Source: a virus. Taken from it: a DNA stretch of 43,165 nt. The notes below the pieces were generated by a model, which worked only from the letters and a program-made list of their open reading frames with translations, did no database searches and was not told where the DNA came from. Of this stretch, positions 1 through 43,165 are shown piece by piece. The stretch's first letter is position 1, and each line of letters begins with the position of its first letter. The translations under genes were made by a program, and so were the position numbers. The stretch covers positions 1-43,165 of the IMG/VR virus record IMGVR_UViG_3300025162_000084. One strand, written 5' to 3'.

Positions 1-126
1 GTCATTTACTTGCCTCCTTTGAGATAACGGGCCTTGAAATCTGCAATAGCTTTTTTCCTTGCTTTAAATGTTCCTGTATACCAGTAAAAATCCACAATTT
101 CTTCTATTTTTTCAAAGATTTCCCTT
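1..126. repeat. Left copy of terminal direct repeat
   Basis: Bases 1-126 are identical to 43039-43164; the match stops at the last base of the window (T instead of G). The length fits an assembler overlap for a circular molecule, so the sequence is probably circular or circularly permuted. A true short terminal repeat cannot be excluded from sequence alone. Confidence 0.9.
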
Positions 127-299
127 GCCGTCTGCTCTTTGGCATCGGCTACTGCTTTCTCTAGGATAGCTAGGTGCTGGCGGTTTGCTTCGGCTTTGTC
201 TGCCTCTAATTGTTTATAGGCTGTAGGTCGCCAATCAGATTCACCTAACATTCCAGTAAGTTTAAGTTTTATCCCATCGGGCTTTACAGATTCACTCAT
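6..299 (-). CDS. Small hypothetical protein, charged and helical
   Basis: This 97-residue protein is rich in Lys, Glu and Ala, with a likely helical segment around residues 28-70 and an aromatic patch (FYWY) near residue 72. It has no recognised domain. The start is backed by AAGGAG six bases upstream of the ATG. The first nine residues (MSESVKPDG) are identical to those of the gene at 42082-42582, and 31 bases of DNA around the start are duplicated there. In the circular genome its stop codon directly abuts the start of the gene at 42579-43043, so it belongs to the same AT-rich block of small accessory genes. Function unknown. Confidence 0.75.
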   Translation of the reverse strand: MSESVKPDGIKLKLTGMLGESDWRPTAYKQLEADKAEANRQHLAILEKAVADAKEQTAREIFEKIEEIVDFYWYTGTFKARKKAIADFKARYLKGGK

Positions 300-301
300 A
301 C
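271..301. repeat. 31-bp direct repeat, copy 1
   Basis: This stretch is identical to 42554-42584. Each copy covers the first codons (MSESVKPDG) of a different small gene, indicating a recent duplication or recombination of a 5' gene segment within the AT-rich block. Confidence 0.9.
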
Positions 302-353
302 AGGTCTCCTTGTAACTCCATAGGAAGTATCTGATTTACTTTGTTCGCCCATT

Positions 354-620
354 TTATACTCCCTCCTCCATAAGTTTAAGAATGGCTGTGGTGTAAGCTC
401 CAATGGTTCTATTGCAAAGAGGGTCTTGTTCCTCTATAAAACTAACCAATATCTTTTCAATCTGTTCCAAACTTGGCACTTTCGGCTTGCTCCCTGCTTC
501 ATAACCTTCTTGCCAGCATTTAGTAACAATATCTTTGCGTTTTGCATAAGGATTCTCAGGCTTGCTAGGGGCAGGACTGACTACTGGAATATCAAATCCT
601 TTATTGGGGTTATGCCTCAT
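354..620 (-). CDS. Small hypothetical protein, paralogue of 42579-43043
   Basis: The 88-residue product has no recognised domain. Residues about 13-23 (VVSPAPSKPEN) and a later segment (GYEAGSKP followed by SLEQIEKIL) match the protein at 42579-43043 (GFEAGKPRA, SVEQIADVL), and 39 bases of the gene are identical in both. The shared part looks like a Pro-rich linker joined to a short helical module. This copy lacks the N-terminal Cys-rich zinc-ribbon part of its paralogue. It overlaps the HNH gene upstream by 11 bases, so it is translated from the same message. Confidence 0.75.
   Translation of the reverse strand: MRHNPNKGFDIPVVSPAPSKPENPYAKRKDIVTKCWQEGYEAGSKPKVPSLEQIEKILVSFIEEQDPLCNRTIGAYTTAILKLMEEGV
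549..587. repeat. 39-bp direct repeat, copy 1
   Basis: Identical to 42891-42929. It encodes the VVSPAPSKPEN linker in two paralogous small genes and is further evidence of a recent duplication in this block. Confidence 0.9.
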
Positions 621-960
621 TCGGCACCTCCATCAACGGAGCTATGCCCGCTTTTATATTCTTTCCCTTGACCAGTTCCAGCACTTCATCAATCGGGAAG
701 GCCAATCCCGCCCCGTATTTCCCGTGGTCATGGCAACCGCACCAAGTCCCGACTATAAGGCAGTTCCCCGCGTTCCACGGGCCCCCGCGGGCCTTGGGGA
801 CTACGTGATGCCCCTCATAGTTCCTACCGCCGCCCTCTGATTGCCAGAGGGGGCAACCGCACAGTTCGCACCGCCAAACGGCCCTCTTGGCCACCAAGAA
901 GGCCGTCAGCTTGTTCCAGCCCGTTTGCTTGGCTGCCTGTTCAGGACTTCGGCGTAGCAC
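610..960 (-). CDS. HNH endonuclease-like protein
   Basis: The 116-residue protein shows the HNH zinc-finger nuclease pattern: CELC at residues 31-34, the catalytic HH pair at 51-52 (motif HHVVPKARGG), an Asn-rich segment at 63-66, and a closing CGCHDH at about 74-79. HNH proteins cleave or nick double-stranded DNA with a metal at the His site. In phages they act as free-standing homing nucleases, packaging cofactors or recombination nucleases. This one sits at the end of the replication genes, away from terminase, so a replication or recombination role is more likely than packaging. The start appears to be GTG, overlapping the upstream gene by 20 bases. Confidence 0.8.
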   Translation of the reverse strand: MLRRSPEQAAKQTGWNKLTAFLVAKRAVWRCELCGCPLWQSEGGGRNYEGHHVVPKARGGPWNAGNCLIVGTWCGCHDHGKYGAGLAFPIDEVLELVKGKNIKAGIAPLMEVPNEA

Positions 961-1297
961 GCTTTGTCCCCTTGTCTATTTTAGCTTTCAATGCGGCGTG
1001 GACTTGGCCCTTGGGCACGCTGTTCCGTAGAACGGTTACGGGGGCCTTCTTGGGCCCCAGTGTCAAAGTCTGGGCGTCTATGTCCTCTTGGCTCACGGCC
1101 ATATAATGCTCTTTGAGCCACTGTTCCCCAGCTAGACCTCCATTGGGCCAGATACCCGCGTCCTCAAGAGCCCGTTTCCTGTCAAAGCAGGCTATGACAT
1201 ACTCTTTTTCAGCGGGGGTCATTCCCGTGGTGATGTTCTCGCGCTCATCATGGGCGTCTATGCGCGCCTTTCGTTGATAGTACGTTTCACGGCTCAT
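941..1297 (-). CDS. Hypothetical protein in replication operon
   Basis: The 118-residue protein has a Lys/Arg-rich N terminus (residues 1-15) and C terminus, and no motif I recognise. It overlaps the gene on each side by a few bases, so it is part of one polycistronic message downstream of the helicase loader. The basic ends suggest nucleic acid contact, but this is only inference. Confidence 0.65.
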   Translation of the reverse strand: MSRETYYQRKARIDAHDERENITTGMTPAEKEYVIACFDRKRALEDAGIWPNGGLAGEQWLKEHYMAVSQEDIDAQTLTLGPKKAPVTVLRNSVPKGQVHAALKAKIDKGTKRATPKS

Positions 1298-1545
1298 ATC
1301 TTACCCCCAAGTATGCGTCTAACCCTTTCTTGTTCTACTCCCTGTAGCCGTTCAACAATGCCAGCTATTTCATGCAAACTTTCAGCCGTAAAATAATGAG
1401 CAATAGGGTCAGGCGTGAATAACCCCCCGCCCACCTTCCCCCTCAAACTGCCCGTGTGTGAGTCCACAACCTTGAATCCATCGGGGTCGTCATACACTGT
1501 GAAATTAGCCGTAGTTCCAATCATGGCATCTTTGCGCCCACTCAT
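1294..1545 (-). CDS. Small hypothetical protein
   Basis: 83 residues with no recognised domain. The middle (NFTVYDDPDGFKVVDSHTG) looks like short beta strands, and the C-terminal part is helical and charged. ATGA-type overlap with the gene downstream and a four-base overlap with the loader gene upstream show translational coupling within the replication operon. Confidence 0.65.
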   Translation of the reverse strand: MSGRKDAMIGTTANFTVYDDPDGFKVVDSHTGSLRGKVGGGLFTPDPIAHYFTAESLHEIAGIVERLQGVEQERVRRILGGKI

Positions 1546-2189
1546 TTAGTCACCCGCCTTGCCGCCGCCTTGGTCTGGCGGTAGTCAGAGCCGTCAAGAA
1601 CGGCAATCACACCCTCTTGCAGACGGCTGGCTATCCTTGGGGGCAACTGCTCTGGGGCCATATTGGTCGTAACGATTAGCAGGCGGTCATTGAGGTATCT
1701 ATCCTCAACGATTTCGTCCAGTTTGGCCACGCCCCACGGGGAGCCCTTTTCTACCCCCAAGTCGTCTATGACAAGCAACTCACAGCCGCACAGGCGGTTC
1801 AATAGCTTGTCATATTCCCCCGCCCCGCAGCTTGGGTCAAACGTACGCCGCAATTCGTCAAGCAAGCGTTCCGCTTGGTAGTACGCAGCGTGAACCGTTA
1901 CATGGGTCGCGCCCGTCACTATGCCGCTGGGCGTCCAGTTTGTCGGGTCTGGGGGCAGGGCTGCCAGATAGGCGGTCACTGTTCCAATGGCCAAGTGACT
2001 TTTCCCGCGGCCACACTCCCCAGCCAGCGTCAAGAACGGGTGTTCACGTTCAGGGGTCACAAACTTGCGGCAAGCGGCCAGAGCCGCAGCGGTTCCGCGT
2101 ACAGGCTTGAAAGCCTCAAACGTGCGGCTATTCGCTGCGGCTACGGGCACGCCCGCTGATTTCAAGCGGCGTTCAAGTAGTTCATCCAT
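1542..2189 (-). CDS. DnaC-like AAA+ replicative helicase loader
   Basis: The 215-residue ATPase has a Walker A motif at residues 57-64 (GECGRGKS), Walker B at about 139-144 (LLVIDD), a sensor-like segment (IVTTN) and an arginine-containing segment (RIASRLQEG) near the end, as in the DnaC/IstB/DnaI family. Such proteins load the host DnaB-type helicase at an origin. It lies directly downstream of the O-like initiator, the same order as lambda O and P, and the phage encodes no helicase of its own, so it probably recruits the host helicase to the origin embedded in the neighbouring gene. The N-terminal 50 residues would be the helicase- or initiator-binding part. Confidence 0.88.
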   Translation of the reverse strand: MDELLERRLKSAGVPVAAANSRTFEAFKPVRGTAAALAACRKFVTPEREHPFLTLAGECGRGKSHLAIGTVTAYLAALPPDPTNWTPSGIVTGATHVTVHAAYYQAERLLDELRRTFDPSCGAGEYDKLLNRLCGCELLVIDDLGVEKGSPWGVAKLDEIVEDRYLNDRLLIVTTNMAPEQLPPRIASRLQEGVIAVLDGSDYRQTKAAARRVTK

Positions 2190-2190
2190 T

Positions 2191-2961
2191 TCATGCCCCC
2201 ACCTTCCAGCTTTTCTTTAACTGTTCAGCCTTGGGTAACGGGCCCGTCGTAGGCTTGCCGTATGCTTGGCCGTTCGCTTTCCCTGCCTTGCTCTTGGCTA
2301 TCGTGAGCCAGTTGAAAACGGCCAGCGCGGGAACCTTCGGCGTTTTCCCCATGCCGTCCCACCAAAGTTTGAACCGCTGCAATTCCACGGCCATATCAAG
2401 TTCTGGAAACTTGGCCTTGTTGTCCTCAAAGGCTTGCTCTATCGTCTTGGTTTTCTTTTTCGGCAATTCTCCCCCCTTATTAGTCTTTTTCTTTTGTATA
2501 GTTTCTTTCTTTTCTTTTGTTGTTGGTGACGGGTACAACGGTTTCGTTGGTGACGGGTACAACGGTCTGTTGGTGACGGGTACAACGGTTTTTGTCAACC
2601 CCTGTGCAGGCGTCAATTCAATTATTCCATGCGTAACCGTTGGTGACGGGTGCAACGGTTTCCATTGTTCGTAGTCTTTTTGAATCCCGTACTCAACCCT
2701 CTGCCCCTTGCCGCCGCGGACTATTATCCCCCGCAGGGTCAGGCTACGCAGGGCGTCATGGAGATTGTGTTTATCGTCCCCTGTCATAGCCTGAAACTGC
2801 GAAAGGCTTATGCGATCAAGTTTCTTATGCCAGCCCCACGTCTTGCGGAGTATGGCCCAGAGTACGCGGCTTTCAGTTCGGGTCAAAGAGGTCCGTGCAA
2901 ACGCCTCTGCGATTTCGTGTGCTATGTCAATATGCCCGTTTTCAGCCTGTGGTCTAGCCAT
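2191..2961 (-). CDS. Lambda O-like replication initiator
   Basis: Residues about 8-95 match the phage replication protein O N-terminal domain, a winged helix: the pattern AIxRKTWGWxKKxDRIS, then a second helix ending in LRGIIVRGG. This domain binds origin iterons. Residues about 100-165 are low complexity, with PLYPSPT occurring three times and PLHPSPT once; the DNA encoding these is the iteron array. A Lys-rich linker follows, then a helical C-terminal domain (residues about 170-256) that would contact the loader. Length is close to lambda O. The gene is followed two bases later by the DnaC-like loader. See the iterons and AT-rich tract listed separately. Confidence 0.88.
   Translation of the reverse strand: MARPQAENGHIDIAHEIAEAFARTSLTRTESRVLWAILRKTWGWHKKLDRISLSQFQAMTGDDKHNLHDALRSLTLRGIIVRGGKGQRVEYGIQKDYEQWKPLHPSPTVTHGIIELTPAQGLTKTVVPVTNRPLYPSPTKPLYPSPTTKEKKETIQKKKTNKGGELPKKKTKTIEQAFEDNKAKFPELDMAVELQRFKLWWDGMGKTPKVPALAVFNWLTIAKSKAGKANGQAYGKPTTGPLPKAEQLKKSWKVGA
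2445..2521. other. AT-rich tract beside the iterons (candidate DNA unwinding element)
   Basis: A T-rich, strongly strand-asymmetric stretch on the plus strand adjoins the first iteron. In lambda, an asymmetric AT-rich segment next to the four iterons is where the duplex opens. Here it encodes the Lys-rich linker of the initiator, so coding bias alone could also explain it. Confidence 0.55.
2522..2659. repeat. Four iterons inside the initiator gene: candidate replication origin
   Basis: Copies of GTTGGTGACGGGTACAACGG (plus a final T) start at 2522, 2546, 2569 and 2639. The first three are identical and spaced 23-24 bases; the fourth has one change. Each has inverted ends (GTTG/CAAC), extended in the fourth to ACCGTTG/CAACGGT. 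Iterons of this size within an O-like gene, next to an AT-rich tract, match the lambda origin plan. Confidence 0.82.
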
Positions 2962-2974
2962 GACGGTATCGGGG

Positions 2975-4186
2975 CTAGGCCATGTTTAACAGTTCAGTGA
3001 GTTCACTCTCAAAGGCAAGTAGCTGTTCGATGGTCAGAGCCGTCAATAGCTCTTTGAGGTTCTTGGTCTGGGGCCCTACGTATTTCGTCACGCGGCGGCA
3101 ACAAACGCCCACGTCACCCGTACTCATTTTCAACCGTTTCATGGTTTCAGGCATAGTCGCCATCAAACGGGTTACAGCGGCACTATGAGCCGTTTCGGGG
3201 GCCACTTCAACGGGGGGCGGGTCTTTTACCACCTCCGCCGCGGCGGGGGCTGATTTCGGCTCAAGGGGCTGCTCACTGGGGGTTGACGGGGGTTCCTTGG
3301 TCTTGGCTGGGTCCTTGCGAGCCTCACGGGCCGCGTTCTCTTTCTTGCCCGCGGCGATTTCATCAGCAACGGCCTTGGCTACGTCTGGGGACATAGGCTT
3401 GGGAGCCCCCATAGCGGCCTCTGGGGACACTTCAGCGTCAGCCCCCAGTAATAGTTCAGGAGTTTCATCGTCTGGGCTGGGCAGTTCCTCGTTGACCAGC
3501 CCGCGACTCAACGTGCGGTCAATTTCAGCTATGCGGGATTTCATTTCGAATATGTTACAGTCAGAGCCAAGCTGTAATACCCAGACTTTCTTTTTCTTGT
3601 GGTCGTCAGGGTTGATTACGTCAATCTGGGTCATGGTCAACGTAAGCGGAATCATACAAACGCGCCCGTACAGGGCCCGCAGCATTTCCGCAGAGGCGTT
3701 GATATTCTTGATACCGTTCACGCTTGACGTGTCTATCTGATACACCCCCAGCCCCGCCACTTCGGGTATCATGAACATAAGGTTCATGACCTCTTTGCAC
3801 TTCTTGGCCTTATAATCTGGACAATCCTTGGCCGTGCAACTACACTCGCGCATTTCATAGTCTTTGGTTTCAGCGGAGATTACGTCACCCGTGGCCTTGT
3901 CTATGGCGCGCCATGCTTTGTCGCCGTCACCCTTGCAGACCAGCCCGCGGCTGCGGGAGTAATACTTCAAGTATTGGTTCGCCCATTTTTCATCGTCCTC
4001 AACGGGTATCACGATGCGTAACTGGCGGGGTTTCTCGCCAAACACGGCCTGCACTTCGGGCGGGCAGACCAAGTAATCAACGGCTGACGGGTACGTGTTT
4101 CCCTTTTCAGATTGTTTCATGACCCCTAGATGTATCTTGCCCAGTCTGGGCAGACGGCGTTTTTCAGTTAGTCCCTTGATAGGCAT
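2975..4186 (-). CDS. Recombination directionality factor-like protein (gp3-like)
   Basis: The 403-residue protein resembles the Gp3-like recombination directionality factor family. It opens with a PRLGKIHLGV motif, then a YPSAVDYLVCP segment, a putative zinc site (ECSC...DCPDYKAKKC, residues about 114-128), a MFMIPEVAGLGVYQIDTSS core, and a variable Pro/Ala/Glu-rich tail from about residue 250. In phiC31-type systems such factors switch a serine integrase from integration to excision. No integrase is visible here, so the protein may have another role, such as single-strand annealing or replication. The family call rests on remembered motifs and is moderate. It lies between the HTH/coiled-coil genes and the initiator. 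Confidence 0.6.
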   Translation of the reverse strand: MPIKGLTEKRRLPRLGKIHLGVMKQSEKGNTYPSAVDYLVCPPEVQAVFGEKPRQLRIVIPVEDDEKWANQYLKYYSRSRGLVCKGDGDKAWRAIDKATGDVISAETKDYEMRECSCTAKDCPDYKAKKCKEVMNLMFMIPEVAGLGVYQIDTSSVNGIKNINASAEMLRALYGRVCMIPLTLTMTQIDVINPDDHKKKKVWVLQLGSDCNIFEMKSRIAEIDRTLSRGLVNEELPSPDDETPELLLGADAEVSPEAAMGAPKPMSPDVAKAVADEIAAGKKENAAREARKDPAKTKEPPSTPSEQPLEPKSAPAAAEVVKDPPPVEVAPETAHSAAVTRLMATMPETMKRLKMSTGDVGVCCRRVTKYVGPQTKNLKELLTALTIEQLLAFESELTELLNMA

Positions 4187-4187
4187 T

Positions 4188-4877
4188 TTATTCCCCCTTC
4201 CTTGGCGTCACGCGTAATGACGCCTCATAATAAAACTCCACGCCTGCGATTTCTCTCACCAAGTCTTTCTTGGCCACGGCGGCCAAGAGGCTAGTGTTCT
4301 CGACTTTGTAAAGGTCAGGCAGCTTGGCAAAGTCAATGACCCTGTGTTTTCGGGTCTTGAGGGTTGTCGCGGCCCCCATGTCCGCGTGCATAGTGGTCGG
4401 CAGAACAAACGGCACGGGGGATTGTGTAACCGTTTCAGTTATTTCCCCCGTACCGTTATTCGCTGCCTCTAGCTGGGCGGCCTCTACGCGTAGGTCGTTT
4501 GCGCGCTTGATAGCCTCTGCCCGTGCCTCTTGCTGGGCCCTGTATGCCAGCAACGAGCCCCGCGTCAGTTTGTCAGCTTGGTCTAGCGGGTCAGTTATGC
4601 TCTTGAAAGCGGCGTTGATTTCCTTGAGCCGCACGTTCAACGGTTCAGTGTATTCCTTGCGTTTGGTGTCTATCTGCTTGGCCATCGTTGAACCCATAGC
4701 CAAGTCATTCGCGGCCTGCGTGGCTTGTTCATCGGTCTGTATGCTGCGGGTCTGGGCGAAAACAAGAACCCGCTGGGCTCCAGCGGCCAGTTTCTTGACC
4801 AGTTCATCGTTCAGCGGGGATATTCGTACCAACACCGTGTCAGCCAGCGGCGTGCCTGCGGGAACATCGGTTTCCAA
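4188..4877 (-). CDS. Coiled-coil protein (DUF1351/Gp157-like), possible recombination partner
   Basis: The 229-residue protein has a long charged helical region (residues about 28-135) starting QRVLVFAQTRSIQTDEQATQAAND, with a KxIDxKRKEYTEPL stretch typical of phage coiled-coil proteins that travel with recombination genes (DUF1351 or Gp157 type). The C-terminal part (RKHRVIDFAKLPDLYKV) is a small globular domain common to these proteins. It ends two bases before the directionality-factor-like gene, so the two are probably co-translated. Exact family uncertain. Confidence 0.6.
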   Translation of the reverse strand: METDVPAGTPLADTVLVRISPLNDELVKKLAAGAQRVLVFAQTRSIQTDEQATQAANDLAMGSTMAKQIDTKRKEYTEPLNVRLKEINAAFKSITDPLDQADKLTRGSLLAYRAQQEARAEAIKRANDLRVEAAQLEAANNGTGEITETVTQSPVPFVLPTTMHADMGAATTLKTRKHRVIDFAKLPDLYKVENTSLLAAVAKKDLVREIAGVEFYYEASLRVTPRKGE

Positions 4878-4907
4878 GTCAATCCTCCAAACGCCGCGCT
4901 ATCTGCG

Positions 4908-5165
4908 TCAGCGTGCTATGGTCGGGCTATAAAACGGGGCCTTGCCCCTAGCCTTCATGAAGGCTATCACGTCACTCTTGAGCGCGGGCACTTTGGACAG
5001 CAACCCCTCAAGCAGTTTCAGGCCCACGCTACGGGCCCCACTGCGGGTCAAACTCAAGGTCGCAGGGCTCATTTTAAGCAATCTGCACAACTGGGCGTCA
5101 GTGACGCCGTTCTGTTTCTGCCATGCGTCAATCTTGGCCAGAAACGCCTTGCTCTGTTCGTCCAT
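4908..5165 (-). CDS. Small XRE-like helix-turn-helix protein
   Basis: In the 85-residue product, residues about 19-50 fit a Cro/CI-type helix-turn-helix: KQNGVTDAQLCRLLKMSPATLSLTR, with the usual turn (KMS) and a following helix. Most of the protein is the DNA-binding domain, so it is Cro-sized and lacks a dimerisation or cleavage domain. It is the only clear repressor-like gene in the window, and is the best candidate to bind the operator-like repeats at 10577-10672, although it lies some 5.4 kb downstream in the same operon. Confidence 0.65.
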   Translation of the reverse strand: MDEQSKAFLAKIDAWQKQNGVTDAQLCRLLKMSPATLSLTRSGARSVGLKLLEGLLSKVPALKSDVIAFMKARGKAPFYSPTIAR

Positions 5166-5232
5166 TACTTCTCACCTCCCTGTGATACAAACTCACCCAT
5201 GATACACCCGCCTCTTTGCGGTTGTAAATACC

Positions 5233-5478
5233 CTATTCGATTATGACGGCGGTATTCGGGGACTCTTTTGCCTTGGCCACGGCGGCGGCCCATTCAGCGG
5301 GCACGTTTGCCAGTTCGTACCAGCCAAGATACTTGAGCCCCGCGGTATTCGTATGCAATATGCCGCCCACGGCGGCGACGTTCTTGGTTACACACACGGC
5401 ACGCGGCCCGTTCGGGGAACCGTTCTCCCACGTGTGCCCCGTAAATACCCGTATCTTTTCACCCATTTTCACCTCCAA
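5233..5478 (-). CDS. Small hypothetical protein
   Basis: 81 residues with a beta-rich, Gly/Asn-containing first half and a helical second half (NVPAEWAAAVAKAKES). It has no recognised domain. It overlaps the end of the DUF6166 gene, so it is translated from the same message. Confidence 0.6.
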   Translation of the reverse strand: MEVKMGEKIRVFTGHTWENGSPNGPRAVCVTKNVAAVGGILHTNTAGLKYLGWYELANVPAEWAAAVAKAKESPNTAVIIE

Positions 5479-5944
5479 TCACAGGAGCCGCGGTAATCAT
5501 TTTTGAAAGTACCACAGATTTCACCCAGTCAAGTATCTGGGCCTTGGAAATCACCCAATGATGCCCCCAGCCAGCCACGGCGGCCTCTTTGAAGGCTTGA
5601 TGCAACTGTATGGCCAAGTCTTTGTCCCCCGTGGCGTCCAGTAGAAGGGCAAGGGCCAACTGGGCGGGCCCACTCCCCATGTAGCCCCATTGAAAGCCGT
5701 CAGGACTGTGATTAAACAACTTCTGGCTGGGGACGGGGCTCAATACAGCCCCGTCCGTGTCTGTTCTGAAAGCGGTGAGTTCAACTAAGGTTCCACCATC
5801 AATCACCTTGCGGGCAGCGGTTTCACTGGTCACGGCCTTGGCAACCATATCAGCCGTGACTTCAAACCGTTTCACTATTCGCGGCCCCGTAACCGTTTCA
5901 GGGGTCACGACACCTACGTACACAACGTCAATGATTTCAGTCAT
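5459..5944 (-). CDS. DUF6166-family protein
   Basis: The 161-residue protein carries the DUF6166 signature at about residues 75-125: LFNHSPDGFQWGYMGSGPAQLALALLLD, then GDKDLAIQLHQAFK and a closing WVISKAQILDWV. The family is common in phages and mobile elements but has no assigned biochemical function. The N-terminal 70 residues form a strand-rich extension that starts DVVYVGVVTPE, like other family members. It is coupled to genes on both sides by short overlaps. Confidence 0.75.
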   Translation of the reverse strand: MTEIIDVVYVGVVTPETVTGPRIVKRFEVTADMVAKAVTSETAARKVIDGGTLVELTAFRTDTDGAVLSPVPSQKLFNHSPDGFQWGYMGSGPAQLALALLLDATGDKDLAIQLHQAFKEAAVAGWGHHWVISKAQILDWVKSVVLSKMITAAPVIGGENG

Positions 5945-6132
5945 GCTGTTTCCTTTCTGGGGGTGATTTTTATTTCCCCGCTGCTCTGATAGGACATTCC
6001 CCCCGCGGGTATTTTTAGGGTCGTGCTCATATTTACATGAATCCCATCAAAGGGATTATGAGCCCCGCGCAGTAGCGAAGGGCTCATACCAATAGTCGGG
6101 ATTTCAATTAGCAGGGCGTCTAAAGGCTCCAC
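5941..6132 (-). CDS. Small hypothetical protein
   Basis: 63 residues, mostly hydrophobic and strand-forming, with no recognised motif. It begins three bases after the DUF932 gene and overlaps DUF6166 by four bases, so a role linked to either is possible but unproven. Confidence 0.6.
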   Translation of the reverse strand: MEPLDALLIEIPTIGMSPSLLRGAHNPFDGIHVNMSTTLKIPAGGMSYQSSGEIKITPRKETA

Positions 6133-6134
6133 GG

Positions 6135-7151
6135 CTACACCTTCAATAGAAAGTTCATAGCGTTCACCTTGGCCATCATGCCGCGCCCGCCCCAGACGTT
6201 CTCTAGGCGGTTGCTTGCGGCCACGGCGGGGTCTCCAGTGTACTTCTTGGCGTGGTCAATGTACTCGGTGACGCCGTTGAAGGCGGCCCAGCACGTCCCG
6301 CGCACTTTCGGGGTGTCGTTGCCCAACCCGTGTTCACAAAGCACTTTCACGGTGTCAAGCTGCTTGACCATGCGGGTTGACCAATCATAGGCACTAAAGA
6401 GCCCCGAAGGTGCGGGCAGGGCCTTGATTTCAACGGGGACAGGCAGCATTTTCAGGCCGAAGGTTGCGGCCATCAGTGCAGGGTACATCTTGGTCGGAAA
6501 CTTCTTGCTGGCCAGAATGTCGGCCTGCTCTTTGAACCCCTTGTAGAAACGGTCAGTGAGGCCCAGTATCTCACGGGCCGTGTCCACGCGGTTCATGACG
6601 CCCGTGGTATGGCGTGCGTAGAAGGTCGCGGTCTTGTCGGCCTTGTCCAGAGCCGCTTGTAGCGTGTTCATGCAGACCACGCGTACAGGCGTAAAGAGCA
6701 TCCGAATGGCCATCGTTCCATCGTGCCCGTTGCAGAGCAGCAGATACTTCTTGATTTCATCACCCTTAACGCTCAAGCTGTCCTTGGCCTCTGCCAATAT
6801 CCAGACGCGGGCCCCGCCGCGCAGGCTGCCCGCGGCGTTGTAAAGCATGGAACCGTCAGCTATCACGCTGTCGCAGAAGGTAAATGCGTCGCGGTTCTGG
6901 ACGGGCGTGTAGTCAGGGGAAAGCACGGCGAACACCTTGCCGTCACTGTCGCGCTGCACGGCCCGCTTTTCATCAACCTTGGTCATGCGACCCTTGGTGT
7001 CATGGGCGTAAATCGGGACTAACTTTACGTCCCAATCCAGACCCGCGGCCACAATGGCCTCTTTGGCCGTCAAGAGGCCCGTCACCACTGTCCCCGGCCC
7101 ATGCCATGCGGGCTCTTTCGCGTAGAAACCACTCTCGAATTCGTGTGCCAT
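6135..7151 (-). CDS. DUF932 phage/plasmid-like protein
   Basis: The 338-residue protein matches the DUF932 family (phage/plasmid-like protein, TIGR03299) along its length: PAWHGPGTVV near the start, VLSPDYTPVQNRDAFTFCD, a central GGARVWILAEA segment, LLLCNGHDGTMAIRMLFTPVRVVCMNTL, and a late NDTPKVRGTCWAAFNGVTEYIDH. The family is widespread in phages, near replication and recombination genes, but lacks a defined activity. A Shine-Dalgarno site AGGAGGG lies seven bases before the ATG. It is preceded by a perfect 11-bp hairpin (7218-7248) that may set its expression apart from the genes upstream. Confidence 0.88.
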   Translation of the reverse strand: MAHEFESGFYAKEPAWHGPGTVVTGLLTAKEAIVAAGLDWDVKLVPIYAHDTKGRMTKVDEKRAVQRDSDGKVFAVLSPDYTPVQNRDAFTFCDSVIADGSMLYNAAGSLRGGARVWILAEAKDSLSVKGDEIKKYLLLCNGHDGTMAIRMLFTPVRVVCMNTLQAALDKADKTATFYARHTTGVMNRVDTAREILGLTDRFYKGFKEQADILASKKFPTKMYPALMAATFGLKMLPVPVEIKALPAPSGLFSAYDWSTRMVKQLDTVKVLCEHGLGNDTPKVRGTCWAAFNGVTEYIDHAKKYTGDPAVAASNRLENVWGGRGMMAKVNAMNFLLKV

Positions 7152-7217
7152 AATGCCCTCCTATGCGTATTTCATGGCTAGGTAACACTCTTGCGTCACC
7201 CGTGCCTATTCGCTTGT

Positions 7218-7248
7218 CCGTGGGGCGTGTTTCAGATACGCCCCACGG
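7218..7248 (-). promoter_or_regulatory. Perfect 11-bp hairpin ahead of the DUF932 gene
   Basis: CCGTGGGGCGT (7218-7228) pairs exactly with ACGCCCCACGG (7238-7248) around a 9-base loop. No U-tract follows on the minus strand, so a simple intrinsic terminator is unlikely. An RNA processing or stabilising element, or an attenuator, is possible. Confidence 0.6.
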
Positions 7249-7262
7249 CTGCAACGGGGCCG

Positions 7263-7448
7263 TTACTTCAACGGGCGGTCAGGGTAGAACAACTCACAGG
7301 CGGGGCCGACCACGGCCTGTTCCTCTGGGGTCAACCCCAAGGCGTCAAGAGCCGCATGGGCAAGCCTTTCAGAGTTTCGCGTACGTTTGGACAAGTGGGC
7401 CTGCCTATTGAGTTCCACAACCGCCTCAACGCGGCTCATGGCCTTCAT
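7263..7448 (-). CDS. Small helical hypothetical protein
   Basis: 61 residues, almost wholly helical and charged (SRVEAVVELNRQAHLSKRTRNSE), with no recognised domain. The start overlaps the end of the upstream gene by four bases (ATGA type). The hairpin at 7218-7248 follows its stop codon. Confidence 0.55.
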   Translation of the reverse strand: MKAMSRVEAVVELNRQAHLSKRTRNSERLAHAALDALGLTPEEQAVVGPACELFYPDRPLK

Positions 7449-7810
7449 GCTTGGTTCCCCTTGGGGGCAATTTCATCAATGGGCGGCGGGAGCGCGGCGT
7501 TCGCCTTGGCCTTGCGGGTCATGGCGGCCTGTTTCCCGCGTTGTTTCAGGCTCTCTTTGAGTATGCCCTGCCTCTGGCGGTAGATTGCCTCAACCACTTT
7601 GTCAGGCAGTACGACCCGCAGGGAGCCTTCCGCACTTATGCTCTGAATAAATACCACGTCCACCTCTGCCGTGTGTATCGTTTCAACCGTCCAAGTTTCT
7701 TGGGGCACAAAGAGCCACGCGGGGCTCAAGATGGTCGTGTGCTTGTGGATAAATGCGGGCATTCCCCAAACTGCATCACGCAGCTTGTCAAACCTATCAG
7801 ATAATGGCAT
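7445..7810 (-). CDS. Hypothetical early protein
   Basis: 121 residues with a strand-rich first half (TWTVETIHTAEVDVVFIQS) and a Lys/Arg/Gln-rich helical second half (about residues 75-105) that could bind nucleic acid. No family recognised. Single-base overlap with the upstream gene. Confidence 0.6.
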   Translation of the reverse strand: MPLSDRFDKLRDAVWGMPAFIHKHTTILSPAWLFVPQETWTVETIHTAEVDVVFIQSISAEGSLRVVLPDKVVEAIYRQRQGILKESLKQRGKQAAMTRKAKANAALPPPIDEIAPKGNQA

Positions 7811-8112
7811 TATTTCACCCCCTTCATGTGTAATTCGCAGCCCGTAGGCTCATTCTCTTTCAGGCCAAAGGTTTTGCGGAAGGCCGCTTGGTCGGCTCCG
7901 CACACGCCGCAGATTTCAACGGGCTTGTCTAACTCGCCAATCATCTTGATAGCTGTGTCAAAGGCCGTCACACGGCCTTCGCTAAAGTTTGACAGGCTCG
8001 CGTTCTTGATTCTGCGGGCGTCAATCATTTCAACGTGGGCAACCCCCCGCGCCTTCTGTAACCGTTCAATCACCGCGGCTAGTGTGTCCCTGTCATTATC
8101 CATGTTTCGCAC
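7810..8112 (-). CDS. Hypothetical early protein with a CxxC pair
   Basis: 100 residues. The N-terminal half is helical; the C-terminal half has CGVCG (about residues 69-73) and a later Cys (GCELHMKG), a partial zinc-knuckle pattern. Not recognised. It overlaps the downstream and upstream genes slightly. Confidence 0.6.
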   Translation of the reverse strand: MRNMDNDRDTLAAVIERLQKARGVAHVEMIDARRIKNASLSNFSEGRVTAFDTAIKMIGELDKPVEICGVCGADQAAFRKTFGLKENEPTGCELHMKGVK

Positions 8113-8245
8113 CTCCTATTGTCGTTCCACTAAAATGGTCATAACTCACGCGTCCCCAGCCGACCATCTGGGCCACGTCCGCGACCTCAATGTAGCGGGT
8201 CATATCTTCGTCCATGTTCGAATAGATTACCTTCGCGTGTATCAT
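8096..8245 (-). CDS. Very small hypothetical protein
   Basis: 49 residues starting MIHAKVIYSNMDEDMTR. I chose the inner ATG at 8245 because it follows the upstream stop codon by one base and GAGG lies upstream; a longer reading to 8278 would run back into the upstream gene. No domain recognised. Confidence 0.5.
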   Translation of the reverse strand: MIHAKVIYSNMDEDMTRYIEVADVAQMVGWGRVSYDHFSGTTIGGAKHG

Positions 8246-8246
8246 T

Positions 8247-8549
8247 TTATTCGCCCTCCTCAAGAATATCGTTGGCACTTATGCCGTACAGCCTGCCCAG
8301 TCGTGGCTCTTTGCCTGTCTGTTTGAACAGTTCAAAGTTCGTGGGGCTCAATACCAGTATCACCCCGTCTTTGAACCCTTCATCTGGGCGGGGGAGCCGT
8401 ACCACAATCGCCGTCTGCTTTTCAGCCGTGTCACGGGGGCGCGTCAGTTGCGCGGCCCCCGCCTTGGTCTTGTCAACCGTGTACTCACGGCTGAACACCC
8501 AGAACCTCACCTTGTCCCCTTGCTTGTACTCGGCCGCCGTCTTTTTCAT
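8247..8549 (-). CDS. Hypothetical early protein, beta-barrel-like
   Basis: 100 residues with alternating strands (DKVRFWVFSREYTV, AIVVRLP, GVILVLSPTNFELF), compatible with a small SH3- or OB-like barrel. No assigned family. Preceded by a GGGAGG Shine-Dalgarno site. Confidence 0.6.
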   Translation of the reverse strand: MKKTAAEYKQGDKVRFWVFSREYTVDKTKAGAAQLTRPRDTAEKQTAIVVRLPRPDEGFKDGVILVLSPTNFELFKQTGKEPRLGRLYGISANDILEEGE

Positions 8550-8552
8550 GTT

Positions 8553-8882
8553 CTATCCTCCCTTGTTTTTCAAGCAGGCGGGGCAGATATTCCCCGCGAC
8601 TGCGTGTCCCGTTAAGTCAGGCCGCCACGCGGGCGGATTATGCTCCCCGCATAACTCATGCCCGCATACTTGGCAGATGTAGGTGTCGGCCCAGCACGTG
8701 CAGAACCCAGAGCCGTCAGGCTTGTGTACCATCTTGACTTCCAATTCACGCTGTATCACGCTCGCGGGCGTATTGGTTATCGAGCCCAGACAGGCCGCGC
8801 AGAGTTGCTTTTCGATACAGGCCGACCAGCCAGTCAATCCGTTTTTCCCGCAGCCTTCGCACTTGGCTTTCTTAATCATCAT
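8553..8882 (-). CDS. Multi-zinc-ribbon protein
   Basis: About 109 residues with five Cys pairs: CEGCGK near the start, CAACL, CTCW, CQVCGHELCGEH and CPACL at the end, implying two or more zinc ribbons. It may be a transcription or DNA-binding accessory, but there is no family match that I can name. I place the start at the inner MIKKAK methionines (8882 or 8879), which overlap the end of the upstream gene; an ATG further out at 8900 is also open. Confidence 0.65.
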   Translation of the reverse strand: MMIKKAKCEGCGKNGLTGWSACIEKQLCAACLGSITNTPASVIQRELEVKMVHKPDGSGFCTCWADTYICQVCGHELCGEHNPPAWRPDLTGHAVAGNICPACLKNKGG

Positions 8883-9054
8883 CGTCCTCACTAATCTCAA
8901 CTATCTGGCGGCATAGGGCAATCAGCCGCCGCTTGCCGCGCTTTTCATATTCATTCAGTTCGCTGTCGGCCCCTTCGCCGTTATTCAAGGCGTGCAGGCA
9001 ATCGGCCACGTCCCCAGCCGTGTTTTCAAAGCGGCAATAGCTCATGTTCGGCAT
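8872..9054 (-). CDS. Conserved small phage protein (MSYCRFENT type)
   Basis: 60 residues beginning MPNMSYCRFENTAGDVADCLHAL, a pattern that recurs in small proteins of many unrelated phages. The C terminus is very acidic (SEDDDD). Function unknown; the acidic tail and size would suit a host-factor inhibitor or DNA mimic, which is inference only. Confidence 0.75.
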   Translation of the reverse strand: MPNMSYCRFENTAGDVADCLHALNNGEGADSELNEYEKRGKRRLIALCRQIVEISEDDDD

Positions 9055-9066
9055 TTTATCACCCTC

Positions 9067-9465
9067 CTAGTCCATTCTGCTGCCAGCGTACGCGCTTATT
9101 CCATACGCGGTCAGCACAGATGCAAACGCTTCGGCGTACGCCTCTTTCTTGGTCATGCTTTGGTTGCCGTGGTTCACCCAGATGCTCCATGCTTTCCCAT
9201 AGCTGTCATATCGGCCTATGCCGTTCTTGCGTAGCCAAGCCACAAACGGGCAATCAGTTCGCCCGCTGGGGCTGGCTGGCCGTATGCTCACCCATGCAAA
9301 CCCGCAGACCCCGTCAGGGATAAAGTCGCTGGGGCCTATCATGCAGCCCCGTAGGTCAACGGGCGTCACTATCATCGGGTCAGGTACGCAGGCCATCAGG
9401 GCTAGTTTCCCAGCCCTGTCTGCTTCGGCGTAAATGTCACGGGCGGCGGTCTGTGTGTCGTTCAT
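9067..9465 (-). CDS. Conserved phage hypothetical protein
   Basis: 132 residues. The second half (FVAWLRKNGIGRYDSYGKAWSIWVN, then QSMTKKEAYAEAFASVL and AYAGSRMD at the end) matches a conserved hypothetical protein found in many phages. The pattern is well preserved, so the gene is likely functional, but no activity is known. It follows the nuclease-like and zinc genes of the early operon. Confidence 0.7.
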   Translation of the reverse strand: MNDTQTAARDIYAEADRAGKLALMACVPDPMIVTPVDLRGCMIGPSDFIPDGVCGFAWVSIRPASPSGRTDCPFVAWLRKNGIGRYDSYGKAWSIWVNHGNQSMTKKEAYAEAFASVLTAYGISAYAGSRMD

Positions 9466-9466
9466 C

Positions 9467-9889
9467 TTATGCCTCCACGGGGGTCAATATTTCGTCATAT
9501 TCCGCGGTTGCTTTACTGGCCGTCACAGCCGTAAAGCTCGCCATGTTGCTGTAATCACCCGCGTACTTCATTTCCCAGAGCTTGCCTTCCAACCATGCAA
9601 GCTCCCCGTCCTTAATCTGTATCGCGGCGGCCCATTCGGCCCTCTGCTGTTCGTAGTACCCACGGTCAGCACAGATGCACGTGCATTCTTGGGTCACCCA
9701 AGCAGGCACGTTCCTTCGGTACGGTTCTGCTGCGAGTAGTTTGTTTTCATGGGCAATCAGTTCGTACGGGTTCTCTTGGTATTCAGCGGCATACCCGCCG
9801 ATGGTTCCAACGATTCCCTTTCGGCCATTGATTACTACCTTGTCGCCGTGTTTCAGTAGATGTACTTTCTTGGTCAGTTTGTTAATCAT
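9467..9889 (-). CDS. Hypothetical early protein
   Basis: 140 residues. The N-terminal KHGDKVVINGRKGIVGTIGG looks like a KOW/SH3-type beta-barrel, a CTCIC cluster lies near residue 71, and a helical region follows (about 80-125). No family recognised. Second gene of the early operon. Confidence 0.6.
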   Translation of the reverse strand: MINKLTKKVHLLKHGDKVVINGRKGIVGTIGGYAAEYQENPYELIAHENKLLAAEPYRRNVPAWVTQECTCICADRGYYEQQRAEWAAAIQIKDGELAWLEGKLWEMKYAGDYSNMASFTAVTASKATAEYDEILTPVEA

Positions 9890-9899
9890 GTTCAGCCTC

Positions 9900-10241
9900 C
9901 TATTTAATCTTGCTCAACTGCGTTATCGCAGTATGGCATTTAAGTTCGCCTGTAAATACTTCCACGCGGCGGGGCCCGTGTACCACAACCACAATCAAGG
10001 TCATGGCTAGGTTGTACCGTTTTGCAAACGCTTGTTTCCGTTCCATGCTGGCCGCTGCAATATGTATCGGCAACTTTGCCGTGGCCGCGCTGACCGTTTT
10101 CACTTCGTACGCTTGGCTGTTCCTAAAGTCCACAATGTCAAAGGGTGCTTTGTGTGCGGTCAAGCGGCCCTTGACCAGCTTGCGGGCTATCACTTCGCCC
10201 GTTCTGCCCAGTTCATGTCGTGCTGCTTGTTCGGCTGCCAT
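9900..10241 (-). CDS. PD-(D/E)XK nuclease-like protein, first early gene
   Basis: The 113-residue protein fits a small restriction-endonuclease-like fold: an N-terminal helix (GRTGEVIARKLVKGR), then FDIVDF (candidate catalytic Asp) and the EVK signature in YEVKTVSA, followed by a helix and strands (LIVVVVHGP). Such proteins include phage Holliday-junction and repair nucleases. The start at 10241 is preferred over 10253 because TTGGAGGGTAAC sits directly before that ATG. It is the first gene after the 1 kb control region, so it should be expressed earliest. Confidence 0.65.
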   Translation of the reverse strand: MAAEQAARHELGRTGEVIARKLVKGRLTAHKAPFDIVDFRNSQAYEVKTVSAATAKLPIHIAAASMERKQAFAKRYNLAMTLIVVVVHGPRRVEVFTGELKCHTAITQLSKIK

Positions 10242-10287
10242 GTTACCCTCCAAGGGGCTGGACTTGTGACCAGCCCGCGTTCATTAA

Positions 10288-10308
10288 GGGGCGGTCATAA
10301 CCCGCCCC
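10288..10308 (-). promoter_or_regulatory. Leader hairpin upstream of the first early gene
   Basis: GGGGCGG (10288-10294) pairs with CCGCCCC (10302-10308) around a 7-base loop, about 45 bases before the chosen start codon at 10241. Only a short AT stretch follows on the minus strand, so an attenuator or RNA-stability element is as likely as a terminator. Confidence 0.45.
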
Positions 10309-10529
10309 CCACTCTGTATTCAGTTCTTTCTACCGTTTCAGCGGGTGCTTTTTCAATCAGCGTCCAGTTCCCTGTCGTCCCCGCGGTTCTTATTCAGCAC
10401 ACTCAGCCCGTATTCTTGGCAAGTCCTGTGCTTCTCTTGGTTCTTGGTTCCTGTTAAGCCCTCAAAAGTGTGGGGGCGGGTAGGTCGCGGTGTTAGTGTG
10501 TTCAGGTAAAAGTTACGGCCTACTCTTAT

Positions 10530-10558
10530 AATGTAGCGGTTCTATTTACACTTGTAAA
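10530..10558 (-). promoter_or_regulatory. Candidate early promoter, leftward
   Basis: On the minus strand TTTACA (10558-10553) is followed after 17 bases by TACATT (10535-10530) with ATAAG beyond. A TTGACA (10568-10563) lies just upstream as an alternative -35. Position and orientation suit transcription of the early operon beginning at 10241. Confidence 0.5.
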
Positions 10559-10576
10559 GGGCTGTCAAGGGCATAT

Positions 10577-10672
10577 TCCGTGCCTGAAATTGGGGGTTTC
10601 ATGCGTGAGTTTCATCTATTCAGGCATGAATGAAAATATATTTTAACCGTTACATGAGTTTTATGCCTGCAA
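10577..10672. promoter_or_regulatory. Four operator-like 12-mers (TTCATGCCTGAA type)
   Basis: Sites at 10577-10588, 10598-10609, 10619-10630 (inverted, TTCAGGCATGAA) and 10661-10672 share the partly palindromic core ATGCCTGA with one to three changes. They lie directly upstream of the early promoter candidate, the usual arrangement for a phage repressor or activator. The binding protein is unknown; the HTH protein at 4908-5165 is a candidate. Confidence 0.5.
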
Positions 10673-10706
10673 ACGGGGTAATCTACTATATATAGAGGCC
10701 CGCGAG

Positions 10707-10723
10707 TGACCCCCAGTGGGTCA
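10707..10723. promoter_or_regulatory. Dyad operator-like site
   Basis: TGACCC and GGGTCA flank a 5-base spacer. A second dyad, AATGCGG/CCGCATT, lies at 10799-10816 and a short one, CCGA/TCGG, just before it. These look like protein-binding sites rather than RNA hairpins, as no U-tract is present. Confidence 0.4.
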
Positions 10724-10827
10724 ATGTTTTTAAGTCGTTTTTGTCGCAGTTATTAACCGCACGCCCCCCCCCATTCAGGGCCCCGATAATCGGCTCTTAA
10801 TGCGGGCTGCCGCATTTATAAGAGGTT

Positions 10828-11015
10828 ATGCGAAAGGCCCTTGTCGCATGGACTTTTACTATGTATGTACACTTATAACATTGTAAGCATTTCGCATGGA
10901 TAAATAGCGTGTATGTATATGTATAACATTGGGGTATATTCGCACGCATTTCGGTATATGCTGGATTGCGCGTATGCGCGTTCTATTTTAGCGTGTATGC
11001 GAAGTTATAATGACG
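10828..11015. repeat. Cluster of TTCGCAT motifs and 22-bp repeats
   Basis: Two 22-base copies (10862-10883 and 10910-10931) agree at 19 positions (TGTATGTA...TATAACATTG), and a weaker third lies at 10994-11015. ATGCGAA or its complement TTCGCAT (some with one change) recurs at 10828, 10844, 10891, 10939 and 10997. This dense array is probably a regulatory binding region; an additional origin-like role is possible. Confidence 0.5.
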
Positions 11016-11033
11016 CCTGACGTTTTCAGTGAA
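11004..11033 (-). promoter_or_regulatory. Second candidate leftward promoter
   Basis: On the minus strand TTCACT (11033-11028) and TATAAC (11009-11004) are 18 bases apart. It would read through the repeat and operator cluster into the early operon. Weak -35, so moderate at best. Confidence 0.3.
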
Positions 11034-11228
11034 TGAAAAGAGCTATGTAATTGGGCACGTCACTTTTCTTGAAGGGTTCAGTTTGGTTCTTGACGGCCCT
11101 CACATATATTGACCAGTGAGCCACGAAAACCATTGAACGGTTTGCTGAAATGACTCGGCGGGGTGTCGTGAGGGGCGTCTTGACGGGCCCTAAAAACGGC
11201 CAATTCCCAGCTAAAAAACAAGAAAATA

Positions 11229-11245
11229 GGGGCCATTACGGCCCC
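11229..11245 (-). terminator. Second of two tandem intrinsic terminators
   Basis: GGGGCC pairs with GGCCCC around a 5-base loop. On the minus strand the stem is followed by TATTTTCTTGTTTTTT. It backs up the stronger terminator just upstream. Confidence 0.65.
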
Positions 11246-11260
11246 CCGAAAACAAAGAAA

Positions 11261-11288
11261 AACGGGGCGGTTTTTAGGCCGCCCCGTT
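11261..11288 (-). terminator. Main intrinsic terminator of the late operon
   Basis: A perfect 10-bp GC-rich stem (AACGGGGCGG with CCGCCCCGTT) with an 8-base loop is followed on the minus strand by TTTCTTTGTTTT. It begins about 20 bases after the stop codon of the last lysis gene, marking the end of leftward transcription. Confidence 0.88.
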
Positions 11289-11306
11289 GTCTTAAAATAC
11301 CGTTTT

Positions 11307-12062
11307 TTAGTTGTTGGAAACCCCCTGTAAATACCCGTTTAGAACGGGGACATTTATCCGCGGGGGGCCCTTCAAAAACTTGTCCACGTTGTCAACGACA
11401 GCGAACATTTCGTCACAATAATAGTCTAAAAACGCCCACGTCATTTGACAAACCTTGCCCCAAGAAATTATCACGGGCCCGATGGGGTTGTACCCCTTGA
11501 AGTAAATATAATGCCCGCCCACAATCCTTGACCCGTGTACCACGTCCCAGATTTTGCCAGCATAGAACGCGTCCTCCGCTGACTGGGGTAACTGGAACCC
11601 CGTGCCCACGCCTTGCAGTAATGAAATCGCCTGCATGACTTCAACGTGGTCAGTCGGGTGTACGGCGGCGAACGCGTATATTGAATACTTGCGTCTATTG
11701 ATAGTCCAACCGTTCTGCCTCCAGTGATTGAGGCTGTCAAGGACAACCAGTCCAGCGTCCGCGCCGCCCGTTTCGATGAAGTACTCCTTCTTGACCGCGC
11801 TCTTGAGGGTCGGTTTGGTAATAAGTTTAAGAGTGCCTTGCTCAGTAGCCTCAAAGCGGAGCGTATGATGGCCGCGGCCTGCCATGACGCAATCCCCTAG
11901 AAGGTCATTGTAGAGTACGTCAATGAACAGGGGGCACGGTTGAGCCATGTCAGTGTCAAAAACTGGGGGCGGCGGGGGAAGGCTGGGGGCCAAGATGCTC
12001 CGCAGCGTGAAAGTCCGTTCGTCTTTCTTTGCAGGCAGTTTCCCGAGCATTAGTTGGGTCAT
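11307..12062 (-). CDS. Papain-like cysteine peptidase domain protein, lysis region
   Basis: The 251-residue protein shows a papain-like layout: a candidate catalytic Cys at 58 (NDLLGDCVMA), His at 184 (VGGHYIYFKGYN) and an ISWG segment at 199-202, the spacing of C1/C39-type peptidases. A Pro-rich stretch (residues 28-34) precedes the domain. It is the last gene before the tandem terminators and follows a holin-like gene, so it may be an endolysin-type peptidase or a processing peptidase. Related single-domain proteins are often labelled C1-like peptidase in prophages. There is no signal peptide. Confidence 0.65.
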   Translation of the reverse strand: MTQLMLGKLPAKKDERTFTLRSILAPSLPPPPPVFDTDMAQPCPLFIDVLYNDLLGDCVMAGRGHHTLRFEATEQGTLKLITKPTLKSAVKKEYFIETGGADAGLVVLDSLNHWRQNGWTINRRKYSIYAFAAVHPTDHVEVMQAISLLQGVGTGFQLPQSAEDAFYAGKIWDVVHGSRIVGGHYIYFKGYNPIGPVIISWGKVCQMTWAFLDYYCDEMFAVVDNVDKFLKGPPRINVPVLNGYLQGVSNN

Positions 12063-12394
12063 ATTTTCCTCTCCAAAAAGTACGTTAGAATCGCTATCGC
12101 CAAAGATACCAGCGTGGTCACGGAGAACCCCGCCACGGCCCAGACCACGCTATCAAGCCGCCGATTAGCTGCCTTGCCCGTGGCCATAGCTACGTCAGCC
12201 GTTGATTGTGCCTTGGCCACGGCGGCTATCGTGCCTTCGCCTTCAACGCGGTCATTCTGGAAACACTTTTTCAGTTCTTCAAGGGCCTCATGAGTTTCCT
12301 TCTGCCCAGTCTGTATGCTGGCGAGAACCTCATAGGTGACGGCTGCTCTGCTTTTATCGTCCAATGCTGCGAACTCCCCCGCGGTCATATTCAT
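12059..12394 (-). CDS. Holin-like small membrane protein
   Basis: 111 residues: a soluble, charged coiled-coil-like region (residues 1-82), one C-terminal membrane segment (about 84-106, WAVAGFSVTTLVSLAIAIL) and a short basic tail (ERKI). This is the plan of XhlA-type holin or haemolysin-like phage proteins. It lies between two putative lysis enzymes, with four-base overlaps on both sides. A single membrane segment with N-in/C-out topology fits a class III-like holin or a regulator of lysis. Confidence 0.65.
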   Translation of the reverse strand: MNMTAGEFAALDDKSRAAVTYEVLASIQTGQKETHEALEELKKCFQNDRVEGEGTIAAVAKAQSTADVAMATGKAANRRLDSVVWAVAGFSVTTLVSLAIAILTYFLERKI

Positions 12395-13215
12395 AGCCTC
12401 ACCCCGTTGTCCGCAGCGGGGGTGATTACATGATTTTTCGACTTGCGTCTATCAATCATGATAGTTTCAGCCAGCCGTTTTTGATATGCCGCTAAAAACG
12501 TGGGAAGGTACGGAGTCTGATACTGGCCAGTGAACGGGTCATGGAACCAGTATGCCATATCAAAAACAAGCTCCCAGCAGTTGTCACGGTTGTCTATGAG
12601 CCGCGGGAGCCTGCGGCCTGAAAGTACGTATATGGCCGTCCAGAAGTAGCTGAAATAATCATACTTGATTCGGTTTATAACCGTCTGGGCCTTCGAAGTG
12701 TATAGCGGGCCCGTGTCCGCTGCGTGGCAGTCGAGAAACTTGTCCACCTCTGTCTGCGTGAGTGGTACTGTGAACCAGTTTTTGACTTGGTACTCCCCCC
12801 CCAGCAACTTCAATGGAACCGTCCTGTCGCCGTCCCCGCTGGCCTCCGTATTGAGCCAGCCGTCTTTATCATCCCAGCCCGAAATAAAAGAAAGATGCCA
12901 GCCCCACCTATCCCAGTTTTGACGGGCCCACGGGTCACATAGTTTTATGAGTAATGAAAGCACGGCTGCGATATTGCCGCCCCGTTTCCAGTACAGGATA
13001 GACCCTATTTTCAGGCCCGCGGGCGGGTTCGTGCCCATATAAGTCTTTGCCTTGGGGGTGTCAGAGTGCAGCGAGAAGCCCCAGAATGCCAGAACCGCCC
13101 CCGCGAAGGCAATCAAGGTATCAGCGGCCCATTGGGCCCCGTGTAGGGCCTGAACAACCAGTACGACCAGTGTCGCTAGCATAACCGCGAAGGTGACAAC
13201 CGTTTGGGTGAACAT
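12391..13215 (-). CDS. Two-pass membrane protein fused to a permuted papain-like domain
   Basis: 274 residues. Two hydrophobic segments (about 7-24 and 31-48) form a holin-like N terminus. The rest resembles a circularly permuted NlpC/P60 (YiiX/LRAT-type) fold, in which His comes before Cys: GWHLSFISG with His107, then DNCWELVFD with Cys213. If correct, a membrane anchor is fused to a cell-wall peptidase or amidase. It heads the lysis group. Alternatives are a lipid-modifying LRAT-like enzyme or a non-catalytic virion protein. The catalytic assignment is inferred from motif order only. Confidence 0.55.
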   Translation of the reverse strand: MFTQTVVTFAVMLATLVVLVVQALHGAQWAADTLIAFAGAVLAFWGFSLHSDTPKAKTYMGTNPPAGLKIGSILYWKRGGNIAAVLSLLIKLCDPWARQNWDRWGWHLSFISGWDDKDGWLNTEASGDGDRTVPLKLLGGEYQVKNWFTVPLTQTEVDKFLDCHAADTGPLYTSKAQTVINRIKYDYFSYFWTAIYVLSGRRLPRLIDNRDNCWELVFDMAYWFHDPFTGQYQTPYLPTFLAAYQKRLAETIMIDRRKSKNHVITPAADNGVRL

Positions 13216-13226
13216 GGCCTTTCTCC

Positions 13227-13892
13227 TTACGTTTTCATTATAAAGGCTAAGGCGAAATACGGAGGGCGAATGTCGGAAATGGAGTCGGTGTGGGAGTTAG
13301 TTGCTAACCCCGCGTTCACACTTGATGTCCCCGCTTGCATAGCTGATACAAGAGGCAATACGTGGGAATGTCCATCAGTGGTTTTAGATAGAGCGCCGCC
13401 CGTAGAGCCAGGGTCTGCGCCTGCCGCCGCGCCTACTATGAATCTGTCTCTCAAGTCGGGGGTGCTATTAGTGCCGTTGCAAAGCACCCATCCAGAGGGG
13501 ATATTGGCAAGCGTGCCACTCCACATGACTATCACGCCGCTGGGGATAGAGTCATGAGCCGCCCAGACTGGGTTCGCGCTTGCCCCCTGCGTCTTGAGGA
13601 AATACCCAGACGTTGACGCTGCCAGCCGTGCCCATGACGTGCCGTTGAAATACAGTATATCGCCTTGAGCCAAGCTGGCAGGCGGTACAATGGCCGTCTG
13701 CTGCCATGCGGAGCCGTCAGAGTAATAAACCATGCCCCTGTCCGTGGCTAGAGCCATCATACCCTTATTCCCCGCAGCCGCCGCGGGGAAATCTGAATAC
13801 AGCCCCCAGCCGAGCAGACACATATTCATATTCGCCGCTGTGCCTTGCGTGGGGGTCACGCCCCCTGTCCAGAACCCAGTATTAAAAGCCAT
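13227..13892 (-). CDS. Tail fibre with collar (microcystin-dependent protein-like) domain
   Basis: 221 residues. The N-terminal part is a repeat-poor, Gly/Ser/Ala-rich shaft with motifs such as QGDILYFNGTSWARL that occur in trimeric fibres. The C-terminal part, from about residue 117, is the phage tail collar/MdpB domain: PSGVIVMWSG, IPSGWVLCNG, TPDLRDRFIVGA and the closing RPPYFALAFIMK. It is the likely receptor-contacting fibre tip and is the last virion gene before lysis. Confidence 0.85.
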   Translation of the reverse strand: MAFNTGFWTGGVTPTQGTAANMNMCLLGWGLYSDFPAAAAGNKGMMALATDRGMVYYSDGSAWQQTAIVPPASLAQGDILYFNGTSWARLAASTSGYFLKTQGASANPVWAAHDSIPSGVIVMWSGTLANIPSGWVLCNGTNSTPDLRDRFIVGAAAGADPGSTGGALSKTTDGHSHVLPLVSAMQAGTSSVNAGLATNSHTDSISDIRPPYFALAFIMKT

Positions 13893-13903
13893 ATTTCACC
13901 CCT

Positions 13904-14368
13904 TTACGCGTGAGCTATCGTTATGCTCCAAGCGATTACCAAGTTGCGCGGTGACCCTGAATTGTCATAACTCAAAAGTGCCCGCGCGAACATTGTCCCG
14001 CTGTTAGCCGTTGCCGTAGCGTCATTCCCGAACAGTCCCACTTCCTTGATGAATATGCCGCAATCAGCCGCGACAAAGAACGTAGACACTGAAATCACGT
14101 TGCCCGTGATTGACTTCTGGGCTATCTGTTGACGCTTGGTTTCAGCCACAAGCTGCGTCTGCCCTTCACTGACCGCTGTGGTACTCGTCCCGATTGCACA
14201 GTATGACAGCCCCGTGCTGTACCCCGCTGAATTGATTAAGAGGTTTCCCGTGAGTGCTTGCCCCGTGGTGACAACCATGTTACGGGCCTTGGCCAGTATC
14301 TCCCCCGTATTGGCATCACGCAGGCTCACGTTACACTTAATAGTCATTCCCGTTTTGAGTTTGCTCAT
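13904..14368 (-). CDS. Tail-tip or fibre-associated protein
   Basis: 154 residues, beta-rich, with a pattern (YCAIGTSTTAVSEGQTQLVAETKR, then FIKEVGLFG) seen in phage minor structural proteins next to tail fibres. No enzymatic motif. The gene is between the tail-hub protein and the collar fibre, so it probably forms part of the tail tip or an attachment platform. Confidence 0.65.
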   Translation of the reverse strand: MSKLKTGMTIKCNVSLRDANTGEILAKARNMVVTTGQALTGNLLINSAGYSTGLSYCAIGTSTTAVSEGQTQLVAETKRQQIAQKSITGNVISVSTFFVAADCGIFIKEVGLFGNDATATANSGTMFARALLSYDNSGSPRNLVIAWSITIAHA

Positions 14369-14378
14369 ACTATCCCCT

Positions 14379-14618
14379 TCAAGAACACGTCCACATTCCG
14401 CAGATTATGGGGTCATACCCGCCCGTGTTCACGCAGTAGTAATTCGGACCTGTGATAGTCTTGGTCACGCTGTCAGAAAACGCTATCCCCGCCTCCGTTA
14501 CCCCTTGGAACAAGAATATGTCAACGCCGATGTTCGGGGGAACGGGCTCATTCTGCCGCTGCAAGTTCACAATAAGGTCAGGGAGGTCTATGTTGCGGTT
14601 TGCGATAGTGTCACTCAT
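14379..14618 (-). CDS. Small hypothetical tail protein
   Basis: 79 residues, unfamiliar, strand-rich with four Cys residues near the C terminus (YYCVNTGGYDPIICGMWTCS). It is coupled by a four-base overlap to the tail-hub gene, so a structural role is likely. Confidence 0.55.
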   Translation of the reverse strand: MSDTIANRNIDLPDLIVNLQRQNEPVPPNIGVDIFLFQGVTEAGIAFSDSVTKTITGPNYYCVNTGGYDPIICGMWTCS

Positions 14619-16012
14619 ACGGCAACCTCTGTGTACCAGTCACGCAGTTCAAGCGTGTAGCTCAATTTCGTGCCACCCATTATCGTCGTTGTGATTTTAT
14701 ATATCTGGAACCCCTTGGCGTCAAGGGGCGGCGTCATCCAGCCCTTGTTCAATATGCCGTTTGTGAGGTGTAGCCATTGGCCCACTTCAAAGCGGTTAGT
14801 ATTCCCCGCGGGGAACATATCATCGTCTATCGTGAGCGTACAAGTGTTCAGGGCATAGGCGAATTGGGCCTTGTACGTTTTGAGCTTGGCCGCCATAGCT
14901 ACGGCAGAGTTAGCGTCAGACGCCGTGAGCCGCTTGCCGAATTGCCTGCTATTGTACTTTGCTATGCTGGACGGTTCACTGTCAGCCTGCCCGCCGTTCA
15001 TCATGTAAACGGCCTGTATCTTGATTGAGTTTGTGGCCATATTGGGGGGAGCCGCGGCGAATTGGAGCGTCTGCTGGGTCGCGTTATGTACGCAATCCTT
15101 GGTTGCAACCGTATCAATCCCGCTTATGCCCACCGTCAAAGCTGTCCACACAGGGGAGCCGTCAGTCCCCGTGTTCTTCCAGACCAAGATATTCGATGAA
15201 CCCGCTGGGGGCTGCAAGATAACATTCGCGTTGAGGTCTGTGATGCCCAGTGTCAGGGTAGTCTTTACCCCGTTTGAGGGCAGATAATACGTTTGAGTGC
15301 TGCTGAATAGGTTAGTACCGAATATCAAGTAGAAGTTGCGTATGCTCGTACCGTCACGTTTCCATTTGAGATTGCGATACCCCAGCGTGGTCGTGTTGTT
15401 CGGGGAGCTTGAAAGGTCAAACGGAGCCGCGGTAGTGGTCTTGAGGTAATAGTGCAAGCTCTTTGAGTAGTCAACAAAGTAGTTCCAGCCTGAATAATTG
15501 GCTATTGTGGTCACGCATTCCCGCAGCGTTTGATAATTGAAATACATGGCCGCCATACTGGCTAGAGCTTGCCCGACATTCGTGCGCGCCTCTATCTCAC
15601 TGGCTTGCCCCGTACCCGTGGCATTGAGGATGGACTTTTCAAAGAGGTTCGCAATTATGGCTTGGTCGCCTGTGAGTCCTGCGTACGTGTACCCAGATGG
15701 GTACGTGTTGAAGGCTATCGTAGTGTCCAAGAGTATCGTGTAGTCTTGGCATGATAGGTCATAGTACCTTGACAGCCCTTCCGTGTACGCGCTGGGCATT
15801 GAGGTCAACCCGCCGAATATGCGGCCCCCCGTATCAGTGCGGGTGATAATTATGTCTGCCTGTTCAGGCACGACCAAGCTGCAATCCTTGTCATAGATTG
15901 ACAGCGTGGCTGTGTCTATGGTTGAACCCAGTATTGATTCAATCCTGAAACTGCCCTCAATAATGGACGAAATCGCTGCCCCGTTAATCGTAACGGCAAT
16001 CGGTGAGGGCAT
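14615..16012 (-). CDS. Tail-tip hub-like protein
   Basis: 465 residues, beta-rich throughout. The N-terminal part (SIIEGSFRIESILGSTIDTATLSI, then GRIFGGLTS and LSCQDYTILLD) has the look of the baseplate or tail-hub proteins that follow the tape measure in siphoviruses, and the middle segment (LRECVTTIANYSGWNYFVDYSK) supports this. There is no clear peptidase motif. The gene starts directly after the tape measure and would cap the tail and hold the fibres. Confidence 0.7.
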   Translation of the reverse strand: MPSPIAVTINGAAISSIIEGSFRIESILGSTIDTATLSIYDKDCSLVVPEQADIIITRTDTGGRIFGGLTSMPSAYTEGLSRYYDLSCQDYTILLDTTIAFNTYPSGYTYAGLTGDQAIIANLFEKSILNATGTGQASEIEARTNVGQALASMAAMYFNYQTLRECVTTIANYSGWNYFVDYSKSLHYYLKTTTAAPFDLSSSPNNTTTLGYRNLKWKRDGTSIRNFYLIFGTNLFSSTQTYYLPSNGVKTTLTLGITDLNANVILQPPAGSSNILVWKNTGTDGSPVWTALTVGISGIDTVATKDCVHNATQQTLQFAAAPPNMATNSIKIQAVYMMNGGQADSEPSSIAKYNSRQFGKRLTASDANSAVAMAAKLKTYKAQFAYALNTCTLTIDDDMFPAGNTNRFEVGQWLHLTNGILNKGWMTPPLDAKGFQIYKITTTIMGGTKLSYTLELRDWYTEVAV

Positions 16013-17440
16013 TTAATAGCCTCCCCGCAGCCGCACGTCACGGTCAAGTTTATCTATTACGAATTGAGCCAACTGTGCGTCCCCCACATACACTTGAATC
16101 GTGACGGGGCCAGTTTGCCCGCCCAGCGGGGAAACTTGCGCGCCCCGCGGGAGATTGAGCAGTTCAGGCCCGTTTTCACCCACCAAGGCAGAGCCCGCGC
16201 CCAAGATATTGCCGCCTTCGGCCAGTTGGGGTATCTGCGGGATATTCACCCCGAAGTTGACCGCGGGCGTATGCCAGCCGAGTATGTCAACTGAAGGTAT
16301 GGCCACTTGTATCTTGTCAAGCAGGGTTATGAGGGCGTTCAGCGGGTCAACGATAGCCAAGTTCACAGCCCCGCGCCAGAGTTTAGACCAGTCAGCCCCT
16401 AGGTTGCTCCACACGCTGTCCCATGCCGTGCGGACGCCTTCCCAGATACTTGACCAATCTATGCCGCTGAACCAGCTTGAAATCGTGCCCCAGATTTTTT
16501 GAATATCAGTCCAGAGCCCATTCCAGAACTTCGACCACTCCGCGCCTATGCCGTTCCAGATACCTGACCAGTCAATCTTTTCGAACCATAGAATGACGTT
16601 GCCGATACCTTTGACCAGCCAGCCGTCCTCACCGATTCCTAGCAATATCCACGCGTCAATAGCCACTTGTTCGGCTGCACGCTTGAGTTCAGTGACCACG
16701 TTCCCCACACTCTTGCCCACGGTTTCAGTAATGAGGTGAAAGCTGTCGTCAGTTGACGAGCGCAGCCCGTTCGTAGCGTTCTTTGTAGCGTCAAGTTGTG
16801 ATTCCATTTTCTTGACGGCCTCTACGCCCGCGGGTATGCGGTTGCCCATTTCGTCATATACGGCTATCGTGCCATCGTAGGCCCCCGCAAGGTTATTCAC
16901 TACGGTTTCCAGCGAAATGCCCGTGTCTTTGTGAATCTTGGTTGCCTCTGTGAGTATGCCTAGTGACGTTGCGTTGCTACGCGTAACCCCGTCAAGGGCA
17001 ATCATGGACGATGAATAGTCCTTCATCGTGATTTGCAGGGCGTTCGCGTGCTTGTCAGCTTCGTCAGTTGACTCATTGTACGTCCCCTGCGCTCCTGTTA
17101 GCGTGTTGGTCTGGGCGGCAAGGTCAATCATGGAATGAACCCACGTCTGGAAAGACTGGCTCGCCATCATGGCCCCGTAGCCTACGGCTGCGATTGCCGT
17201 GGCCCCCGCCGCCCAGCCCAGCCCGATTTTAGACAGTATAGGGGACAGTTCTTTGAGTACGGGTATCTGGTCGCCCAGCGTTTTGTTCTTGGCTTTTTCA
17301 ACCTTGTCAGACTTCTGCGTGGTATCGGCCGCCTTGGCCACGTTCTTTTCGAGGTCTTTAAGGTCTTTCTGTGTCTTTTGCAGGGTTTCTTGACCCTTGG
17401 TGATTACGTTGACAAGGATATTTACTTCTGAATCAGCCAT
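16013..17440 (-). CDS. Tape measure protein (short)
   Basis: 475 residues. A coiled-coil N terminus (TKGQETLQKTQKDLKDLEKNV) leads to a hydrophobic segment (about 70-95), then a Trp-rich repeat region (about 265-350: IDWSGIWNGIGAEWSKFW and variants with a period of roughly 22-29 residues), and a C-terminal LAEGGNILGAGSALVGENGPELLNLPRGAQV motif typical of tape measures. It sets tail length and helps eject DNA. With about 0.15 nm per residue, a tail of some 70 nm is expected. It lies right after the frameshifted chaperone pair. Confidence 0.9.
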   Translation of the reverse strand: MADSEVNILVNVITKGQETLQKTQKDLKDLEKNVAKAADTTQKSDKVEKAKNKTLGDQIPVLKELSPILSKIGLGWAAGATAIAAVGYGAMMASQSFQTWVHSMIDLAAQTNTLTGAQGTYNESTDEADKHANALQITMKDYSSSMIALDGVTRSNATSLGILTEATKIHKDTGISLETVVNNLAGAYDGTIAVYDEMGNRIPAGVEAVKKMESQLDATKNATNGLRSSTDDSFHLITETVGKSVGNVVTELKRAAEQVAIDAWILLGIGEDGWLVKGIGNVILWFEKIDWSGIWNGIGAEWSKFWNGLWTDIQKIWGTISSWFSGIDWSSIWEGVRTAWDSVWSNLGADWSKLWRGAVNLAIVDPLNALITLLDKIQVAIPSVDILGWHTPAVNFGVNIPQIPQLAEGGNILGAGSALVGENGPELLNLPRGAQVSPLGGQTGPVTIQVYVGDAQLAQFVIDKLDRDVRLRGGY

Positions 17441-17444
17441 AGTG

Positions 17445-17671
17445 TCACCCCTCTGCTGTGAAACTTGCTATGTTTTCTAAGTCAATCATGCTCTTGATTT
17501 CGCTGGCTGGGTATTGCTTGAGTTCCCACGGTGTACGGTTCCACCGCTTGCCCAGTTCCCAGAGAACCGCCTCAATGGGGGGGTTCTTTATGCTTGCGTT
17601 TCCGTTGCCGTCTTTTGAGGCTCTGCGTTTGGCGGCGAAGTACCCAATGAGCTTGAGTCGCCGCCGTTCAC
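17445..17671 (-). CDS. Frameshifted C-terminal part of the tail assembly chaperone (GT-type)
   Basis: This frame is open from just after a TGA at 17681-17679 to a TGA at 17445-17447 and has no suitable start codon of its own. It encodes about 75 residues ending SMIDLENIASFTAEG, with a core (IEAVLWELGKRWNRTPWELKQ) typical of the T-part of lambda G/GT-like chaperones. It is reached by a -1 slip on CCCAAAA at 17678-17672 and would give a fusion of about 178 residues from the TTG start. It sits immediately before the tape measure, which the fusion would bind. Confidence 0.85.
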
Positions 17672-17980
17672 TTTTGGGTCAGAATTGCCCTTGAAAACGC
17701 CCAGTATGCCAATCATAACGTCCTGTATGACCACTTGGGGCAACTCGTCTAACGGTTCAGGCTTTTCAGCCGTGGGCAACGGCAACGGCTCCCCCGCGGG
17801 GTTAGTTGCGTCCCATTCAGCGAACAGAGGGGCCGTTTTGTTTTTGATTGTCTGCCATTCCCCTGACTTGTATGCAGTATCAATGTCCATGAGTTGCTGC
17901 ATGGTAGGGTCCTTGACTTTTATCGTCCAGTCATACCCGCGGGCTATCTTGATTTCATGAGTCGGCCAAGGTTTTCCCAA
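17588..17980 (-). CDS. Tail assembly chaperone (G-type)
   Basis: About 130 residues. I prefer a TTG start at 17980 because AGGAGG (17991-17986) lies five bases upstream; an ATG at 18007 is in frame but has no such site and would overlap the tail tube gene. The protein begins LGKPWPTHEIK and has the small helical fold of tail chaperones, ending in a low-complexity Ser/Thr/Gln tail. Some ribosomes slip at CCCAAAA (17678-17672) to make the longer fusion with the 17445-17671 frame. Position between tail tube and tape measure is diagnostic. Confidence 0.85.
   Translation of the reverse strand: MGKPWPTHEIKIARGYDWTIKVKDPTMQQLMDIDTAYKSGEWQTIKNKTAPLFAEWDATNPAGEPLPLPTAEKPEPLDELPQVVIQDVMIGILGVFKGNSDPKVNGGDSSSLGTSPPNAEPQKTATETQA
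17672..17678 (-). promoter_or_regulatory. Programmed -1 frameshift site CCCAAAA
   Basis: In the chaperone frame the codons read CCA AAA with C before them, the standard X XXY YYZ pattern. Slipping back one base gives CCC AAA AGT and opens the downstream frame, whose previous stop (TGA) lies just upstream of the heptamer. Confidence 0.85.
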
Positions 17981-17990
17981 AGTGCCCTCC

Positions 17991-18986
17991 TTATGGCATG
18001 GCGGCAAGACCGTTGACTACGGCTACCGACCACTCTTTCGTTGACGTTGTATCGTAGATAGACATGAGCTTGACCTTCACAGTGTCTTGACCCTCACGTT
18101 CCTCAAGCAGTTTAGGGGGCTGGTCAAGCACGTAGCAGCCGTCCAGTGTGAGCTTGTTGTTCCCCGTCACAAGCGCGGGGCCTGTGAATTCAAGCCTCAC
18201 GAATGTCTTGGTCTGGGGAACGGCCACGGCCATCGCCCAGAGCGCATACGCCGCCGAATTGAAAGCCAGCGTCATTTCAAGTTCTACGTGCCGTTTCTTT
18301 TCAGCACGGTCAGACATTGTGAGATTGCCGTCAAGATACTTGACGGGGATTATGCCTTCCGTGATTTTCCACGTGAAGTCAACCAACGTGGCCGCTTTGT
18401 TCGTCCCGCCCAGCCCCGCCCAAGTCGTGTCAATGAACAACTTGCCCGTGTCCACGGCGATAGGGTTGAGGGTCAACGGGTCGAGAATCGCGCCTGTGAA
18501 GGTTTGCGGGGTTACGTCTGCCGCGGCCCCGTCCATCTTGAACTTGACGGCTTCATCAATCGTGCCTGAAAGCTCAAGGCTTTTCCCAAAAACGAAAGGT
18601 ACTTGGAACGCCTGTACGTCGTCACCGTATTCCAGCGTGGACGTGTTCACAGATGATGATGCCAATAGGCTGCCCTCATACGTCCAAGTGTACGGGGACG
18701 CGCCCCCTGTGCCTGCTATGACGCCTTTCAGTGACATTCCAAGCACATAGAGCAACTGCTCAAAGTACGCCTCACCTTCAAGGCCCACTTTGACATTGAC
18801 GCCCACGGGTGACGAAAACTCAAAGCTGGACAGCTTGCCCGTTTCCCTGTCCTCTGGGCGGTTGACTTTGAGTTCTTTTTCGATTGTGGCCGTGCCTATA
18901 AGGCGCGCTGTCGCAGGGACAGCCGTTCCCGCAACCGTTTCGCGGCCAATCTGGATTTTCCTTAATGCTTTGATACCCGCTGACAT
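17991..18986 (-). CDS. Major tail tube protein
   Basis: 331 residues, beta-rich, of the size and position of siphovirus tail tube proteins. It begins IQIGRETVAGTAVPAT, a common start for tail tube subunits, and continues with GLEGEAYFEQLLYVLG and a C-terminal half of long strands (FTWKITEGIIPVKYLDG). It assembles as hexameric rings around the tape measure. The gene is followed by the frameshifting chaperone and preceded by the tail terminator. Confidence 0.85.
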   Translation of the reverse strand: MSAGIKALRKIQIGRETVAGTAVPATARLIGTATIEKELKVNRPEDRETGKLSSFEFSSPVGVNVKVGLEGEAYFEQLLYVLGMSLKGVIAGTGGASPYTWTYEGSLLASSSVNTSTLEYGDDVQAFQVPFVFGKSLELSGTIDEAVKFKMDGAAADVTPQTFTGAILDPLTLNPIAVDTGKLFIDTTWAGLGGTNKAATLVDFTWKITEGIIPVKYLDGNLTMSDRAEKKRHVELEMTLAFNSAAYALWAMAVAVPQTKTFVRLEFTGPALVTGNNKLTLDGCYVLDQPPKLLEEREGQDTVKVKLMSIYDTTSTKEWSVAVVNGLAAMP

Positions 18987-18995
18987 TCATTTCTC

Positions 18996-19457
18996 CTATG
19001 AGCCCCAGAGGGCCCGCGTTCTTATTTCCAAGGTTATTTCAGCCGCGCTCACCGCGGCGTTGACCGCAGGCATAAGCGGGTTGACCGACATTATTTCAGA
19101 TGAAACAAACTGCGCGCCGAACGTGGGGTCTGTACGCAGTAGCACTTCTGCTCGTTCTACCATGCCCCAGAGGCGTGTAATGCCCGCGGCGACTTCTGTG
19201 GGGTCTGCCTCTGCACGCGTGCGGCCCTGAAATAGCCTCACGGCGATTGTGTCCTTGAGTGTGTCCATGCCCACGAATACCGTTGACCTACTCGCGGGCG
19301 TCATGGCCAGCACGGCCCCCGCAGGCAGGGCGGTACTCTGGAAGGCCAGCGGGTCAGCCGTGTACCACGTTTTCACAAAGAATTGGTCGTCCTCTGTGTA
19401 CCCGTCAGTCATGCCTGCCTGTAACGTGGCTATCACCAAGTCAACGACTGTTCTCAT
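18996..19457 (-). CDS. Tail terminator-like protein
   Basis: 153 residues with an alpha/beta layout (VVDLVIATLQAG at the start, TIAVRLFQGRTRAEADP in the middle and SAAEITLEIRTRALWG at the end) matching the tail terminator or minor tail U-type family in position and size. It would cap the finished tail and join it to the head. It overlaps the tail-completion gene by four bases. Confidence 0.65.
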   Translation of the reverse strand: MRTVVDLVIATLQAGMTDGYTEDDQFFVKTWYTADPLAFQSTALPAGAVLAMTPASRSTVFVGMDTLKDTIAVRLFQGRTRAEADPTEVAAGITRLWGMVERAEVLLRTDPTFGAQFVSSEIMSVNPLMPAVNAAVSAAEITLEIRTRALWGS

Positions 19458-19924
19458 TTCCAGCCCACCTTGAAAGCCTTGAGCATATCGTCAATCCACT
19501 GGCTCACGGCTTCGTCAACTAGCTTGAGTAACTGGGGCGTTTTGTCCATGATTTTCCGCTGGGGCATACGCTTTGTCCCCGTTTGGTGATACATCGGCAC
19601 TTTAGGGTTATGCTTTCTACCCCCATAGGGTACTGTCACGTCAACCATCTGGGGGCCCTGCTTGGTGATACGGAGTGAGGCGAACATGGCCCCCGTGTCT
19701 ATCAAGATGAAAGAGCCCTTCTTTCGTTTAACCGTTGCAGCGGACAGGGGCGGCCAAGTGCCATACCCAGCCGTCATGAACCGCCGTTCGGTGTCCTCAA
19801 TAACAGCCAGCCCCACGCGGGTCATGAGTTTGTCGTCAGGATTGGCTATCTTTGAGGCCAAGTTGTCAACGGCCCGCTGCACGTCAGGAAGGCCGTCAAC
19901 GGTTATCGTGATTGAAAGAGCCAC
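19454..19924 (-). CDS. Tail completion / virion morphogenesis protein
   Basis: 156 residues. The motif series ERRFMTAGYGTWPPLSAATVKRK, ILIDTGAMFASL, a HNPKVPMYHQTGTKRMPQR segment and a helical end matches the phage virion morphogenesis (gpS/HK97 gp10-like) family, which acts in the head-to-tail junction. Order (connector, completion, terminator, tube) is the usual one. Confidence 0.82.
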   Translation of the reverse strand: MALSITITVDGLPDVQRAVDNLASKIANPDDKLMTRVGLAVIEDTERRFMTAGYGTWPPLSAATVKRKKGSFILIDTGAMFASLRITKQGPQMVDVTVPYGGRKHNPKVPMYHQTGTKRMPQRKIMDKTPQLLKLVDEAVSQWIDDMLKAFKVGWK

Positions 19925-20509
19925 TTAACTACGCCTCTTGTAGATTTCCATGACACGGCGAAGGTTGAAGTACGTATTGCGAAGGTCGTCATTGAGCCAA
20001 GCGGGGTTCGATTCTATCCCCGCCTGCGTGGGCAAGAACCCCGCGGCATTTATCAAGCTGACGGCCCAGAAACAGGCCAGTTTGAGGTCGTCAGATATGG
20101 GGTCTATGCCGCTTGAATATGACACCTTCACTATACCCACGTCCCCGCGTGCGAAAGGTGCGTCATAGACGCGGATATTGTCACGCAGGGCATAGAAACG
20201 GGTACAGGGAGTCCAGCCCGTCAACCCATCAAGTGAGTACGTTACGCTCGTCACGCTTATAATCGGGCCGAAACGCGGGTTGAGGTTCAAGTAACCTTCG
20301 GGCGTCATGTTACAGTTACGCGTGCCAAACGGATAGTCCTCTGTGGTCGTAGTCTTGGTCAATGGCTGGTTCGCCCAGTTGGTCAAGAAGGCCCACGCTT
20401 GATTGAGCAGGGCGATAGCCGTGTCCCCTGAAAACGACTCTGGCAGGGGCAAGGCTGGGTGAGCCCTGTAATCGGCCTCTGTAACTGGGGCCACTAAAGT
20501 CAATGGCAT
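19925..20509 (-). CDS. Head-tail connector (gp6-like)
   Basis: 194 residues, with helical ends and a strand-rich centre (NPRFGPIISVTSVTYSLDG, then IVKVSYSSGID and LKLACFWAVSLINAAG), matching HK97 gp6-type adaptor proteins that form a ring under the portal. The final segment LRNTYFNLRRVMEIYKRR is the conserved C-terminal helix of the family. Located between the capsid region and the tail completion gene. Confidence 0.75.
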   Translation of the reverse strand: MPLTLVAPVTEADYRAHPALPLPESFSGDTAIALLNQAWAFLTNWANQPLTKTTTTEDYPFGTRNCNMTPEGYLNLNPRFGPIISVTSVTYSLDGLTGWTPCTRFYALRDNIRVYDAPFARGDVGIVKVSYSSGIDPISDDLKLACFWAVSLINAAGFLPTQAGIESNPAWLNDDLRNTYFNLRRVMEIYKRRS

Positions 20510-20520
20510 GGTTCACCCTC

Positions 20521-21516
20521 CTAGACTGGATTGGCCGCTGTGATGCCCGCGATATTAAAGTTGCCAGCCCAAACGTCATTCCCCGCACTAGCGGCATAGA
20601 GGGTCGCGCTGTACGTGCCCCCCAGCACGTTCCCCGTGACCATGTTTGAGTTAGAACTTGTACCTGAAAGGTCAATGGCTTTCTTGCTGCCTGCGGAGCC
20701 TGTGACCACGCCCATTGAATTATCAGCTTTGAGGCCGTTGGTCATGAAAACGTTGTCTTTAATCAGACACCCACGCCCATTGATATTGAGCCCTTCAACT
20801 GGGGCGTCAAAGTAGTTCCCTACAATTTCCCATGAGGAATATGACAGGCCGCCCGCCTCCACGCCCAGTATCGCAGAACCGTACACCGTGGTCACGTTGT
20901 TCATGTAGATAAACTGGTTGCGGTAGATTTTCACGTTGTCGCTGTCACACACTGGGGAATATATGGCTATGTATGAGCCCGTTTTCCCTTGGAACCGACA
21001 CCCGACAATCGTGGTATAACTGGCCCCGCCCAGCACGATAGCCGCGGGGGTTCCAGCCGAATATACGGGGGGCCTAAACTTGATATTGGCGACCAGCACG
21101 TCAGTCGAGTTGATGGTCAAGCATACGGCGTCAGTTGCAGCCGTCCATTGAGCTTGGTTAGGGCCTGTGCCGTCGCCAATAATTCTCAAGCCAGTTTGGG
21201 ACACGGCTATCACAACCGCCTCTGTGAAAGAACCGCGGATTACGATTGTGTCCCCTGCGACTGCCAAGGCCACAGCGGCGGCAATCGTTGAAAGGGCCGT
21301 GAGCCACGTCATGCCATCATTCCCGCTTACCCCGCTGGTAGAGCTTACGTAGTACGTCTTGCCGAATTGCGGGGGCCCGTTCAGGCTCGTGATGCCTTTC
21401 CCAGCCCCTAGGTATGTGAACACTTGCCCGCTGGCTATAAACATATCCCCAGCTATCAACGTGTCAGTTGTGACAGGCGGGGAAGTGAATACGCGCGGGG
21501 TTGTTGATTGTACCAT
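20521..21516 (-). CDS. Right-handed beta-helix protein, possible capsid decoration
   Basis: 331 residues. An N-terminal head (residues 1-50) is followed by a pectate-lyase-like right-handed beta-helix pattern: repeated short strands such as DTIVIRG, GLRIIGD, NIKFRP, TTIVGCRFQG, VKIYRNQF, WEIVGNYF, CLIKDNVF. Such folds bind or cleave polysaccharides in tailspikes. No catalytic residues could be assigned. The location, between major capsid and connector, is unusual for a tailspike and suggests a head-bound decoration or fibre. A 12-bp hairpin separates it from the capsid gene. Confidence 0.7.
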   Translation of the reverse strand: MVQSTTPRVFTSPPVTTDTLIAGDMFIASGQVFTYLGAGKGITSLNGPPQFGKTYYVSSTSGVSGNDGMTWLTALSTIAAAVALAVAGDTIVIRGSFTEAVVIAVSQTGLRIIGDGTGPNQAQWTAATDAVCLTINSTDVLVANIKFRPPVYSAGTPAAIVLGGASYTTIVGCRFQGKTGSYIAIYSPVCDSDNVKIYRNQFIYMNNVTTVYGSAILGVEAGGLSYSSWEIVGNYFDAPVEGLNINGRGCLIKDNVFMTNGLKADNSMGVVTGSAGSKKAIDLSGTSSNSNMVTGNVLGGTYSATLYAASAGNDVWAGNFNIAGITAANPV

Positions 21517-21529
21517 TCTTTACTCCTGT

Positions 21530-21559
21530 GGGCCGTGGGAGATTGACCTCCCACGGCCC
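21530..21559 (-). promoter_or_regulatory. Perfect 12-bp hairpin after the major capsid gene
   Basis: GGGCCGTGGGAG pairs with CTCCCACGGCCC around a 6-base loop, just before the Shine-Dalgarno site (AGGAG) of the beta-helix gene. No U-tract follows on the minus strand, so it may protect the 3' end of capsid mRNA or lower expression of the next gene. Confidence 0.6.
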
Positions 21560-21583
21560 TGTTATTTAACGGTTCAGTGAGCC

Positions 21584-23038
21584 CTAGCTGGCAAGGCAGT
21601 TGGCGAACACGCCGCAGAGGGCGGGGAGATAGAGTTTGCAGGCCCCGATGCACGTTACGTCAACGGGCTGACTGCGGGCGGTCTGGGGCCGTTCAACGCC
21701 GAAGTAGTCAAGCTGCAACTCGACTTCAATGTTGTTCGGGACTTCCGCGTTCGGGTAGGGCACGTTTTCGCCCAAGAAAATCATCTTGCCCGCGGGGATA
21801 TGGCGGCTGACTACCAGTTCGATGTACTGGTTTGTGAACTGGTTAAAGTATTTCTTGACGCCTGCCCCCATCTTGAACCCTTCGCTTTCGCCCTTGTCAA
21901 TCATGACGCGGACGGTGTTGGTTGCAGAGGCTCCAAGAGTGAGCAGTTTCATGGTCGTGGCCTCTTGGCTGTTAATGAGGGCCATTGTCGGGCCAGCCCC
22001 CCAAGTGTTGAACATTGAGGCCAGCATGGTATCAATTTCCTTGATACCCCCCGCGCTGTCTGCGGTCATGGCAGCGTTTGACATATCCTTGTAGTACGCG
22101 CCCGCAGTCAGGGCTCCCGCGGCGGTAATCTGCTCAAGCAGGCCGCTGTACCCCAGCGTGTCGGCGGTCTGGTCGGCGGTATTGGTGACGTTGCCGCTGG
22201 TTTTGTTCAGTCCGACTACGGCCTTGTTCGTGGTAACGGTTCCCCAGTAGAACGGAGTGTCAGTTGCGTTTGTGGAAATGAACACGTTGTACGCGAACGC
22301 GGCTGGAATGTCAGTCCACGTCACGGTCAAGGCGTTGTATGAGCCACCTGGAGTCTGGTTGCTCAACTTTTTGGCGATTGTTTCATCGGGGCTGTCTGTC
22401 GTGCCGCCGCTGCGACCAGTCGCGCCATTCAAGTACCCTTGCAGAGTCAAGGCTGAAACGGCCACTGAATAGGCCGTCCCAGAGGTAAGCGTGCCGCCTG
22501 CAAGAGTTGAACCAGTTGCGGCGATTGTGGCTGCGGCCATAGCGGCATTCAGGCCCGTTTGGTTGCCGCCGATGATGTAGCGGTCTTCCTGAATCATGAG
22601 GTTCTGCAAGGCTGTGAGCATGGTCAACGCGGGCACGTCCTCAAAGCGGCGGCCCATGACCATAGCCTCTTGGGTGTATTCGTTGCTCATGGAGAGCGTC
22701 TTGTATGCCGCCGACTTGGGGGCGGTTGTCAGGGTGACGTTGCTATTGCGAACGCCCTCCGCTACGCCTGCCTTGACCCCAAGGCTATTGATAGCGGTTA
22801 TCTGTTTCCAGTGTGCGTCAGTCCCGCCTTGGGGGTTGACAAAGCGCGGTACGCGGCGGCGCATCTGGTCTTCCAGCGGGTACAGGCGTTTCGCAGGGGC
22901 CTCAAGAGGATAGCCAGTGAGGGCCGTGGTCGCAGCCGTGATGGACTTGGTATCGCCGCGCAGCGGGACTTTCCCCGCCTTGAGTATGCCGTTGGTAATG
23001 TCTATGGTTTCCTGTGTGACTTCGCCTAACCGAATCAT
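21584..23038 (-). CDS. Major capsid protein, HK97 fold with Ig-like insertion
   Basis: 484 residues. N-terminal RRRVPRFVNPQGGTDAHWKQITAIN and LSMSNEYTQEAMVMGRRFEDV fit the N-arm and E-loop/spine of HK97-type capsid proteins, and LASMFNTWGAGPTMALINSQEATTMK fits the A-domain. Residues about 175-295 form a Thr/Gly-rich beta-sandwich (TVTWTDIPAAFAYNVFISTNATD) like an Ig or FN3 module inserted in the fold, probably exposed on the surface. The C terminus contains several Cys residues (CIGACKLYLPALCGVFANC). AAGGAG precedes the start. The nearby protease supports capsid maturation by cleavage. Confidence 0.9.
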   Translation of the reverse strand: MIRLGEVTQETIDITNGILKAGKVPLRGDTKSITAATTALTGYPLEAPAKRLYPLEDQMRRRVPRFVNPQGGTDAHWKQITAINSLGVKAGVAEGVRNSNVTLTTAPKSAAYKTLSMSNEYTQEAMVMGRRFEDVPALTMLTALQNLMIQEDRYIIGGNQTGLNAAMAAATIAATGSTLAGGTLTSGTAYSVAVSALTLQGYLNGATGRSGGTTDSPDETIAKKLSNQTPGGSYNALTVTWTDIPAAFAYNVFISTNATDTPFYWGTVTTNKAVVGLNKTSGNVTNTADQTADTLGYSGLLEQITAAGALTAGAYYKDMSNAAMTADSAGGIKEIDTMLASMFNTWGAGPTMALINSQEATTMKLLTLGASATNTVRVMIDKGESEGFKMGAGVKKYFNQFTNQYIELVVSRHIPAGKMIFLGENVPYPNAEVPNNIEVELQLDYFGVERPQTARSQPVDVTCIGACKLYLPALCGVFANCLAS

Positions 23039-23077
23039 GTAAATTACTCCTTCTTTTCGACTTTATTTTATTTTAGT

Positions 23078-24538
23078 TTAACCGTCACGCGGAATGTAGC
23101 CGCGCACAGGGCGCGGGGGGCCAGACAGTATCTCATTGATTTCAGATACGGCCCCCTGCTCACTCAGCCATTTCTTAACGGCTGGGTCAGTGGCCTTGTC
23201 AATGAGGCTGCTCATGACTGCCTTTTCAGCACCTCCCTCTGTGGATTCAATGCGGGGGTTGGTTACGACTGTGGTATTAGGCGCGGGCTGCACGGAACGG
23301 AGTACGGGCCCCTTGGTCGCGGGCTGTCCTTCAAGCTGGCCAATCCGTGCCATCAACGGCTCAACCGCTGCCTTCACAGATTCTTTCAATGCCAGCGCGA
23401 AAGTGTCTGCCTGCCTATCCAAAAGACTTTTCACAGCGTCCACCGTGTTAAGTCCAGCGTCCATTGATTTCGCCGCGGGGAACGGTTTTTTCTCCTCTGG
23501 CTTGGGGGGTTCAGGGGCCGCAGGCGTAGCGGGCTCTTGAGCCACTTCTGGGGCCTTCGGGGCTGCGGGGGCCGCATTGGGCACAGCGGGCGGTTTCGGG
23601 GCTGATTGGGCGACTGGGGGTGGCTCATTGGCCTCTGGGGCCGCTTCCTCATTCTCCGCGAGTGTTTCCTGTTCAGGGGTTTCCACGGCGGGGAATATGT
23701 CAACAATGCTGTCGTGCAGGGCCCTCAATGCGGCCTGCACGGTCACAGGCAACTGCTCCGCGGTTATGGTTTCCTCTACCGCTGCGGGCGCGGGAGCCGC
23801 GGGCTCTACGGGGGACGCGGCGGCGGCGGCGGGTTCGGGGGGAGCCTTGGCTGCGGGCGGGGTTTGAGGCTTTTCCTCTGAAACTTTCCCGTTTGAGTCC
23901 TCTTTGCCTTCCAGCTTGGCCTCTGCCGCGCTTTCGGGTTCGTCGGCCTTGCCGTCAGTAGGTTTTACTTCTTTGATTGTCTTACTTTTCATTGATAATT
24001 TCGCTCCTTTTGAGTATATTCCCTTGAGTGTTGCTAATGACGCGCCTGCGTCTTCCAGTATCTTGACAGCTTTGTAGCTGGGTATGACGGCTGTGGGGTT
24101 CGCAGGCGTGGGCGTCACGGACGCCTCACACACGGGCCAGCATGAGATACGCCCGTCCAGTTCAACCGTCTTGAGGTGTGAGATTGCCCCGCTGGACAGC
24201 CTTGCCCCACCGCGCTTGATGATTCCAGCTACCGCCTGCGCGTATGAGTCTGCTAGGTTCAACTGGCCCTCTATCCAACGGCCCATTTCATCGTCCCACT
24301 TCTTGGTCACGCGACCAATTATGGCTGCCTTCACCTTTGAGTCGCGCCCGTGCTGGTAGAGAATGGGCAACTGCACGTCTTGGAACAGGTCGTCACGATA
24401 GTCTGTGTCCTTCGTGAAGTATTCCCCGTCAAAGTCCTTACCCTTGAGGGCCGCGATTCCACCGTTCGGGCAGAGCAGTCCGACAAAAGTGCCCTTCTCT
24501 ACGTCAATAAACTTTACCGCGTAGTCTGCGTTTTTCAT
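23078..24538 (-). CDS. Prohead protease fused to a scaffold-like domain
   Basis: 486 residues. Residues 1-150 fit a herpes-like prohead protease: LPILYQHGRD with His63, IIGRVTKKW, WIEGQL, GARLSSGAIS with a candidate Ser115/116, and WPVCEASVTPTPANPTAV. Residues about 190-360 are a Pro/Ala/Glu-rich unstructured region, and a helical end (VDAVKSLLDRQADTFALALKESVKAAVEPL) resembles a scaffold coiled coil. Fusion of protease and scaffold in one chain is known in some phages. It directly precedes the capsid gene. Confidence 0.82.
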   Translation of the reverse strand: MKNADYAVKFIDVEKGTFVGLLCPNGGIAALKGKDFDGEYFTKDTDYRDDLFQDVQLPILYQHGRDSKVKAAIIGRVTKKWDDEMGRWIEGQLNLADSYAQAVAGIIKRGGARLSSGAISHLKTVELDGRISCWPVCEASVTPTPANPTAVIPSYKAVKILEDAGASLATLKGIYSKGAKLSMKSKTIKEVKPTDGKADEPESAAEAKLEGKEDSNGKVSEEKPQTPPAAKAPPEPAAAAASPVEPAAPAPAAVEETITAEQLPVTVQAALRALHDSIVDIFPAVETPEQETLAENEEAAPEANEPPPVAQSAPKPPAVPNAAPAAPKAPEVAQEPATPAAPEPPKPEEKKPFPAAKSMDAGLNTVDAVKSLLDRQADTFALALKESVKAAVEPLMARIGQLEGQPATKGPVLRSVQPAPNTTVVTNPRIESTEGGAEKAVMSSLIDKATDPAVKKWLSEQGAVSEINEILSGPPRPVRGYIPRDG

Positions 24539-24840
24539 GTAGCCTCTGCCTCCAATATACTGATAAATGAAAACTTGTTCGTGAACACGCCCTTGCGCGT
24601 TATGTCGTCAGCCACTTGCTTGACCATGTACGTCCCCAGCACGGCGTTTGCCGCGGGATTGTAGTCGTACTTATATTCCCCCGTGGCCAATTTCGACATG
24701 GCCGCTGCAACGATTATGTCCGTGCCCGTGGGGTCAGTGATTGTTATGGTCACGCCGTTCGCGGGGTCAAAGAGGGCCCCCGTGCCCGTGTCGGTTATGT
24801 CTATTGAACACGTGACTGTCTGGGGTAAAAGTTTTCTCAT
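24535..24840 (-). CDS. Small beta-sandwich virion protein
   Basis: 101 residues with an Ig-like strand order (TVTCSIDITDTGTGALFDP, VTITITDPTG, then GEYKYDYNPAANAVLGTYMVKQVADD). It has no catalytic motif. Overlaps the protease gene and abuts the repeat protein gene, so it probably sits in the capsid or on the repeat fibre. Confidence 0.6.
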   Translation of the reverse strand: MRKLLPQTVTCSIDITDTGTGALFDPANGVTITITDPTGTDIIVAAAMSKLATGEYKYDYNPAANAVLGTYMVKQVADDITRKGVFTNKFSFISILEAEAT

Positions 24841-27344
24841 TAGCCACCTTCCACATCTGAATCAATCTTTATGGCGGGCCGCGCCTTGCTTGTACCATTT
24901 CCCAGAACCGTTATGTCACCGTCGCCTATAATCGTACCACACGGGCCCCCGTCCATTTCAAGGGCTGGGGAGAAAAAGTTTGCCCCGCGGAAATAGGTTG
25001 ACAGTGACCCCGCGCCTGCTATGTTCCCCGCCTTGGTCAAGTAGAACCGCGTGCCTATGTCCTTTAGGGCTATGAGTTCAAGGAAGAACCGCGTGGCTGC
25101 GTCACGCTGGCCAAGGCCGTTCAATGCGAACCGCAGGGCCGTGTTCTTATACCCCAGCACGCTCAACTTAAAGCGTGCAGCGGCGTCTTTGAACACCGTG
25201 GCTATCAAGACAAAGCGGGTCTGGGCTATGGCATAGTTGAGGGCCGTCAAGAGGTAACGTGAGCCAATATCCTTGAATTGCCGTGCATTGAGGCGGTAAC
25301 GTGCTGAAACGTCCTTGAATGCCCGCCCTACCAGCCCGAACCTTGCCCCTGCGTCTTTCCAGCCGCGGGCCTGCACGATAAACCGCGTGGCCGCGTTGCC
25401 ATAGTTACGGGCCCGTACTGCGAACCTTGCCGCGGCGTCCTTGAAACCACGTACGGCCATGCTGAAACGGGTCTGGATAAACTTGAAGCTCGTGGGGGCC
25501 GTAACCACGTAAAAGCGTGTGCCCGCGTCCTTGAACCCCTGAACGGCGGCCTTGAACCGTGTCGCAGCGTCTTTGTAGTTCTGGGCGTTGAGCCTAAAAC
25601 GGGCCGCCGTGTCCTTAAACGCTTGAACCGTTACCTTGAAACGTGTGCTTATGTCCTTCGTGACAGCCAAGCGGAAACGGGTTGCAATGTCTTTGTAGCC
25701 GCGTACCGTCAACTGGAACCGCGTTGAGGTGTCTTTGAACGCCCGTACAGTGACCTTAAAGCGAGTCTGGGCGTCCTTGTACGTCTGGGCTATGACCTTG
25801 TATCTTGTGGCTATGTCCTTGGCTACGGCCAGCCTGAACCGTGTTGATATATCCTTATACGTCTGAACCGTTACCTTGAAACGGGCCGCTGTGTCTTTGT
25901 AGCCCCGAACGGTCAGGGCGTACCGTGTCGCCGCGTCCTTATAGTTGCGAACAGCTGTCTTGAACCGCGTCGAAATGTCTTTATAGCTTTGGGCTGTGAG
26001 TTTGTAACGGCTGGTAACATCTTTGTAAGCCTGAACCGTCACCTTGAAACGAGTCTGCGTGTCCTTGTACGCCCGTACCCGCATGACGTAGCGTGTAGCC
26101 GCGTCCTTGAAGTTGCGGGCCGTCACCTTGAAACGAGTTTGGGCGTCCTTGTAGCCCTTTACCCGCATGAGGTACCGGGTAGCAACGTTCTTGAAGTTCT
26201 GGGCTGTCAGCTTGTATCTTGAGGCCGCGTCCTCATAGGCGCGCACGACTACGGCGTAGCGTGTGGCTATATCCTCATAGACCGATAACACATTCAGTTT
26301 GAAACGTGCAGTGGCGTCTTTGTTGCCTTGGCCTATCAACTTGAACCGCGTCACGGGTTGCAGGCCAACAAGGAAGCGCGTGGCCACGTCCTTTAATGCC
26401 TGTGTCACTGGCTGCGACAACTTGAACCGACTGGCTATATCCTTATAGCCAAGTGGCGTTATAACGCCTTCTACGCCTAATCCCCAAACATTATACGAAG
26501 GATATGAAAAAGCGTTCCCGTCTAAGTGGTTTGCGCCGTCGCTGCTCAACCATGATCCGGATGAGGCGATACCACTCCCGGTGATATAGCCCCCAGTCCC
26601 ATACATTGCCAAAGCATCGCCCGTTTTTATCGGGATTGAGAGCCCTGTAAATGTCTGCTTGCTGCCATTGGCGACGGTTCCAATACTTGCGGAGCCCCTG
26701 CTGGTAAATTGGTTTGAGTACCCGCCCTGAAAGACCGTCCCCGCAATTACCCCCGTCCCGTCCTGGTAATAACAATAAGCGGAGAACGATGATAAAATCC
26801 CGTCAGATTGCGCAGGGTTCCCTAGGTCAACTCTTGTCCCCCAGATTGATGAGTAGTAGTCCCACGTGGATAACGCGCCAGAGCCAACGGTGAGGCTGTC
26901 GGTGACACCCTTGGCTGTGAATTCCATTATGTTGTTATTGAACCCGCCAACGGATTGAGCCCCCATTCCCCACAATAGGCCGCCCATGTACCACTTCACC
27001 CCGTTGGTTCCACCCGCGGTTGCGATTGAAGGGCCAGCACCTCCGCCCGTATAGACGCCCAAACAGTCGCCAGCATTGACAGTGATGTTCAGCCCTGTGA
27101 AGGTTTGGGTGGTTGGGGAACCTGTAATGTTCCCGATGCCGATATAATCCCTGCCAGTGTAGGTTGACCCTGACCCATAGCAGGTTCCCACTGAAACGCC
27201 AGTAGCACTGGACTGAAAATTGAAGGAAATGGCTTTCAGCTTGCCGGAGGAAGGGGCTGGATAGTCAATTTCAATATAGGTGTAGCCGTAGGAGCCTGCC
27301 GTCGTATCATTAGGGTGAGGATAGCCAATCTGTAAGACACTCAC
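24840..27344 (-). CDS. Giant 14-residue-repeat virion protein with two beta-sandwich head domains
   Basis: 834 residues. Residues about 1-150 and 150-290 are two related beta-sandwich domains (compare QTFTGLNITVNAGDCLGVYTGG and QTFTGLSIPIKTGDALAMYGTG), resembling carbohydrate-binding or fibre-head modules. Residues about 297-770 comprise some 34 tandem copies of a 14-residue unit, consensus YKDxxTRFxxxVxx, with aromatic residues seven apart. A compact C-terminal region (about 771-834) follows. The protein resembles a long fibre or stalk. It lies between the minor head genes and the protease, so a head fibre or neck fibre is likely. The two N-terminal domains lie in a segment of different composition, suggesting they were acquired later. 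No known family recognised for the repeat. Confidence 0.8.
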   Translation of the reverse strand: MSVLQIGYPHPNDTTAGSYGYTYIEIDYPAPSSGKLKAISFNFQSSATGVSVGTCYGSGSTYTGRDYIGIGNITGSPTTQTFTGLNITVNAGDCLGVYTGGGAGPSIATAGGTNGVKWYMGGLLWGMGAQSVGGFNNNIMEFTAKGVTDSLTVGSGALSTWDYYSSIWGTRVDLGNPAQSDGILSSFSAYCYYQDGTGVIAGTVFQGGYSNQFTSRGSASIGTVANGSKQTFTGLSIPIKTGDALAMYGTGGYITGSGIASSGSWLSSDGANHLDGNAFSYPSYNVWGLGVEGVITPLGYKDIASRFKLSQPVTQALKDVATRFLVGLQPVTRFKLIGQGNKDATARFKLNVLSVYEDIATRYAVVVRAYEDAASRYKLTAQNFKNVATRYLMRVKGYKDAQTRFKVTARNFKDAATRYVMRVRAYKDTQTRFKVTVQAYKDVTSRYKLTAQSYKDISTRFKTAVRNYKDAATRYALTVRGYKDTAARFKVTVQTYKDISTRFRLAVAKDIATRYKVIAQTYKDAQTRFKVTVRAFKDTSTRFQLTVRGYKDIATRFRLAVTKDISTRFKVTVQAFKDTAARFRLNAQNYKDAATRFKAAVQGFKDAGTRFYVVTAPTSFKFIQTRFSMAVRGFKDAAARFAVRARNYGNAATRFIVQARGWKDAGARFGLVGRAFKDVSARYRLNARQFKDIGSRYLLTALNYAIAQTRFVLIATVFKDAAARFKLSVLGYKNTALRFALNGLGQRDAATRFFLELIALKDIGTRFYLTKAGNIAGAGSLSTYFRGANFFSPALEMDGGPCGTIIGDGDITVLGNGTSKARPAIKIDSDVEGG
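25030..26460 (-). repeat. Array of about 34 degenerate 42-bp coding repeats
   Basis: Each unit encodes 14 residues, for example AYKDVTSRYKLTAQ or GFKDAAARFAVRAR. The DNA copies have diverged while the protein pattern is kept, so selection acts on the protein. Two units are one residue short (AVAKDIATRY, AVTKDISTRF) and some near the ends have small insertions. Confidence 0.9.
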
Positions 27345-27799
27345 GATGACACCTGGATAGTCTGGGAAGTTATCGTGTTGACAGTGGCATTACACTGGGC
27401 AAGCGTGCCGTTGCCAGCCTTAAAAGGGACGGGGGTGTAGCCTGTTTCAATGGGTTGATTGCCAGCCCATACCGCGTAGAAACCGGCCAGCCTTGCTTTC
27501 ATGAGATTGATAAGGCTCAAGGCGTTGGCCCCAACCGTGACATACTCAAAATGGTTATTGAACGGGACGTCAATCGCTTTTGTGGGTAGAGTCTCCAGCC
27601 AAGCCTGAAAATCACTTGGGTCAGAGGGATTGCCCTGGCCGTCAACCGGGCCTGAATATACTTGCCCCGTTGTATCGGGAACGGTTACGTGGCACTCATT
27701 GTACCTAGCGTCAGACGGGTTCAAGAACATAGACATTCGCACTTGTATTTTGCCCTGGTACGCGCAGACCCCAGAGTTTTCAATCACAGCGTATGGCAT
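27341..27799 (-). CDS. Hypothetical virion-associated protein
   Basis: 152 residues without a recognised domain; strand-rich N terminus, then a helical stretch (ALSLINLMKARLAGFYAVW). It overlaps the repeat protein gene by four bases and lies within the segment proposed to have been inserted (26461-27805), so it may have arrived together with the new head domains, perhaps as a chaperone or partner. Confidence 0.6.
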   Translation of the reverse strand: MPYAVIENSGVCAYQGKIQVRMSMFLNPSDARYNECHVTVPDTTGQVYSGPVDGQGNPSDPSDFQAWLETLPTKAIDVPFNNHFEYVTVGANALSLINLMKARLAGFYAVWAGNQPIETGYTPVPFKAGNGTLAQCNATVNTITSQTIQVSS

Positions 27800-27805
27800 A
27801 TTCCC

Positions 27806-28600
27806 TCACACATCACAATACCCCTGCACAGCCAACTTGAACCGCATGCTAGTGTCTTTGTACGCGGTAACAGGGACGGCTACCTTGAATCGAGCCGCCG
27901 CGTTTTTGTAACTCTGCCCCAATAACTGGAACCGCGTGGCCATATCATCGTAAAAAGATCCCTTGAGGCCAATGGCCCACGTAGCCCAGTCAAGGGTTGC
28001 GCTTGACTTGGTATCTGTGGACGTTAGAGCCGCGCCACCAGAGTTGTCGCTGTACTCCTGTATGGCCGCGCTGACAGCTTTCAAACTTGATGAGCCAGCT
28101 AGGGCACGCGTGCTATCACGCTGGGTACGGTTGAGCGTGATTGTGATCGAGCCCGATGCGTTTGCAGACTGGGCCACTCCCACGCCGCAGATAAGCATAC
28201 GGCCAGCAGTACCCGCAGCGGGCGTCACGGTTGAGGTCGTAGGGCTTGAGCCCGTGTTGTTACCAGTTGCTACGTTCTCAAACGCCTTTGACGCCCCTGT
28301 GTAACTCACCGCGTTCCATGATACCCTAGTCCCCGACGCGAAGCCGACGCTGACCGATTCATTCGCGGCGGAGGCTTGGTAAATGTACCAAGCCTCTGCC
28401 GAATTATTGGTGCTATAACTCACCTTTGAGCCCGTGATGTAGGTTGCAGCCACTCCGCCCACGGTCACGGCGTTCGGGGAAGTCGTGCCTATATAAGTGA
28501 TGTTTATGACTATAACCACGTTGGCCGCGTGGTTCAGGCTGCCCGTTGTGGGCGTGGTCGTGCCCGTGGCCCCGATTGCCGCATTATAGGCGATAGCCAT
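27806..28600 (-). CDS. Beta-sandwich virion protein with three terminal 14-residue repeats
   Basis: 264 residues. Residues about 1-215 are a Thr/Ser/Gly-rich beta-sandwich (VVIVINITYIGTTSPNAVTVGG and later WATWAIGLKGSF). The C-terminal 45 residues contain the same repeat as the next large protein: DMATRFQLLGQSYKNAAARFKVAV and AYKDTSMRFKLAVQGYCDV, stopping in the middle of a unit. It looks like the head and first repeats of a former longer protein whose repeat stalk is now joined to other head domains downstream. Structural role likely. Confidence 0.7.
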   Translation of the reverse strand: MAIAYNAAIGATGTTTPTTGSLNHAANVVIVINITYIGTTSPNAVTVGGVAATYITGSKVSYSTNNSAEAWYIYQASAANESVSVGFASGTRVSWNAVSYTGASKAFENVATGNNTGSSPTTSTVTPAAGTAGRMLICGVGVAQSANASGSITITLNRTQRDSTRALAGSSSLKAVSAAIQEYSDNSGGAALTSTDTKSSATLDWATWAIGLKGSFYDDMATRFQLLGQSYKNAAARFKVAVPVTAYKDTSMRFKLAVQGYCDV

Positions 28601-28616
28601 ACGTTACTCCGTGAAT

Positions 28617-29105
28617 CTAGCCAGATGTTTTGTCGAACCCGTGAATACCCTGCACGGCCAAGTTCAGGCGGCCGATGTTTTGATACTTGAAGTCGAACAC
28701 GTTGTCTTTGAAACTTTCAAGTGCCCCTGTGGCCGTGTTCCAAGCGTGGCACTCACAGGAACCGTCCTGTGAGATAATGCTGCCTATTATCTGCGCGCTG
28801 CAACTGCGCCCACTTCCCCCGCCGCCCATCCCCACAAACTGGAAACCCACTTTCAACTGAAAGAACGGGGGCTTGTCCAGTTCACCCGCCATACCGTTAG
28901 GACAGAGCAGCCGCAGCCCAGCCAGTAACTTCTTGTCAAGTTCTTCCCAGCGTGAGGTTTTCACGTGGGCCAACGGGAGCAAGATAGGCGCGTGTTCGAA
29001 GGTGTCCCACTCTGCTACTATCTTGCCGCCGTAGTAACGGGCCTCCCACCAAGCGCGCCCGCTGCGCTTAATCATCATGATTTCAAACTTTGACGGCATT
29101 TTCAC
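28617..29105 (-). CDS. Hypothetical virion-associated protein with one degenerate repeat
   Basis: 162 residues. A CECHAWN cluster and a GMGGGGSGRSC loop lie in the middle. Near the C terminus YQNIGRLNLAVQG resembles one unit of the 14-residue repeat (YKDIATRFKLAVQG) with one residue missing. The first part (RAWWEARYYGGKIVAEWDTFEHAP) is strand-forming. No family recognised; association with the repeat proteins is suggested by gene order and the shared motif. Confidence 0.6.
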   Translation of the reverse strand: MKMPSKFEIMMIKRSGRAWWEARYYGGKIVAEWDTFEHAPILLPLAHVKTSRWEELDKKLLAGLRLLCPNGMAGELDKPPFFQLKVGFQFVGMGGGGSGRSCSAQIIGSIISQDGSCECHAWNTATGALESFKDNVFDFKYQNIGRLNLAVQGIHGFDKTSG

Positions 29106-29122
29106 CTCCCGTAACGGTTACA

Positions 29123-29911
29123 TTAAGTCCAAGTGTATTTCAAGGTCATGACCACGGTGTACGTACTGGGGGTCATGTTCGGCCCAGTGAACAGGGCAAA
29201 GTGACAGGCAATCGAACCCGCTGTCGTGGCTGTGGGGGTCGCAGCGAAAGTGATGTAGTTCGTATCGCCCTGTAAGGCTTGAAAGTTTGCTATCCAGTTC
29301 GCGCCCGCTGTGGGGTTGACTGAACCGCCCGTGCCGCTGGTAACCGTGGGAGCGTTGCTCGGGCCTGCGGCGGGGTCTGCCGTTGCCGTGACTTGCCCGT
29401 AGAGGTTGCCCTTGAGGTATGAGTAGCTGGACGTGTCCGTAGCATGGCCGCCCAATAGCGACCCGTCACCGCCCGTAATGGCTCCATGAGCCGTTGTGGG
29501 GTACGCCGTGAATATGGGCGCGCTGGCGAACGTGCCGTCATTCGTCCAGTTCCACCTTGCCCAGCGATAGTTGTCCTTGGAATAGGTCGGGCACGCGCCG
29601 CCGTTTGCATACAGGCCGTCACCCGTGGCGTCAGCCGTGTACGCGTACGTGTAGTTCACTTGGCTGGTTGCCGCGGGTCGTATCATGGCGGGCCAAGACG
29701 TAGACGCTATGTTCTTTTGGGACGCGCTATCTGACCACCTGACCTCTGTGTTTGCCCCGCCGATTGCTTGGTATGCTGGGGAACCCGTGGTCGCGTTATT
29801 GCACTCAAGTTTGATTGTTCCAAAGTCTGCGTTCAGTACCCCCATGAGGTACAGGGGCCCAAGGAATATCGCCTTGAGCAGTAGCCGTGTGACCGTGAAT
29901 GCCTTTTTCAT
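29123..29911 (-). CDS. Beta-rich virion protein with hydrophobic N terminus
   Basis: 262 residues. A basic start and hydrophobic stretch (MKKAFTVTRLLLKAIFLGPLYLMGV) is followed by a long Thr/Ala/Gly-rich region of strands, ending STYTVVMTLKYTWT. The N terminus may be a membrane or packing segment rather than a signal peptide. The start at 29911 is preferred because GGAGAAC precedes that ATG. Its position just after the Mu F-like protein suggests a head or neck structural role. Confidence 0.6.
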   Translation of the reverse strand: MKKAFTVTRLLLKAIFLGPLYLMGVLNADFGTIKLECNNATTGSPAYQAIGGANTEVRWSDSASQKNIASTSWPAMIRPAATSQVNYTYAYTADATGDGLYANGGACPTYSKDNYRWARWNWTNDGTFASAPIFTAYPTTAHGAITGGDGSLLGGHATDTSSYSYLKGNLYGQVTATADPAAGPSNAPTVTSGTGGSVNPTAGANWIANFQALQGDTNYITFAATPTATTAGSIACHFALFTGPNMTPSTYTVVMTLKYTWT

Positions 29912-29935
29912 GTGTCTGTTCTCCTTCAACTAAAA

Positions 29936-30187
29936 TTATTCCGCTGACTGTTCCATGGCGTACAGCCGTGTGTAGTAATCATGGATTTCAACCAAGTGTG
30001 CCCACGCTATCTTGGCCGTGAGCAGCGGGTCGTCCCCTGTGATGTTTGTGGCTGGGTTGACCGTGCCGTGTTCCAGTTCCACGTCCAGCCCCATGCGTAA
30101 CTGTTCAATGTCTATGCTGGGCGGTATGCCCAGCGTCTTGATTATGTCCTTGGCTTGAGCCGTTGTGAAAACCCTCTTGACACCCAT
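29936..30187 (-). CDS. DUF5661-like small protein
   Basis: 83 residues. The pattern FTTAQAKDIIKTLGI, GLDVELEHGT, NITGDDPLLTAKIAWAHLVEI and DYYTRLYAME matches DUF5661-type phage proteins, usually found near head or packaging genes. Function unknown. It lies between the Mu F-like gene and the beta-rich structural genes. Confidence 0.7.
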   Translation of the reverse strand: MGVKRVFTTAQAKDIIKTLGIPPSIDIEQLRMGLDVELEHGTVNPATNITGDDPLLTAKIAWAHLVEIHDYYTRLYAMEQSAE

Positions 30188-30195
30188 TCTCCCCC

Positions 30196-30888
30196 CTAGA
30201 TATTCACGTTAGGTCTAGCGTACCCGCTGGGGCTGCCTTGCCTGTACTGGTTCGCCGTACGGTTACGGGCGGCGATTGCTTGGTCTATGACGCTGCCAAG
30301 GTTCTCAAAGACTTGTTCACTCGTCCCTGCGCGGTAGTTTGGCAGCGGTCCCACAAGAGCCTCACTGGGCACGCCTACATCAAAGTGAGCAGGGCAACGA
30401 CAATGGGGGTGAATGGTCGCCGCGATTTCATAGGCGTCTTTGGCATTGAACCAGCGGCCAGCAAGGTAGAGGCACTTCTTACAAACCTTCGCGTCCTCTG
30501 CGGTCAGCCATATTACCCCTATGTCGCTGGGGTCAAGGTTTTCGGCACGGGCTATAATGGCGCGGCTTGCGTCCACCCCCGCCGCAATCCCCACGGCTGT
30601 CGCAGGGGACAGGGCCCACGTCCAGAGGTTCTCATTTATGAGCCCCACGGCCTGCTCCACCGTGGCCCCTTGCCCGATTTTAAGTTCAAGGGCTGCCATA
30701 GCCCTCTGCAATTCCTTGGCATGGCGTGAGAGCAGTATCTCAAGATTGGCATTGTCACGCTCCCCCCATGCAAGTATCTGGCCGTATCGCTTGAGGATTT
30801 TATCGCGTCCTAGAGCGTAGGCTCTCGGGATATACTGGGTCGCAAGTCGTTGCATACTCACGGCCAAGTCTGCGAGAGCAGGGTTCAT
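30196..30888 (-). CDS. Mu gpF/SPP1 gp7-like head morphogenesis protein
   Basis: 230 residues. A helical N-terminal part is followed by the family signature: WLTAEDAKVCKKCLYLAGRWF and IHPHCRCPAHFDV (about residues 128-172), with the CxxC and HPHCRC residues in place. Such proteins bind the portal and travel into the capsid. It starts inside the last codons of the portal gene (four-base overlap), which is the standard order. Confidence 0.85.
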   Translation of the reverse strand: MNPALADLAVSMQRLATQYIPRAYALGRDKILKRYGQILAWGERDNANLEILLSRHAKELQRAMAALELKIGQGATVEQAVGLINENLWTWALSPATAVGIAAGVDASRAIIARAENLDPSDIGVIWLTAEDAKVCKKCLYLAGRWFNAKDAYEIAATIHPHCRCPAHFDVGVPSEALVGPLPNYRAGTSEQVFENLGSVIDQAIAARNRTANQYRQGSPSGYARPNVNI

Positions 30889-32669
30889 TCAGCACCTCCC
30901 GCTGCGGCATGCTTGGCTTGAGCCTTCGCCTCTGCCAGCACCTTGCCGTATTCTTCCATGAGCTTGTTCAAGCTATCGCCCACGGGGGGCGTACGCCTGC
31001 GGGTGAGATTGGTACGAGCCGTATCAAAAACTGATTTCACGGCCTCTACCGTGGGAGCCAAGGTAAGGGCTGTCGTGACTTCCTTAACCGTTTCAGCGGG
31101 CAAGGCGTGGGGCTCAAACTGCCTCACACTTTGTCGCCCGATACGCTTGGTCGTGAAACGCTCCCAAGCCTCTAGTTCACTTTTCTGGGCCTTCAACGAC
31201 AACTGGTATTCAGATGGCAGCCGTTCGTCAGTTGGCTCCTCTAGGCTCAATTCGAAGTCATCTGGCCGTTTGGGCACGTTGTTCGGGGCACTAGGAGCCG
31301 AATTCAGCCCCGCATTCGCTTGGAACGTGCCATTGACCACACTCGCAAGGGGGACAGGGCCGCCGCCCGTCCAGACCATAGGCATAGCCCCTATACCATC
31401 AGGCAACGGGGGCTGTCCACGGAGTTTTCTCCAGTCGTCTATCGTCATGGCCCCGTGTTCAACCATGTTTTGATTCATGGTCGCGTCAGCCAGCTTGTAA
31501 TGCAACTGCCCGCTTGTCCAAGTAAACTCAAGGAAATGCGCGTTGAGGTCGTCTGCCAGCACGCTGTCATTGAGGTTCTTGATATGCTGCATCATGGGGA
31601 CAAGGCTTTCCTCTGTGGCCGCCTCCTCTACCGTTTCGGCCGTGCCGCGGTTCATCATTCGAACGTATGGCGCAGGGCTGCACCCGAAACGGGCGCAGAC
31701 GATACGGGCCAACCATTCATCGAACAGAGCGTCAAACGTGAGTTGCTGCAACTGCTGGACGGTTCCGCTTGATGGAACCATTTGGATTTTTGACCGCTGG
31801 CCAAGGTCTCCAGACAGTAGCGTGTCAAACTGGTTCTGGAACTTGATAATCTGCTCTGCCGTCCACGTGTCGGGTGAGGGCATGATACCGTATGGCACGT
31901 TACCCGTGCGGAAGTATTCAAGGAAACTCTGGGCCCGCCGCAAGGCTATATTAACCGTGATTATTACGTCCTCAACGTGGCTGTGGCCGTACACGCCGTT
32001 CGTGCGGACGTTGTACGGGGCGTATAACAATTCCTTGCGGCTGTACCATGTTCGCGGGAGCCCTTTGATAATCTGGCTATACGCTGCGGGCTCACACCAC
32101 TGACCCGTTGCTTGGTTGAACACGGGGTCAACGGGGATACGCCCCCTGTCGTCCACCAAGACAAGCATCGTGGCCCCGTCCACTGGGTCAAGGCTCAAGA
32201 GGCGGCCCAGCCTGTCTTTTCGTCTGAATATGGTAACGGCGTCAATAACGAACAAGTCCTCAAGAATCATGCCGAGCCACTGGTCAAACGTGTGTTCCCC
32301 GTCGGGTTTCTTAAAGAATTGCGTGGCCGCCTTGACCTGTCCATCGAAGTCAAGATGGGCGTATTCAGGCTTGACCGTAATCGCCCACTCCAAGCCCTTC
32401 ATTTCGTCCTTGCGCTTCTCAATGACCGTACGCAGCACGTCATATCCGTCAGCCAAGGCACGCATCTGGGCATAAGTGACGCTGCGGCTTTCAGCGGCCC
32501 GCGGCGTCTGTAAGAGGTTGCGGCCTACCATGTAGTCAGTTTCGCGGATAGGCTCAAGAGGGGCCTGCGGGCGTAACGGTTCACTGGGCCCAAACTGCAC
32601 GCTTGAGGGTTTCCATGCGTCAATCCCCGCTTTCACTGAACCCTGCAACCGTGTAAAAAGATTAGCCAT
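30885..32669 (-). CDS. Portal protein
   Basis: About 594 residues, starting MANLFTRLQG; GAGGAG lies eight bases upstream of this ATG at 32669, and an earlier in-frame start at 32717 would overlap terminase deeply. Motifs along the chain (YDVLRTVIEKRKDEMKGLEW, TRLSLDPVDG-like LLSLDPVDGATM, LPRTWYSRKELLYAPYN, QMVPSSGTVQQLQ) match phage portal proteins. The dodecameric ring is the DNA gate and site of terminase docking. It overlaps the large terminase by eight bases and is followed by the Mu F-like gene. Confidence 0.9.
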   Translation of the reverse strand: MANLFTRLQGSVKAGIDAWKPSSVQFGPSEPLRPQAPLEPIRETDYMVGRNLLQTPRAAESRSVTYAQMRALADGYDVLRTVIEKRKDEMKGLEWAITVKPEYAHLDFDGQVKAATQFFKKPDGEHTFDQWLGMILEDLFVIDAVTIFRRKDRLGRLLSLDPVDGATMLVLVDDRGRIPVDPVFNQATGQWCEPAAYSQIIKGLPRTWYSRKELLYAPYNVRTNGVYGHSHVEDVIITVNIALRRAQSFLEYFRTGNVPYGIMPSPDTWTAEQIIKFQNQFDTLLSGDLGQRSKIQMVPSSGTVQQLQQLTFDALFDEWLARIVCARFGCSPAPYVRMMNRGTAETVEEAATEESLVPMMQHIKNLNDSVLADDLNAHFLEFTWTSGQLHYKLADATMNQNMVEHGAMTIDDWRKLRGQPPLPDGIGAMPMVWTGGGPVPLASVVNGTFQANAGLNSAPSAPNNVPKRPDDFELSLEEPTDERLPSEYQLSLKAQKSELEAWERFTTKRIGRQSVRQFEPHALPAETVKEVTTALTLAPTVEAVKSVFDTARTNLTRRRTPPVGDSLNKLMEEYGKVLAEAKAQAKHAAAGGAE

Positions 32670-34032
32670 TCTCATTTCTCCTCTGTATGATTGCTGCGGC
32701 TGCACGCTCCCAGTCATTGAACGTGCTGCCGTTCAGCATCCCGAACGCCCCGCTTGCCGCGTCAACTTGGTCGTCATGCCCGCCTTCGGGGAATATCTCA
32801 AGCTCGTCAAGAAACTCGCCAATCCAAGGGCCCTTGACCAGTTTCACGTTGCCTGCCTCAACTTGTGAGGACAGGGGGCGGGCCCGCGTGGCCTTGTCCC
32901 CCATCACCTTGTCTGGATAGAAGGCATAGCCAGCCAAGACGTTTCTCCTGTAATTGTCAATCGAGTTTATGCCGCCCGACCCGCCCTCTTGCTCCATGTA
33001 GATTGAGGTTGCCTTGCCGTCAATGGCCGCCGTTTGTGATACCAGTGACTCAACGCTCAATGGGCTCATGCGGCCCCGTTTTACGTCACAGATATAATAT
33101 ACCCCGTCACTTGTTTTGGCCATCTTAACGCCGCAAGTGTAGTCTGGGTCAGTGTTGGCCTTGGGGGCCGTCGCTGCCAAGTCCCAGTACCTAACCACTG
33201 TCGCCGTGCGCGGGTATTCGTCAACGATTTCAAACCACTCACGTTTGAACATCCCCCCAGACACACGGGCAGACCAGTCCCCGTTGAGTAGCTGGGCCCG
33301 CGTAACCGCGTCAAGGTTCATCAATGACTTGCGGTATTCATCTGCGTCCAGATACGGGTTGTCTGCCAGCCCTGCGGGGATGAACGGGCGGCCCTGCGTG
33401 GGCCCTTCTACGATAAAGCGTTGTTTCACCCAGCCGTGCCCAACATTCCCAGGGTTCGACGCCGCACGAATACGCAGGGGAACGTGCCCCAGTTGAGCCG
33501 TTTCTTGACACGTGGTACACGCTTCATTGAACCCTTCCCTATGGTCAGGGCACAGCGTACGGCGTAGGCGGCTGAACAGATAGCGGTATTGATACTCATT
33601 GAATTGGGTGAGTTCATCGAACCCCACGTATTGAAAGGCGGCCCCTTGATATAGGTCACAGTCCTTGTCGTACTGCAAGAACCCAAACGTGAGCGTGGCC
33701 CCGTTCGGGAAGTACCACGTTTTCTCACTGTCGCGCCACTTTGCGTCAGTATTGACCAGCCACTCACGGGCCCTGTGCATAAGAGCCTCTGGTAGAATTA
33801 GCGCGCTGAACGTACGCCGTAAGAGCAGGGCGCGGAAGTGAGGCACGTCCACGTATTGCAGGGCCCCCATGAGCAAGCCGTCTGACTTGCCCCCGCCCGC
33901 AGCCCCACCGTACAGGGCCTCACGGGTATCGCACATGAGAAAGGCGGCCTGCTTGCCCGTGGGGACGTGAGGTATGTACGGGGTGAGCTTGAGGCCGTCT
34001 ATCTTCCGTAACCGTTCAATGGCATCTGTCAT
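32662..34032 (-). CDS. terL: Terminase large subunit
   Basis: 456 residues. ATPase domain: Walker A at 42-50 (GGAAGGGKS) and Walker B at about 135-140 (YVGFDE), with a coupling segment (LQYDKDCDLYQG) between. Nuclease domain: DLAAT near residue 285 and GGHDDQVDAASGAFG near 430 supply the acidic residues of the RNase H-like fold. The enzyme cuts concatemeric DNA and pumps it into the prohead. It follows the small subunit by one base. Whether packaging is cos or headful cannot be decided from the sequence. Confidence 0.93.
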   Translation of the reverse strand: MTDAIERLRKIDGLKLTPYIPHVPTGKQAAFLMCDTREALYGGAAGGGKSDGLLMGALQYVDVPHFRALLLRRTFSALILPEALMHRAREWLVNTDAKWRDSEKTWYFPNGATLTFGFLQYDKDCDLYQGAAFQYVGFDELTQFNEYQYRYLFSRLRRTLCPDHREGFNEACTTCQETAQLGHVPLRIRAASNPGNVGHGWVKQRFIVEGPTQGRPFIPAGLADNPYLDADEYRKSLMNLDAVTRAQLLNGDWSARVSGGMFKREWFEIVDEYPRTATVVRYWDLAATAPKANTDPDYTCGVKMAKTSDGVYYICDVKRGRMSPLSVESLVSQTAAIDGKATSIYMEQEGGSGGINSIDNYRRNVLAGYAFYPDKVMGDKATRARPLSSQVEAGNVKLVKGPWIGEFLDELEIFPEGGHDDQVDAASGAFGMLNGSTFNDWERAAAAIIQRRNENG

Positions 34033-34545
34033 TTAGTTCACGCTGGACGATAGGAACCCCTCATTGGTCGCCAGTATCTTGCACGCCTCAAGCAGAACGG
34101 CCTCTGGAACGGGCTGGGCGGGCGTCATGGCATTAACGCGCTCCCCGCCTGTGGTAATGTCAATCTCTTGCCGCGGCGGCCCGTCAATGCGAATCAGTAA
34201 CTCACGCAGCCCTTGGGGGTTGCTCACCGCTGACCGCAGGGCTGCCAGTGTAATGAGTTGCAGCCAAGTGTATTGTGACCGTTCACGTTTACACCCCGCC
34301 TGCAACGGCGTCTTGTCGTCCAAGTCCAGCCGATACTTGCCGTTAGGGAGATACACGACCCACGGCTTGACCGTGAGTTGAGCCATAATGGCAGGCGTAA
34401 TGGAAAGTTCCTTGCGCGGGCGACCCTTGGGGTTCCCTGACTGGCCTGCAACGAAAGGCTTGAGCCCGCGGAATTGTGATGAAACCACCTTGCCCGAAGG
34501 CATGGTCACGGTGTCTTTTTTTTCTTTCTGCTTTTCAGTGTCCAC
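34033..34545 (-). CDS. Terminase small subunit-like protein (DUF5681)
   Basis: 170 residues. The N-terminal part contains FVAGQSGNPKGRPRK, the DUF5681 signature, a basic DNA-binding motif found in many phage small terminase-position proteins. A helical core follows (TWLQLITLAALRSAVSNPQG, LRELLIRIDGPPRQEI). Immediately upstream of the large subunit, so it most likely recognises the packaging site. Confidence 0.75.
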   Translation of the reverse strand: MDTEKQKEKKDTVTMPSGKVVSSQFRGLKPFVAGQSGNPKGRPRKELSITPAIMAQLTVKPWVVYLPNGKYRLDLDDKTPLQAGCKRERSQYTWLQLITLAALRSAVSNPQGLRELLIRIDGPPRQEIDITTGGERVNAMTPAQPVPEAVLLEACKILATNEGFLSSSVN

Positions 34546-34554
34546 AATCTTGCC

Positions 34555-34734
34555 TCAATAAGTATCGCCGCCGCCCCTGCGTTCATCTGGGTCACACGAA
34601 CAATGCCTGCAAGCTGGGCATATAACTCCACGACAAAGAACGCACAGGGTGTACGGCCAAGTCCGCAGTTTCCCGCATGACTCACAGTGAACCTCATAGG
34701 TTTCTTTGGTTATCTTGCTCTGTTTTTCAGGCAT
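34555..34734 (-). CDS. Small zinc-ribbon protein
   Basis: 59 residues from ATG at 34734 (a GTG at 34788 in the same frame would add 18 residues). Contains CESCGK, CVLCRG and CPACRHCSCD, enough for two zinc sites, in an otherwise charged protein. Position just before small terminase suggests an accessory to packaging or late transcription, but nothing identifies it more closely. Confidence 0.6.
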   Translation of the reverse strand: MPEKQSKITKETYEVHCESCGKLRTWPYTLCVLCRGVICPACRHCSCDPDERRGGGDTY

Positions 34735-34793
34735 TTCGATAGTGCCCCTTCGGTGTGTACGTATGCGGCCCCCAGAACGCCGTCCCACGGTCT

Positions 34794-35243
34794 TTAGTTC
34801 CCGTGCGGCTCTTTGACCACGCCCCCATTCAAGAGCCCCAGTAATTCGCTCTTGAGGGCGTGAGGGGGCATATCAACGGTTTCAAACGCCCGCCTGAACC
34901 CCGTGGGGTCAAGCATTTCACGTTTGAAGGTGTCCCAGTCGCGTTTGTAGAAAGCCTCAAACTGCGCGCCCCTGCCAAGATACGCGAGATAGAGCGTCCA
35001 GCCTGTCGGGTTGCGCTGCCTACAATGGAGCATCATATGACAACAAAAACAGAGGCCGAACTTGCCGATATGCGGGCCGAACGGCTCCGCGTAGTCCTCA
35101 CTGTGCGCGTCAATAACCCCGTGGGGCTGGTTGCATAGAACGCACGTTCGGGGCCATACCCTGCGGCGTGCGATACATTCATTCTTGAACCACACGTCTG
35201 ACTTGTCGCGTATCTCTGGGCTGAAACCGTTGTATGACTTCAT
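34794..35243 (-). CDS. HNH-type zinc-finger protein near terminase
   Basis: 149 residues. CVLCN followed by HGVIDAHSEDYAEPFGPH and LCFCCHMMLHCR forms a metal-binding, HNH-like core with the DAHSEDY segment in the place of the catalytic His. A helical C-terminal half follows. HNH proteins next to terminase genes often work with the packaging enzyme on cos-type ends. Activity is inferred. Confidence 0.65.
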   Translation of the reverse strand: MKSYNGFSPEIRDKSDVWFKNECIARRRVWPRTCVLCNQPHGVIDAHSEDYAEPFGPHIGKFGLCFCCHMMLHCRQRNPTGWTLYLAYLGRGAQFEAFYKRDWDTFKREMLDPTGFRRAFETVDMPPHALKSELLGLLNGGVVKEPHGN

Positions 35244-35818
35244 GCCAGCCCCTCAACCGCCTCTGACTCTGGCTTTGGGTCGCGTTTGCTTTCCCGCGGA
35301 TACCATGCCCTCGAGTACTTATAATTCGCCGTGTCCTTCTGCTTGAACACGTTGTCGCACAGGAGCAGCTTGATTTCATCTTGAGTCGCGCCGATTTCAG
35401 TGGCCACGGCCTCTGCCGTCCAGCCGTGTTCATTCACCAAGGCGTGGACAATCTTGCTCATATCAATAGCCACGTGCGCGCCCTTGGCCCTGTTCATTCG
35501 AACGGTCAAGGTCATAGCGTGCGGGCGGTCAATGTCAAGTACCACGCATGGAACCATTCTGTGATACTTGGCCACAACCGCGGGGCTCTCACGGGAGAGC
35601 ATCCAGCGGTGGAACCCGTCTATGATTATATTGTCACGGGTAATTATGATGGGCTGCACCCAGCCGATGGTCAATATGTTCAATTCCAGTAGTTTGAGTT
35701 CGGGGCTGAAAACCATGTTCGGGTTGTAATCATTGGCCTCAAGGTCGTCAGCGGGCATCCACTTGATACGGTTCACTGGGTCTTTCAAGTCTTGGAACGG
35801 TACGGCGTTTTTAACCAT
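35240..35818 (-). CDS. ParB-like nuclease domain protein (IbrB-like)
   Basis: 192 residues from ATG at 35818, preceded by GGGGGGAAAC and overlapping the PAPS-reductase-like gene by eight bases. The ParB/sulfiredoxin fold is recognisable: DLEANDYNPN, ILTIGWVQPIIITRDNIIIDGFHRW and a basic helical part. In known IbrA/IbrB pairs a ParB-like protein is encoded beside a PAPS-reductase-like protein; the same pairing occurs here. Possible roles are CTP-dependent DNA binding, gene regulation or DNA modification; the sequence does not decide. Confidence 0.78.
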   Translation of the reverse strand: MVKNAVPFQDLKDPVNRIKWMPADDLEANDYNPNMVFSPELKLLELNILTIGWVQPIIITRDNIIIDGFHRWMLSRESPAVVAKYHRMVPCVVLDIDRPHAMTLTVRMNRAKGAHVAIDMSKIVHALVNEHGWTAEAVATEIGATQDEIKLLLCDNVFKQKDTANYKYSRAWYPRESKRDPKPESEAVEGLA

Positions 35819-36890
35819 GTTTCCCCCCTGTTCGCTCTGGCATAATAAGGCGTTTGTACCCGCCCCCCATGAAGTAATTGAGTATATGCTTGGTAGAGTA
35901 CGCGGCTGGGTCATTACGGTGAAGGCCCTCAATCCCGTCCAGACGTTGTAGGGCTATCGCCTGTTCATGCTCGTCAGTGAGGTTTTCCAATATCCACGTA
36001 CGCACCCCCTCAATGCTCTGGCCGTACTGCTCTTTAATTGCCCGCGTATCAAGGTCAAGGAAGTACCTCTCATGAGCCAGCATTTCAGGGAATATGTCAA
36101 TCACTTGCTTGTAGAGCGTGGGCTCATAGGTCTTGAGCTTGCAGAACCTACGGGCCCCCTCTGCCAGTAACGGGGTCGCCACACGCAGGCCCGCCCCTGC
36201 GAACAACTGGGCGTCATACGTTGGGCAATACTTTATGTCATTTTCCCAGAGATACTTGAAAATGTCAGCCTCACTCATGTCATAGATAGGCTTGCATATC
36301 TTAACGTCAGGGGTGTCTTGCTGACCCTTCTGGCTGACCATAGGCTTGCAGATGTAGTTCTCTGACAGCTTATTTACCACTGAACGGTAACGTGTGAGGC
36401 TTTCATCTGCCCGCACGCCCGTCACGAACGCCTTTTTCCCGTGGTAATACTGGGCCGTGAAATAGTCCATTGTGTACTGGTCAAAGATACGTTCATCACC
36501 CTCTGGCAGCGTGATAGCAAAATCAGGTTTCGCGCGTACCCAGCGGCGTTTCGGGTCCCACTGAACGTATTGGAACGTGCGTCCCAGTATGTACTTCTTG
36601 GAGTATAGAGGCACGGCGAAATAGAGCATTTTCACCCACGGTTTCGCTCGATACTCAAGCACGAAGTCAATCACGCTCTGCTGTATTACTTCTTCGTCAC
36701 GGAAAACTACGTCCACCGTGGCCAACCCACGTTCCATGGCGACCTCATGTACCAAGTTCATCGTGACCAGTGAGTCTTTGCCGCCGCTGAACATGACCAC
36801 GACGGTATCAAAGAGGTCGTAGATATGATGAATCCGCTTGCGCGCCTCTGTGACCACGTCCGTGTCTATGTAGCTCTTATAACGGCTCAT
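35811..36890 (-). CDS. PAPS-reductase-like PP-loop protein (IbrA-like)
   Basis: 359 residues from ATG at 36890, which overlaps the upstream stop as ATGA. The N-type ATP pyrophosphatase PP-loop SGGKDS lies at residues 35-40 after a strand (DTVVVMF), as in PAPS reductase, DndC and IbrA proteins. The rest (KICKPIYDMSEADIFKYLWEND, then a TYDAQLFAGAGLRVATPL segment) fits the PAPS reductase family. Such proteins use ATP to activate a substrate. In phages they occur with ParB-like genes, and some link to DNA sulfur modification. No dndA/dndD-type genes are here. Confidence 0.82.
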   Translation of the reverse strand: MSRYKSYIDTDVVTEARKRIHHIYDLFDTVVVMFSGGKDSLVTMNLVHEVAMERGLATVDVVFRDEEVIQQSVIDFVLEYRAKPWVKMLYFAVPLYSKKYILGRTFQYVQWDPKRRWVRAKPDFAITLPEGDERIFDQYTMDYFTAQYYHGKKAFVTGVRADESLTRYRSVVNKLSENYICKPMVSQKGQQDTPDVKICKPIYDMSEADIFKYLWENDIKYCPTYDAQLFAGAGLRVATPLLAEGARRFCKLKTYEPTLYKQVIDIFPEMLAHERYFLDLDTRAIKEQYGQSIEGVRTWILENLTDEHEQAIALQRLDGIEGLHRNDPAAYSTKHILNYFMGGGYKRLIMPERTGGKHG

Positions 36891-37660
36891 TTTACCCCGC
36901 ACTGGTCAGGACAGCGGCGACAATGCCCAAGAAAGGCGTCCTTCTTGTAGAGGCTGACTAACTGGCCTATATCATACCCCGCGGCGTCTTTGTACTTGCC
37001 TGCCTTGATTACCCCCTCAACGAGCAGCGGGTAGTTCCCATTGAGCCGCAGCGGCGTATCTATGACGCGGCTGCCACCCTGCCTGAACAATTCATCTTGA
37101 ACCGTTGCAAGGGCCGCCCCTTGTTCATTGTCACGGTTAAAGTCACATGACACAATCCGCAGTATCGAACGCCCGCGATACCCGTGAAACTGCGTGAGCC
37201 TATGGGCTATCTGGGCGGGCGTATCAAGCGCGGAGATACTAGTATTCAATACTGCCCCCACGTACTCCATCGTTTCAACTTGGTTACGGGTCATGACGTT
37301 CCAGTGTTTCGTAATGACCACTGGAACCTTGCCCGTAATGCTTAGGTCAAAGAGAACCCGCAGCGTGTGAGCCCAGTCCATTGATGGGTCGCCCATCGTG
37401 CCTATGCGTACCCACTTCTTTGAGGTTCGCTTGAGAGTGTCAAGTATCCTTGAACGGTTACGTGCGTCACCCCAGACACGGTTGACGCTCTTGGAGAAGT
37501 CCCAGCCGCGGAAGGCCGCTATCTTGGCCGCGTAGCAAAGGCCATAACAGCCACGGGGATTGAGGGCCATCCCCGCCGCGCAGCCCTTGACCGTATCAAG
37601 GTCAAGAACGCCCTTGGTATTGAGCGTGAGCGTTATGGTTTCTGGGTATTCTTTTTGCAT
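36887..37660 (-). CDS. Cys-rich radical-SAM-like protein
   Basis: 257 residues. A GCAAG and GCYGLCYAAK segment (residues about 27-45) provides three Cys with a pattern like Fe-S binding, followed by TMGDPSMDWAHTLRV and VPVVITKHWNVM, and ends with CRRCPDQCGVK, a further Cys group. The layout resembles DUF5131/Gp37-type and radical-SAM-like phage proteins. It is placed between a zinc ribbon and the PAPS-reductase-like protein, coupled by overlaps on both sides, so it probably works in the same process. Confidence 0.6.
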   Translation of the reverse strand: MQKEYPETITLTLNTKGVLDLDTVKGCAAGMALNPRGCYGLCYAAKIAAFRGWDFSKSVNRVWGDARNRSRILDTLKRTSKKWVRIGTMGDPSMDWAHTLRVLFDLSITGKVPVVITKHWNVMTRNQVETMEYVGAVLNTSISALDTPAQIAHRLTQFHGYRGRSILRIVSCDFNRDNEQGAALATVQDELFRQGGSRVIDTPLRLNGNYPLLVEGVIKAGKYKDAAGYDIGQLVSLYKKDAFLGHCRRCPDQCGVK

Positions 37661-37827
37661 GGCGGTTTCTTGGACGGTTCAGTGTATATGTTTTCAACGT
37701 GCGTGCTTGTGAGGTCTCCCCCGCACGTCATACAGAACACTTGAGGCCCGTATCTGACTCTAATTCCCTCATAATTCCTACCGCACTTTGGGCAATCTGC
37801 CCACGGTTCAGCCTTTATCGTGACCAT
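37633..37827 (-). CDS. Small zinc-ribbon protein in the ParB/PAPS cassette
   Basis: 64 residues. CPKCG at residues 12-16 and CMTCGG at about 32-37 form a zinc ribbon; the C terminus is Lys-rich. It overlaps the genes on either side, so it is translated with the ParB-like and radical-SAM-like proteins and may serve as a DNA-binding subunit. Confidence 0.65.
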   Translation of the reverse strand: MVTIKAEPWADCPKCGRNYEGIRVRYGPQVFCMTCGGDLTSTHVENIYTEPSKKPPCKKNTQKP

Positions 37828-38467
37828 TCGCCAACACCGTTGAGATATGGGCGTCCAGCCTTTGAGCTATCGTTTCGGCGTCTGGGTGCTTGAGTTTGAG
37901 GACTTTCAAAAACTCATACCAGCGGGTTTGCTGGCTTTCATCGTCAAAGATAATGCTGTACTGGACAACCATGTTCTGCGGGGCCCCTTCCACGGGTTCC
38001 TCTGACGCAACGGCAGTCATAAGTTGCTCCATAGCCCCGTCGTCGAAACCCGTTAAGTCCATATCAAACGCGCCGTTATCCATTTCCCCGAGTAGGTCTT
38101 TAAGTGCGGCACGGTCAATGACGGCCAGTTCAGCAAGGCGGTTGTCAGCTATCATATCAGCCCACTCTGCTGCCTCACTCGCGTAATCTTGATAGTCCAC
38201 TGGGGCCTCAGTGAGCCCCAGCTTGACCGCTGCGGCATATCGAGCGTGGCCGCGCACGATAAACCCGCTGCGTTTGCTGACTGTAATGGGAGCGCGCCAG
38301 CCTTGGGCGGCGATTATCTTGGCTAACAGTTCAACTTGCTTGGCGGGGTGAGTGTTCGGGTTGCGCGGGTTCGGGATTATCTTGCCCAGTTCTACGATTT
38401 CCGTGTGTGAGCAGAATACTTGCGGCCCCGCTACGGGGGCCGATTTCAGTTCCTTCGCTTTTGGCAT
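37808..38467 (-). CDS. ParB/sulfiredoxin-fold protein, first gene of the late cassette
   Basis: 219 residues. ELGKIIPNPRNPNTHP and LLAKIIAAQGWRAPITV are followed by GFIVRGHARYAAAVKLG (about residues 67-83), the core of ParB-type nuclease/CTPase domains. A helical region (ADMIADNRLAELAVID) completes the N-terminal half and an acidic C-terminal part follows. A site GGGAG precedes the start. It is the first gene after a promoter candidate and two RNA hairpins, and heads a five-gene cassette with a second ParB-like protein at the other end. Confidence 0.82.
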   Translation of the reverse strand: MPKAKELKSAPVAGPQVFCSHTEIVELGKIIPNPRNPNTHPAKQVELLAKIIAAQGWRAPITVSKRSGFIVRGHARYAAAVKLGLTEAPVDYQDYASEAAEWADMIADNRLAELAVIDRAALKDLLGEMDNGAFDMDLTGFDDGAMEQLMTAVASEEPVEGAPQNMVVQYSIIFDDESQQTRWYEFLKVLKLKHPDAETIAQRLDAHISTVLANGHDKG

Positions 38468-38505
38468 TTTAACTCCCTTTCACAGATTTTGTTTCATAAG
38501 GGTTG

Positions 38506-38575
38506 AGCCAGTCCCAGCGTGGAGGTTCGCTGTACTGGCTCTGCCCGCTTGCCCTTGCCGAAGGGGCTCACGGGC
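38506..38575 (-). ncRNA. Two strong hairpins in the leader of the late cassette
   Basis: First: AGCCAGT (38506-38512) pairs with ACTGGCT (38534-38540), with an inner CAGCG/CGCTG pairing. Second: GCCCG (38543-38547) pairs with CGGGC (38571-38575), with an inner CCCTT/AAGGG around a 4-base loop. Both are transcribed ahead of the ParB-like gene. A structured leader or small RNA is likely; no known riboswitch class is recognised. Confidence 0.45.
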
Positions 38576-38607
38576 GGCCAAGGGAAATAGGTCGCCGATG
38601 CACGATA

Positions 38608-38638
38608 AGCGTACCACGTTAGCTATGAGGTTTGTCAA
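38608..38638 (-). promoter_or_regulatory. Candidate late promoter, leftward
   Basis: On the minus strand TTGACA (38638-38633) is a perfect -35. TACGCT (38613-38608) lies 19 bases further, longer than ideal, so an extra factor may be needed. It is in the only long gap of this part of the genome, upstream of the late genes. Confidence 0.4.
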
Positions 38639-38665
38639 GAGTCTGCCTGAAATAATTTTATAAAA

Positions 38666-38693
38666 CTCCTGTACCTAGGCACAAGTTCAGGAG
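38666..38693 (-). terminator. Terminator-like hairpin at the end of the regulator-like gene
   Basis: CTCCTG pairs with CAGGAG with an imperfect inner stem (around CCTAGG), and the minus strand then reads TTTTATAAAATTATTT. It covers the last bases of the gene at 38687-39154 and lies just before the late promoter candidate, insulating the two units. Confidence 0.5.
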
Positions 38694-39154
38694 ATTCGGG
38701 CCCGCCGCGGGTGATTGAACAGTTCAAAGTACCCGCGCTTTTTTCGCCGCCCGCTGATGTAGGCCAGCACCTTGCCCTCAATGCGGTCAAGTTCCCACGG
38801 TTGCAACTTGAGAAGGCGGGCAAGATGGTCATGTTCCCAGCCCAGACACCGCAGACAAAAGAAAACGTGGCCATCTTGGACGCGGTCATTACAACGGTCA
38901 AGACGCCACGTAAGCTCTGATAGAATGTCTAACGGTTTCGTGAAATACCCTGCGGGGTGTCCCTTTTCGCGGGGTATGCTGGCCTCACGGTTTTCAACAG
39001 AGTGGGGCTTGGGGGGCCAAGAGCCTGCGGCCAGCGTGTGATAATTGTCAGCCAGCCATAGGCATTGTTCAATGGTGTACTGGATTTCAGCCATTGAATA
39101 CCACACGCGGGCCGTTGAGTTAATTTCAGCGCGGCCCGCGTAGTCATTGGTCAT
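38687..39154 (-). CDS. Hypothetical protein with HTH-like end, possible late regulator
   Basis: 155 residues. The first part is uncharacterised and holds Cys/His residues (HVFFCLRCLGWEHDHLARLL, about residues 99-118). The segment that follows (LKLQPWELDRIEGKVLAYISG) resembles the sigma-like helix-turn-helix of ArpU/RinA-type late regulators, but the match is weak. Position directly before the late promoter candidate, at the end of the middle operon, suits a late activator. Confidence 0.5.
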   Translation of the reverse strand: MTNDYAGRAEINSTARVWYSMAEIQYTIEQCLWLADNYHTLAAGSWPPKPHSVENREASIPREKGHPAGYFTKPLDILSELTWRLDRCNDRVQDGHVFFCLRCLGWEHDHLARLLKLQPWELDRIEGKVLAYISGRRKKRGYFELFNHPRRARIS

Positions 39155-39163
39155 TGTACCAGT

Positions 39164-39703
39164 TTAGGCCCTAGAGGGCTTGATTTTAGCTCTTGAGGCG
39201 GCTCGTTTGGGGGGTGACACTTTCAGTGGGTCTATCCTAAAGTGTCCCCTGTGGGCCAATCCCAGCCCGATAGCGTCCCCCACGTGTTCAACGTGGGCGG
39301 CTTTCACAGCGTCTAGCACGGCCCCTACCTCTGGGGCGATGTTTCTTACCACGGCCTGCACGTGTTCTTTCGTGGCCTTCCCGCTGCCAGTGAGGTCACG
39401 TTTCCACTGTGAGGGACTGTACAGGGTGAACGGTTGTCCTTCTTGCTTGGCATACGCCTCAACGCAGTTCACGGCCACTGATAGCGGGGCCGTGTTATAG
39501 CCTTGGGAGAAGGCCCTTTCACACACGATGCCCCCCACGTCATGCTTGACGCATATCGCGGCCACGTGGGCTATCAATACCGTGTACCGCAGCCACGGCG
39601 GCTCTTGGGTGAGGTCAATCACCCCCGCCGCTTGCACGGAACCGTTTAACACGGCCCAGCCTGCAACTGTACTGGACGGGTCAATGGCCAGTATTGCCTT
39701 CAC
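39164..39703 (-). CDS. RuvC-like Holliday junction resolvase
   Basis: 179 residues if the GTG at 39703 is the start (VKAILAIDPS, the usual RuvC beginning; it also gives a GTGA overlap with the upstream stop); a GTG at 39724 is the alternative. Acidic residues of the RNase H-like active site: Asp8 (AIDPSS), Glu62 (IVCERAF) and Asp143 (HVGDAIGLGLAH). The middle YSPSQWKRDLTGSGKATKE matches the family. It would resolve branched DNA before packaging. The C-terminal tail is basic. Confidence 0.85.
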   Translation of the reverse strand: MKAILAIDPSSTVAGWAVLNGSVQAAGVIDLTQEPPWLRYTVLIAHVAAICVKHDVGGIVCERAFSQGYNTAPLSVAVNCVEAYAKQEGQPFTLYSPSQWKRDLTGSGKATKEHVQAVVRNIAPEVGAVLDAVKAAHVEHVGDAIGLGLAHRGHFRIDPLKVSPPKRAASRAKIKPSRA

Positions 39704-39783
39704 ACCCTCCAGCCCCCCAGCCACGCCCCGACCACAACGCTGTTAAGGAAAACCACACAGCAAAAGACAAGCAATACAATCAT
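39700..39783 (-). CDS. 27-residue membrane peptide, second of a coupled pair
   Basis: The peptide runs MIVLLVFCCVVFLNSVVVGA and ends with a Trp/Arg-containing tail. It is one hydrophobic segment. AGGGGG lies about seven bases before the ATG. The start overlaps the stop of the first peptide (ATGA) and its own stop overlaps the RuvC-like GTG start. It is too short for usual gene finders. A membrane role such as lysis control or superinfection exclusion is possible, but unsupported beyond hydrophobicity. Confidence 0.5.
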   Translation of the reverse strand: MIVLLVFCCVVFLNSVVVGAWLGGWRV

Positions 39784-39863
39784 CTATACCCCCTTTTCGC
39801 GTCAACTGCGGTCATTATTCCAGAGGCAACCAAGATTATTGCAACGACGGCCAATATGTCCAC
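39780..39863 (-). CDS. 27-residue membrane peptide, first of a coupled pair
   Basis: A GTG start at 39863 gives VDILAVVAIILVASGIM, then a basic tail (AKRGYR), that is one membrane segment with a positive C-terminal end. The stop is embedded in the start of the second peptide (ATGA). It begins five bases after the stop of the coiled-coil gene. The same size as its neighbour suggests a pair acting together. Confidence 0.45.
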   Translation of the reverse strand: MDILAVVAIILVASGIMTAVDAKRGYR

Positions 39864-39867
39864 GGTC

Positions 39868-40296
39868 TTATAACCGTTCCATGAGGGCATTCAGGCTGTT
39901 CACTTCGGCGTTCTTGGCCTCAATGAGCCCAGCCAGTAATGACTTAAACTTGCCCTCAAGGGCCTCAACGCGTGCCTCCGTGACCGCGTTTTCAGCCGCG
40001 TTTTCAGCCTTGCCCAAGGCAACGGCATCTTTGAGCCGTTTTTCTAGGTCTCCCATATCTTTCTTGAGCCCCGCCTTGAGCAGTTCGATTTCATCAGCGG
40101 CGGCTTTCTTGGCCGCTGCGGCTGCACGGTCAGCGTGGGCCTTGGTTTCATCATTGAGCTTGGTCATGTTCGCAATATGTTCGCGGCTGCGCGCATCAAG
40201 TTCGTCAATGATACCGTCAAGAATCTGTGGCAACGGCTTCTGGAACAGTCCAGCCCTGTCCTGTGCTTTCACTGGGGTTACGGGTTTTTCAGCCAT
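39868..40296 (-). CDS. Coiled-coil protein
   Basis: 142 residues, nearly all helical, with heptad-like Ala/Leu spacing from about residue 40 to the end (ADRAAAAAKKAAADEIELLKAG) and no globular domain. AGAAGGA lies upstream of the start. It heads a small operon with the two membrane peptides and the RuvC-like gene, behind a promoter candidate. Function unknown; a scaffold for membrane peptides or DNA processing could be imagined. Confidence 0.65.
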   Translation of the reverse strand: MAEKPVTPVKAQDRAGLFQKPLPQILDGIIDELDARSREHIANMTKLNDETKAHADRAAAAAKKAAADEIELLKAGLKKDMGDLEKRLKDAVALGKAENAAENAVTEARVEALEGKFKSLLAGLIEAKNAEVNSLNALMERL

Positions 40297-40350
40297 GTTT
40301 CACCATTCCTTCTCTAAATTATTTTTACAACTGTTCGGCTCTAGCTTTTA

Positions 40351-40380
40351 ATCGTAGCACCTAGCGGCGCGCTTTTTCAA
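40351..40380 (-). promoter_or_regulatory. Candidate promoter for the coiled-coil/RuvC operon
   Basis: On the minus strand TTGAAA (40380-40375) and TACGAT (40356-40351) are 18 bases apart, in a 93-base AT-rich gap between genes. Confidence 0.4.
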
Positions 40381-40389
40381 TGGTTTATG

Positions 40390-40782
40390 TCATTTCAAGT
40401 TTGCCCTCCACTTCTTCGCGGCGTTCTGGGCGTTCTCACCCACGCCGTCTTTGAGATAACAGTACTTCTTTTGAACCAGCCAGCGACGGGCGCGGCTGAT
40501 TAAGTCCATGGACGGGGCCGTGCCCAGCCACTTCTTGAAGGCCCCGCAATCAAGCGGAAATTGCAGGCGGTTGATTATCAACCAGTATTTCAAGGCCAGT
40601 TCACGGTCAAGTTGTGTAGCCGTCTTATATTCCCAGCCCGTCCCAGCTACGCCCACCTCAAGGCAGACGGTCATGATGTACTCTGCAACCAGCCGTAGTT
40701 CTTTCGGGGCCTCTTGCAAGCGGAATTGGTGAGGGGCAAACGGGTCACGCACGTACCGTTCTTTTTCAAGGTTGTTAAACAT
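40390..40782 (-). CDS. Hypothetical helical protein
   Basis: 130 residues with no recognised family. Mostly helical (PKELRLVAEYIMTVCLEVG, ISRARRWLVQKKYCYLKD), basic C terminus. Overlaps the DUF5131 gene by eight bases. It may be nucleic-acid binding. Confidence 0.6.
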   Translation of the reverse strand: MFNNLEKERYVRDPFAPHQFRLQEAPKELRLVAEYIMTVCLEVGVAGTGWEYKTATQLDRELALKYWLIINRLQFPLDCGAFKKWLGTAPSMDLISRARRWLVQKKYCYLKDGVGENAQNAAKKWRANLK

Positions 40783-41563
40783 TCCACGGCCTCTGCTGCC
40801 TAAACTTTATCCCGTTGCCGAACGTGCCTGCCAGATTATGCTTGAGCCATACCTTCGCCCCAGCCTTGTCAGCGGCCTCAATTATGCTCAAGACGCCTTC
40901 TACGGGCGGGCTCAAGGCCCACTTCTTGGAGTACGGTTCAACGTGCCCGTAGCCGTACTCCCCCAAGAGGCACGTCATATCCGCTTGCCTCCCCGTGGCC
41001 GCCCCTATCACGACCCAGCCTATGCCAGCCATCTTAAGGCCAGATTCAAGTACAAGGGGCCCGTACGGGGGTTCAAGCACGGGCTCCCATGACAGCCACT
41101 TGCCGCCCGCTTTGACATCACCCAGCGCGACAGTGGCGATTTCAAACTGGGCCCGTGTATTGACACTCACGCCCACGTAGGCGTTCCTAGGGAAAGGCTC
41201 CCACTTGGCCAAGTCAGCGGGCCGCTTTGTCAGGAATAGGTAACGGGTCAACGGCGTGGCCGCCATCACGGCCCACATAAGCTGTCGCAGGCTTGCGCGC
41301 TCTTGGAGCATAGGGGTTTCAGGGGCAAAAGTGAACAATTCCCCAGTGAAGGCCGCGCCGATTGTCGCGCCAAGACCGCGGGCGACCAGCGGGGCGTCTA
41401 TATTGGCAGGGTGTACGGCGGGCTCAAAACTCTTGCCGAACCGTTTGGCCTGTGCAGCGGCCCAGCACGGCAAGCCACACAGGCCCTCACGTCTATTATT
41501 GCAGCCCGTCACGATTGGCCAGTTATAGTCCAGATACTCAATCTTGCTTTTCGTCAATGGCAT
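40775..41563 (-). CDS. DUF5131 (phage Gp37/Gp68-like) protein
   Basis: 262 residues from ATG at 41563 (GGGAGG five bases upstream). It begins with KIEYLDYNWPIVTGCNN, then CGLPCWA (the family Cys group, CxxxCWA type), and continues with RYLFLTKRPADLAKW and YVGVSVNTRAQFE, all standard for DUF5131. The family is common in phages and is thought to be related to radical-SAM-like folds, but the reaction is unknown. A related Cys pattern appears in the protein at 36887-37660. Confidence 0.85.
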   Translation of the reverse strand: MPLTKSKIEYLDYNWPIVTGCNNRREGLCGLPCWAAAQAKRFGKSFEPAVHPANIDAPLVARGLGATIGAAFTGELFTFAPETPMLQERASLRQLMWAVMAATPLTRYLFLTKRPADLAKWEPFPRNAYVGVSVNTRAQFEIATVALGDVKAGGKWLSWEPVLEPPYGPLVLESGLKMAGIGWVVIGAATGRQADMTCLLGEYGYGHVEPYSKKWALSPPVEGVLSIIEAADKAGAKVWLKHNLAGTFGNGIKFRQQRPWNV

Positions 41564-41621
41564 TATATCCTCCCTTCTCATAGTATTCGCGCATTACTGA
41601 ATCCATTGTAATTTCTTCCAT
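41538..41621 (-). CDS. 27-residue soluble peptide ahead of DUF5131
   Basis: An ATG at 41621 directly follows the upstream TAG, with GAGGGGAAG placed as a Shine-Dalgarno site. The peptide is charged (MEEITMDSVMREYYEKGG and on) and ends inside the start of the DUF5131 gene. It may be a true small protein or a leader that couples translation. Confidence 0.45.
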   Translation of the reverse strand: MEEITMDSVMREYYEKGGYNAIDEKQD

Positions 41622-41978
41622 CTACTTCCCCTCAACAATGGCTCGGAGCCTTTCAAAACCAGCCTCGCATAAAGAGCCACATTCGGCGCAATCTGTTACG
41701 GGTCTATCATCACAATCGGCGCAGTCGTTATCTTTGTGGAGCATCGCTAATGCCTCCTCTTTGGTAGGCAGTTTTGCTTCAAGAGCCTTGGCTGTTAACT
41801 CAAGTCCTTTTACTTCAATTTTGCTCATGTTTAATTTGTGTTCCAGTTCATCTACTACCTTTTGGTCAGCATCACGCTGGCAATTTGCCACAGATTCATA
41901 ATCGTATTGGCACTTATCTGGTTGAAGTTTTGCGATTGCATCCCTGATTTGCTGTTCTGTTATTCGTTCCAGTTTCAT
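41622..41978 (-). CDS. Cys-rich helical protein
   Basis: 118 residues: a helical first part (about 1-75) and a CADCDD/CAECGSLC cluster (about residues 85-105) able to bind a metal. Its start overlaps the stop of the small membrane protein upstream (ATGA). Belongs to the AT-rich accessory block. Function unknown. Confidence 0.65.
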   Translation of the reverse strand: MKLERITEQQIRDAIAKLQPDKCQYDYESVANCQRDADQKVVDELEHKLNMSKIEVKGLELTAKALEAKLPTKEEALAMLHKDNDCADCDDRPVTDCAECGSLCEAGFERLRAIVEGK

Positions 41979-42085
41979 TTCTTTTTATCCTTCCAGTATT
42001 CTGTGAGCATTTTGAGTGAGTAACCTACAAGGGCGAGGTTCACGAACACAAGCCCCAAATTTATAAGAATTGAGCTATCGTTCAT
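41975..42085 (-). CDS. 36-residue single-pass membrane protein
   Basis: MNDSSILINLGLVFVNLALV is followed by GYSLKMLTEYWKDKKK, that is one membrane helix and a basic cytoplasmic tail. GGAGGGAAG precedes the start. ATGA overlaps with both neighbours show that it is a genuine link in the operon. Too short for ordinary gene prediction. Confidence 0.6.
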   Translation of the reverse strand: MNDSSILINLGLVFVNLALVGYSLKMLTEYWKDKKK

Positions 42086-42582
42086 TTGCTTCCCTCCAAT
42101 GACTGCGCCTCTAACGCTTGAACTTCGCGCCACCAATTTTTATGCTCGACAGTATCGCGCTCGTAAGGCGCAAAAACGCCATGATTTTTTATTCTCAAAC
42201 ACTCATAAGCAGGAGCAAGTGAAATGCCCGCTTCCATAATTGCGCCAAGTGCTTTTTCCAACACCTCATTCTTCTGCTTCAAGTCAGCCAACTCACGCTC
42301 GTATGATTCAGTCAGTTCTTTCACTAGAGATTTATAGCCCTCTATCTCCTGCCTCAAGTCGGCTGTAAGGGCTAGGTGCTGTTCGGCATCGTATTTTTCC
42401 CGTGCTTCCCATGCCTTTGTTGCCGCCGCTTCGACAACTCCCCACATATCGAGAGTTGTGATTTCTTCCCCATCAACTTTGTATGTGTATTCTTTGTCAA
42501 GATTTATCCAGCCGCAGATTTCCTGTGCCGTCAAAAGTGGCATAATCGGGGGCATCCCATCGGGCTTTACAGATTCACTCAT
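42082..42582 (-). CDS. Hypothetical helical protein with duplicated N terminus
   Basis: 166 residues from ATG at 42582 (GGGAGG upstream and ATGA overlap with the upstream gene). The first nine residues equal those of the gene at 6-299. A central Glu/Leu-rich coiled-coil region (about 75-115: LRQEIEGYKSLVKELTESYE) and a C-terminal KNWWREVQALEAQ match a type of phage early protein with no assigned function. Confidence 0.7.
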   Translation of the reverse strand: MSESVKPDGMPPIMPLLTAQEICGWINLDKEYTYKVDGEEITTLDMWGVVEAAATKAWEAREKYDAEQHLALTADLRQEIEGYKSLVKELTESYERELADLKQKNEVLEKALGAIMEAGISLAPAYECLRIKNHGVFAPYERDTVEHKNWWREVQALEAQSLEGSK

Positions 42583-42584
42583 AC
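42554..42584. repeat. 31-bp direct repeat, copy 2
   Basis: Identical to 271-301, covering the first codons of the gene at 42082-42582. Confidence 0.9.
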
Positions 42585-43043
42585 TGCCTCCCAAAGTTCC
42601 TTGATTAGTTTTGCTGTATCTAAGTTAAATTGTGCGCCATTCAAGCACGTTGACATGACATACTTTTTATAGCGGGCGTCAAGAACATCGGCAATCTGTT
42701 CCACACTAGCTCTAGGCTTGCCTGCTTCAAAACCCTTGTTATACCAGTAAATCTTGATTGCTGGAAGTTCAATTTGACTTCGTAACAACTGGGATTTTGC
42801 TCCTTGATTAAATCCTCCAGCGATTAGTCTCTTTGTTTGTGTTGGTTCTAGTGCAGTTACTCGTTCAGGTTCGGGTGTCAATTCAGGTTCAGGATTCTCA
42901 GGCTTGCTAGGGGCAGGACTGACTACTGGCTCACAACCATTACAAGAACAATCGTTATCACTAGCCATGTTTAAGCAAATGGAATTACCATGATATTGGT
43001 GTCCACATTTCGGACACTTGAGTGTGCTATCCTGTGCTGTCAT
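42579..43043 (-). CDS. Zinc-ribbon protein with Pro-rich linker
   Basis: 154 residues. N-terminal CPKCGHQYHG and CSCNGC form a possible zinc site (residues 9-40), a PAPSKPENPEPELTPEPE linker follows, then a helical module (YNKGFEAGKPRASVEQIADVL) shared with the gene at 354-620. The start codon is inside the right terminal repeat, and in the circular genome directly follows the stop of the gene at 6-299. Function unknown; resembles phage early proteins of metagenomic origin. Confidence 0.72.
   Translation of the reverse strand: MTAQDSTLKCPKCGHQYHGNSICLNMASDNDCSCNGCEPVVSPAPSKPENPEPELTPEPERVTALEPTQTKRLIAGGFNQGAKSQLLRSQIELPAIKIYWYNKGFEAGKPRASVEQIADVLDARYKKYVMSTCLNGAQFNLDTAKLIKELWEAV
42891..42929. 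repeat. 39-bp direct repeat, copy 2
   Basis: Identical to 549-587, encoding the shared VVSPAPSKPEN linker. Confidence 0.9.
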
Positions 43044-43164
43044 TTACTTGCCTCCTTTGAGATAACGGGCCTTGAAATCTGCAATAGCTTTTTTCCTTGC
43101 TTTAAATGTTCCTGTATACCAGTAAAAATCCACAATTTCTTCTATTTTTTCAAAGATTTCCCTT
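43039..43164. repeat. Right copy of terminal direct repeat
   Basis: Identical to bases 1-126; the window ends one mismatched base later. Supports a circular map. Confidence 0.9.
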
Positions 43165-43165
43165 T

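Follow-up and report, generated by a model that had tools for sequence, protein, structure and literature searches.

What a virus would build from a long array of short, basic repeats, and what such a structure would do, is the question raised by viral contig IMGVR_UViG_3300025162_000084, analyzed here over its full length of 43,165 nucleotides (the window). A minus-strand open reading frame at 24840..27344 encodes an 834-residue repeat protein. The gene is embedded in a tight operon and overlaps both neighboring genes by a few bases, with its GTG start overlapping the stop codon of the gene at 27341-27799 (GTGA) and its TAA stop overlapping the ATG of the gene at 24535-24840 (TAATG).

The repeat protein and its 14-residue units

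Sequence comparison delineates two N-terminal globular domains, domain 1 at residues 1-150 (26895..27344, minus strand) and domain 2 at residues 151-297 (26454..26894, minus strand), which share 36% identity across 95 residues; this whole N-terminal part is acidic, with a pI of 4.6. The repeat array follows at residues 300-773 (25026..26447, minus strand), and the protein ends in a tail, residues 774-834 (24843..25025, minus strand), for which we found no relative. The array was mapped with a position-specific scoring matrix (PSSM) for the unit, trained iteratively on all relatives and then run over the 834-residue protein. It comprises 31 full 14-residue units, two of 12 residues and one of 10 residues, about 34 in total, while composition-matched shuffles of the same protein yield a mean of 0.12 units and at most two. 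Start-to-start spacings are 14 residues in 24 of 30 cases, 26 in two, and 24, 16, 15 and 17 once each; a spacing of 26 reflects an intervening 12-residue unit, and that of 24 a 10-residue partial unit.

The unit consensus is [YFW][KR]D[AI][AS][TA]R[FY][KR][LV]T[VA][RQ]G. Across 151 units from nine open reading frames, Arg occupies position 7 in 99%, Phe or Tyr position 8 in 92%, Leu or Val position 10 in 90%, Tyr, Phe or Trp position 1 in 88% and Asp position 3 in 87%. Positions 2-3 read Lys-Asp, and Gly, Ala and Asn are frequent at position 14. At the DNA level, the window units show a mean pairwise identity of only 51% (maximum 79%), with pS at 0.75, near saturation, and pN at 0.41; Arg7 is nevertheless present in all 31 scored units, spelled by five codons (CGG, CGT, CGC, AGG and AGA). 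Because the DNA has diverged this far, synonymous sites are nearly saturated and Arg7 stays constant despite its varied codons, the substitution pattern indicates that the array is kept by purifying selection on the protein, without recent DNA duplication. A first-pass annotation of the locus had described about 34 copies of a 14-residue repeat, spanning some 475 residues, with diverged DNA, a preserved protein sequence and regular aromatic residues. All of this agrees with the mapped array, whose aromatics stand seven residues apart at positions 1 and 8 in the present register (2 and 9 in the earlier one).

Relatives of the repeat protein

The first-pass annotation recognized no named family, and we likewise obtained no credible sequence match to the repeat protein in Pfam, PHROGs or the PDB. 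The best Pfam match scores 19.9 bits, below the cut-off of 27.4, and the best PHROG match has an E value of 5e-4 across 17 residues, with no passing stretch; both fit repeat and composition noise. Matches to the RNA polymerase II CTD, vimentin, KELK and similar sequences were rejected as compositional. Pattern scans for DxxTRF arrays, covering IMG/VR and 84,980 species genomes, identified relatives on five other IMG/VR contigs, namely L012 (97 kb, G003), L029 (G004), L030 (35 kb, G005), L036 (G002) and L124 (G006), and on one Dehalococcoidales MAG contig, L120 (G001:C173). All six of these distinct relatives match the window array with E values from 1e-56 to 2.5e-18. Two further records, L003 and L013, match the window at 99.995% identity across 18.3 kb; they come from one and the same virus and were discounted as independent evidence. 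The number of units varies, as had been anticipated, from about 34 in the window to 27 in L012, 19 full plus 2 short in L030b (one of the repeat proteins of G005) and 10 in L120.

L120 is the only true relative among 84 genome-contig pattern matches, most of which are DNA tandem repeats, many of them cyanobacterial, in frames without a related protein. No further carrier was found in 400 genomes of the L120 phylum and 101 of its relatives, and a plasmid search for the family returned no match. Since the survey of that phylum gave no other carrier, the family is, on this sampling, linked to phages and rare within the searched collections. The sole match among phage records is a tail protein of Aeromonas phage 13AC503A (OQ622094, WGH28364), which also ends in an array of 14-residue period with spaced aromatics (L004:10001-11074, plus strand; APYGLTAGYLPDLV). 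That array, however, follows another consensus without the invariant Arg, lies within a 1488-residue tail protein and shows 22% aligned identity. We judge it analogous, and it probably arose independently by convergence.

A cassette shared by dissimilar genomes

The 834-residue protein belongs to a cassette consisting of a 268-residue protein, a 162-residue protein and one or two repeat proteins. When all window proteins are compared with the records of the relatives, the best conserved are the three genes upstream of the 834-residue gene, ahead of portal and terminase. The best conserved partner is the 268-residue protein (29123..29929, minus strand), with identities of 85% in G005, about 61-64% in G003, 59% in L036 and 59% in G001:C173; its annotated TTG start extends it by some 30 residues with no counterpart in the aligned relatives. 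The 162-residue protein (28617..29105, minus strand), identified by cross-record protein comparison, is 93% identical in G005, 46-47% in G003 and G001:C173, and 39% in L036. Between it and the 834-residue gene, the PSSM scan and protein comparison reveal a second repeat protein that the first-pass annotation had not included: a 264-residue protein (27806..28600, minus strand) with a globular domain and three C-terminal units (27821..27952, minus strand), 74% identical to its G005 homolog overall and 87% in the globular domain. A 152-residue gene (27341..27799, minus strand) separates the two repeat genes. On the other side of the 834-residue gene lies a small 101-residue protein (24535..24840, minus strand) with a weak match to MG2 (Ig-like) and weak similarity to the segment that follows the repeats in L124.

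A profile scan of IMG/VR with the family of the 268-residue protein returned exactly four contigs, all of which carry repeats and one of which is the window's own virus; in the MAG contig, too, the 268-residue protein adjoins the repeats. L029 and L124 begin inside the repeat gene and so cannot be scored for this co-occurrence. The carriers of the 268-residue protein are otherwise dissimilar genomes, and none of the 50,697 phage records searched matches the cassette partners. The contrast is sharpest between the window and the 35-kb phage G005, where the partners share 74-93% protein identity and about 77-80% DNA identity while, outside partners and repeats, the other window proteins show at most 42% identity or no match; the cassette has therefore been transferred as a unit.

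Within the cassette, the repeat proteins are mosaic. Compared with its window counterpart, the large repeat protein of G005 has an unrelated N-terminal part and becomes similar again in the repeats, and the 152-residue gene is missing at the corresponding place; the alignment shows a domain replaced where the array begins. More generally, the large repeat proteins of the relatives have N-terminal domains with no relationship to one another and repeats that are about 33-52% identical: the N-terminal part of L012, some 580 residues, is unrelated, and in L036 seven units are followed by a different domain of about 390 residues and then by further units. A conserved shaft has thus spread horizontally with exchanged globular domains, the arrangement that marks receptor-binding or tail-fiber cassettes.

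All of the arrays are basic (pI 9.7-11.9, net charge +1.0 to +2.2 per unit), that of the 834-residue protein having a pI of 10.9 with 98 Lys and Arg to 31 Asp and Glu. The globular parts are acidic (pI 4.5-5.8) in the 834-residue protein, L012, L030b and L120, and basic in L036, the 264-residue window protein and L030a. Neither the strongly basic rod nor a transferable cassette with swapped N-terminal domains had formed part of the first-pass reading.

Predicted fold of the repeat units

Mean hydropathy over positions 4-13 of the unit runs +2.1, +0.1, +0.3, -4.5, +2.3, -0.6, +3.7, -0.3, +2.6 and -2.0, with the even positions 4-12 hydrophobic and β propensity highest at these core positions. 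Variant units are mostly 12 or 16 residues long, two fewer or two more than the standard. Since hydropathy alternates and length changes mostly by two residues, each unit looks like one β-strand followed by a turn. The exact spacing of seven residues between Tyr1 and Phe8 would also suit an α-helical coiled-coil stalk with the aromatics as its heptad core, but we regard this arrangement as highly improbable: it conflicts with the strict hydrophobic/polar alternation at positions 4-13, the Gly/Asn-rich position 14 and the peaks of β propensity, length changes of mostly two residues would break the heptads, and neither unbroken heptads nor, in either AlphaFold2 (AF2) model, a helix was found.

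An AF2 model of 11 units places a strand at positions 5-14 of each (pLDDT 57, pTM 0.49), and a second, longer run also gives one strand per unit (pLDDT 40); most of the repeat sequences are common to both runs, which are therefore not independent. Both models are low-confidence two-strand β-solenoids resembling SufB/SufD. The first-pass annotation had proposed a β-solenoid or a helical stalk; the in/out pattern and, at low confidence, these models favor the former and disfavor the latter. In VIA-align comparisons of the first model with the PDB, SufB/SufD β-helices rank at the top by a clear margin (Z 14.4-15.9, rmsd 1.4-2.1 Å over about 152 residues), the best match superposing 152 of 154 residues at Z 15.9 and 1.4 Å for a model with a pLDDT of 57; the second model gives the same ranking at Z 14.6-16.9, its top match (Z 16.9) having an rmsd of 3.1 Å over 216 residues. 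The modeled units thus superpose on the flattened, right-handed core with two strands per turn found in SufB and SufD (PDB 5awg, 1vh4, 4dn7 and 9h78; Z 15-17). The solved proteins differ in sequence (9-13% identity), role (Fe-S cluster assembly) and gene context, which is unrelated, and the fold is shared in a low-confidence model only. A phmmer search of the PDB for a sequence relation to the solved SufB/SufD chains gave only the RNA polymerase II CTD and other compositional matches.

The next VIA-align entry after SufB/SufD is CsgA, at an rmsd of 8.8 Å. Curli and FapC functional amyloids resemble the array in having short β repeats with two strands per coil and gave weak Foldseek matches, but their repeats are longer and of other composition, and the FapC match (E 0.025) has an rmsd of 13 Å. 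We set aside the FapC, CsgA and BFVD structure matches for their high rmsd or weak E values.

Two strands per turn, as in SufB/SufD, would correspond to 28 residues of the present units, and a 28-residue super-period is seen weakly (p=0.015 for the window array, p=0.19 for all arrays). AF2 is reported to turn over 40% of random perfect repeats into β-solenoids, although all methods are reported to agree on several natural solenoid families whose repeats have diverged (PMC11795689). The present repeats, too, are diverged. The low monomer confidence could also mean that the units fold only as a trimer, as a β-prism or triple β-spiral shaft, and that the monomeric solenoid is wrong. Phage fibers are usually trimers, and the one-sided hydrophobic pattern of the strand would suit a trimer core equally. 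Against this stand the close match of the AF2 models to a known monomeric β-helix and the repeat geometry. The triple β-spiral of adenovirus and reovirus fibers has a 15-residue repeat with two strands and a buried Gly/Pro turn, compared with a period of 14 and, in monomer AF2, one predicted strand per unit here. We consider a trimeric shaft unlikely, though a serious alternative. The N-terminal domains gave no fold in AF2, where pLDDT stayed near 30, and no carbohydrate-binding family matches them.

Genomic setting of the cassette

Pfam and PHROGs matches place the window cassette in the order terminase (32662-34032), portal (30885-32717), MuF-like (30196-30888), cassette, protease-like (23078-24538), a 484-residue probable capsid protein (21584-23038; matching phrog_13692, of unknown function), a gene with a weak tail-fiber match, adaptor, Neck1 and tape measure. 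The gene with the weak tail-fiber PHROG match encodes a 331-residue protein (20521-21516, minus strand) between the capsid and adaptor genes, a second possible fiber or decoration gene in the head region. In L029 and L036, genes judged by eye to be connector-like directly follow the repeat gene.

The setting differs in two other genomes. G005 has the order major tail, tape measure, tail protein, tail-fiber-like protein and cassette, followed by small Ig-like and membrane-like proteins and a papain-family peptidase. In G003, a small NlpC-like gene (by eye), a tail-tip protein (Phage-tail_3) and an LVIVD β-propeller spike precede the cassette, and the genes after it lie on the other strand. Given the head/connector setting in the window, L036 and L029 as against the tail-tip setting in G005 and G003, the cassette, judged by gene order, occupies two kinds of slot, and where the tail genes are clear this is the tail-fiber slot, the usual place of host-recognition genes.

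This distribution bears on where the product would reside. The first-pass annotation called the protein a virion-region product and suggested a fiber on the capsid or neck. The surrounding portal, MuF-like, protease/capsid-like, adaptor and neck genes agree with the first statement, and the product is a putative virion component; the second fits the gene order of the window but not the same cassette directly after tail-tip genes in G005 and G003. A head or neck fiber, decoration or whisker-like structure on the capsid or collar of the window virus would accord with a cassette lying between MuF-like and protease/capsid genes, with the connector-like genes directly after the repeat gene in L036 and L029 and with the carbohydrate-binding neck modules that bind hosts in the 936 lactococcal phages (PMC6669499). 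Operon position is weak evidence for virion position, and with the tail-tip neighbors in G005 and G003 we hold such a location to be doubtful, if worth weighing. The capsid genes around the window cassette and the basic charge of all arrays (pI about 10-12) could instead indicate an internal head protein, a polycationic rod that binds genome DNA in the capsid or is ejected with it; the unrelated globular domains of the cassette in different phages and its tail-fiber slot in G005 and G003 make this very unlikely.

Two neighbors of the cassette merit description. The G003 spike-like protein directly before it (L139:8313-12137, plus strand) has 1274 residues and LVIVD β-propeller repeats (Pfam E 1e-34). 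The G005 cysteine protease (Peptidase_C1, papain family; L137:4490-5290, plus strand) lies about 1.6 kb downstream, is unusual in a phage and may be a candidate lysis or envelope-degrading enzyme.

Proposed role and comparison with known systems

We propose, at slightly better than even confidence, that the locus is a horizontally transferred phage adhesion cassette whose product is a virion-surface appendage with exchangeable binding domains on a basic β rod. Virion-surface adhesion is favored because a conserved shaft, exchanged terminal domains, co-occurring partners, transfer and a tail-fiber slot match adhesion modules. The 268-residue, 162-residue and one or two repeat proteins would together form the appendage; the first two, which have no known relatives, would serve in attachment, as their co-occurrence suggests. 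The exchangeable N-terminal domain of each repeat protein, carried on a rigid rod of 14-residue units, would bind cell-surface glycans, its carbohydrate-binding nature being conjecture. In each unit, a strand at positions 4-13 would point even residues inward and odd residues outward, followed by a Tyr-Lys-Asp turn; two units would probably make one coil of a flattened β-helix, so that about 34 units would stack into roughly 17 coils with a length near 8 nm. Outward Arg and Lys columns would make the rod polycationic. Such stacked columns would, reasonably, be stable facing polyanions, and for this reason the rod may also bind acidic cell-envelope polymers. Against the adhesion reading are the head/connector setting of the gene in the window (and, judging by position, also in L036 and L029), the G001:C173 element, in which no virion gene was recognized, and N-terminal domains that match no carbohydrate-binding family; for the rod, the counterarguments are the low AF2 confidence of both models, which are not independent, the solenoid bias of AF2 and the weak super-period.

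We know of no 14-residue array or counterpart of the 268- and 162-residue partners in the 936 lactococcal phages. These phages carry carbohydrate-binding modules on neck passage structures and on evolved Dit and major tail proteins, exchanged as bricks, and such modules, which raise host binding from several virion sites, are the closest described behavior (PMC6669499). Binding is shown for the 936 modules, whereas for the present cassette it is proposed.

What is new here is the repeat itself and its charge. A bolder and rather unlikely extension is that the cassette encodes a new class of viral surface polymer, a polycationic β-solenoid with an invariant Arg column, mobile between head/neck and tail-fiber slots, with a rod that would itself grip acidic envelope polymers and swapped N-terminal domains that would confer added specificity. 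The repeat family, which lacks a credible Pfam, PHROGs or PDB match, belongs to a defined gene module that moves between dissimilar phages and has no fixed position in their late operons. Should the module serve adhesion, it would offer a handle on host recognition by phages of uncultivated bacteria, and the modular basic β rod could serve as a scaffold.

The hosts are perhaps Chloroflexota, judged from the single MAG contig. This 44-kb element (G001:C173; L120, L144, L145 and L147) encodes an integrase and ThiF-family, Kelch-like and carboxypeptidase-regulatory proteins in addition to the cassette; no portal, terminase, tail or other virion gene was recognized among the proteins tested, and it is possibly an unusual virus or a phage-plasmid. 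Two non-structural window genes (40775-41581 and 5459-5944, both minus strand) are 31% and 57% identical to genes on the same contig, a weak hint of related hosts.
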